Assembly (NCBI RefSeq): GCF_001570605.1
Contig: NZ_BBXG01000002.1
Span: 1 to 32,219, forward strand
From: Herbidospora cretacea
GTDB taxonomy: Bacteria > Actinomycetota > Actinomycetes > Streptosporangiales > Streptosporangiaceae
Reading direction: 5' to 3'
DNA length: 32,219 nucleotides
This document shows, piece after piece, positions 1 to 32,219 of the stretch. The notes beneath the pieces are model-generated. The model was given only the letters and a program-made list of their open reading frames with translations. It did no database searches and was not told where the DNA came from. Each line of letters starts with the position of its first letter. Position 1 is the stretch's first letter. The translations under genes were made by a program, and so were the position numbers.

Positions 1-372
1 CTCGCCGGCTCACTGAGCAACCAGTCCAACCGCCTGTCGGGGCTGGGGCGGAGGGAAGAGGCACTGACCGCAATCGAAGAAGCCACCAACATCTACCGGA
101 CTCTAGCCGATGCGTACCCGGCTGTGTTCCTTTCCGATCTGGCCAGATGCCGCATTCTCAACGCATGGATATCGTTAGAGGACGGCGATACAGGGTCGGC
201 AACTTCGGCAGCCTTAGAAGGGCTAGGCATAGCTGTAGACCGCCAACTTCAGGACTTGACCTCTACCGCAGCGCATTTTCTCCGACAGGCCTATCAACAG
301 GACTCGCAGACCGTTACGCACAGCTGGCGGGCACTCACAAGAACAGAGCCGCCAGGCTGGTTGAGAGAGTGA
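1..372 (+). CDS. TPR-repeat protein, 3' end only
   Basis: The reading frame is open from the first base to a TGA at 370-372, so the gene begins upstream of the window. The first residues (LAGSLSNQSNRLSGLGRREE, then ALTAIEEATNIYRTLA) match the tetratricopeptide unit common in large actinomycete TPR proteins, where the block repeats with the phrase 'ALGRREEAL..IEEA..IYR.LA'. Only about one and a half repeats remain before a less regular helical tail of about 80 residues. Such proteins act as protein-interaction scaffolds, often fused to CHAT, NB-ARC or effector domains; nothing of that kind is visible here. It is convergent with the GntR gene at 549-827. Whether it belongs to the integrated element or to the flanking chromosome cannot be told. 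Confidence 0.8.
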   Translation, partial: LAGSLSNQSNRLSGLGRREEALTAIEEATNIYRTLADAYPAVFLSDLARCRILNAWISLEDGDTGSATSAALEGLGIAVDRQLQDLTSTAAHFLRQAYQQDSQTVTHSWRALTRTEPPGWLRE

Positions 373-548
373 CATTCACACGGAAGTCCGCATAGGCATA
401 GCGCAGGGCGGCGCGGGCCGCGACCGGCCGAAGAGCCGCAGCGCGGCCGCGACCGCCCAGCGCGCGGCACGCCGGAGGCGGGCCGCTTTAAAGACGTAAG
501 GAAAGTCCTCATCGAGCGGACCAAGTGTTCTTGATCAGCTCGACTCGT

Positions 549-827
549 TCATGGCTCAGGCGGGCTGACGATCGATCCCTTGCCTGGCTTGGTTGTGATC
601 AGTCGGCGTTCCCGGAGAGCCTCCATGGCCTTCCGCACAGTGACCCGAGCAACGTCGAACTCCTCCTGAAGCTTGACTTCGGAGATGAGCGTCAGCGGCG
701 GATACGTCCCGTCCTCGATCCGCCCAGCAACGACGTTCGCTATCTGCTCCCACTTGTAGAGCCTGGGGTCCCACTCGATCACGTGACGACTGTAGGTATG
801 CCCCCACCTGCGAACATAGAACAGCAT
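549..827 (-). CDS. Short GntR-family transcriptional regulator
   Basis: The 92-residue protein is almost entirely one GntR winged helix-turn-helix: a WEQIANVVAGRIEDGTYPP segment (first helix), LQEEFDVARVTVRKAMEALR (helix-turn-helix) and a wing ending TKPGKGSIV. No effector domain follows, unlike HutC or FadR members, which resembles the small GntR proteins of actinomycete mobile elements. Start is the ATG at 827. A CCTAGGT box lies 3 bases upstream of it and a second CCTAGG lies before the divergent gene at 880, suggesting autoregulation of both. Role inferred: local repressor of the element. Confidence 0.8.
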   Translation of the reverse strand: MLFYVRRWGHTYSRHVIEWDPRLYKWEQIANVVAGRIEDGTYPPLTLISEVKLQEEFDVARVTVRKAMEALRERRLITTKPGKGSIVSPPEP

Positions 828-829
828 GT

Positions 830-870
830 CCTAGGTACGGCATAGACAGGATAGGACAGGTTGACCTAGG
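830..870. promoter_or_regulatory. Divergent control region with two CCTAGG boxes
   Basis: The 52-base gap between divergent starts at 827 (minus) and 880 (plus) holds CCTAGGTAC at 830-838 and GACCTAGGC at 863-871. CTAG is usually rare in high-GC actinomycete DNA, and the same CCTAGG core recurs at 3419-3424 before the other GntR gene. Each box abuts one start codon, fitting an operator for the adjacent GntR protein. There is little room for leaders, so one or both mRNAs may be leaderless. Operator function is inferred. Confidence 0.45.
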
Positions 871-879
871 CTCGTCTTC

Positions 880-1095
880 ATGGCGACGCGATCGGACATC
901 GACTCTCTCCGGACCGCCTTCCCTAACTGGGTGCTGTTCCGCAGCGACGAAGGCGTCTTCTACGCCACACGGCGAGGCGTAAGCCTGGACTGGTGGCAAC
1001 TCGCCGAGGGTCTGATGCAAACCGTCGCGGCGGACACAGCCGACGATCTGGCCCGGACCATCAAGACCCAAGAGAGCCCGGACGGCGCCCAGTGA
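880..1095 (+). CDS. Small conserved-looking hypothetical protein
   Basis: A 71-residue protein (MATRSDIDSLRTAFPNWVLF...) with an aromatic-rich core including NWVLFRSD and LDWWQLAEGL and no recognised domain. ATG at 880 is the only good start, just 9 bases after a CCTAGG box. Its stop overlaps the GTG of the next gene in a GTGA arrangement, so the two are translationally coupled. Proteins of this size and W-rich pattern are common near the regulatory genes of actinomycete elements and of XRE-regulator loci; function unknown. It is divergent from the GntR gene and probably under its control. Confidence 0.65.
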   Translation: MATRSDIDSLRTAFPNWVLFRSDEGVFYATRRGVSLDWWQLAEGLMQTVAADTADDLARTIKTQESPDGAQ

Positions 1096-1388
1096 CGAGC
1101 CTCAAGGCGTTGGACGCCGCAACTCACGGTCCGCATGTATCGCCACCGCATCCCGAATCCGCACGTCTGCGCTGGCTGAAGCCCACCAGCCGCGCCGACC
1201 GCGTGCGCGTTCGCCGGCACACCTGCGAGTGCCAGCCCACTCTCTATGAGCTGTGTCAGTCGGGCGGCCTGATGTTCATCCGCCGCACTCGAAGAGTCAA
1301 CCACCCTTCGACGATGGAGACGGACTGGCTTCCCACCCGAGACGCCGAGCAGCTCTGGACCAGGATCCTCACCGGCGAAGTCCGATAA
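1092..1388 (+). CDS. Small hypothetical protein with CxC motif, coupled to upstream gene
   Basis: A 98-residue protein starting at the GTG at 1092, whose bases overlap the TGA of the preceding gene (GTGA). The frame is open further upstream, but that part lies wholly inside the preceding gene and has no initiation signal. The centre reads RRHTCECQPTLYELCQSGG, three cysteines that might bind metal, and the C-terminus reads TRDAEQLWTRILTGE. Small arginine-rich proteins of this kind often accompany XRE regulators in Streptomyces and relatives. No function can be assigned. It ends 215 bases before the XRE regulator gene. Confidence 0.6.
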   Translation: MTSLKALDAATHGPHVSPPHPESARLRWLKPTSRADRVRVRRHTCECQPTLYELCQSGGLMFIRRTRRVNHPSTMETDWLPTRDAEQLWTRILTGEVR

Positions 1389-1488
1389 GGACACGAATCT
1401 ATTCGCGATATTGGAGGTGATAAAACCAATATGTCCAGTCGGTGATTCTCCTCATCGACAAATACAGCACTGATTCCTAGCGCGCATT

Positions 1489-1556
1489 CCCGCAGGCCAG
1501 AGAAGGCCGTGCGGGCTTACGTGCTGCCCACTGGCAGTTTTTCTGCCAGTGCCCGC
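1489..1556 (+). promoter_or_regulatory. Two adjacent hairpins with a competing pairing, upstream of the XRE regulator
   Basis: Hairpin 1: CCCGCA-GGCC (1489-1498) pairs with GGCC-(G)-TGCGGG (1505-1515). Hairpin 2: CACTGGCAG (1529-1537) and CTGCCAGTG (1543-1551) form a perfect 9-bp stem around TTTTT. In addition GCGGGC (1511-1516) can pair with GCCCGC (1551-1556), which would disrupt hairpin 1 and enclose hairpin 2. The block lies 48-115 bases before the ATG of the XRE gene. The perfect repeat may equally be a DNA operator for that regulator. Function is inferred. Confidence 0.45.
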
Positions 1557-1603
1557 AACGCCCCGACCTATCGTCGAGTCACGACGACAAAGGAGGGGTG
1601 GGC

Positions 1604-2821
1604 ATGACGGCAACCGAACACATGACCACGGGCCAGCGAATCGCACGCGCCCGTCATCGCAACGGCTGGGATCAAGCCACGCTGGCCGAGAAGATCGGCC
1701 GCTCTGTCTCCTGGCTCTCGAAGGTGGAGAACGGACGGCTCCCCCTCGACCGTATGAGCGTCGTCGGCCAGGTCGCCGAGGCGTTGAACGTCGAGATCGC
1801 CGAACTGACCGGCCAGCCCTACCGGCACGACACCGCAGAACTCGACTCCGGTCATTCCGCGATCCCGGGTCTCCGCCTGGCCCTTCAGCACGCGAGCATG
1901 CCGGGTGGTGCAGCCTTGCTCGGCAGTCGCGAACCACGCGACCTTGCCGAACTGGAGGCCAACGTCAAATTGGCCGAACGGCTCCGTCAGGACGCCCGGT
2001 TCAGCGCCCTCGGCGAAGTGCTCCCCGGCATCATCACCGATCTCCTGATCTCAACGAACGACGAGAGGAACCGCGACAGGGCCGAAGGGCTCATGCTGCG
2101 TGCCTGCCACATGGCGCGAGTCTCGTCCAACCTGCTCGGACACCACGACCTCGGGTGGACCGCCGTCCAACGCGAACTGGTCGCCGCCCAACGGGTGGGC
2201 TCCCCCGAACTGGTCGCCGCCGCAGCTTGGGACCTGTGCGGCGTCTGGCTCCACGAAGCCTCCGTGGACGCCGCGAAGAACGCGGCCTTGGCCGCACTCG
2301 ATCAGATCGAACCTCACGTCGGCACAGGGGGCGAGACCATCAAGGCGCTATGGGGCGCCCTCCACCTGCGGGCGGCCGTCGCGCATTCTCGCCTCTGGCG
2401 AGAGGTCGAAGCGGAAAGTCACCTCGCCGAAGCCCGCCGAGTGGCCGTCGACCTGCCGGGGTCCGGCAACGTCTTCCAGACACAGTTCAACCAGGTCAAC
2501 ACCACGATTCACGCTGTGGAAGTCAGTATGGAGCTCGGTCGTCCACGCGAGGTCATCTCGCGCGCCGAAGACGTCGCCGTCGCAGAGATCGCCTCGTCAG
2601 AACGCCAGGCCCACTACTGGACCTGCGCGGCGGCCGGCTACCTCATGAACCGCAAAGAAAGTGATGCACTAGATGCGTTGCTGCGCGCGGATCGCATCGC
2701 GCCACAGCACGTCCGCAACCGCCCACTGGTCCGCAACCTCGTGCGTGACCTCCGTGACAGCGGTAAGCACCGTCGCGAACGCGAGGTGTCCCACCTCGCC
2801 TCGGTGATGCGGCTTGCCTGA
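1604..2821 (+). CDS. XRE-family regulator with helical C-terminal domain
   Basis: 405 residues. Residues about 10-65 are a canonical XRE helix-turn-helix (GQRIARARHRNGWDQATLAE then SVSWLSKVENGRLPLD). The remaining ~330 residues are all-helical and TPR-like (repeated AL..A...A and RAE/LRADRIAP-type helices), the layout of the many Streptomyces HTH regulators with a C-terminal sensor-like solenoid. The ATG at 1604 is chosen because AAAGGAGG at 1589-1596 sits 7 bases upstream; the in-frame GTG at 1598 is too close. The upstream hairpins may carry its operator. The ORF at 2842 follows after 20 bases. Ligand and targets unknown. Confidence 0.85.
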   Translation: MTATEHMTTGQRIARARHRNGWDQATLAEKIGRSVSWLSKVENGRLPLDRMSVVGQVAEALNVEIAELTGQPYRHDTAELDSGHSAIPGLRLALQHASMPGGAALLGSREPRDLAELEANVKLAERLRQDARFSALGEVLPGIITDLLISTNDERNRDRAEGLMLRACHMARVSSNLLGHHDLGWTAVQRELVAAQRVGSPELVAAAAWDLCGVWLHEASVDAAKNAALAALDQIEPHVGTGGETIKALWGALHLRAAVAHSRLWREVEAESHLAEARRVAVDLPGSGNVFQTQFNQVNTTIHAVEVSMELGRPREVISRAEDVAVAEIASSERQAHYWTCAAAGYLMNRKESDALDALLRADRIAPQHVRNRPLVRNLVRDLRDSGKHRREREVSHLASVMRLA

Positions 2822-2841
2822 TCGCCTACATGGGGTGATAC

Positions 2842-2988
2842 GTGGCTCTCAACGACATCGAGCGGCAGATCTTGTTGCAGGAACTCGCGGAGATCTCGGC
2901 GGACCTGTCCGACCTCCAACGGCGCACTGTGGCGATCACTGCTCGGGTTGATCGGTCCGAGTCCGGGCGTCCAGCTCGTCCAGCCTGA
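2842..2988 (+). CDS. 48-aa putative helical protein downstream of the XRE regulator
   Basis: GTG at 2842 is preceded by GGGGTGAT (2833-2840) and opens a 48-codon frame to TGA at 2986-2988. The product (core DIERQILLQELAEISADL, then SDLQRRTVAITARV) is a credible amphipathic helix with heptad-like spacing. It lies 20 bases after the XRE gene, so it may be co-transcribed. Its last 53 bases overlap the 3' end of the convergent GntR gene at 2936-3322, which is unusual. It is short and unrecognised, so it may not be real; the ribosome site and coiled-coil-like content favour it. Confidence 0.45.
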   Translation: MALNDIERQILLQELAEISADLSDLQRRTVAITARVDRSESGRPARPA

Positions 2989-3322
2989 GACTCAGTTTGT
3001 GCATGTGTTCGCGGATCTCGCGGAGTTGCTCGGAGATGATCGCGAACTCCTCGCTCTGCTGCGCGGCGGGGGCCTGCCGCGCGCCGGTCGCCTCGGGACG
3101 CTCGATCACGAAGCTTCCCGTGCCCTGGCGCGTCTCGATCAGTCCTTCATCGCGCAGCACAGCCAGGGCGTTGCCGATGGTCATCATGGCAACGCCGTAC
3201 TGTTCCGCCAGCTCACGCGCCACGGGGAGTTGCTCCCCTACGGTGTATCGCCCGTGCGCGATCTCACTGCGGATGCTGTCGGCGATCCGCAGATAGGGCC
3301 GCCGTCGATCCGTACCTGCCAT
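2936..3322 (-). CDS. GntR-family regulator, KorSA-like
   Basis: 128 residues. Residues 8-75 form a GntR winged HTH (YLRIADSIRSEIAHGRYTVG, then LPVARELAEQYGVAMMTIGN and IETRQGTGSFV). The C-terminus lacks a UTRA or FCD domain and is instead a short coiled coil (about residues 88-120, EFAIISEQLREIREHMHKLS), probably for dimerisation. In pSAM2 the GntR protein KorSA represses pra and so replication and transfer; position and size fit that role here. Start is the ATG at 3322. A CTAG-N4-CTAGGT box begins 19 bases upstream and a second stands before the divergent gene at 3466, so it probably represses itself and the transfer operon. Confidence 0.85.
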   Translation of the reverse strand: MAGTDRRRPYLRIADSIRSEIAHGRYTVGEQLPVARELAEQYGVAMMTIGNALAVLRDEGLIETRQGTGSFVIERPEATGARQAPAAQQSEEFAIISEQLREIREHMHKLSLRLDELDARTRTDQPEQ

Positions 3323-3340
3323 GGCACCACCGTACAGGTT

Positions 3341-3354
3341 CTAGACATCTAGGT
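3341..3354. promoter_or_regulatory. CTAG-N4-CTAGGT box 1 (candidate GntR operator)
   Basis: CTAGacatCTAGGT. Two CTAG half-sites four bases apart, followed by GT, 19 bases upstream of the KorSA-like GntR start. The same arrangement recurs at 3412-3425. Shared spacing and trailing bases (GT-N-TC) in both copies argue against chance. Operator role inferred. Confidence 0.55.
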
Positions 3355-3411
3355 CTCTGGGCAACTTCTGTCGAGCTTCTTAGGGCAACATCGCTATATC
3401 GGTTTACAGAT

Positions 3412-3425
3412 CTAGTTACCTAGGT
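3412..3425. promoter_or_regulatory. CTAG-N4-CTAGGT box 2 (candidate GntR operator)
   Basis: CTAGttacCTAGGT, containing the palindrome ACCTAGGT at 3418-3425. It lies 71 bases from box 1, close to seven helical turns, and 41 bases before the GTG at 3466. The surrounding 3360-3435 stretch is clearly AT-richer than the genes and is the likely promoter of the transfer/replication operon. Cooperative binding at both boxes would shut the divergent promoters together; this is inference. Confidence 0.55.
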
Positions 3426-3465
3426 ATCTTTATATGCAGTACACCAACTCTTCAAGGAGTCTCCA

Positions 3466-3810
3466 GTGCGCAACATCCCCATCCCCGTCGACACGAGCAG
3501 GCTCGCCATCACCTGTGTGAAGGCCCCGCAACCGCGCATCCGCGACCGACAGACAGGAGAGATCAAGGTCGACAAGAACGGCCAGACGGTCTACGAGATC
3601 ACGACCTCGACCGAAGACGCCTTCGGCAGGATCGAGCTGGTCAAAATCGCCGTCGCCGGCGAACCGCCCGTCGGCGTCGGTCAGCGAATCTTCCCCGTCA
3701 ACCTGGTCGGCTACGTCTGGGAGATCGCCGGACGTTGGGGCATCTCCTACCGCGCCGATTCGATCATCTCGGCGGAGACCGCACAGGTGGGGGCGAAGTC
3801 CCGTGACTGA
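3466..3810 (+). CDS. SCO3933-family regulatory protein of AICEs
   Basis: 114 residues starting at GTG 3466, with AAGGAG (3454-3459) in good position. The opening NIPIPVDTSRLAITCVKAP, the central DRQTGEIKVDKNGQTVYEI and the later GVGQRIFPVNLVGYVWE then GISYRADSI match, from memory, the small protein that precedes the translocase gene in Streptomyces AICEs and is annotated SCO3933 family. The molecular role is not established; it is regarded as regulatory because of its place at the head of the transfer operon. Its stop overlaps the next start by 8 bases, so the two are coupled. Confidence 0.75.
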   Translation: MRNIPIPVDTSRLAITCVKAPQPRIRDRQTGEIKVDKNGQTVYEITTSTEDAFGRIELVKIAVAGEPPVGVGQRIFPVNLVGYVWEIAGRWGISYRADSIISAETAQVGAKSRD

Positions 3811-5134
3811 CCACCTGGACTGGCTCGCACTGGTGGCCGCTTCGGTGTCCTGGCTGGTGGCCTGGCGGCTCTTTCACCCGCGTTCGTTCTGGTACGCCCT
3901 GGGCTACCCCCTGACCGCCCTCCGCGTCCGTGCGACGTGGCGCAAAGTCGCCCTTGGTTGCGGGCTGACCAAGAAGCGTCAGCGCTTCTGGTTCACCACC
4001 GTCCCCGGGCTGATCGCCTCGACCGGCGTCGTACAGGTCAAGCGACGCTGGCAACGCATCTCCGTCGACACCAAGCCGTGGATGTGGCTACCACTGCCCA
4101 CCCGGCACGGCTGGCGCGTCACCCTGCACCTGCTCGAAGGCCAGATACCCGCCGACTACTCCGAGGCGGCCGAACGCCTGGCGCACTCCTGGGGGGCGCA
4201 CGCCGTCCGCGTCTCTTCCGACAAGCCCGGCCGCCTGCGCCTGCACGTCACCATGCGCGACCCGTTGGTCAAGCTCAACAACCTCCCGGCGTCTCCGGAC
4301 CTCCTGAAGATCACGGTAGGCGCCCTGGAGACGGGCCGTCCCTGGGTGATCGACTTTCGGACTGTCCCGCACTGGCTCAACGCGGGCGCCACCCAATCCG
4401 GCAAGTCCAACCTGGCCAACGCTCTCATCGTCGGACTGGCCCCCCAGCCCGTCGCCTTGGTCGGCTTCGACCTCAAAGGCGGAGTGGAGTTCACCCCGTA
4501 CAAATCCCGCTTATCCGCCCTGGCCACCAGTCGCCCCGAGTGCACCGGCCTCCTGGATGACCTGCTCGGCATCATGACCGACCGGATGGACCTGTGCCGC
4601 ATGGCCGGCGCCCGCAACATCTGGCAACTCCCGCCCTACATGCGACCGACCCCCATCGTCGTCCTGGTCGACGAGCTCGCCGAGCTCTACCTGATGGCCG
4701 ACAAGAGCGAGAAAGACGACATCGCCAAGACCTCCACCGCGCTCCTGCGCGTGGCCCAGCTCGGCCGTGCCTTCGGCATCTACCTGTTCTGCTGCGGCCA
4801 GCGCATCGGCTCCGACCTCGGACCCGGCGTCACAGCACTCCGCGCTCAGTGCTCGGGCCGCGTCTGTCACCGCGTCAACGACCCCGAGACCGCGACCATG
4901 ACCCTCGGCGACCTCGACCCGGCCGCCCTGGACTCCGCCCGCGCCATCCCGGCCGAAACCCCCGGCGTCGCCATCGTCGCCAGCCAGGACGGCCAGTGGT
5001 ACCGCGCCCGCTCCCACTACGTCAGCGAAGCCACGGCCGAACACTCCGCCCAGACCTTCGCCCACCTGACTCCCGCGTGGGAGGACCTCATCAACCCCAA
5101 CCCGGTCGCCGACCCGGCGCCCAAAGGAGCCTGA
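3803..5134 (+). CDS. FtsK/SpoIIIE-type conjugative DNA translocase (TraB/TraSA-like)
   Basis: 443 residues. A hydrophobic stretch at about residues 7-24 (WLALVAASVSWLVAWRLF) is a probable membrane anchor. The P-loop GATQSGKS is at 195-202 and the Walker B PIVVLVDELAEL has its acidic pair at D290-E291; QLGRAFGIYLFCCGQR downstream is the typical FtsK sensor region. TraB-type proteins form a hexameric pore at the hyphal tip and move double-stranded element DNA to the recipient without a relaxase. GTG 3803 is used because of the 8-base overlap with the SCO3933-type gene. It is longer than TraSA of pSAM2 and has no large N-terminal domain. No spread (Spd) genes were found beside it. Confidence 0.9.
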   Translation: MTDHLDWLALVAASVSWLVAWRLFHPRSFWYALGYPLTALRVRATWRKVALGCGLTKKRQRFWFTTVPGLIASTGVVQVKRRWQRISVDTKPWMWLPLPTRHGWRVTLHLLEGQIPADYSEAAERLAHSWGAHAVRVSSDKPGRLRLHVTMRDPLVKLNNLPASPDLLKITVGALETGRPWVIDFRTVPHWLNAGATQSGKSNLANALIVGLAPQPVALVGFDLKGGVEFTPYKSRLSALATSRPECTGLLDDLLGIMTDRMDLCRMAGARNIWQLPPYMRPTPIVVLVDELAELYLMADKSEKDDIAKTSTALLRVAQLGRAFGIYLFCCGQRIGSDLGPGVTALRAQCSGRVCHRVNDPETATMTLGDLDPAALDSARAIPAETPGVAIVASQDGQWYRARSHYVSEATAEHSAQTFAHLTPAWEDLINPNPVADPAPKGA

Positions 5135-5136
5135 CC

Positions 5137-5298
5137 TTGCGCATTCGCCTCGAAGGCAGCCACGCCGAGATCACGTACGTGGTCATCCGGCTCCGCCAGA
5201 TCTTCACCGTCATGTCGGTCACCCGGCCCAGGCCGAACCGCAAGCGGCGCGGCCACTACCGGTCTGACCTGACCCTCATCCCGCGCAAGGTCCGCTGA
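5137..5298 (+). CDS. 53-aa conserved AICE protein of unknown function
   Basis: TTG at 5137 follows AAAGGAG at 5123-5129, seven bases away, two bases after the translocase stop. The product begins MRIRLEGSHAEITYVVIRL and ends with an arginine-rich tail (RPRPNRKRRGHYRSDLTLIP). The start 'RIRLEGS.AE' followed by a V/L-rich helix and 'SRPYPNR' is a pattern I recall from small proteins between tra and rep in other actinomycete elements. The basic tail could bind nucleic acid. Function unknown. Confidence 0.6.
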   Translation: MRIRLEGSHAEITYVVIRLRQIFTVMSVTRPRPNRKRRGHYRSDLTLIPRKVR

Positions 5299-5396
5299 CC
5301 GGCGCGACGCCCCCCGCCTGGCCACACAACCGCCAAGTTCCGCGCCAGGCCGGGGGCCATCCCACACAGATCACCTCTGCTAAGGACGGTCCCATC

Positions 5397-6758
5397 TTGC
5401 CCCACCCCATCGCTTCGCACGCGGTCGCCGGGATCATCGCCCGGCTCGACGACCCTCGATACGCCCGCTGGGCCGCGCAGATCAGGCGCACCGGCGGATG
5501 CCGTCAGCCCATCCACCTCCGGGGCTCCGTCGACCACATCGACGCCGGCACCGGCGAACTCCTCCACCGCTACAGCACCCGCAGCGAACCCGGCGGCGTC
5601 CTGCGCGTGGCGTGCAAGACTCGCCGCGCCTCCCGCTGTCCGGCCTGCGCCGAGACCTACCGCGCCGACACGTACCAACTGATTCGCGCGGGCCTGGTCG
5701 GCGGCAAGGGCGTTCCGAACTCGGTCAGCGCGCATCCGTCCCTGTTCGTAACCCTGACCGCGCCGTCCTTCGGGGCCGTGCACGTGCGCCGAGAGGCCAA
5801 CGGACGAGTCCACCCGTGCCGCGCTCGCCGGAAGGCTGCACCCTGTCCGCACGACCGGCTTCTGTCCTGCACCGTCCGCCATGCTCCCGACGATCACCGC
5901 CTGGGCGAACCGCTGTGCCCCTCGTGTTACGACTACACCGGGTCGGTCCTGTTCAACGCCACCGCCCCTGAGCTGTGGCGACGCTTCACCGAAGCCCTTC
6001 GCCGGCGACTCGCCAAAACGGGCGGCCTGCCCCTGCGTGAACTTCGTGAGCACCTCATGCTCTCCTTCGCCAAGGTCGCCGAGTACCAGAAACGCGGCGT
6101 GGTCCACGTGCACGCCGTCATCCGCCTCGACGGTCCGACCGGTCCCGACTCGCCGCCTCCCGACTGGGCAACCGCCGGCACCCTGGCCGACGCGATCCGG
6201 CACGCCTCGAACGCCGTCACGGTCACCGTTCCCATCCCCGGCCAGCCTGGCCGAATCCTCACCTGGGGCGATCCGAGCAAGGGTCTGGACATCCGCCCCA
6301 TCGCCACATCCGACGACCTGACAGAACGGGCCGTCGCCGCGTACATCGCCAAGTACGCCACCAAGGCCGCCGAATGCGTCGGCACGCTCGACCGCCGAGT
6401 CGGTGCACTCGACGACCTGGCCGCCCTGCCCATCCGCGACCACGCCCGGGAGCTCATCGCCGAGTGCCTGCGATTGGGCGCCCTGGATGAACTCGCCGAC
6501 CTCAACCTGATCCGCTGGGCGCACATGCTCGGATTCCGCGGCCACTTCTCCACCAAATCCCGCCGCTACTCCGTCACCATGGGCGCCCTCCGAGCAGCCC
6601 GCGAGGAACACCAACGCGGCGAAGAGATCGGTACGGGTCGCATCCCGCTGTTCGACGAAGACACCGCCCTGGTCATCGCTCGCTGGGAGTACGCCGGAAA
6701 GGGCCTGTCCCTCGGCGAAGCGGTCTTGGCCCGCGCGATCGTCGGGGGTGCCGTATGA
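5397..6758 (+). CDS. RepSA-type rolling-circle replication initiator
   Basis: 453 residues. The HUH metal-binding motif is VVHVHAVIR with H237 and H239, and the catalytic-tyrosine helix is AAYIAKYATKA with Y316 and Y320, either of which may attack the origin. N-terminal cysteine pairs (RCPAC near 82, LCPSC near 182) and the YQKRGVVHVH approach are typical of the actinomycete RepSA family. The protein nicks the element's origin to start rolling-circle replication of the excised circle. The TTG start at 5397 has AAGGA (5382-5386) upstream. The 98-base gap after the preceding small gene was scanned and shows no strong hairpin. Its stop overlaps the excisionase ATG (ATGA). Confidence 0.9.
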   Translation: MPHPIASHAVAGIIARLDDPRYARWAAQIRRTGGCRQPIHLRGSVDHIDAGTGELLHRYSTRSEPGGVLRVACKTRRASRCPACAETYRADTYQLIRAGLVGGKGVPNSVSAHPSLFVTLTAPSFGAVHVRREANGRVHPCRARRKAAPCPHDRLLSCTVRHAPDDHRLGEPLCPSCYDYTGSVLFNATAPELWRRFTEALRRRLAKTGGLPLRELREHLMLSFAKVAEYQKRGVVHVHAVIRLDGPTGPDSPPPDWATAGTLADAIRHASNAVTVTVPIPGQPGRILTWGDPSKGLDIRPIATSDDLTERAVAAYIAKYATKAAECVGTLDRRVGALDDLAALPIRDHARELIAECLRLGALDELADLNLIRWAHMLGFRGHFSTKSRRYSVTMGALRAAREEHQRGEEIGTGRIPLFDEDTALVIARWEYAGKGLSLGEAVLARAIVGGAV

Positions 6759-6946
6759 GGCGGAACGACGAACTCCTGACCGTGCGGCAGATCCTCGACG
6801 AGCTCGGCGGCGTCTCCCGCCGCACCTTCTACCGGTGGCGCGAACTCGGACATGCGCCGCGCGGCCTGAAGCTGCCCAATGGCGAGATCCGCGTGTACCG
6901 CAGCGAACTCGCCGCCTGGCTGGACACCCTGCGGGAGGTGTCGTGA
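6755..6946 (+). CDS. xis: Excisionase (MerR/HTH_17-type)
   Basis: 63 residues: LLTVRQILDELGGVSRRTFY followed by RWRELGHAPRG, a wing (LPNGEIRVYRSE) and LAAWLDTLRE. This is the single winged helix of Xis/HTH_17 proteins, which bend the attachment DNA and direct the integrase to excision. It overlaps rep by four bases upstream and int by four bases downstream (GTGA), the invariable rep-xis-int order of pSAM2-like elements, so stoichiometry is likely fixed by translational coupling. Confidence 0.9.
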   Translation: MRRNDELLTVRQILDELGGVSRRTFYRWRELGHAPRGLKLPNGEIRVYRSELAAWLDTLREVS

Positions 6947-8313
6947 ACCCCTCGTACGACGTCAAGCTGTGGGAGATCAAGCGCAACCAGTCGAGCAAGA
7001 CGCCGTCCTACGTCGTGAGGTGGGCGGTCGGCCGCAAAGAGAGGTCACGGACCTTCCGGACGAAGGCCCTGGCCGACAGCTTCCTGTCCGATCTCCGTCA
7101 GGCGGCCAAGCGTGGCGAGGCGTTCGACGTCGACACCGGGTTGCCCGTGTCCATGGTCCAGGCCAAGAAGGCGACGAGCTTCTACGTCTTCGCGCTGGGA
7201 TACGTGGACATGAAGTGGCCTCACGCGGCGGCCAAGACTCGCGACAGCATGACCGACGCCCTGAGCACGGTCATCCCGGCTCTCGTCAATGAGGACGCGA
7301 CCGGCAAGCCCGAACCGTCCGTGATGCGTCGGGCGCTCCGGCAGTATGCGCTCTCGCCGGCAACCCGCGACATGCCCCAACCGCAAGAGATCAAGGAAGC
7401 GCTCACCTGGCTTGAGAAGAACTCCCTGCCAGTCGAGGACCTGGCCAAGCCACGCCTTGTCCGCCTGGGCTTGGACGCCCTGACCGTCCGCCTCGACGGC
7501 ACCGCCGCCGCGCCCACTACGATCGCCCGAAAGCGTTCGGTCTTCTACAACACCCTTCAGTACGCCGTCGATCTGGAAGAGCTTCCGTCCAATCCGATCG
7601 ACAAGGTCAAGGCGTGGAAGCCCCCGAAAGTCCGTGAGGTCGTCGACCGCCGAGTCGTAGTGAACGCGGGCCAAGCTCGCGATCTGCTGAACGCGGTCAC
7701 ATACGTCGGCCTCGTCAAGCGTGGGCGCCACCTGAAGGGGTTCTTTGCCTGCCTTTACTACGCGGGCCTACGCCCGGCCGAAGCCCTCGCGCTTCGTGTG
7801 GGTGACTGCCGCCTGCCCGAATCCGGTTGGGGCCTTCTCCTCGTCGCCAAGTCCAAGCCCCAGTCCAACAAGCGCTGGACCGACAGCGGCGAAGGCCACG
7901 ACGATCGAGGACTCAAGCACCGTGCAGCCGACGAGGGCCGGCCGGTGCCCATCCCTCCTCAACTCGTCACCATCCTCCGGGACCACATCGAAGAGTTCGG
8001 CGTCCACGACGACGGTCGCCTGTTCCGGACGTCGCGCGGCGGGATCATCTCGATCGGCACGTACTGCGAGACCTGGCGGGCCGCTCGCGCCCTGGCCCTC
8101 ACGCCCGAACAGGTCGTTTCCCCCATGGCCGCCCGACCCTACGATCTCCGGCACGCCGCCGTCAGTCTGTGGCTCAACGCCGGAGTAGCTCCACCTGATG
8201 TCGCCGACCGCGCCGGGCATAGCGTCGACGTCCTCTTGAAGGTCTACGCCAAGTGCATCGACGGCGGCGCCGAAGTAGCCAATCGTCGTATCGGCTCAGC
8301 TCTGGACGAGTGA
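6943..8313 (+). CDS. int: Site-specific tyrosine integrase
   Basis: 456 residues from GTG 6943. The N-terminal region (about 15-75) resembles AP2-like arm-site binding domains, residues about 150-230 the core-binding domain, and the catalytic domain follows with R277 (YYAGLRPAEAL), the R403-H404 pair (YDLRHAAVS), H426 (RAGHS) and nucleophile Y435 (VYAK). A tyrosine stands where many recombinases have the first histidine of box II, which is common in AICE integrases. It should recombine the element's attP with a tRNA 3' end. The final 11 codons are repeated 2.7 kb downstream (11039-11071). A GC-rich hairpin terminator follows. Confidence 0.93.
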   Translation: MNPSYDVKLWEIKRNQSSKTPSYVVRWAVGRKERSRTFRTKALADSFLSDLRQAAKRGEAFDVDTGLPVSMVQAKKATSFYVFALGYVDMKWPHAAAKTRDSMTDALSTVIPALVNEDATGKPEPSVMRRALRQYALSPATRDMPQPQEIKEALTWLEKNSLPVEDLAKPRLVRLGLDALTVRLDGTAAAPTTIARKRSVFYNTLQYAVDLEELPSNPIDKVKAWKPPKVREVVDRRVVVNAGQARDLLNAVTYVGLVKRGRHLKGFFACLYYAGLRPAEALALRVGDCRLPESGWGLLLVAKSKPQSNKRWTDSGEGHDDRGLKHRAADEGRPVPIPPQLVTILRDHIEEFGVHDDGRLFRTSRGGIISIGTYCETWRAARALALTPEQVVSPMAARPYDLRHAAVSLWLNAGVAPPDVADRAGHSVDVLLKVYAKCIDGGAEVANRRIGSALDE

Positions 8314-8385
8314 TCAGTACGCCAACAAGGCCCCGTTGACCCAGTCTGGTCGCGGGGCCTTCGTCATATCCGGCTCTTCAACAAA
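8242..8385 (+). repeat. Direct repeat copy A: end of int plus terminator
   Basis: The end of int and about 70 bases after it recur at 11011-11147. The best block is 8278-8319 against 11036-11077, 41 of 42 bases identical, the one difference being a silent GGC/GGT change in the glycine codon. Similarity continues through the terminator to the CCTTCGTCAT...TCCGGCTC stretch with scattered changes. This copy is intact. Confidence 0.85.
8327..8361 (+). terminator. Terminator-like hairpin after int
   Basis: AAGGCCCCG (8327-8335) pairs with CGGGGCCTT (8353-8361); inside, GACC (8338-8341) can pair with GGTC (8348-8351). No clear T-run follows, as is common in actinomycetes. The second copy, near 11090-11120, has lost pairing (GGCCCCG facing CGCGTGCC), consistent with decay. 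Confidence 0.7.
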
Positions 8386-8747
8386 GCCCAATCGTGTCAA
8401 CTCCTGATTGACGCAGTTCCGGCGGATCTGAAATTGGCCTAAGTCCGGCCCACACGGCGATTCCGTGATGTACGGTACGTGAAATCGTGCCCTTGGCGGG
8501 GGCGATGCACCATCCCGGAGATCGCTTCGGGGGCTTCCAAAGGAAGCCATCTAGTACGCGCATGGCCGGTGACCTGAACCGCGCCGCACGCTGTGACCAG
8601 GTGTTGGGCATTTCGGATCCGTCAAGCGACGCAGCGCGGACCTTCGTGATCCCCGCGTCCCCGGATGGCGAATGGCGGGCCATCTACAGGGGCAGGGCCC
8701 CGGCGACTGCCGGATGGCGCTCAGGATCACAGAGAGAGCAGACGGAC
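8362..8747 (+). other. Leader region of the cargo gene, no gene seen
   Basis: This 386-base stretch holds the end of repeat copy A and the upstream region of the large gene at 8748. A perfect 7-bp hairpin, GGCTTCC-AAA-GGAAGCC, lies at 8532-8548, and a short one, GGGGC-AGG-GCCCC, near 8691-8703. A weak promoter candidate is TTGACG (8408-8413) 17 bases before AAATTG (8431-8436). The frame of the next gene is open back to 8487, but that part has an unprotein-like composition. No tRNA fragment or att copy was seen. Confidence 0.4.
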
Positions 8748-10946
8748 ATGTCTGTTGATCCCCAATTCCAGGCACCTCACCTCGGCGTGGACCACCACCC
8801 CGACCAGCCGAATACTCACTCCAACGAGCGGTGGGACCCCATCACGCTGAAGGTCGGCGATGACACGCTGACTGTCAGCAACTTCAGCCACCAGCTCCCC
8901 ACTCCGTCAGAAGTCCGTGATCGCACCAGGCTGGTGCGTGTCGGCCAGAGCAATCCCTATTGCGCGCTGCCGGAGGATGGCTGGCACGCACTAGCGCGGG
9001 CGATAGTGCATCCGCCCGCGCTCACGGCGCAACTTGTGTACCAGTCGGGCGCTGGGGGCTCATCGCTTATCGAAGAGCATGTCGGCGGAGCGACATTGCG
9101 CTCGGGTAACGGCCGTGTCTGGCTGACCGAGATCTTCCCATTGGTACAGCCGCGCGTCGGACAAGATCCCCACGCCGAGTCGGACCCCGAGATTGAGGGC
9201 GAGTTGACCGGCGATGTCGCACAGGCGATGCTGGTGTACCGGTTTCGCGACCAAAGTCACCTACGTAATTATTTACGCCAGACGATCATCGCAACCCGGA
9301 ACTCCAACAAGCAGTACGACGAGTCCATCCTCAGCCGCCGCATCACCCGTGCGGTCGTCGCGCACATAGCCCGCATCGAATTCTCCGACGGGTCCGAACC
9401 CCTCTACGTCTTAGTCGTCCGCGACGGGATCACACGCGTCGTCAGCGCTTGGGGTGCGTTGTGCGGAGACCAGGCAACTCCCGAAGAGATCGCCGATCGG
9501 GCCATCGAAGTCGTGCTTGCTGAGAAACCCGCGCGCCGTGGCGTAGACAAGCCCCTGACCCAGCGCATGGCGCTCGGCCGGCAAGGTGAACTCGACAAGT
9601 TGCGCGCCTCTTTCATCGCCGGACTGAGCGGCACCACCCCCGCCGAGGAAGCGATCAGGATAGGGCAGGCGATTGTCGTACCAGCACAGATCGCCGTCGG
9701 ACTTCAGGTACACCCCGGTTCTGGGCTTCCCCCTGGCGAAGTCTTCGATGACGCCATCCGCAGCATCCTGTCGTCGATCCACGTTGAGTTCGGCATGTGG
9801 GATTCGGCCGCGCAGAACGCCGAGATCGGCTCCCGTGCGCTTAAGCGGACCATGCTCGATGGCGTCAACGACATCACCGGCATCGAGATTGCCGACGTTT
9901 ACCGGTTGGCTATCGGTCAGTACCACCCTCAGCAAACGCCCGACGTCTTCGGCGACCGCAGCATCCCCGGCACGCCTCTTTGGCGCGCAGTATTCCTAGT
10001 CCACTACCTGACCCGCCCGTCTGTATTCGGGGTCATGAAAAAGCATGTGAAGGCGATCACGGGTAAACAACGGCTGCGTACCAACACCTATGCAGAGATT
10101 CTCGGCCCCATCACCGACCGGCCGTGGCGTCTGGCCAAAAAGCAGACCTTGCGGCAGGCCCGCAACGCATGGGGTAACGGTGGCGTACTGACCAAGGAGG
10201 TCGCCGAATCGGACTGGCAGCCGACGCCCTGCGCTGACTTCACTTCGCTGGTCAAACCGGCTACCTCCGGGAACCTCGATGCCAGGCTCACTTTGGCTGT
10301 CGCCGGTGGTATCGCATTGATCACTGACAAGCTGCTGACCCGCAACGTCGGCTCGGCAGTCGGTCGCACGGTCCCATTCCGTTCCGATGTCGACGACGTC
10401 ATCGCCATGCTATCCAGGGTAGAAAATCCCGCTGGCCTGCTCCTACTTGCCCACGCCGCCAACCGGTTCGATGCCGATCGGGTGGCGGTGAACTCCTTCA
10501 CCGACAAGCAGTTGATCAAAGAGGGCGGCGAGGACGACCGCTACACCATGGTCGCTGTCGATCTTGAAGCCAACGACGGCATCGCCCGCGATGGAGCCGG
10601 AGTACCCCGCCGCCTCGACGAATACACCGTTGTCAAGGTGTCCGACCCCCAACGCGCGGCCCAGGAAGAGGGAGAGCTTGTCGACGACGATGACGCTGAA
10701 CTGAAGCCGGTCCTCGATCAGATGGCTACCCAGCGACGCAAACTCCTCGGCACCCTCACCGATGCACAGGAGGCCCTCACCCAGCTCATTCGGCTGAGCC
10801 AGACACCAGATGCCGCAGGGGCCCATCCGCTCGGATCCCCGCGCGAATGGGCCAAGGTCTCCAAGCTTGCCGTCAAGGTTCAGTCGACGATCTACTCCAA
10901 CGATCCCAACCTCGACTCTAACGACGAAGACGACGAAGACATGTAG
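8748..10946 (+). CDS. 732-aa protein of unknown function, putative element cargo
   Basis: I do not recognise the family. The ATG at 8748 is chosen because protein-like sequence begins there; the ribosome site is weak. The N-terminal third has features faintly like ParB/DGQHR proteins: QSNPYCALPEDGWHALARAI (N69-P70-Y71, then L82-A-R-A-I86) and, after an insertion, LYVLVVRDGITRVVSAW with D226-G-I-T-R230 where ParB has GxRR and DndB-like proteins have DGQHR. The rest is mixed helical (LRASFIAGLSG; FLVHYLTRPSVFGVMKKHVK). The C-terminus, SNDPNLDSNDEDDEDM, is strongly acidic. There is no signal peptide or membrane segment. Base composition is locally lower in GC than int (for example 9240-9300). 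It has its own terminator and stands alone between integrase-tail repeats, so a single-gene defence or fitness function is plausible but unproven. Confidence 0.8.
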   Translation: MSVDPQFQAPHLGVDHHPDQPNTHSNERWDPITLKVGDDTLTVSNFSHQLPTPSEVRDRTRLVRVGQSNPYCALPEDGWHALARAIVHPPALTAQLVYQSGAGGSSLIEEHVGGATLRSGNGRVWLTEIFPLVQPRVGQDPHAESDPEIEGELTGDVAQAMLVYRFRDQSHLRNYLRQTIIATRNSNKQYDESILSRRITRAVVAHIARIEFSDGSEPLYVLVVRDGITRVVSAWGALCGDQATPEEIADRAIEVVLAEKPARRGVDKPLTQRMALGRQGELDKLRASFIAGLSGTTPAEEAIRIGQAIVVPAQIAVGLQVHPGSGLPPGEVFDDAIRSILSSIHVEFGMWDSAAQNAEIGSRALKRTMLDGVNDITGIEIADVYRLAIGQYHPQQTPDVFGDRSIPGTPLWRAVFLVHYLTRPSVFGVMKKHVKAITGKQRLRTNTYAEILGPITDRPWRLAKKQTLRQARNAWGNGGVLTKEVAESDWQPTPCADFTSLVKPATSGNLDARLTLAVAGGIALITDKLLTRNVGSAVGRTVPFRSDVDDVIAMLSRVENPAGLLLLAHAANRFDADRVAVNSFTDKQLIKEGGEDDRYTMVAVDLEANDGIARDGAGVPRRLDEYTVVKVSDPQRAAQEEGELVDDDDAELKPVLDQMATQRRKLLGTLTDAQEALTQLIRLSQTPDAAGAHPLGSPREWAKVSKLAVKVQSTIYSNDPNLDSNDEDDEDM

Positions 10947-10969
10947 CCCGGAGTTGGGAAGTAGAGCAC

Positions 10970-11003
10970 GTAGGGCCCACGGAGAATTGTCGGTGGGCCC
11001 TAC
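10970..11003 (+). terminator. Strong 11-bp hairpin terminator after the cargo gene
   Basis: GTAGGGCCCAC (10970-10980) and GTGGGCCCTAC (10993-11003) pair perfectly around a 12-base loop, 24 bases after the stop codon. Only a short T-poor tail follows. It closes the cargo gene as its own transcription unit, and the similarity to the integrase tail begins just after it, at about 11011. Confidence 0.75.
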
Positions 11004-11010
11004 TACTCCT

Positions 11011-11071
11011 GTTGGCTACGCCAAACCCGAAGATCGCCAATCGTCGTATCGGTTCAGCTCTGGACGAGTGA
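11011..11071 (+). pseudogene. Decayed 3' end of a second integrase gene
   Basis: GCCAATCGT...GAGTGA at 11036-11071 encodes ANRRIGSALDE-stop, identical to the last residues of the integrase at 8313. Upstream, GGCTACGCCAAA at 11014-11025 matches the catalytic GTCTACGCCAAG (Y435) of int, but about 14 bases between the two parts are missing, shifting the frame. Upstream of 11011 the similarity stops at the cargo terminator. It is a remnant only. Confidence 0.8.
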
Positions 11072-11147
11072 TCAGTAACACCCAACCAGGCCCCGTTGAC
11101 CCCCTCGGTCGCGTGCCCTTCGTCATGTCCGGCTCGTCCAACACCTT
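11011..11147 (+). repeat. Direct repeat copy B: degraded integrase tail and terminator
   Basis: Counterpart of 8242-8385. After the stop the similarity runs on through AGTGATCAGTA, a CCAGGCCCCGTTGACCC stretch and CCCTTCGTCATGTCCGGC, with several changes and small indels; the hairpin stem is broken. The two copies bracket 8386-11010. Confidence 0.8.
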
Positions 11148-11407
11148 GCTCCGATGGACCTGGGCGAAGCCCTGGGCCGCCGATCGCCCCCAGCCTGAGC
11201 GGGACATCAGCCACCGCAAGGCGATCGTAGGGAGATGCGTCTACGGACCTAATGACCTGGGGAAACACCACCAAGATCATCCCGTGAATATCCCGTGATC
11301 AACGACATGAAGCCGCCCACGACAGCTCACGGCTGCACACCCGAGAAATGATCACCAGGCCACCCGCCACCCATCAGGCCAGGTCGGACCACGTTTTCCA
11401 AGCAAAG
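11072..11407. other. Gene-free stretch between integrase remnant and tRNA-Ser, probable attachment region
   Basis: No credible gene is seen. An exact 9-base direct repeat, ATCCCGTGA, occurs at 11279-11287 and 11290-11298 (11-base period), and CAGGCCA-containing repeats occur around 11356-11385. Short direct repeats near an attachment core are typical of integrase arm-binding sites, so this may be the arm region of the original att site. That reading is inference. Confidence 0.35.
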
Positions 11408-11496
11408 CGGAGAGCGTGGGATTCGAACCCACGAGGAACGTCACCGCCCCTAGCGGTTTTCAAGACCGCCGCCATCGTCCACTAGGCGAGCTCTCC
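11408..11496 (-). tRNA. tRNA-Ser(TGA)
   Basis: On the minus strand the acceptor arms are GGAGAGC (5') and GCTCTCC (3'), 7 bp. The anticodon stem-loop is GCGGT-CTTGAAA-ACCGC with anticodon TGA, a long variable arm follows (class II, as expected for serine), the T arm is CGTGGGTTCGAATCCCACG, and the discriminator is G. CCA is not encoded. Its 3' end faces the mobile element, the usual AICE insertion position. Confidence 0.95.
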
Positions 11497-11574
11497 AGAC
11501 CCCCCACAACAGCGGGCGTCAGAACGCAACCCTACTCTCTCCCGCCCCCACCAGAGGACGGGAGAGACACGCCA

Positions 11575-13674
11575 TCAGATGTGATCCGGGATCTCGGAGT
11601 ACCGCCGCTCCCCAACCCCAGGAGCCCCCGCGAACCCGTCCCCCACAGAAGCGGCCAACTTGAGGAAAGCCGCCCGAGTAGGCTCCTGCAGTCGCTCCAG
11701 ATCGATCTCCGCCCCTTCCTCGAGGTGCGGGTCGTAAGGCACCCGGACCACAGCCCGGCACCGTGCGGCGAAGTGCGCCTCGAGGCGCTTCAAATCCACC
11801 GTCGACTTCGACCGGGGCCGCACGCTGCACAGCACCACGGTCGCCGACTTGACCAGGTCGCCGTAGTGGTGAGCCTCCAGCCAGTCCAGTGTCGCCGACG
11901 CCGCGCGGGCTCCGTCCACGGACGGACTGCTCACCAGGACGAGCTGGTCGGCGAGCCCCAGGACGCCCGACATCGCCGAGTGCAGCAGGCCCGTCCCGCA
12001 GTCCGTGATGCAGATCGAGTAGAAGTTCTCCAGCACCGCGGAGACCGACTGGTAGTCCTCGGCCGAGAACGCCTCGGACACCGAGGGGTCCCGGTCTGAT
12101 CCCAGGATCTCCAGCCGCGAGGGCGTCTGTGAGGTGAAGGCGCGGATGTCGACGTACCGCCGGATGTCCGCGCGCTCGTTCAGCAGGTCACGGATGGTCG
12201 CCGAGGTCTCCAGCTCCACCTTGTCGGAGAGCGTTCCACGGTCGGGGTTGGCGTCCACCGCGATCACGCGGTCGCCGCGGACCTGCGCGAGCGTCGCGCC
12301 GAGGCCCACGGTGGTGGTGGTCTTGCCGACGCCGCCCTTGAGGCTCAGCACGGCCACGCGGTGGTGGCCGGCCGACACGGGGGTGCGTGCGCGGGCCACC
12401 AGCTCGGCGCGTTTGCGCACCTCGGGGGCCTCGCCGGGCTTTATCAAACCGGCCGTGGCCTTGAAGACGACGCGTCGCCAACCCGTGGCGGGGCCGTCCT
12501 TGCGGCCCTTGAGCAGGGTGGCGGGGTCGAGGCTGTCGGCCGAGGGCTTCGTCGAGCGGGGGACCAGCGCCCGCGACGTGCTCTGGAAGGCCGGTGCGGG
12601 CAGGTTGTCGGGCTGCCGCCGCCTCGCCTGGTAGGGCTCGCGCTCGGCGATCTCGCGCGACTCCGAGAGGGGCTGAACCTCTCTCGTGTACGACTCCAGC
12701 GCCTCCCGTGCCGAGGACCGGAAGGCCTCTCCGGGCCCTGCGGCTGCTTCGGCGGGGGGCTTGAGGTTCTCCCGAAGCGAGCCTCTTAACGGCTCGTCGG
12801 CGTCCCGGATGGGGCGGAACCGGTTGCCGGGATCGGTGTCCTCGGCGGCCGGGGTCTCCTCGGCCTCGGTGCCGGGCCACGAGAACCGCCCGGAGTCCGC
12901 GTCCGAGCGGCCGAAGGCGCCCTTGTCCGAGGGCCCGGGGTCAGCGGGCAGGCCGAAGTGTCCCGAGTCGGTGTCGCTCTCGGGACGCGGGAGCCCGAAG
13001 GGGCCCGAGTCGCTCTCGGAGGGCCGGGAGACCCGGTCGGTGTCGGTCCGCGAGAAGCCGAAGGCACCCGGGTCGTCGTCGGATCGCGGGAACGTGAAGC
13101 CGCCGGAGTCGCCCTCGGAGCGCGCGAACCCGGTCCCGAAGTCGGCGTCCGGACGCCCCAGGTCGGCCACCACCTCCGGCGAGAAGCGCCCTGTCTCGGC
13201 GTCGGGGCGCGGGAAGCGGCCGGAGTCGGACGGCTCGTCGTGCACGGGGACGGCCGGTTCCAGCCATCCGCGCACGGGCTCGTCGGGGCTCTCGGCCTCG
13301 GCGGGGGTCCGCTCGCCGAACGCCCCCACGTTGTAGGAGTCGGTGTCGATCGGCGAGTCGCCGAAGGCCCCGCGGCCGGTCCCGAACGGCAGCGGGTCGA
13401 GTGTCTCCACGCCGCTGTCGGAGGCGGGCGGCTCTTCCACCGCTGAAACGGCCCGGAAGGGCGCCGGCTCGGCCGGGACCGAGCGCCAGGGGTCCTTCGG
13501 GTAGGGCGAGGGCACCTCGTCCGTCGTCGGCGGCGCAGGCTGTGGAGCAGCAAGCGACGACGCCGTCACCGCGGACACCGCGATGTCGACCTCGTCGGGC
13601 ATCTCCTTGATCGCGTCGAGCCAGGCCAGCTGGTCTTCGAGCGAGTGGGGATCCTCACGATCGTGTCGTGCCAC
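11575..13674 (-). CDS. MinD/ParA-like ATPase with long disordered N-terminus
   Basis: 699 residues from a GTG at 13674, chosen because GAGGGGG stands 8 bases upstream; the frame is open 27 codons further but without a signal. The last ~260 residues are a deviant-Walker ATPase: AVLSLKGGVGKTTTTVGLG with K451, AVDANPDRGTLSDK, and ITDCGTGLLHSAM as Walker B region. The first ~420 residues are Pro/Asp/Ser/Gly-rich and hold about ten copies of a D-x-G-x-F unit (DSGRF, ETGRF, DSGGF, DPGAF, DSGPF, DSGHF, DSGRF and others). The layout recalls MinD-like ATPases of actinomycete type VII secretion loci such as EspI, but no secretion genes are near. Likely role: positioning or assembly of an envelope complex; inference. 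Confidence 0.85.
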   Translation of the reverse strand: MARHDREDPHSLEDQLAWLDAIKEMPDEVDIAVSAVTASSLAAPQPAPPTTDEVPSPYPKDPWRSVPAEPAPFRAVSAVEEPPASDSGVETLDPLPFGTGRGAFGDSPIDTDSYNVGAFGERTPAEAESPDEPVRGWLEPAVPVHDEPSDSGRFPRPDAETGRFSPEVVADLGRPDADFGTGFARSEGDSGGFTFPRSDDDPGAFGFSRTDTDRVSRPSESDSGPFGLPRPESDTDSGHFGLPADPGPSDKGAFGRSDADSGRFSWPGTEAEETPAAEDTDPGNRFRPIRDADEPLRGSLRENLKPPAEAAAGPGEAFRSSAREALESYTREVQPLSESREIAEREPYQARRRQPDNLPAPAFQSTSRALVPRSTKPSADSLDPATLLKGRKDGPATGWRRVVFKATAGLIKPGEAPEVRKRAELVARARTPVSAGHHRVAVLSLKGGVGKTTTTVGLGATLAQVRGDRVIAVDANPDRGTLSDKVELETSATIRDLLNERADIRRYVDIRAFTSQTPSRLEILGSDRDPSVSEAFSAEDYQSVSAVLENFYSICITDCGTGLLHSAMSGVLGLADQLVLVSSPSVDGARAASATLDWLEAHHYGDLVKSATVVLCSVRPRSKSTVDLKRLEAHFAARCRAVVRVPYDPHLEEGAEIDLERLQEPTRAAFLKLAASVGDGFAGAPGVGERRYSEIPDHI

Positions 13675-13789
13675 CGTGTTTCCCCCTCGGGATGGGCTAA
13701 AGGGGCAGCAAACACATTGCAGATTAGCGCCCCGTATACAGGCGAACGCGGCCAACCGTCGAGTTGGCTGCTCGGTTACTTTAGGTCAC

Positions 13790-14749
13790 ATGCGTGCGAT
13801 CGTGATTTCCAACCCCGGCGGACCCGGCGTTCTGGAGTGGCGTGAGGTGCCAGATCCCGTTCCCGCCCGAGGTGAAGTGGTGATTGAGATCACGGCGTCA
13901 GCCGTGAATCGGGCCGATCTTCTCCAGCGGCAAGGACTCTACCCGCCTCCGCCCGGTGCGTCTGAAATTCCCGGGATGGAATGTTCTGGGGTGATCAGTG
14001 AGGTCGGCGAGGGTGTCGACACTCTCACGGTGGGTGACGAAGTCACGGCTCTTCTGGCCGGTGGCGGATATGCCGAAAAGGTGGCAGTTCCGTGGCAGCA
14101 GGTGATGCCCGCCCCCACCTCGCTCGCCGCGTCGGCCGCGCTGCCCGAAGTGGCCTGCACGGTCTGGGCCAACGTCTTCATGGCCGCACGCCTCCGGAAG
14201 GGCGAGACCCTGCTCGTCCACGGCGGCGCGAGCGGCATCGGGACGATGGCGATCCAGCTCGCCAAGGCCTTCGGCTCCCGGGTGATCGTCACCGCGGGCT
14301 CCGAGGCGAAGGTCGAGAAGTGCCTGGCGCTCGGCGCGGATAGAGGAATCAACTACCGAGAGGAAGATTTCTCCCAGGTGCTCAAGGACGACCGTCCCGA
14401 CGTGATCCTCGACATCATGGGCGCCAAGTACCTCAAGCCCAACGTGGAGATCCTCGCCCAGAGCGGGCGGCTGACCATCATCGGGATGCAGGGCGGGACC
14501 AAGGGCGAGCTCGACATCGCCGTCCTGCTGCGGAAACGGGCGACCGTCATGGCCTCGGCCCTGCGCAGCCGCACCCCCGACGAGAAGGGCGCGATCTGCC
14601 GGGGCGTCACCGACAGCGTCTGGCCGCTGGTCAGCGCCGGTGCGATCAACCCGGTCATCCACGCTGAGATACCGATGGAACACGCTGCGGAGGCCCATCG
14701 GATGCTCGAAGCCGGCGACCACATCGGCAAGATCCTGCTAGTAGGTTGA
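13790..14749 (+). CDS. NAD(P)H:quinone oxidoreductase (PIG3/zeta-crystallin type)
   Basis: 319 residues from ATG 13790 (MRAIVISNPGGPGVLEW). It is a zinc-independent medium-chain reductase: GroES-like N-terminal half with ASAVNRADLLQRQGLYPPPP, then a Rossmann fold with LLVHGGASGIGTMAIQLAKA, and a typical C-terminal HAAEAHRMLEAGDHIGKILL. The RQG.YPPPPG motif marks the PIG3 branch. It reduces quinones with NADPH in the cytoplasm. Length is normal for the family. It is divergent from the MinD-like gene with 115 bases between, and bpa follows after five bases, so the two form an operon. Confidence 0.9.
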   Translation: MRAIVISNPGGPGVLEWREVPDPVPARGEVVIEITASAVNRADLLQRQGLYPPPPGASEIPGMECSGVISEVGEGVDTLTVGDEVTALLAGGGYAEKVAVPWQQVMPAPTSLAASAALPEVACTVWANVFMAARLRKGETLLVHGGASGIGTMAIQLAKAFGSRVIVTAGSEAKVEKCLALGADRGINYREEDFSQVLKDDRPDVILDIMGAKYLKPNVEILAQSGRLTIIGMQGGTKGELDIAVLLRKRATVMASALRSRTPDEKGAICRGVTDSVWPLVSAGAINPVIHAEIPMEHAAEAHRMLEAGDHIGKILLVG

Positions 14750-14754
14750 GAGGC

Positions 14755-15264
14755 ATGAACGCTGACGAGAGCACTCCACACATCGTGGTTCTTCCGTCCG
14801 GGGAAGAGGCGCCGGAAGGCGAAGAGCGGTCGGTCGCCGACCTGGTGGAACAGCCCGCGAAGGTGATGCGGATCGGCAGCATGATCCGCCAGCTGCTCGA
14901 AGAGGTCCGCGCGGCCCCTCTCGACGAGGCGAGCCGCAAGCGTCTCATGGAGATCCACCAGAGCTCTATCAAGGAACTCGAAGACGGCCTGGCCCCCGAG
15001 TTGGTCGACGAACTGGAGCGCCTGTCGCTCCCCTTCGCCAACAACAACGGCACTCCGCCCAGCGAGGCCGAGCTCCGCGTGGCCCACGCCCAGCTCGTCG
15101 GCTGGCTCGAAGGCCTCTTCCACGGCATCCAGACGACCCTGTTCGCCCAGCAGATGGCGGCGCGGGCCCAGCTGGAGCAGATGCGCCGCGCCCTCCCGGG
15201 CGGCTTCTCCCAGCAGGGCGGCCAAGACGACCCGGGCCGGGGCGCGTCGGGGCCCTACCTTTAA
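14755..15264 (+). CDS. bpa: Bacterial proteasome activator (DUF2587)
   Basis: 169 residues from ATG 14755. The core (RSVADLVEQPAKVMRIGSMI, LLEEVRAAPLDEASRKRLME, SIKELEDGLAPELVDELERL) matches Bpa/PafE, the ATP-independent ring activator of the actinobacterial 20S proteasome (Rv3780 in M. tuberculosis). The protein ends in GPYL; the homologue's terminal GQYL inserts into the proteasome alpha-ring pockets, so the critical Tyr-Leu end is kept. The Gln/Gly-rich linker before it is disordered. It is co-transcribed with the quinone reductase. It implies a Pup-proteasome system elsewhere in the genome. Confidence 0.93.
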   Translation: MNADESTPHIVVLPSGEEAPEGEERSVADLVEQPAKVMRIGSMIRQLLEEVRAAPLDEASRKRLMEIHQSSIKELEDGLAPELVDELERLSLPFANNNGTPPSEAELRVAHAQLVGWLEGLFHGIQTTLFAQQMAARAQLEQMRRALPGGFSQQGGQDDPGRGASGPYL

Positions 15265-15278
15265 AACCGTTTCGTGTA

Positions 15279-15310
15279 CGGGCTGGGCGACCCCCAAGTC
15301 ACCCGGCCCG
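15279..15310 (+). terminator. Terminator-like hairpin after bpa
   Basis: CGGGCTGGG (15279-15287) pairs with CCCGGCCCG (15302-15310), nine pairs with one G-T wobble around a 14-base loop, 14 bases after the bpa stop. No T-run follows. Confidence 0.5.
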
Positions 15311-15356
15311 CACGAGCGATGCGCACACCTGACTCATGGGACGGGGCGCTACCCCG

Positions 15357-15560
15357 CCCGAATTCGGGCTCATCGCCAAGCCTGACGCGGAGACCGCCCC
15401 ACAGCGCTTGCGCTCCGCGCCCGAAATTTCAGCTGATCAGCCGGGCCTGTGCTCCAACCGCCCGCGCCCGAGATTTCGGCTTATCGCCAAGTCTGACGCG
15501 TGAGCCGACCCGCCACAGGTCGGGCGCTCCCGCACCCGGAATCTTGGGATGTCAGCCCGC
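15357..15560. repeat. Degenerate repeat cluster between bpa and the HAD gene
   Basis: Four units start with a near-palindrome: CCCGAATTCGGG (15357-15368, perfect), CCCGAAATTTCAGC (from 15420), CCCGAGATTTCGG (from 15467) and CCCGGAATCTTGGG (from 15535). Units 1 and 3 are alike for about 60 bases, sharing the phrase ATCGCCAAGYCTGACGCG; units 2 and 4 are shorter. Start-to-start spacings are 63, 47 and 68. The cluster lies in a convergent intergenic region and reaches the end of the HAD gene. Its role is unknown. Confidence 0.7.
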
Positions 15561-16361
15561 CCGGCCCACCCCGTACAACCGTTCCAGCACCAGGGCCACC
15601 CCGTCGTCGTCGTTGGCCCTCGTCACGTGGTCGACGGCTGCCAGCACGTCGGGATGGGCGTTGGCCACCGCCCATGACGTGCCCGCCCAGCCCAGCATCG
15701 GCAGGTCGTTGGGCATGTCGCCGAACGCCACCGCCTCGCCCGGCGTGATCCCGTTGCGGGTGGCGAAGCGGGCCAGGGCGGTGGCCTTGGTCACCCCGGT
15801 CGCGCTCATCTCGATCAGCGCCCGCCCGCTCGAATGGGTGGGCGTCACCATGTCCCCCACGAGCGCCACGACCTGCTCGTAGAGATCATCGGCGGCCATC
15901 GTGTGGTGGTAGGCGAGCAGTTTGGCGCACGGCCGTCCGAGCACGGACTCGACAGGCGGCCGTCCGTCGCCGAAGCGCTGGTCCCAGCTTCCCAGCGGGA
16001 AGTCGCTCTCGTAGGCGTATCCGTCGGGGTATTCGACGGAGAAGGTCAGTGCGGGCACCGCCTTCCGGAGCAGGGCGACCGTCTCGGCCACCACCGCCGC
16101 CTCCATCAGGTGGGCGTCGGCGATCGACTCGGTGTGGAGGTCGTACAGGAGAGCGCCGTTGGCGCAGATCGCCAGGCCGCGGTGGTTCACGACATGGCTG
16201 ACGGAGGCCATCCAGCGTGGTGGCCGGGCGGTGACGAAGACGAGGGTCGATCCGGAGTCCTCGACGGCGGCGAAGGCGGCTGCGGTGCGGGCCGAGATGG
16301 TGCCGTCGGAGCGCAGTGCGGTGCCGTCGAGGTCGGTGGCGATGAGGCGCGGTGGGGCCAT
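15552..16361 (-). CDS. Cof-type HAD-IIB sugar-phosphatase-like hydrolase
   Basis: 269 residues. Motif I is IATDLDGTALRSDGTIS with the nucleophile and acid/base aspartates in DLDGT; motif II FVTARPP; motif III lysine in GVTKATAL; motif IV AFGDMPNDLPMLGWAGTSWA. The large cap between residues about 85 and 185 is the IIB type. Members dephosphorylate sugar phosphates or flavin and other small metabolites; the substrate cannot be read from sequence. Length is normal. Start is the ATG at 16361. It stands alone, convergent with bpa and divergent from the cold-shock gene. Confidence 0.88.
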   Translation of the reverse strand: MAPPRLIATDLDGTALRSDGTISARTAAAFAAVEDSGSTLVFVTARPPRWMASVSHVVNHRGLAICANGALLYDLHTESIADAHLMEAAVVAETVALLRKAVPALTFSVEYPDGYAYESDFPLGSWDQRFGDGRPPVESVLGRPCAKLLAYHHTMAADDLYEQVVALVGDMVTPTHSSGRALIEMSATGVTKATALARFATRNGITPGEAVAFGDMPNDLPMLGWAGTSWAVANAHPDVLAAVDHVTRANDDDGVALVLERLYGVGRAG

Positions 16362-16520
16362 AACAGCTCCCAGTTTGCCCTGCCCGCAAGACGCTCCGTA
16401 CAGGGGGATCTCAGGACGAGAATTCTCCCCCGGACTTGGAGGACCTGGGGGCGCTCATAGTGTTAGATATGGATCGCGTTGTATTAGCTGTTCCCGTAGC
16501 GAAAACCAGCTTGACTGTTA

Positions 16521-16573
16521 TGAGCCACCCGGGGAGCTGTGCGACACACCGGGGCTCACGAGGTGTGTGCCCC
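16521..16573 (+). promoter_or_regulatory. Structured leader of the cold-shock gene with competing stems
   Basis: Three pairings compete. Stem P: TGAGCC-(A)-CC (16521-16529) with GG-GGCTCA (16551-16558). Stem Q: ACACACC (16544-16550) with GGTGTGT (16562-16568). Stem R: GGGGC (16551-16555) with GCCCC (16569-16573). Q and R interleave as in a pseudoknot, and P excludes R. The block ends 28 bases before the ATG, with the ribosome site GGGAGAG at 16590-16596. The AT-richer stretch 16455-16520 upstream probably holds the promoter. A temperature-responsive leader is plausible, as for E. coli cspA, but inferred. Confidence 0.45.
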
Positions 16574-16601
16574 AAGATTCACTTCCTTAGGGAGAGCGTT
16601 A

Positions 16602-16805
16602 ATGGCTCAGGGAACCGTCAAGTGGTTCAACGCTGAAAAGGGCTTCGGCTTCATCGCCCCGGACGGCGGCGCGCCGGACGTGTTCGTGCACTTCTCCGCC
16701 ATCACGGGTTCCGGTTACCGGAACCTCGAAGACGGTCAGCGTGTGGAGTTCGAGGTCACCGAGGGCCCGAAGGGCCCGCAGGCCTCGCAGGTCCGCGCCC
16801 TTTAG
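16602..16805 (+). CDS. Cold-shock protein, CspA family
   Basis: 67 residues: [20 protein letters not shown] carries RNP1 (KGFGFI) and DVFVHFSAI carries RNP2 (VFVHF). This is a complete single cold-shock domain, a five-strand OB fold that binds single-stranded RNA and melts structure. The ATG at 16602 is preceded by GGGAGAG and a long leader of about 150-200 bases. Similar proteins are abundant in streptomycetes and not always cold-induced. It is followed by a very strong terminator. Confidence 0.95.
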
Positions 16806-16819
16806 ACCACTAGACAGCC

Positions 16820-16855
16820 TGAAGGCCGGGGTTCTTTCGAGAACTCCGGCCTTCA
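16820..16855. terminator. 16-bp hairpin with TTCG loop, bidirectional terminator
   Basis: The 5' arm 16820-16835 (TGAAGGCCGGGGTTCT) and 3' arm 16840-16855 (AGAACTCCGGCCTTCA) pair over 16 positions with one G-T wobble around a TTCG tetraloop. It lies between the convergent ends of the cold-shock gene (16805) and serS (16871) and can serve both. Confidence 0.92.
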
Positions 16856-16870
16856 GTGCGTTCAGTGCGG

Positions 16871-18133
16871 TTATTTGACCGGTTCCAGAACGTCGAGCCC
16901 CACAAAGGGCCGCAGCGCCTTCGGAACGACGACCGAACCGTCGGCCTGCTGATGGTTCTCGAGAATGGCCACAATCCACCGGGTGGTGGCGAGCGTGCCG
17001 TTCAGGGTGGCCACCACGCGCGGCTTGCCGTCGTCGTCGCGGAAACGCACCTTGAGGCGGCGCGCCTGGAACTCGGTGCAGTTCGACGTCGAGCTGAGTT
17101 CGCGGTAACGCCCCTGAGTGGGGATCCAGCCCTCGCAGTCGAACTTGCGGGCGGCCGACATGCCGAGGTCGCCGGCGGCGGTGTCGATGATGCGGTAGGG
17201 CAGCTCGCACTTGTCGAGCATCTGCCGCTCCCAGCCGAGCAGCCGCTGGTGCTCCTCGGCCGAGTCCTCCGGCTTGCAGTAGGAGAACATCTCGACCTTG
17301 TCGAACTGGTGGACCCGGATGATGCCGCGGGTGTCCTTCCCGTACGACCCGGCCTCCCGGCGGAAGCACGACGACCAGCCGGCGTAGCGGTAGGGCAGCT
17401 GGGGGCCGTCGAGGATCTCGTCGGCGTGGTAGGCCGCGAGCGGCACCTCGGAGGTGCCGACCAGGTAGAGGTCGTCTTCGGGCAGGCGGTAGATCTCGCT
17501 GTCGTGGGCGATCGTGAAGCCGGTGCCCTGCATCGACTCGGGCTTGACCAGCACCGGGGTGATCATCGGCACGAAACCGGCCTCGACGGCCTGCTGCATG
17601 GCCATGTTGAGCAGCCCGAGCTGGAGCCGGGCCCCGGCGCCGCGCAGGAAGAAGAACCGGGAGCCCGAGACCTTGGCGCCCCGCTCCATGTCGATCGCGC
17701 CGAGCAGTTCGCCCAGCTCAAGGTGGTCGCGCGGGGCGAAGTCGAACTCCCGGGGAGTGCCCACGTGTTCGAGGACGACGTAGTCGTCCTCGCCGCCGTG
17801 GGGCGCGGCCGGGTCGACGATGTTGGGCACCGACATGGCCAGGGCGTCGAGTTCGGCGCCGAGCCGCTCGGCCTCCGCCTCGGCCGCCTTCACCTGCGCC
17901 GCGAGATCCTTCGCCCGGTCGAGCAGCGCCTGCCGCTCGTCGCCGGACGCCTTGGAGACCGACTTGCCCACGTTCTTCTGCTCGGCGCGCAGCGACTCGA
18001 AGGAGCCCAGCGCACTGCGCCGACGCTCGTCGAGGGAGAGCAGCGTGTCGACGACGGAGTCGTCTTCCCCACGGGCGCGCTGCGAGTCGCGCAGCCGGTC
18101 GGGATCTTCGCGTAGGGTTCGCAGGTCAATCAC
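16871..18133 (-). CDS. serS: Seryl-tRNA synthetase
   Basis: 420 residues, full length. An N-terminal antiparallel coiled coil (about 30-105, [20 protein letters not shown] and [20 protein letters not shown]) binds the long variable arm of tRNA-Ser. The class II core follows: motif 2 [28 protein letters not shown], and motif 3 [16 protein letters not shown] with its arginine. It charges tRNA-Ser and tRNA-Sec with serine. Start is a GTG at 18133, followed directly by IDLRTLRED, the usual SerS opening. pheA ends 10 bases upstream, so the two are likely co-transcribed. Confidence 0.96.
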
Positions 18134-18143
18134 AGAGCAAACG

Positions 18144-19070
18144 CTACCGTTGCACGGCTCCGGCCCGCATTCGGCTCAGCCACCCGGCGGCCTCGGCGAA
18201 ATCGGGGTCGGCGGTGCCCCGCTTGATCTGCGTCGGCACCTTGTCGGCCCGCGGGTAGCTGCCGAGGAAGCGCAGATCGCCGGAGACGCGGTGGAGCCCC
18301 GAGATCGCCTCTCCGACCCTGGCCTCGGCGACGTGGCCCTCGCAGTCGAAGTGGAAGAAATAGCTGCCGATGCCGTCACCGGTCGGGCGCGATTCGATGC
18401 GGGTCAGGTTGACGCCGCGTACCGAGAACTCGGAGAGCATTTCCAGCAGCGCGCCCGCGTGGTCGTCGCGCAGGAAAGCGACCATCGACGAGCGGTCGGC
18501 CCCGGTCGGCTCGGGGAGCGTCCCGGGGGGCGCGACGCGGACGAACCGGGTCACGGTGTCGTTCCGGTCGCCGATGTTGGAAGCCAGCTCGGTCAGGTCG
18601 TAGATCTCACCGGCGATCGACGGCCCGATGGCGGCGTCGTAGGGGGACTCGGGGTTGGCGATCTCCTGGGCCGCGCCGGCGGTCGAGGAGGAGTGGACGA
18701 CCACGGCCCCCGGGAGCTCCCGGTCGATGAAGTCACGGCACTGGGTGTGCGCGGCGGGGTGGGTGAAGATGCGCTTGATCTGGCGCGACTCGGTGCCCGG
18801 ACGGACCAGGAGAGAGAACTCGACCGGCAGCAGCAGCTCGGCGACGATCAGCAGCGGCTGCCCCCAGGCGAGCTCGTCGAGCGTCTGGGCGATGCCGCCT
18901 TCGAGCGAGTTCTCCAGGGGCACGACGGCCCCTTCGGCCTCGCCGTTGCGGACCGCGTCGAGCGCGGCCCTGACGTTGGCGCACGGCAGGCGCTCGGCCT
19001 CGGGCGCCAGTTCACGAAGGGCGGCCTCACAGAAGGTGCCCTCGGGGCCCAGGTAGGCGAGCTTAGACAT
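18144..19070 (-). CDS. pheA: Prephenate dehydratase
   Basis: 308 residues. The PDT domain opens with [15 protein letters not shown] and includes [12 protein letters not shown], the [11 protein letters not shown] stretch and the catalytic T-R-F motif in [10 protein letters not shown]. An ACT domain follows ([20 protein letters not shown] and [20 protein letters not shown]), the phenylalanine-sensing part. It converts prephenate to phenylpyruvate in phenylalanine biosynthesis, with feedback inhibition through the ACT domain. There is no chorismate mutase fusion, as is normal in actinobacteria. Confidence 0.96.
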
Positions 19071-19120
19071 AAGACCAGGTTAGCCACTGTCGACGGTGGT
19101 GTATGCGGATCTTTACTACT

Positions 19121-19627
19121 TCAGCGCGCGGAGTTGCTCCAGAGGCCTCCGGCGGGCCGCAGCAGGTCACCGTCGGCCGACTCGACCTCGGGCCCCAGCC
19201 CGAGCCGGGCGGCCCGCACCGCCTGCTCCTCCTCAGGCGACAGAGGCTGGAGCCCCTTGCCGCCTCTGAGGGCCCTGACGTAGGTACGGGTTTCGGTCCG
19301 CCCGTTGATCGAGGTCAGCACGATCCCATCGCCCAGCCCGTTGATCAGCGCGACCGAGAACGACAGCCGCCCGGTCATCTCCTCCAGGGCGTCGTAGCGG
19401 AAGACGGCGACGTCGCGGATCGCCTTGGTGTCGACGACCCCCTCCACGGCCGCCCGCCGGGCCAGGACGTCGAGGCAGTCCTGCACGGCCGCCCGCGCGT
19501 TGCGGAGCGAGTAGAGCCCGATGGCGACCCCGGTGAAACCGGCGAGCAGCCCGACGATCACGAACGCGGTAACCAGCACGCGACCGAGCGTAATGGCGCG
19601 GTCACGCTTTCGCCCGCTTTCGGGCAA
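19121..19627 (-). CDS. DUF4446 family membrane-anchored protein
   Basis: 168 residues. A basic N-terminus (ESGRKRDR) precedes one membrane helix at about 14-38 (LGRVLVTAFVIVGLLAGFTG). The soluble part carries the DUF4446 signature VFRYDALEEMTGRLSFSVAL, GDGIVLTSINGRTETRTYV and LSPEEEQAV. Function is unknown; homologues in Firmicutes lie near chromosome partition genes, while in actinomycetes the gene commonly lies near pheA. The TTG at 19627 keeps the positive-inside residues but overlaps the upstream gene by 26 bases and lacks a clear ribosome site; GTG 19579 is the alternative. Confidence 0.82.
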   Translation of the reverse strand: MPESGRKRDRAITLGRVLVTAFVIVGLLAGFTGVAIGLYSLRNARAAVQDCLDVLARRAAVEGVVDTKAIRDVAVFRYDALEEMTGRLSFSVALINGLGDGIVLTSINGRTETRTYVRALRGGKGLQPLSPEEEQAVRAARLGLGPEVESADGDLLRPAGGLWSNSAR

Positions 19628-20756
19628 GGACGAACACCAGGGCGACGGCCCCGAGCCCGAAGGCGTTCTGCACGATCTTCCCCAGCGTCGGCGACAGGAC
19701 CGGGATCTCCCACATCTTGATGTAGGCCCCCCACCAGGGGATCGGCAGCACGTAGAACACCCAGGTGGCCAGTTTCTCCCTGATCTCCGGCAGCGCGGCG
19801 ATGACCACCACGATCCAGGCGAGATGGTGGATCCAGGCGACCGGCGACAGCAGCACCGCCATCAGCCCGGTGAGCGCGACGGCGGTGACGGCCTGGCCGT
19901 CGAGGTAGTGGCGGCGGGCGGCGCGGAAGCCGTACCAGCCGATGAAGGCGACGGCGGCGAGCCAGAGCACGGTGGTCAGCGCGTCGGGCCAGTAGAGCCG
20001 CAGCAGCATTCCGCGCATCGACTGATTCGTCGTCGCCGTATTGGCCCCGAGTCTTTCCGAGTCGAGCAGCGCCCCGAACCAGAAGTCGACGGCGTCCCGG
20101 GGGATGACGAGAAACGGAATGACCGTGAGCAGCGCCGTCGTTCCCGACGCGGTGAGGAAGGCTTTCATCTCCTCATTCCGGTACGGCTTCCGCCACGCCA
20201 CCAGCAACAGGAGAATCAGGAACACGCCCGGCGTGAGCTTGACCGCCGTCGCGATTCCGATGAGCACCCCGCGCGGCCACCACGGCCTTTTCACCACGAC
20301 GTCGAAGAGACACAACGCGACGAGAAACAGATCGACCTGCCCGAACCGGATCTGGTCGCGGATCGGCATCAGGTAAAGGCAGGCGATCGTGACGAGCGGC
20401 AGCCATTTCCGCTGTTCGGGAAAGGCCACCCAGACGACGGCGACGAGCGTCGCCACGATGGCGGCGGTCCAGACCCACTGGAGCACCGGCCACGGCAGGA
20501 GCGCGAGCGGCACCGCGAGCATCGCCGCGACGGGCGGATAGGTGAAAGGGAGCAACTGCGGCGCCGGCGTGACCACGCCGTAGACGGGCAGCCCGTCGAG
20601 TAAGGCCTGCCCGCCGAGCCGGTAGACGTCGAGGTCGACGAGCCGCTGGTCGTCAGGATTGGTCAGCCAGTAGTGCGCGAGCGGCGCGGCCGCGGCCAGC
20701 ACGAGCAGCAGTCCCAGGGGCCACCAGGCGGTCCGGCTCCGCGCAACACTTCCCAC
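19602..20756 (-). CDS. Polyprenol-phosphate-dependent mannosyltransferase, GT87/DUF2029 type
   Basis: 384 residues with about ten membrane helices. The first extracytoplasmic loop holds LVDLDVYRLGGQALLDGLPVY and the later FTYPPVAAML, the DxxVY...YPP pattern of GT87 alpha-mannosyltransferases such as PimE and Rv2181. QIRFGQVDLFLVAL and IGIATAVKLTPGVFL are family landmarks. These enzymes add mannose from polyprenyl-phosphomannose to glycolipids on the outer membrane face. An MptA/B-like enzyme and a GT2 transferase are encoded nearby. GTG 20756 is the start. Acceptor unknown. Confidence 0.85.
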   Translation of the reverse strand: MGSVARSRTAWWPLGLLLVLAAAAPLAHYWLTNPDDQRLVDLDVYRLGGQALLDGLPVYGVVTPAPQLLPFTYPPVAAMLAVPLALLPWPVLQWVWTAAIVATLVAVVWVAFPEQRKWLPLVTIACLYLMPIRDQIRFGQVDLFLVALCLFDVVVKRPWWPRGVLIGIATAVKLTPGVFLILLLLVAWRKPYRNEEMKAFLTASGTTALLTVIPFLVIPRDAVDFWFGALLDSERLGANTATTNQSMRGMLLRLYWPDALTTVLWLAAVAFIGWYGFRAARRHYLDGQAVTAVALTGLMAVLLSPVAWIHHLAWIVVVIAALPEIREKLATWVFYVLPIPWWGAYIKMWEIPVLSPTLGKIVQNAFGLGAVALVFVLARKRAKA

Positions 20757-20809
20757 GACCAGGCAGGCTACCGTTTAGCCCGCCAACGGACCGCAGGGAA
20801 GGACGCCCG

Positions 20810-23119
20810 GTGCACAGACCCTCCACCCACGTGGCCGCACGGGGCACCCAGAACGGCGTCGCGGGAGACGGCGGCGTTCCGGCGCTCGCTTCCTGGCTGA
20901 ACGGATCGATCGCCTCGTGGAGACATCGGACACCCGCATCCGCACACCGCACCGCGGACAGCGGCAGAGCTCGGCCGCACAGGATCGTCCGGGCTCACGT
21001 GCCCGCTCGCCTGGCCACGGTCTTCGGGCTGCCCGGGACAACGCCGGGTCAGACGGCCGGGCCGGCTCGGACGCGCCGGGTCGTCTGGGTTCTGCTGGCC
21101 GCCTGTCTGGCTGGGATCTTCGGGCTGCCCGGAACCGCGCTCGGCGCGCCCCAGGGCCAGGTGGTGATCATCGGTGTCCCCGGGCTTGAGTGGGCCGATC
21201 TGAGCGCCTCACGCACACCCCACCTGTGGAAGCTGGCCGAGAGCGCCGGGGACGCCTCGTTGTCGACCCGGGCGGTGCCGCTCGAAGGGCGGGGCATCAC
21301 CTGTCCGGTCGCCGGGTGGCTGACGGTGTCGGCCGGGCAGCGGGCCGCCTCTCCCGGCTGCGCACGGCCCGCCCCGCCCACGGGCGAGGCGGTGCCCGGC
21401 TGGCCGGAGCTGGTCGCGCTCCAGGGGCGGTCGTCGTTCCAGGCCCGGATCGGGACGCTGGGGCAGGCGGTCAAGGACGCCGGGGGCCGGGTCGCCGCCG
21501 TGGGCCCGGGGGCCGCGCTGGGCGCAGCCGACATTTCCGGAAATGTCACCACCTACGCCGCCAAGATCGCCGACCTCGACCCCACCGGCCACCAGCTCAT
21601 CGTCGCCGAGGCCCCGGAGATCTCCGACGCCTGGCTCGCGGGGGGCATGAGCGAGCGGGCCAGGGACCAGGCCGTCGCCGCCGCCGACACGACGGTCGGC
21701 GCCATCCTCGCCAAGGTCCCGCCGGGGGCGACCGTCCTGGTGGGAGGCATCTCGGACACCCGCGCCGCCGCGCACCTGCACGTCGCCATGGCCACCGGCC
21801 CCAGGTTCGGCGCGGGGCTGCTGACCGCGTCGTCCACCCGTCAGGTCGGCCTCGTCACGATCACCGACCTGACCGCCACCGCCCTGACCGCCCTCGGCCT
21901 GCCCGTCCCCGACGGCGTCGTGGGCCGCGCCTGGACGTCGACGACCGAAAGCGCCGACCCTGCCGCACTCGCAGATGACGATCTCGCCAGCCAGGTTCTC
22001 AGGGACGTCCGGGAGCTGTTCTTCTTCTCGCTGGTCATGATCCAGGTCGTCTTCTACGCCGTCGCGGCCTTCGTCATGCGCCGCCAGGTCGCCGGGGCCG
22101 GACGCGCCATGATGATCGTCGGGGTGATCAGCGGCGCGGTGCCGATCTCGACGTTCCTGGCGCAGCTCGTGCCGTGGTGGAGCGTCGCGCATCCGATGCC
22201 CGCGCTGGTCGGCACCATCCTCGGGTTCGCCGTGCTCATCGCCGCCGTCGCGTTCGCCGGGCCGTGGCGGCGCGACCCGCTCGGGCCGCTGGGCGTCGTC
22301 GCCGGGGTGTCGTCGATCGCGCTGCTGCTCGACGTCATGACCGGCTCGTCTCTCCAGGTCAACGCCGTCACCGGCTACGAACCGGTGACCGGCGGCCGGT
22401 TCTACGGCTTCGGCAACATGGCCTTCGCCGTCTATTCGACCGGCACGATCCTGTTCCTGGCCGCCGCGGCGCACTTCATCCGCCGTCGCGCGCTCGCGCT
22501 CATTTTCTGCGTCCTGTACGGCCTCCTCGCCATCGCCGCCGACGGCTGGCCCTCCTGGGGGGCCGACTTCGGCGGGGTGCCGTCGTTCGTGCTCGGTTTC
22601 GCGGTGTTCCTGCTGCTCCTGGCCGGGCTACGGGTGTCGGTGACGAGGCTGGCCCTGATCGCCGTCGCGGGGGCGGCCCTGATCACCGGGATCGCGCTGG
22701 CCGACTGGTCGCGCCCGGCGGAGCAGCGCACCCATCTGGGCGCGTTCGTCCAGCAGGTCATCGACGGTGAGGCCGGCGGGGTGCTGGCGCGCAAGCTCGG
22801 CGCGATGCTCGGCACCTTGGGCAACTGGCCGCTGACCCTGCTCTCGCTGGTCGCCCTGGCGTTCCTGTTCCTCGTGCTGGCCAGGCCCAGGGAGATGAGG
22901 GTCGCCGCGCTGAGCGTGGCCTACGAGCAGGCCCCGGAGCTGCGGGCCGGGTTGATCGGCGCGCTGACGGCGGCGTTCGTGGGCTTCCTGATCAACGACT
23001 CGGGGATCGCGATCCCGGCGATGGCACTGACGGTGGCCGTACCGCTGACCCTCGCGGCAGCCGTACGAGCAGAAACACCACCACCCCGAGTAGCAACCAC
23101 GGAACGACCTGCGCCCTGA
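20810..23119 (+). CDS. Membrane protein with alkaline-phosphatase-like extracellular domain
   Basis: 769 residues as drawn from GTG 20810, with GGAAGGA seven bases upstream. After ~85 basic, low-complexity residues a signal-anchor segment (about 88-112, VVWVLLAACLAGIFGLPGTA) leads into a domain opening VVIIGVPGLEWADLSASRTP and HLWKLAES, then GITCPVAGWLTVSAGQRA, and ending with a TDLTATALTALGLPVP stretch. This is the alkaline-phosphatase/sulfatase fold pattern, but the first metal-ligand aspartate (usually GxDG) is proline. About ten membrane helices follow (residues about 405-750). Actinomycetes keep this gene with mannosyltransferases; role in cell-envelope glycan processing is inferred. The N-terminal start is uncertain (GTG 20999 possible). 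The 3' end overlaps the next gene by 128 bases. Confidence 0.75.
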   Translation: MHRPSTHVAARGTQNGVAGDGGVPALASWLNGSIASWRHRTPASAHRTADSGRARPHRIVRAHVPARLATVFGLPGTTPGQTAGPARTRRVVWVLLAACLAGIFGLPGTALGAPQGQVVIIGVPGLEWADLSASRTPHLWKLAESAGDASLSTRAVPLEGRGITCPVAGWLTVSAGQRAASPGCARPAPPTGEAVPGWPELVALQGRSSFQARIGTLGQAVKDAGGRVAAVGPGAALGAADISGNVTTYAAKIADLDPTGHQLIVAEAPEISDAWLAGGMSERARDQAVAAADTTVGAILAKVPPGATVLVGGISDTRAAAHLHVAMATGPRFGAGLLTASSTRQVGLVTITDLTATALTALGLPVPDGVVGRAWTSTTESADPAALADDDLASQVLRDVRELFFFSLVMIQVVFYAVAAFVMRRQVAGAGRAMMIVGVISGAVPISTFLAQLVPWWSVAHPMPALVGTILGFAVLIAAVAFAGPWRRDPLGPLGVVAGVSSIALLLDVMTGSSLQVNAVTGYEPVTGGRFYGFGNMAFAVYSTGTILFLAAAAHFIRRRALALIFCVLYGLLAIAADGWPSWGADFGGVPSFVLGFAVFLLLLAGLRVSVTRLALIAVAGAALITGIALADWSRPAEQRTHLGAFVQQVIDGEAGGVLARKLGAMLGTLGNWPLTLLSLVALAFLFLVLARPREMRVAALSVAYEQAPELRAGLIGALTAAFVGFLINDSGIAIPAMALTVAVPLTLAAAVRAETPPPRVATTERPAP

Positions 23120-24368
23120 CCACCTCGACCAGCCACTCCGACCCGGCGGGCTGGTCGAACTGCCGGGCCGGCAGGTAGGCCAGCGACAGCAGCGAGATCC
23201 GGGCGACCATGACGTAGTCGAGCCACGACCTCGGCACCAGCGCCAGCAGCGCGAACGCGAGCCCGTCGTACCAGGGCAGCGCGTAGGGCGTGGAGAACAG
23301 CCACGCGACCGAGAAGGCCACGGCCACCCGTGCGGCGTCGAGCGGCGCCAGCGCCCGCAGCAGCAGCGCGGCCAGCGCGGCGAACAGCACCAGCGACCCG
23401 ATCTGGATCCAGACCCGGTAGGCGCCCGACCCGAAAACCCCCTGCAGGCCGTATTGGACGAGCTTCCACGGCGTGGCCCACGAGATCGACTTGCTGGCGT
23501 TGAGCACCTGGTCGAACGCGTGGGGCCCGGCCAGCCAGTAGGCCACGCCGCACACCGCCAGCGCCGTGCCGGCGACCAGCGCCAGCCTCCCAAGGTTCCT
23601 CCGCAGCTCCCACGCGACCCCGAGCGCGACCACCCCGACGGTCACCTTGGCCGCCACCCCCAGCCCGAGGAACACCCCCTTGAACCGGGTGACCAGCGCG
23701 GCGACCACGAAGGCGATGGCGAGCGTGTCGGCGTGCATGCCGGCGACCAGGTGGAAGACGACCAGCGGATTGGCCGTCCAGAGCACCACCCCGCGCGACC
23801 CCAGCATCCAGGCGACCGCGAGGAAGGCGGCGGCGTTGACGACCGCCATCACGAACACGGTCAGCCGCAGCGAGTCGCCGCCGATGAGACCGGCCAGCGC
23901 CTGCACCCCGGTCGTCACGGGGCCGTAGACACTCGGCGTCGCCGCCCACTCCTCGACCGCCCCCAGAACGGGATCGCCGGGGAATCGGTCAGGGGTGACC
24001 GAATAAGGGTCATGCCCCAAATTGAGCAGCCGCCCGTAGGCGGCGTAGTTGAGATGATCAGACGACCCGATGGGCGGCAGGAACGCGAGCACCACCACGG
24101 TCCCGACCCCGAGCCACCCCAGCACCCGCAGCGACGGCAGGCCGTAGAGCCCCAGCAGCACCCCGGCGGTCCCGAGCACCACCACCGCGGCCGCCAGCCC
24201 GATGGCCGTCCACCCGGGAAGCCCGGCGTCGACGAAGAAGGGCACCCACCCGGCCCCGGTCAGCCGAGGCTGCAGCGCCGAAGGCCCCAAGAGGCCCAAC
24301 AGCACCGTCAGCCCAAGGGCCGCCGCCACACACCCGACGGCCAGCCTGCCCGCAGCCACACGCTCCAC
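22992..24368 (-). CDS. Alpha-1,6-mannosyltransferase, MptA/MptB family (GT-C)
   Basis: 458 residues, about twelve membrane helices. The first outer loop reads PPIGSSDHLNYAAYGRLLNL, then GHDPYSVTPDRFPGDPV and SVYGPVTTGVQALAGLIGGD, the signature of the polyprenol-phosphomannose-dependent alpha-1,6-mannosyltransferases that build lipomannan cores in mycobacteria and corynebacteria. GMHADTLAIAFVVAALV and TPYALPWYDGLAFALL are further landmarks. The C-terminal tail after the last helix (PRGSAVRPPSVPSPGSRSPS) is disordered and lies in the region overlapping the convergent gene, perhaps because an older stop was lost. Streptosporangia-type actinomycetes lack arabinogalactan, so the acceptor is unclear. 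Confidence 0.87.
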   Translation of the reverse strand: MERVAAGRLAVGCVAAALGLTVLLGLLGPSALQPRLTGAGWVPFFVDAGLPGWTAIGLAAAVVVLGTAGVLLGLYGLPSLRVLGWLGVGTVVVLAFLPPIGSSDHLNYAAYGRLLNLGHDPYSVTPDRFPGDPVLGAVEEWAATPSVYGPVTTGVQALAGLIGGDSLRLTVFVMAVVNAAAFLAVAWMLGSRGVVLWTANPLVVFHLVAGMHADTLAIAFVVAALVTRFKGVFLGLGVAAKVTVGVVALGVAWELRRNLGRLALVAGTALAVCGVAYWLAGPHAFDQVLNASKSISWATPWKLVQYGLQGVFGSGAYRVWIQIGSLVLFAALAALLLRALAPLDAARVAVAFSVAWLFSTPYALPWYDGLAFALLALVPRSWLDYVMVARISLLSLAYLPARQFDQPAGSEWLVEVVRAQVVPWLLLGVVVFLLVRLPRGSAVRPPSVPSPGSRSPSR

Positions 24369-24427
24369 GCCGAGAAGCCTAGGGGCGACCCTCGAACGCG
24401 AACCCCCGGAGCGTCAACCTGTGGAGA

Positions 24428-25177
24428 TCAAGGGCGGGTCTGTGGCCGCAGGCCCTCGATCGTCTCCATGGCCCTGACCACCGTCGGCTCCCGGGCCGCC
24501 AGCGCCCGCGACACGTCTCTCAGCTGCTTGGCGCGGTGGAGCTGGGCCCGCCAGTCGGTCCCGGTGGCGCGGTGGCTCATCTCGACCTCGACCTCCATGA
24601 CCCGGAAGCCCTTCCGGATGAGGTCGACCGTCAGCCCGGTCTCCACGCCGAACCCCGCGGCCAGGGGCCGCGCGGCCTCGAAGGCGGCACGCGTCAGGCA
24701 GCGCTGGCCGTTGAGCGGCTGCGCCGGGTCGAATCCGGTCAGCCGTTTGATCCCGTCTCGCGCGACCCGGACCACGACCCCGTGCCCGCCGAGCTTCACC
24801 CGGGTCGCGAAGGTCGCGATCGTCATGTCGGCCTCGCCGGAGCGCACCGGCCCGATCAGGGGAGCCGCAGCGGCGGCGGTGTCCCCCAGGTCGGCGTCGA
24901 GGAAGAGCAGATTGCAGTCTTCGTCGAGCAGCCGGACGGCTTCCGCGCCACTCTCCATCGCCGCCGCCTTGCCCCGGTTGCGGCTGTGGCGCACGACGCG
25001 GGCGCCGGCGGCACGGGCCACCCGCCCGGTCTCGTCGGTCGAACCGTCGTCGACCACGAGGACGAGCGAGACGCCGGGCAGGCGGAGCGCGGCGGTGACC
25101 GTCGCGGCGATGCGGTCGCCCTCGTCCTTGGCGGGGACGACGACCGCGGTGTCTGAGCGGGGGGAGAGATTGCTCAT
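24428..25177 (-). CDS. GT2-family glycosyltransferase
   Basis: 249 residues of GT-A fold: AVVVPAKDEGDRIAATVTAA, VLVVDDGSTDETGRVARAA, GKAAAMESGAEA and the DxD-type metal motif LLFLDADLGDTAA. QPLNGQRCLTRAAFEAA and FGVETGLTVDLIRKGFRVME recall glucosyl-3-phosphoglycerate synthase and polyprenyl-phosphate sugar transferases. No membrane helix follows the catalytic domain. It may supply the polyprenyl-phosphate sugar used by the nearby GT-C enzymes, but substrate is unknown. Its ATG overlaps the stop of the STAS gene by four bases, so they are coupled. Confidence 0.86.
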   Translation of the reverse strand: MSNLSPRSDTAVVVPAKDEGDRIAATVTAALRLPGVSLVLVVDDGSTDETGRVARAAGARVVRHSRNRGKAAAMESGAEAVRLLDEDCNLLFLDADLGDTAAAAAPLIGPVRSGEADMTIATFATRVKLGGHGVVVRVARDGIKRLTGFDPAQPLNGQRCLTRAAFEAARPLAAGFGVETGLTVDLIRKGFRVMEVEVEMSHRATGTDWRAQLHRAKQLRDVSRALAAREPTVVRAMETIEGLRPQTRP

Positions 25178-25557
25178 CCGGTCAGTTCGGCCAGCTCCGC
25201 CGGGACGCTCTCGTGCACGGTGAACACCGAGTCGAGACCCGTCACCTGAAGGATCTTGCGGACCGCCGGGCGTGGCGCGGCCACCTCCAGCACGCCGCCG
25301 CGTTCCTTGAGCCGCTTGAGCGCGGACAGCAGCACGTTCATGCCGGTGGAGTCACAGAACTCCACGCCGGACATGTCGATGACGACCCGGTCAAGCGCGG
25401 ACTCTTCGAGCACTCGGGTGAACTCCGACTGCAGGCGAGGCGCGGTATACAGGTCGATTTCTCCGGATACGGCCATCACAGCGTGACCCGCATGCGATCG
25501 AGTCGAGACTTTGAGCTCCACAGCGCGCACACTAGCGCCGGTCGGGCGCTGGGTCAC
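25174..25557 (-). CDS. STAS-domain anti-sigma factor antagonist
   Basis: 127 residues. The fold is a single STAS domain: VELKVSTRSHAGHAVMAVSG, EIDLYTAPRLQSEF, VVIDMSGVEFCDSTGMNVLL with the phosphorylatable serine S70, and KILQVTGLDSVFTVH. It resembles BldG/RsbV proteins, which sequester an RsbW-like kinase when unphosphorylated. An RsbW-like ATPase is encoded 2.3 kb away at 27865-28317 and could be the partner. The GTG at 25557 has AGAGGAA close by; GTG 25521 (VELKV) is an equally good start by family length. It is coupled with the GT2 gene, an unusual pairing. Confidence 0.9.
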   Translation of the reverse strand: MTQRPTGASVRAVELKVSTRSHAGHAVMAVSGEIDLYTAPRLQSEFTRVLEESALDRVVIDMSGVEFCDSTGMNVLLSALKRLKERGGVLEVAAPRPAVRKILQVTGLDSVFTVHESVPAELAELTG

Positions 25558-25685
25558 GTTCCTCTGGGATTACCGAAGAGTCGTCCGCCCTTTGTCCCCG
25601 ATTTCGGTCTCATGTAAACGCAGAGTGCGCGATCCTTGACGCTATGGAACCGGCTCCCGCCGGAGCCGGAGGAGGAGCGGCGCTC

Positions 25686-26075
25686 ATGAACACGGAACTC
25701 CCTGAAGATCCACAGAGACGTCGGCTTCGCGAGCGGCTGGAAGTCATCCAGATCCGTGCCGACAAGGCGAGTTCGTGGCGTGAGGCGGTCAGACCGCTGA
25801 GGAGACTCCTCAACCGTGAGGGCTTCGTGCCGATCAAGACGCGGCTCGCCTCCACCGACCTCGACTTCCTCGAGACCTCCCGCGACGACCTGCTGGCCTT
25901 CTCCGAGCTGTCGCTGCGGCTGATCGACCTGCACCAGCCGCGCGACGCGGGCGGCATCACGAGCGACACGGCCCACCCGATCCTGCGCTGCCGCAGCTGC
26001 ATGTGGCGCTGGCCGTGCCCGACGTTCCGGGCGATCACCGAGGGGTTCGCGATCGGTCACGAGACCGGTTCGTAG
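25686..26075 (+). CDS. Conserved hypothetical protein with C-terminal Cys/Trp motif
   Basis: 129 residues from ATG 25686, which follows GGAGGAGGAG at 25665-25674; an in-frame ATG at 25644 lies before that site and is less likely. The protein is helical and basic (RRRLRERLEVIQIRADKASS; DLLAFSELSLRLIDLHQP) and ends with HPILRCRSCMWRWPCPTFRA, three cysteines spaced CxxC...C that may bind zinc, in an unusually Trp-rich context. Not recognised beyond that. Its 3' end overlaps the convergent response-regulator gene by 19 bases. Confidence 0.72.
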   Translation: MNTELPEDPQRRRLRERLEVIQIRADKASSWREAVRPLRRLLNREGFVPIKTRLASTDLDFLETSRDDLLAFSELSLRLIDLHQPRDAGGITSDTAHPILRCRSCMWRWPCPTFRAITEGFAIGHETGS

Positions 26076-26695
26076 CGGTAGCCGACGCCCCAGACGGTGA
26101 TGATGCGGCCCGGGTCGGTCGGGTCTTTTTCGATCTTCTCCCGCAGGCGGCGCACATGGACCGTCACGGTCGAGGAGTCGCCGAAGGCCCAGCCCCAGAC
26201 GCGGTCGAGCAGGTCGGTGCGGCTGAAGGCCTGACGCGGGTTGCGCAGCAGGTAGACGAGCAGATCGAACTCGCGGGCGGTCAGCGTGACCTCCGCGTCG
26301 CCCAGGAGCACGTGGCGGGCGCCGACGTCCACGGTGAGGTCGGCGTCACGCAGCACCCCCGTTCCGGCCGGCACGATCGATCCACGGGCCCTGCGGAGCA
26401 CCGCCGCGACGCGCAGGGCCAGCTCACGGGGGCTGAAGGGCTTGGTGACGTAGTCGTCGGCGTCGGCGTCGAGGTCGACCAGGTCGATGGCCTCGCCGAG
26501 GATGATCACCGGGACCGGCCAGCGGGCGCGCAGCTCGCGGCCGACGGCCAGCCGGTTCATGTCCAGGATGAGCAGGTCGGGCGGGGCGGTGAGCGCCAGG
26601 GGATCACACTGGACCTCGTGGCCGTCGCGTTCGAGATAGCGTGCGACGACCTCGGCCACGGCGGGGTCGTCGTCGACCACGAGAATGACGGTCAC
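26057..26695 (-). CDS. OmpR-family response regulator with shortened receiver
   Basis: 212 residues from GTG 26695 (VTVILVVDDDP), preferred over GTG 26716 by family alignment. The receiver keeps the acidic cluster D8-D10, the phospho-acceptor D45 (LLILDMNRL) and K85 (YVTKPF), but is about 17 residues shorter than usual, with deletions in helix 2, after D45 and before the KPF, and the conserved Thr/Ser is glycine (VIILGEA). The C-terminal winged helix is normal (VTLTAREFDLLVYLL, VTVHVRRLREKIE, VWGVGYRYEP). No kinase gene adjoins, so it is an orphan and may act without normal phosphorylation. It could be leaderless, with TAGTCT about 12 bases upstream. Confidence 0.88.
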   Translation of the reverse strand: MTVILVVDDDPAVAEVVARYLERDGHEVQCDPLALTAPPDLLILDMNRLAVGRELRARWPVPVIILGEAIDLVDLDADADDYVTKPFSPRELALRVAAVLRRARGSIVPAGTGVLRDADLTVDVGARHVLLGDAEVTLTAREFDLLVYLLRNPRQAFSRTDLLDRVWGWAFGDSSTVTVHVRRLREKIEKDPTDPGRIITVWGVGYRYEPVS

Positions 26696-26746
26696 GCCCC
26701 AAAGACTAGGTCGCACGGCGATCGTCGAACGCGTAGTTTGTCAGCC

Positions 26747-26908
26747 ATGACCCGTACTGTTTTCGCGGTCGTGGGGATCTTCCTCGCCATCTGGCTGGTG
26801 GTCGGATTCGTCATCCCCGCGCTGTTCGCGACGCTGAAGTTCCTCCTTGTCGTCGCGCTCATCGCGGCGGTCGTGGTCGGTGTGATCACCCTGGTGGGCA
26901 AGAAGTAA
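26747..26908 (+). CDS. Small membrane protein, two helices
   Basis: 53 residues, almost entirely hydrophobic: VFAVVGIFLAIWLVVGFVIP and LKFLLVVALIAAVVVGVITL, ending VGKK. The ATG at 26747 is the first in frame. It is divergent from the response regulator (51 bases between starts) and followed after three bases by another small membrane-protein gene, then YidC. Function unknown; co-expression with the insertase is likely. Confidence 0.7.
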   Translation: MTRTVFAVVGIFLAIWLVVGFVIPALFATLKFLLVVALIAAVVVGVITLVGKK

Positions 26909-26911
26909 CCC

Positions 26912-27145
26912 GTGTTCGTCCAGGCCCTGCTCGGCGCACTCGCGATGCCCGGTGGCATCGCGCTCCTCGCCGTGCTCGGCCTGCTGCTCCTCACGTGGGC
27001 GCTGCGGCTGCTGGCCGCAGCGCCTCACGTCGCGCACGCGCCGCTCGGCGCCGGTGTCGAAGCCGTTCTCGTACGGCTCCGCCACCCCAACTCACCAGGC
27101 CGCATCCGGTCGAGAGCACCAACAGGAAACCCGGCGCCCCGCTGA
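26912..27145 (+). CDS. Small membrane protein before yidC, possibly DUF6412
   Basis: 77 residues from GTG 26912. One or two helices (ALLGALAMPGGIALLAVLGL then LLLTWALRLLAAAP) are followed by a basic, proline-rich tail. In actinomycetes a small protein annotated DUF6412 commonly precedes a short YidC/Oxa1 gene; the size, topology and location fit, but I am not certain of the family. No strong ribosome site is seen; coupling to the preceding gene (three-base gap) may explain translation. Confidence 0.6.
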   Translation: MFVQALLGALAMPGGIALLAVLGLLLLTWALRLLAAAPHVAHAPLGAGVEAVLVRLRHPNSPGRIRSRAPTGNPAPR

Positions 27146-27167
27146 TCGCCATTGATCGGCAAGGGCG

Positions 27168-27198
27168 CCTTCGTCATGCCCAGACCCCTGACGAAAGG
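27168..27198 (+). promoter_or_regulatory. Hairpin masking the yidC ribosome-binding site
   Basis: CCTTCGTCA (27168-27176) pairs with TGACGAA(A)GG (27189-27198), nine pairs with one bulge. The AAAGG ribosome site (27194-27198), 10 bases before GTG 27209, lies in the 3' arm and would be hidden. Arrival of ribosomes from the upstream gene, which stops at 27145, would not reach the stem, so another signal would be needed. Regulatory role is inferred. Confidence 0.5.
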
Positions 27199-27208
27199 TT
27201 TCTGAATC

Positions 27209-27868
27209 GTGTTCGACTTCATCCTCGGCCCGGCCTACCACGCCACCGCGGCGCTGGCCGGTCTCGTCGGCGCCGCGCCGGCGATCGTGCTGCTGACCCT
27301 GCTGGTCCGCCTCGCCCTGCTCCCCCTGGCGGTCCGGCAGGCGAAACTCCACCGCATCCGCGCGAAACTCGCGCCTGACGTGGCGAAACTGCGCGAGCGC
27401 CACGCCGCTGACCCGGAACGGCTGGTCCGGGAGACCCAGGCCCTCTATGCAGGCGCCGGCACCTCTATGTTCGCCGGCGTCGGAACGGGCCTGGCCCAGA
27501 TCCCCATCGCGATCGTGCTGTACAACGTGTTCACCCACCCGGTGATCGCCGGGCAGCAGAACGTCCTGATGACCCACAGCGCGCTGTCGATTCCGCTGAG
27601 TGACCATCTCGGAGCGGTCGTCACCCACTCCGGTCTGTTCGGTGTGCCCACGCTGGTGTTCGTCGGCCTCCTCGTGCTCATCGCACTGGTGGCCTGGCAG
27701 TCGTCGCGACTCGTGATCGGGACGCCTGAAATGCCGGGAAGCGGGCTGTTGAAACTGCTTCCGTACGGGACCGTGCTCGCCGCCGCGTTCCTGCCCTTCG
27801 CGGCCGGCGTCTACCTGCTGATCAGCACCGCGTGGACGACGACCGAGCGGCGACTACTCACCGCTTAG
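27209..27868 (+). CDS. Short YidC/Oxa1-family membrane insertase
   Basis: 219 residues, a second-type YidC of actinomycetes without the long loop and tail of the essential copy. TM1 and groove: APAIVLLTLLVRLALLPLAV with R34 as the groove arginine; the coiled-coil loop is KLHRIRAKLAPDVAKLRERH; further helices are TGLAQIPIAIVLYNVF, TLVFVGLLVLIALVAW and LLPYGTVLAAAFLPFAAGVY. It inserts small membrane proteins; two such proteins are encoded just upstream. GTG 27209 is the start. The 3' end overlaps the convergent ATPase gene by four bases. Confidence 0.88.
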   Translation: MFDFILGPAYHATAALAGLVGAAPAIVLLTLLVRLALLPLAVRQAKLHRIRAKLAPDVAKLRERHAADPERLVRETQALYAGAGTSMFAGVGTGLAQIPIAIVLYNVFTHPVIAGQQNVLMTHSALSIPLSDHLGAVVTHSGLFGVPTLVFVGLLVLIALVAWQSSRLVIGTPEMPGSGLLKLLPYGTVLAAAFLPFAAGVYLLISTAWTTTERRLLTA

Positions 27869-28317
27869 ACGACTTCGCTGACAGCGCTTATTTCGGACTC
27901 ACCTGACTGCCCATTTCGGGCTGGATGAGGGGCGTGGACGATGGCCCAAACGGTCGTCGTCTCGCCCTCGTGACGTACCCCCCAACGCTCCGCCAGGAAC
28001 TCGACGATGCCGAGCCCCCGGCCCCCCAGAGACGAGAGGGTGGGCCGTCCGGCCCGCGGCTCGGTGGTGGCGCCACCGTCGCTCACGGCCACTTCCACAT
28101 GTCCGTCCCCACAGACCCATGTGACTCTGAGCTGCCCAGACGCAAGGGGGTGTGCGTGGCGCAGGGCATTGCTCAACAGTTCGCTCATCACCAGGACCGT
28201 GTCGTCGACCGCAGCCTCGAAAACCCCGGAGGCAAGCAGGTCGGCGCTGAGGCGCTGGCGCGCCACAGCAACGCTCGCCAGAGCGTACGGCAGCATGATG
28301 ACGCTCGACGCACTCAC
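27865..28317 (-). CDS. RsbW-like anti-sigma/ATP-binding regulatory protein (HATPase_c_2)
   Basis: 150 residues. The Bergerat ATP fold shows the N box VLVMSELLSNALRHAHP, G1 VAVSDGGAT and G2 GGRGLGIVEFLAERWGV. Small proteins of this type are the abundant actinomycete serine kinases/anti-sigma factors of the RsbW/SpoIIAB group. A STAS antagonist (25174-25557) is nearby and may be a partner, but no sigma factor gene is in the window. Start is a GTG at 28317. Confidence 0.88.
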   Translation of the reverse strand: MSASSVIMLPYALASVAVARQRLSADLLASGVFEAAVDDTVLVMSELLSNALRHAHPLASGQLRVTWVCGDGHVEVAVSDGGATTEPRAGRPTLSSLGGRGLGIVEFLAERWGVRHEGETTTVWAIVHAPHPARNGQSGESEISAVSEVV

Positions 28318-28378
28318 CTCCCCGTTCTCCCGAACCCCCTGAAGATGGTCACCCCAGATAGGACCGAAATGCCCCGTT

Positions 28379-28438
28379 AGCTGACCGTGGAAACCGGGAC
28401 CTGATTACAGGTTGTGCACATTGGACAATAGGTCAGCT
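28379..28438. repeat. Nested inverted repeats between kinase and RsbW-like genes
   Basis: AGCTGACC (28379-28386) and GGTCAGCT (28431-28438) are perfect inverted repeats 44 bases apart. Inside lie ACCTG-ATTA-CAGGT (28399-28412) and ATTG-GA-CAAT (28420-28429), which would form a three-way structure. The block follows the 3' end of the kinase gene (minus strand) and precedes the RsbW-like start, so it may be a terminator or an operator. Confidence 0.45.
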
Positions 28439-28455
28439 TCGGTGTTACCCCGGCC

Positions 28456-30348
28456 TTACCGCCCCGGTGTGTCGGGTGCGGTGACAAACCCCTCTCTGCG
28501 CAGCACGAACTGCATACGTGTACCACCCTCGGGCCGGGGAAGTGCGGCCACCTCCCCGCCTTGGGCCCGCGCGAGGCTCCGCACGATGTACAGACCGAGC
28601 CCCACCCCGCCGAACCGGCGGCGATCACCGCTCTCGCCCTGGACGAACCGCTCGAAGACGCGCTCCCGGTCGGACGGGGCGATGCCGATGCCCTCGTCGT
28701 CGACCGTCACGACCACGTGGGTCTCCTCGGCCCAGGCCGAGACCTGGATGAGGCCGCCGTCCGGGGAGTACTTGAAGGCGTTCTCCAGCACCTGGTCGAG
28801 CAGTATGTCGGTGGCGAGGGCGTCTCCGCGTACGAGAGGAAGGTCGTCGGGGACCCGCACCTCGACGCGGTGGCGGTCGGAGAGGACCGGCAGCCCCAGA
28901 GTCGCGGCCCTCACCCGTTCGCCCAGGTCGAAGGCCTCGTCGCGGACCGAGGGCTCGGCCGCGCCGGCGCGCGCGCCGAGCAGCAGGTGGTCGATCAGCC
29001 TCCCGAGCGACTTGGCGCGTTCGGCGATGGTGTGGACGTGGGCCCTGCGGTCGCCGTCGGAGAGCTTGTCCCAGCGGTCGGCCAGCGTGCTGGCGAACCC
29101 GGTCACGACGGTGATCGGGGTGCGCAGTTCGTGGCTGGTGGTGGCCAGGAACAGGTCCTTGGCCTCCTCCAGTTCCTTGGCGCTGGTGATGTCGCGGAAG
29201 TCGGCGACGATCTCGCCGGTCTCCGGGATGGTCGCGCAGAGCACGTCGAGCCACCGGCCCGATTCGAGCTGGAAGGTCAGCTTCTCGCCGGGTTCGGGCA
29301 GGTCGAAGGGTGGCGGCCTGCCGATCACGTCCTCGTAGGCGAAACCGGTCAGCTCGGCCGCCTTGGGGTTCCAGCGGGTGACCGTGCCGCTCTCGCTGAG
29401 CACGGCGATGCCGTCGGCGCTGGCGTCGAAGACCGCGCGCTCGTGGGCCCGCTGGCGGAGGGCCTCCTGGTAGGCCACCGCGTTGCCGACCGCGATCCCG
29501 GCGTGCCCGGCGAGCAGTTCGAGCAGCTCCAGCTCCAGGTGGCCGGGCTTGCGCCGGGCGAACAGGGCGTAGAGCGCGCCGTAGGGCCGCCCGCCGACGG
29601 CCGCGATGCCGACCGCGATGGTGTGGAGCCCGTCGAGCTGGGCCCAGATGAGATCCTGGAGCCCTTCGGGCCCGGTCTCCAGGATGACGGGCTTTCCGGT
29701 GCGCAGCAGCTTGCCGACCAGGCTGCTGGCCAGGTCGGCGGTGGCGCCCTTCATGCCGTCGGGCAGCCGGTGGGTGCTGACCAGCCGGAGCTTCTCACCG
29801 TCGATCAGCACGAACCCGCCCGCGTCTGCCCCGGTCAGCTCGGTCAGCGAGCCGGCGATCCGGTCGAGCACCACATTCTGGTCGAGCTCGGCGTTGATGT
29901 CGCCGACGACGTCGGTCAGCCGTCTGACGAGCTGGGCGCGGCGCACCGACCGGGCCCGCGCGGCCTCGTTGTCGTCGCGCTGGTGGTAGACGCCGACGTA
30001 GCCCAGCAACGCGCCCGAGGGCGTGCGCAGCCCGCTGATGTCGGCCTGCACCTCGATCAGCGTGCCGTCACGCCGGAACCTGCGGGTTCGCAGCTGGACG
30101 TTGCCGCCCGTGCGGACCCGTTCGAGCACCGCGTTGTGCTCGGCCATCAGCTCCTCGGGCACGAACGGCGGGCGGCGGCCGAGGATCTCGTCGGGCGACC
30201 AGCCGAACATCCGTTCCGCCGCCGGGTTCCACGTGACCACCGACAGATCGCGGTCGAGTGCGACGATGGCATCGGCCGCGCTGGCGACTACCGCCCGCGC
30301 GATCCCTTCGTCCTCGTCGTCACGTTTGTCCCAGTGGTCACATTCCAC
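28456..30348 (-). CDS. Soluble PAS-GAF-PAS sensor histidine kinase
   Basis: 630 residues. PAS 1 about 17-125 (VVASAADAIVALDRDLSVVT), GAF about 145-300 (ITGADAGGF-like SLTELTGADAGGFVLIDGEK), PAS 2 about 305-395 (DASADGIAVLSESGTVTRWN), HisKA with phospho-acceptor H406 in TTSHELRTPITVV, then HATPase with N box DQVLENAFKYSP, G1 VDDEGIGIAPSD and G2 FGGVGLGLYIVRSLA. There is no membrane helix, so it senses a cytoplasmic ligand, redox state or light. No response regulator adjoins; the compact regulator at 26057-26695 is the nearest candidate partner. GTG 30348 is the start. It is divergent from ogt. Confidence 0.93.
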   Translation of the reverse strand: MECDHWDKRDDEDEGIARAVVASAADAIVALDRDLSVVTWNPAAERMFGWSPDEILGRRPPFVPEELMAEHNAVLERVRTGGNVQLRTRRFRRDGTLIEVQADISGLRTPSGALLGYVGVYHQRDDNEAARARSVRRAQLVRRLTDVVGDINAELDQNVVLDRIAGSLTELTGADAGGFVLIDGEKLRLVSTHRLPDGMKGATADLASSLVGKLLRTGKPVILETGPEGLQDLIWAQLDGLHTIAVGIAAVGGRPYGALYALFARRKPGHLELELLELLAGHAGIAVGNAVAYQEALRQRAHERAVFDASADGIAVLSESGTVTRWNPKAAELTGFAYEDVIGRPPPFDLPEPGEKLTFQLESGRWLDVLCATIPETGEIVADFRDITSAKELEEAKDLFLATTSHELRTPITVVTGFASTLADRWDKLSDGDRRAHVHTIAERAKSLGRLIDHLLLGARAGAAEPSVRDEAFDLGERVRAATLGLPVLSDRHRVEVRVPDDLPLVRGDALATDILLDQVLENAFKYSPDGGLIQVSAWAEETHVVVTVDDEGIGIAPSDRERVFERFVQGESGDRRRFGGVGLGLYIVRSLARAQGGEVAALPRPEGGTRMQFVLRREGFVTAPDTPGR

Positions 30349-30436
30349 GGGTCCATCGTGCCGCTTTTCCGCTCGTGATCATGGGCTTTTCCATTGCTCC
30401 GCTACGCTGCCCTCGAACCCGGGGAAGGGAAGTGCC

Positions 30437-31006
30437 ATGGACGCGTCGGCCGCATCGGGCGACTTGGAGGCACTGCTCCGGGTCACCTCACCCACGTACG
30501 TAGGGGAATCCGCCCCCACGATCGCCTTCGGCACCCACGACACGATGGCCGGAAGGCTCGTGCTGGCCGTGACCGCGCGCGGTGTGATTGCCACCACATT
30601 CGACGACGAACACGCCGTCTACGCCCGGGTCCACCGGGAGGTCGGGTCTTTCATCGGCCACGACCCCAACCGCCTCGACCCGCTGAAGCGGGAGATCGAC
30701 GCCTACTTCGACGGGCGGCTGCGCACGTTCACCCTGCCGTTCGACCTCCGGCTCGCGACCGCGTTCGCCCGGAGCGTGCTGCAGATGATCACTTCGACGC
30801 CCTACGGCACGACCACCACCTATGCCGCCGTGGCCGCCCGGATCGGCCGGCCCCAGGCGCTGCGCGCGGTCGCCAACGCGGTCACCGAGAACCCGGTCTG
30901 CCTGCTGGTTCCTTGTCACCGGGTGGTCGAGGGGCCGGGACGGCCCGGGGCGTACGCCGGTGGAAAAGCCGCCAAAGAACTGCTACTGAACCTGGAAACC
31001 GCTTAG
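30437..31006 (+). CDS. ogt: Methylated-DNA--protein-cysteine methyltransferase
   Basis: 189 residues from ATG 30437 with GGGGAAGGGA just upstream. The active site is LLVPCHRVVEGPGRPGAYAG with acceptor cysteine C160; TPYGTTTTYAAVAARIG is the DNA-binding helix-turn-helix and RAVANAVTENPV precedes the active site. It removes O6-alkyl groups from guanine by irreversible transfer to its own cysteine. Length is typical of Ogt without an Ada regulatory domain. An N-terminal extension of about 25 residues is poorly conserved-looking. Confidence 0.93.
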   Translation: MDASAASGDLEALLRVTSPTYVGESAPTIAFGTHDTMAGRLVLAVTARGVIATTFDDEHAVYARVHREVGSFIGHDPNRLDPLKREIDAYFDGRLRTFTLPFDLRLATAFARSVLQMITSTPYGTTTTYAAVAARIGRPQALRAVANAVTENPVCLLVPCHRVVEGPGRPGAYAGGKAAKELLLNLETA

Positions 31007-31023
31007 CGCAACGTGTCTGTCCC

Positions 31024-31040
31024 CACAGGGTAAACCTGTG
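31024..31040 (+). terminator. Weak hairpin after ogt
   Basis: CACAGG-GTAAA-CCTGTG, six pairs, 17 bases after the ogt stop. The following 31038-31092 stretch holds palindromes GTGATCAC (31038-31045) and CACTAGTG (31085-31092) and the half-sites GTGA/TCAC at 31051-31066, possibly a control region for the next operon. Confidence 0.35.
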
Positions 31041-31102
31041 ATCACTCAATGTGATAGTAATCTCACGGCGAGCAATCACCAGGTCACTAGTGGGGAGTGG
31101 TC

Positions 31103-31870
31103 ATGCTGGGATTCATCGTCGCCGTGGGGTCGGCGGTCGCAGTGGTGGGGCTGTCGGCGTTCCTGTTCAGAAGATTCGGCACCGGAAGCGAAGACTCCGA
31201 CCCCGGCGGCCCGACGGTCGGCCACGCCGGGTCGATGCTGTCGGCGCTGTTCCTGCTCGTCTTCGCCATCGCGATCGTGGTCCCGTGGACGACCGCCGAC
31301 TCGGCCAGGCAGAACACCTACACCGAGAGCCAGTCGGCCGTGGAGGCCTACTGGGCCGCCAACGAGCTGCCCACCCCCGCCGCCGCGCAGGTGCAGGCCG
31401 GTCTGCGTGACTACGTCGGCTTCGTGGTCGACCAGGAGTGGCCGCTGATGGCCGACGGCCAGCTCAGCAGCGAGGGCACCACCCGGCTGAACACGCTGCG
31501 CGCCCAGGTGGCCGGCCTGATCGTCGACGGAGACGACCAGGAAGACGCCAAGGCCGCCGTGATGGACCAGATCTCCCAGCTCAGCTCGTCGCGGCAGCAG
31601 CGCGCCGCCGACGCGGGGGCCACGCCGCCGACCATCCTGCTGGTGCTGACCGTGGTGACCGGCCTGATCGTGCTGGTCTTCCCGTTCCTGGCCGGGGCCC
31701 GCCCGAAGGGCATGGCCCTGCTGCCGATGCTGGCCATGGCGGCTTTGCTGGGGGTCGGCATCTACATGGCGTTCGACATCATCCATGTGTTCGACGGCGG
31801 GCTGGCAGTGAAGCCCGACGCGTTCACCAGCGCGTTGGCCGAGTTCGGCCGGATCTCAGGGTTGAGCTGA
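31103..31870 (+). CDS. DUF4239 membrane protein (bestrophin-like)
   Basis: 255 residues from ATG 31103, with GGGGAG six to seven bases upstream; an in-frame GTG at 31097 is too close to it. Four membrane helices: IVAVGSAVAVVGLSAFLF, LSALFLLVFAIAIVVPW, and after a ~110-residue soluble part PTILLVLTVVTGLIVLVFPF and LLPMLAMAALLGVGIYMAF. The SARQNTYTESQSAVEAYWAA stretch after helix 2 is the DUF4239 signature. The family is proposed to be channel-like; function is unproven. The stop TGA shares its A with the next ATG. Confidence 0.85.
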   Translation: MLGFIVAVGSAVAVVGLSAFLFRRFGTGSEDSDPGGPTVGHAGSMLSALFLLVFAIAIVVPWTTADSARQNTYTESQSAVEAYWAANELPTPAAAQVQAGLRDYVGFVVDQEWPLMADGQLSSEGTTRLNTLRAQVAGLIVDGDDQEDAKAAVMDQISQLSSSRQQRAADAGATPPTILLVLTVVTGLIVLVFPFLAGARPKGMALLPMLAMAALLGVGIYMAFDIIHVFDGGLAVKPDAFTSALAEFGRISGLS

Positions 31871-32219
31871 TGACAAGCCGAATAACCGCCGCGACACTCG
31901 GCTTCCTGATGCTGGCCACCCTCTCGGTGGCCTCGGCCCCGGCCGCGACGGCCGACGACATCCTCGGGGTGGACGTCGGCATCGGCCCGGGCGTGGGCGT
32001 GTGCGTCCAGGTGGGAGTGGTCCTCGACGTGGAGCTGGGGGTCGGTGTCCTCCAGCAGCCGCCGTGCCACCAGCCACCGCCGCCACCCCCTCCGCCGCCA
32101 CCGGCCGAGGAACCCCCGCCACCGGCGCCGACCCCGTCGGAGACGCCGTGCCCGCCGCCACTACCCGAGGAGCCGGAGGTGGAGCCGCCGCCACCACCCC
32201 CGCCGCCTCAGGCCGAGGA
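31870..32219 (+). CDS. Secreted proline-rich protein, 5' part only
   Basis: ATG at 31870 overlaps the stop of the DUF4239 gene by one base; the frame is open to the window end (116 codons). A Sec signal peptide is clear: MTSRITAATLGFLMLATLSV then ASAPAATA, cleavage likely after ATA (residue ~28). The mature part has a Gly/Val-alternating stretch (VDVGIGPGVGVCVQVGVVLD) and then a PPCHQPPPPPPPPPPAEEPP type repeat with three cysteines in all. Proline-rich secreted proteins of this kind span the cell wall. Translational coupling suggests work with the DUF4239 protein. The C-terminus and any sorting signal lie outside the window. Confidence 0.75.
   Translation, partial: MTSRITAATLGFLMLATLSVASAPAATADDILGVDVGIGPGVGVCVQVGVVLDVELGVGVLQQPPCHQPPPPPPPPPPAEEPPPPAPTPSETPCPPPLPEEPEVEPPPPPPPPQAE

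Follow-up and report, generated by a model that had tools for sequence, protein, structure and literature searches.

A solitary cargo gene of an actinomycete integrative element in Herbidospora cretacea, a possible weapon or switch in mobile-element conflict

The cargo gene P0001 (8748..10946, + strand) encodes a 732-aa protein of an unnamed family and resides on an integrative element in the 32,219-nucleotide stretch of Herbidospora cretacea DNA analysed here (the window), which is the first 32 kb of contig C2. Since its relatives are often neighbours of a probable DNA- or RNA-cutting enzyme, it may be a weapon or a switch in mobile-element conflict. Our preferred reading, to which we give a probability of about 0.42, is that P0001 is the sensor or switch protein of an uncharacterised actinobacterial anti-mobile-element module, present here in a partnerless form. 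Counted for this reading are the pairing of relatives with partner genes, the invariant motif residues, the many flank groups in which relatives occur, their enrichment near tRNA genes, purifying selection, a type II methyltransferase near the Streptomyces cellulosae relative and a kinase cargo in the same slot of a related element. Counted against it are the lack of any matching Pfam or PADLOC model, the 27 of 55 loci that are partnerless, the small number of partners seen by Pfam and the lack of phage or viral relatives.

P0001 is a genuine gene under purifying selection. Its dN/dS of 0.11 over 729 codons relative to H. galbida excludes a chance ORF, and the corresponding value relative to S. 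cellulosae is 0.16 over 730 codons. The S. cellulosae relative supports the assigned start, as the earliest start available to its ORF falls at the corresponding residue. Diversifying selection, a sign of an arms race, was not found, the highest 65-codon block reaching a dN/dS of 0.27. A composition-based gene caller overlooked P0001, so the silence of this caller elsewhere is no proof of absence. Searches of Pfam, NCBIfam, PHROGs, PADLOC and PDB sequences named no family and returned matches at chance level only; XPC-binding, DUF1133, pilin and butyrate kinase matches of full-length P0001 and its relatives were rejected on this ground. Profile searches of the PDB with the family gave nothing convincing, no PADLOC model matched P0001, no HTH was matched within it, and no relatives were found in phage records or viral contigs. 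The sequence-only reading, which had described a 732-residue protein without recognised family at this position, was therefore borne out by the ORF and by these searches, and the clear match to a housekeeping family that it had named as counter-evidence did not occur. It had further suggested that the acidic C-terminal end (10896..10943, + strand) could mimic DNA or recruit a partner. A mimic special to P0001 is not supported, since such a tail is common in the family: acidic residues exceed basic ones by at least 5 in the last 20 residues of 31 of 47 members, counted without the split or frame-broken members L026, L142, L143 and L144, versus 10 of 312 control ORFs.

The host element of P0001 is an actinomycete integrative element (AICE), with a RepSA-type replication initiator, an FtsK-like TraB protein, an integrase and a tRNA attachment site. 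It encodes an HTH regulator (1604-2821), a GntR-type protein (2936-3223), an FtsK/SpoIIIE-type (TraB-like) transfer protein (3803..5134, + strand, PF01580), a RepSA replication initiator (5397..6758, + strand, PF20199, E 1.5e-160), a small excisionase-like HTH protein (6755..6946, + strand, PF12728) with a putative Xis role, and the tyrosine integrase of the element (6943..8313, + strand), whose PF00589 match (E 2.6e-5, 24.5 bits) is below the cut-off of 27.1. A tRNA scan and a repeat match place a tRNA-Ser(tga) at 11407..11496 (- strand), with the attachment site at its 3' part. Support for this attachment region comes from a second occurrence, at 99% identity, of 80 nt of the 3' part of the tRNA close to an end of contig C9 (C9:2063-2142); two further copies (93% and 90%) are found deeper in this contig. 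The element beside the C9:2063-2142 copy is related to that of the window (approximately 76% identity over traB, rep and integrase). A tandem array in which contigs C9 and C2 are neighbours would be the simplest layout, although we infer the join.

The slot between integrase and attachment site is occupied differently in related elements. In the sister element (C9:2063-6651, L038) it is filled by a kinase of 582 residues and a pair of FHA-like ORFs, names that were first assigned by eye, and another element of the genus (G083), the third, has a 463-residue ORF there. Since kinase and FHA-like ORFs, a 463-residue ORF or P0001 are found there, this cargo slot is variable. The kinase matches the PADLOC models mad6 and PD-T4-6, as other kinases may likewise do; together with the FHA-like ORFs it represents a candidate phosphorylation-based defence cargo. 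Four further genomes of the genus (G109, G130, G149, G163) show no similarity to the element in the approximately 12 kb taken beside tRNA-Ser.

The immediate surroundings of P0001 agree in part with the sequence-only reading, in which the gene stood alone between integrase and attachment region, with its own leader, a strong terminator and a lower local GC content. The location stands, between the integrase and tRNA-Ser, but the solitude looks derived, as discussed below. The leader consists of a 434-nt spacer, and a scan of 6500-11600 covering the sigma-70 type only found no such promoter. A stable hairpin does follow the stop codon (10970..11003, + strand; -39.4 kcal/mol for an 81-nt stretch, z -4.4, 0 of 200 shuffles as low); it is terminator-like without a T tract and does not appear in the list of the terminator scan. 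In an Rfam search of 6500-11600, the tRNA alone scored above its cut-off. P0001 has a GC content of 0.62-0.64, which is indeed lower than that of the adjoining chromosome, but values just as low (0.61-0.67) are found across the initial 4.5 kb of the window.

P0001 is flanked by a direct repeat that the sequence-only reading had not noted, made up of the integrase 3' end and the sequence following it, with 98% identity over 42 nt and less beyond. Repeat search and folding place the left copy, which comprises the integrase 3' end and the hairpin after it, at 8278..8379 (+ strand), and the right copy, an integrase 3' end remnant whose hairpin is not stable (z 0.07), at 11036..11138 (+ strand). 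Between the window and H. galbida, identity is 87% for the left copies and 88% for the right copies, while a left and a right copy share 62-69% when compared over the same columns, which reach past the repeat core. The two copies are possible homologous-recombination sites for the exchange of cargo or backbone.

The cargo and the backbone differ in history. Relative to H. galbida (L002), dS is 0.047 for the HTH gene, 0.045 for traB, 0.042 for repSA and 0.124 for the integrase gene, and reaches 0.543 for P0001, more than ten times the value of the first three genes (0.042-0.047); five chromosomal neighbour genes range from 0.117 to 0.453. In steps of 200 bases, identity is 96-100% across the backbone (1.2-7.6 kb) and drops to 74-94% from approximately 8.2 kb, at the integrase end, through P0001 into the chromosome. 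Consequently, P0001 is no recent co-traveller of the backbone, and recent joint travel with the element body is rejected. P0001 has likely been at the tRNA end since before the split of the window species and H. galbida, the body having been exchanged near the integrase 3' end, either through recombination or because an element entered anew. Alternatively, two separate acquisitions of diverged cargo alleles may have taken place.

Relatives of P0001 are patchily distributed. They were detected by profile in at least 44 of 392 Streptomyces genomes, and in at least 6 of 297 genomes of the family, at least 7 of 394 of the class and at least 3 of 396 of the phylum (the last by profile), each of these three counts including the own genome; because scoring was confined to the two or three top candidates of each genome, all genome counts are lower bounds. 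Three plasmids carry relatives. Of 55 loci examined, 52 hold a family ORF by profile, the exceptions being L037, L159 and L163; L037 is a divergent member recovered by search from a genome outside the class of the window. Grouped by shared neighbouring genes, the 52 loci form 42 flank groups, 36 of them single, which rejects one fixed locus for the relatives; the fixed chromosomal position that the sequence-only reading had cited as a sign against mobile cargo is thus not what was found. Its view of P0001 as cargo of a mobile element is supported, with relatives at many unrelated sites and more often near tRNA genes: nine of the 52 are less than 2 kb from a tRNA gene, one is at 2-4 kb and none at 4-6 kb, the window and H. 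galbida representing one shared tRNA site. At L020, a perfect 45-nt tRNA-Pro repeat bounds approximately 5 kb that contain a relative, a DUF3800 ORF and an integrase fragment recognised by eye.

Several relatives have a particular organisation or neighbourhood. In three related loci (L026, L143, L144) the family protein is encoded in two ORFs overlapping by 4 nt near residue 320, a split that suggests two domains. In S. paradoxus the family gene is broken into pieces. In S. cellulosae (L001 7531-9605), a type II cytosine methyltransferase (E 4e-137) and an unrecognised 277-residue ORF are encoded just upstream of the relative; by eye this ORF contains an ExK-like motif and is possibly a new restriction enzyme. 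Six loci (L153, L154, L155, L160-L162) carry divergent members without a recognised nuclease, several of them beside WhiB-type genes.

Named neighbours of the relatives are mostly ordinary chromosomal genes (among the first 25 of 127 and of 118 families). This observation would agree with a role outside conflict, for example in host DNA repair or nucleotide metabolism, with spread by tRNA-targeted islands; GIY-YIG nucleases, of the type found beside many relatives, also work in repair. Such a role is improbable given the patchy occurrence of the family and its 42 flank groups. The same neighbourhoods bear on the idea that P0001 regulates its own element, as a ParB/KorB/DndB-like, NTP-controlled DNA binder repressing transfer or replication, or stabilising the element, the nucleases being accessory. 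A link to mobile elements has been described for orphan ParB-fold proteins, some of which regulate transcription (PMC12704722), and a regulatory role would also fit the divergent clade that adjoins WhiB-type genes and lacks a nuclease (WhiB matches number 5 among 115 neighbour proteins). However, no Rep or tra family appears in the top 25 of the families encoded near the relatives (of 127 and 118), which means that for many of them there may be no element to control; the cargo took no part in the backbone exchange, and P0001 shows no HTH match. We thus regard a regulator of the own element as unlikely.

The sequence-only reading stressed that P0001 has no partner genes. While this is true in the window, at least 28 of the 55 family loci have a nuclease-type neighbour, and neither type of partner was found with our profiles at the remaining 27. 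The sequence-only reading had looked to homologues recurring next to integrases or in defence islands; integrases identified by Pfam are few in the scanned flanks (3 of 114 and 2 of 115 proteins). Our local integrase profile, with 7 ORFs in all, is too narrow for judging integrases near relatives, and a genome search with PF00589 returned too many places to be of use.

A GIY-YIG-like ORF is located directly downstream of the family gene at 17 of 55 loci, including L037, the most divergent member. The two genes overlap by 1-11 nt in 15 of the 17 and are 8 and 27 nt apart in L158 and L145, some starts being those of the in-house gene caller. A local GIY-YIG profile, run on 5967 ORFs, retrieved these 17 and no others (weakest E 1.2e-25). 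Inspected by eye, the alignment of the 17 displays the motifs Y..YxG, R and the late E, with Y-T-G, Y-C-G or Y-A-G in some and a variable Asn. PF01541 scored 18.8 and 16.8 bits on partners, below the cut-off of 22.6, and did not match that of L017, and a pooled Pfam scan recognised GIY-YIG in 4 of 16 partners at E up to 0.01 (best 0.002). A DUF3800-like ORF occurs at 12 of 55 loci and is directly upstream on the same strand in 11, all of one clade. PF12686 scored above cut-off for the three ORFs tested singly (L019, L020, L024), and the other 8 were assigned by local profile; a pooled Pfam set with 7 of the 11 yielded at most 3 matches, some ORFs having been shortened by the in-house gene caller. 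At L127 the DUF3800 match is split across two ORFs, one of which is the long family ORF. Published modelling gives DUF3800 an RNase H fold (PMC10910872). Among the relatives and partners tested, PADLOC gave weak matches only (one partner at E 9e-4, one relative at E 0.06). At three loci (L025 8084-8968, L125 5854-6627, L126 5632-6312), another upstream ORF replaces DUF3800 and is, by eye, perhaps a diverged DUF3800; that of L025 has no Pfam match. At L022 (6687-7595), an upstream ORF with an INGQHR motif appears by eye to encode a second DGQHR-like protein near a family member.

Partner states follow the tree of the family, with 9 changes versus 23.5 in shuffles (0 of 200 as low). The GIY-YIG state is found in several branches, and the DUF3800 state is confined to one 19-row clade, within which the window gene groups with those of H. 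galbida and S. cellulosae, all three having neither a GIY-YIG-like nor a DUF3800-like partner. This is a quick tree of 51 rows, including L037 and without L003 and L141, in which several branches are long and deep forks are weak. The solitude of P0001 looks like a derived state. One might see P0001 as a decaying remnant of a system that lost its nuclease, a partly functional or selfish leftover in a tRNA-proximal scar. Besides the missing partner in these three species, the S. paradoxus copy in pieces and the integrase 3' end remnant adjoining P0001 point in this direction, and AICE cargo is often pseudogenised (PMC9513070). P0001 is nevertheless a full-length ORF whose dN/dS values relative to both H. 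galbida and S. cellulosae indicate that selection acted over the time since divergence, and we consider a decaying remnant quite improbable.

ParB proteins share the pattern NPxQPR, followed by box I and a box II of the form GxxR. In the P0001 family, R136 of a QPR/NPR motif (9153..9155, + strand) is conserved in 50 of 50 members, and the motif ESIL (residues 192-195; 9321..9332, + strand) resembles ParB box I in the alignment, as judged by eye. The DGxxR motif, DGITR in P0001 (residues 226-230; 9423..9437, + strand), has G227 and R230 in 51 of 51 rows and D226 in 45 of 51, and would correspond to box II, whose G-x-x-R pattern is present; P312 is also invariant (51 of 51 rows). The motif order PR ... 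SI ... DGxxR recalls ParB and the DGQHR/DGQQR motifs of DndB and GmrS. Boxes I and II of ParB are named in PMC12704722; the published motif of GmrS is DGQQR, and the QR pair occurs in DndB and GmrS too (PMC4619093). ParB-fold proteins, often encoded on mobile elements, bind CTP, ATP or GTP, and long bacterial members with unassigned parts were reported by Kaljevic et al. (PMC12704722). With R136, G227 and R230 invariant, the family may possess an NTP-binding module of the ParB/sulfiredoxin type, like those of DndB and GmrS.

Profile and structure comparisons were also sought for this module, the sequence-only reading having looked to a nuclease, NTPase or CTPase fold. An NTPase-type fold is suggested by the motifs, but no profile matches. 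The Pfam ParB, DGQHR and DUF262 models have no match in 13 full-length members or 41 domains, PF02195, the family counted in a figure legend of Kaljevic et al. (PMC12704722), has no match in the P0001 family, and TIGR03187 and the other NCBIfam models do not match P0001, the own genome having no match at E 0.001. The N-domain profile compared with DGQHR scores 20.5-20.8 with the DGxxR motifs in register, at an hhalign probability no higher than 3.2%; the maxima were 13.4 in 60 column shuffles and 16.0 in 100, and the reversed profile scored 14.2. These scores do not discriminate, since an integrase profile reaches 19.5 against DGQHR and the N-domain scores 21.1-27.6 against Spo0J-type ParB in a plainly wrong place, the ParB C-terminal end. 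The comparison is weak in both directions, as ParB versus DGQHR, accepted kin, scores 17.7. The AlphaFold2 model of P0001 is unusable (pLDDT 31); its order of helices and strands fits a ParB type but carries no weight.

An NTP-gated switch controlling a nuclease is the best reading, based on the motif likeness and on NTP binding by ParB-fold proteins. According to this reading, residues ~107-262 would form the ParB/sulfiredoxin-type NTP-binding module, which may recognise or load onto foreign or transferring DNA and whose NTP state would release or direct the partner nuclease. The C-terminal part (~330-720) and the acidic tail might hold the partner or DNA, and the partner nucleases would be interchangeable, either GIY-YIG-like or DUF3800-like. 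P0001 of the window, with no partner beside it, probably acts alone, perhaps as a weak nuclease or NTPase in its own right, or by preventing rival elements from transferring or becoming established at tRNA-Ser, as Osa does against rival plasmids. The broader proposal of a new actinobacterial conflict system, in which an NTP switch with a diverged ParB/Srx module licenses interchangeable nucleases, is split in some members and also exists as a solitary tRNA-slot cargo, is possible but doubtful.

Members of this unnamed family are present in approximately one of every nine sampled Streptomyces species. If our preferred reading is true, one switch protein pairs with different nucleases in an unrecognised conflict module, the ParB-fold repertoire is extended, with natural pairs and a lone form for testing whether the switch acts by itself, and one class of unnamed AICE cargo is explained. 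Literature on ParB-fold, GIY-YIG and DUF3800 proteins in defence or Streptomyces contains nothing recognised as the P0001 family among the matches listed, and the main text of a survey of the antiviral arsenal of Actinobacteria (PMC10482375) mentions neither ParB, DUF3800 nor GIY-YIG. In our best reading, an NTP switch coupled to a nuclease is already known as a type, and the sequence, partners and layout are what is new here.

The setting of P0001 resembles that of Streptomyces AICEs, for which variable cargo and successive elements at one tRNA site have been described (PMC9513070); the accessible part of that paper does not name the P0001 family, and its main text contains neither "ParB" nor "defense". 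GmrSD, a type IV restriction system of DUF262 and HNH, is alike in that a DGxxR protein, for which a ParB/Srx fold has been proposed, is joined by a nuclease, either as a partner or in a fusion (PMC4619093). Unlike GmrSD, the P0001 family has no DUF262 match, its partners are GIY-YIG-like or DUF3800-like instead of HNH, and the window gene has none. DndB/DGQHR (TIGR03187, PF14072) shares the DGxxR motif in register, in a weak profile comparison, and a DndB-like protein binds ATP and GTP (PMC12704722), whereas P0001 has no NCBIfam or Pfam match and none of the ten window proteins scanned gave a dnd-type match. Osa, which mediates IncW fertility inhibition and is assigned to the ParB/Srx type in citing papers (e.g., PMC4619093), is likened to P0001 by description, as a single gene on a conjugative plasmid. 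Osa targets the coupling protein of its rival (PMC5696584), and the rivals of an AICE use an FtsK-like transfer protein.
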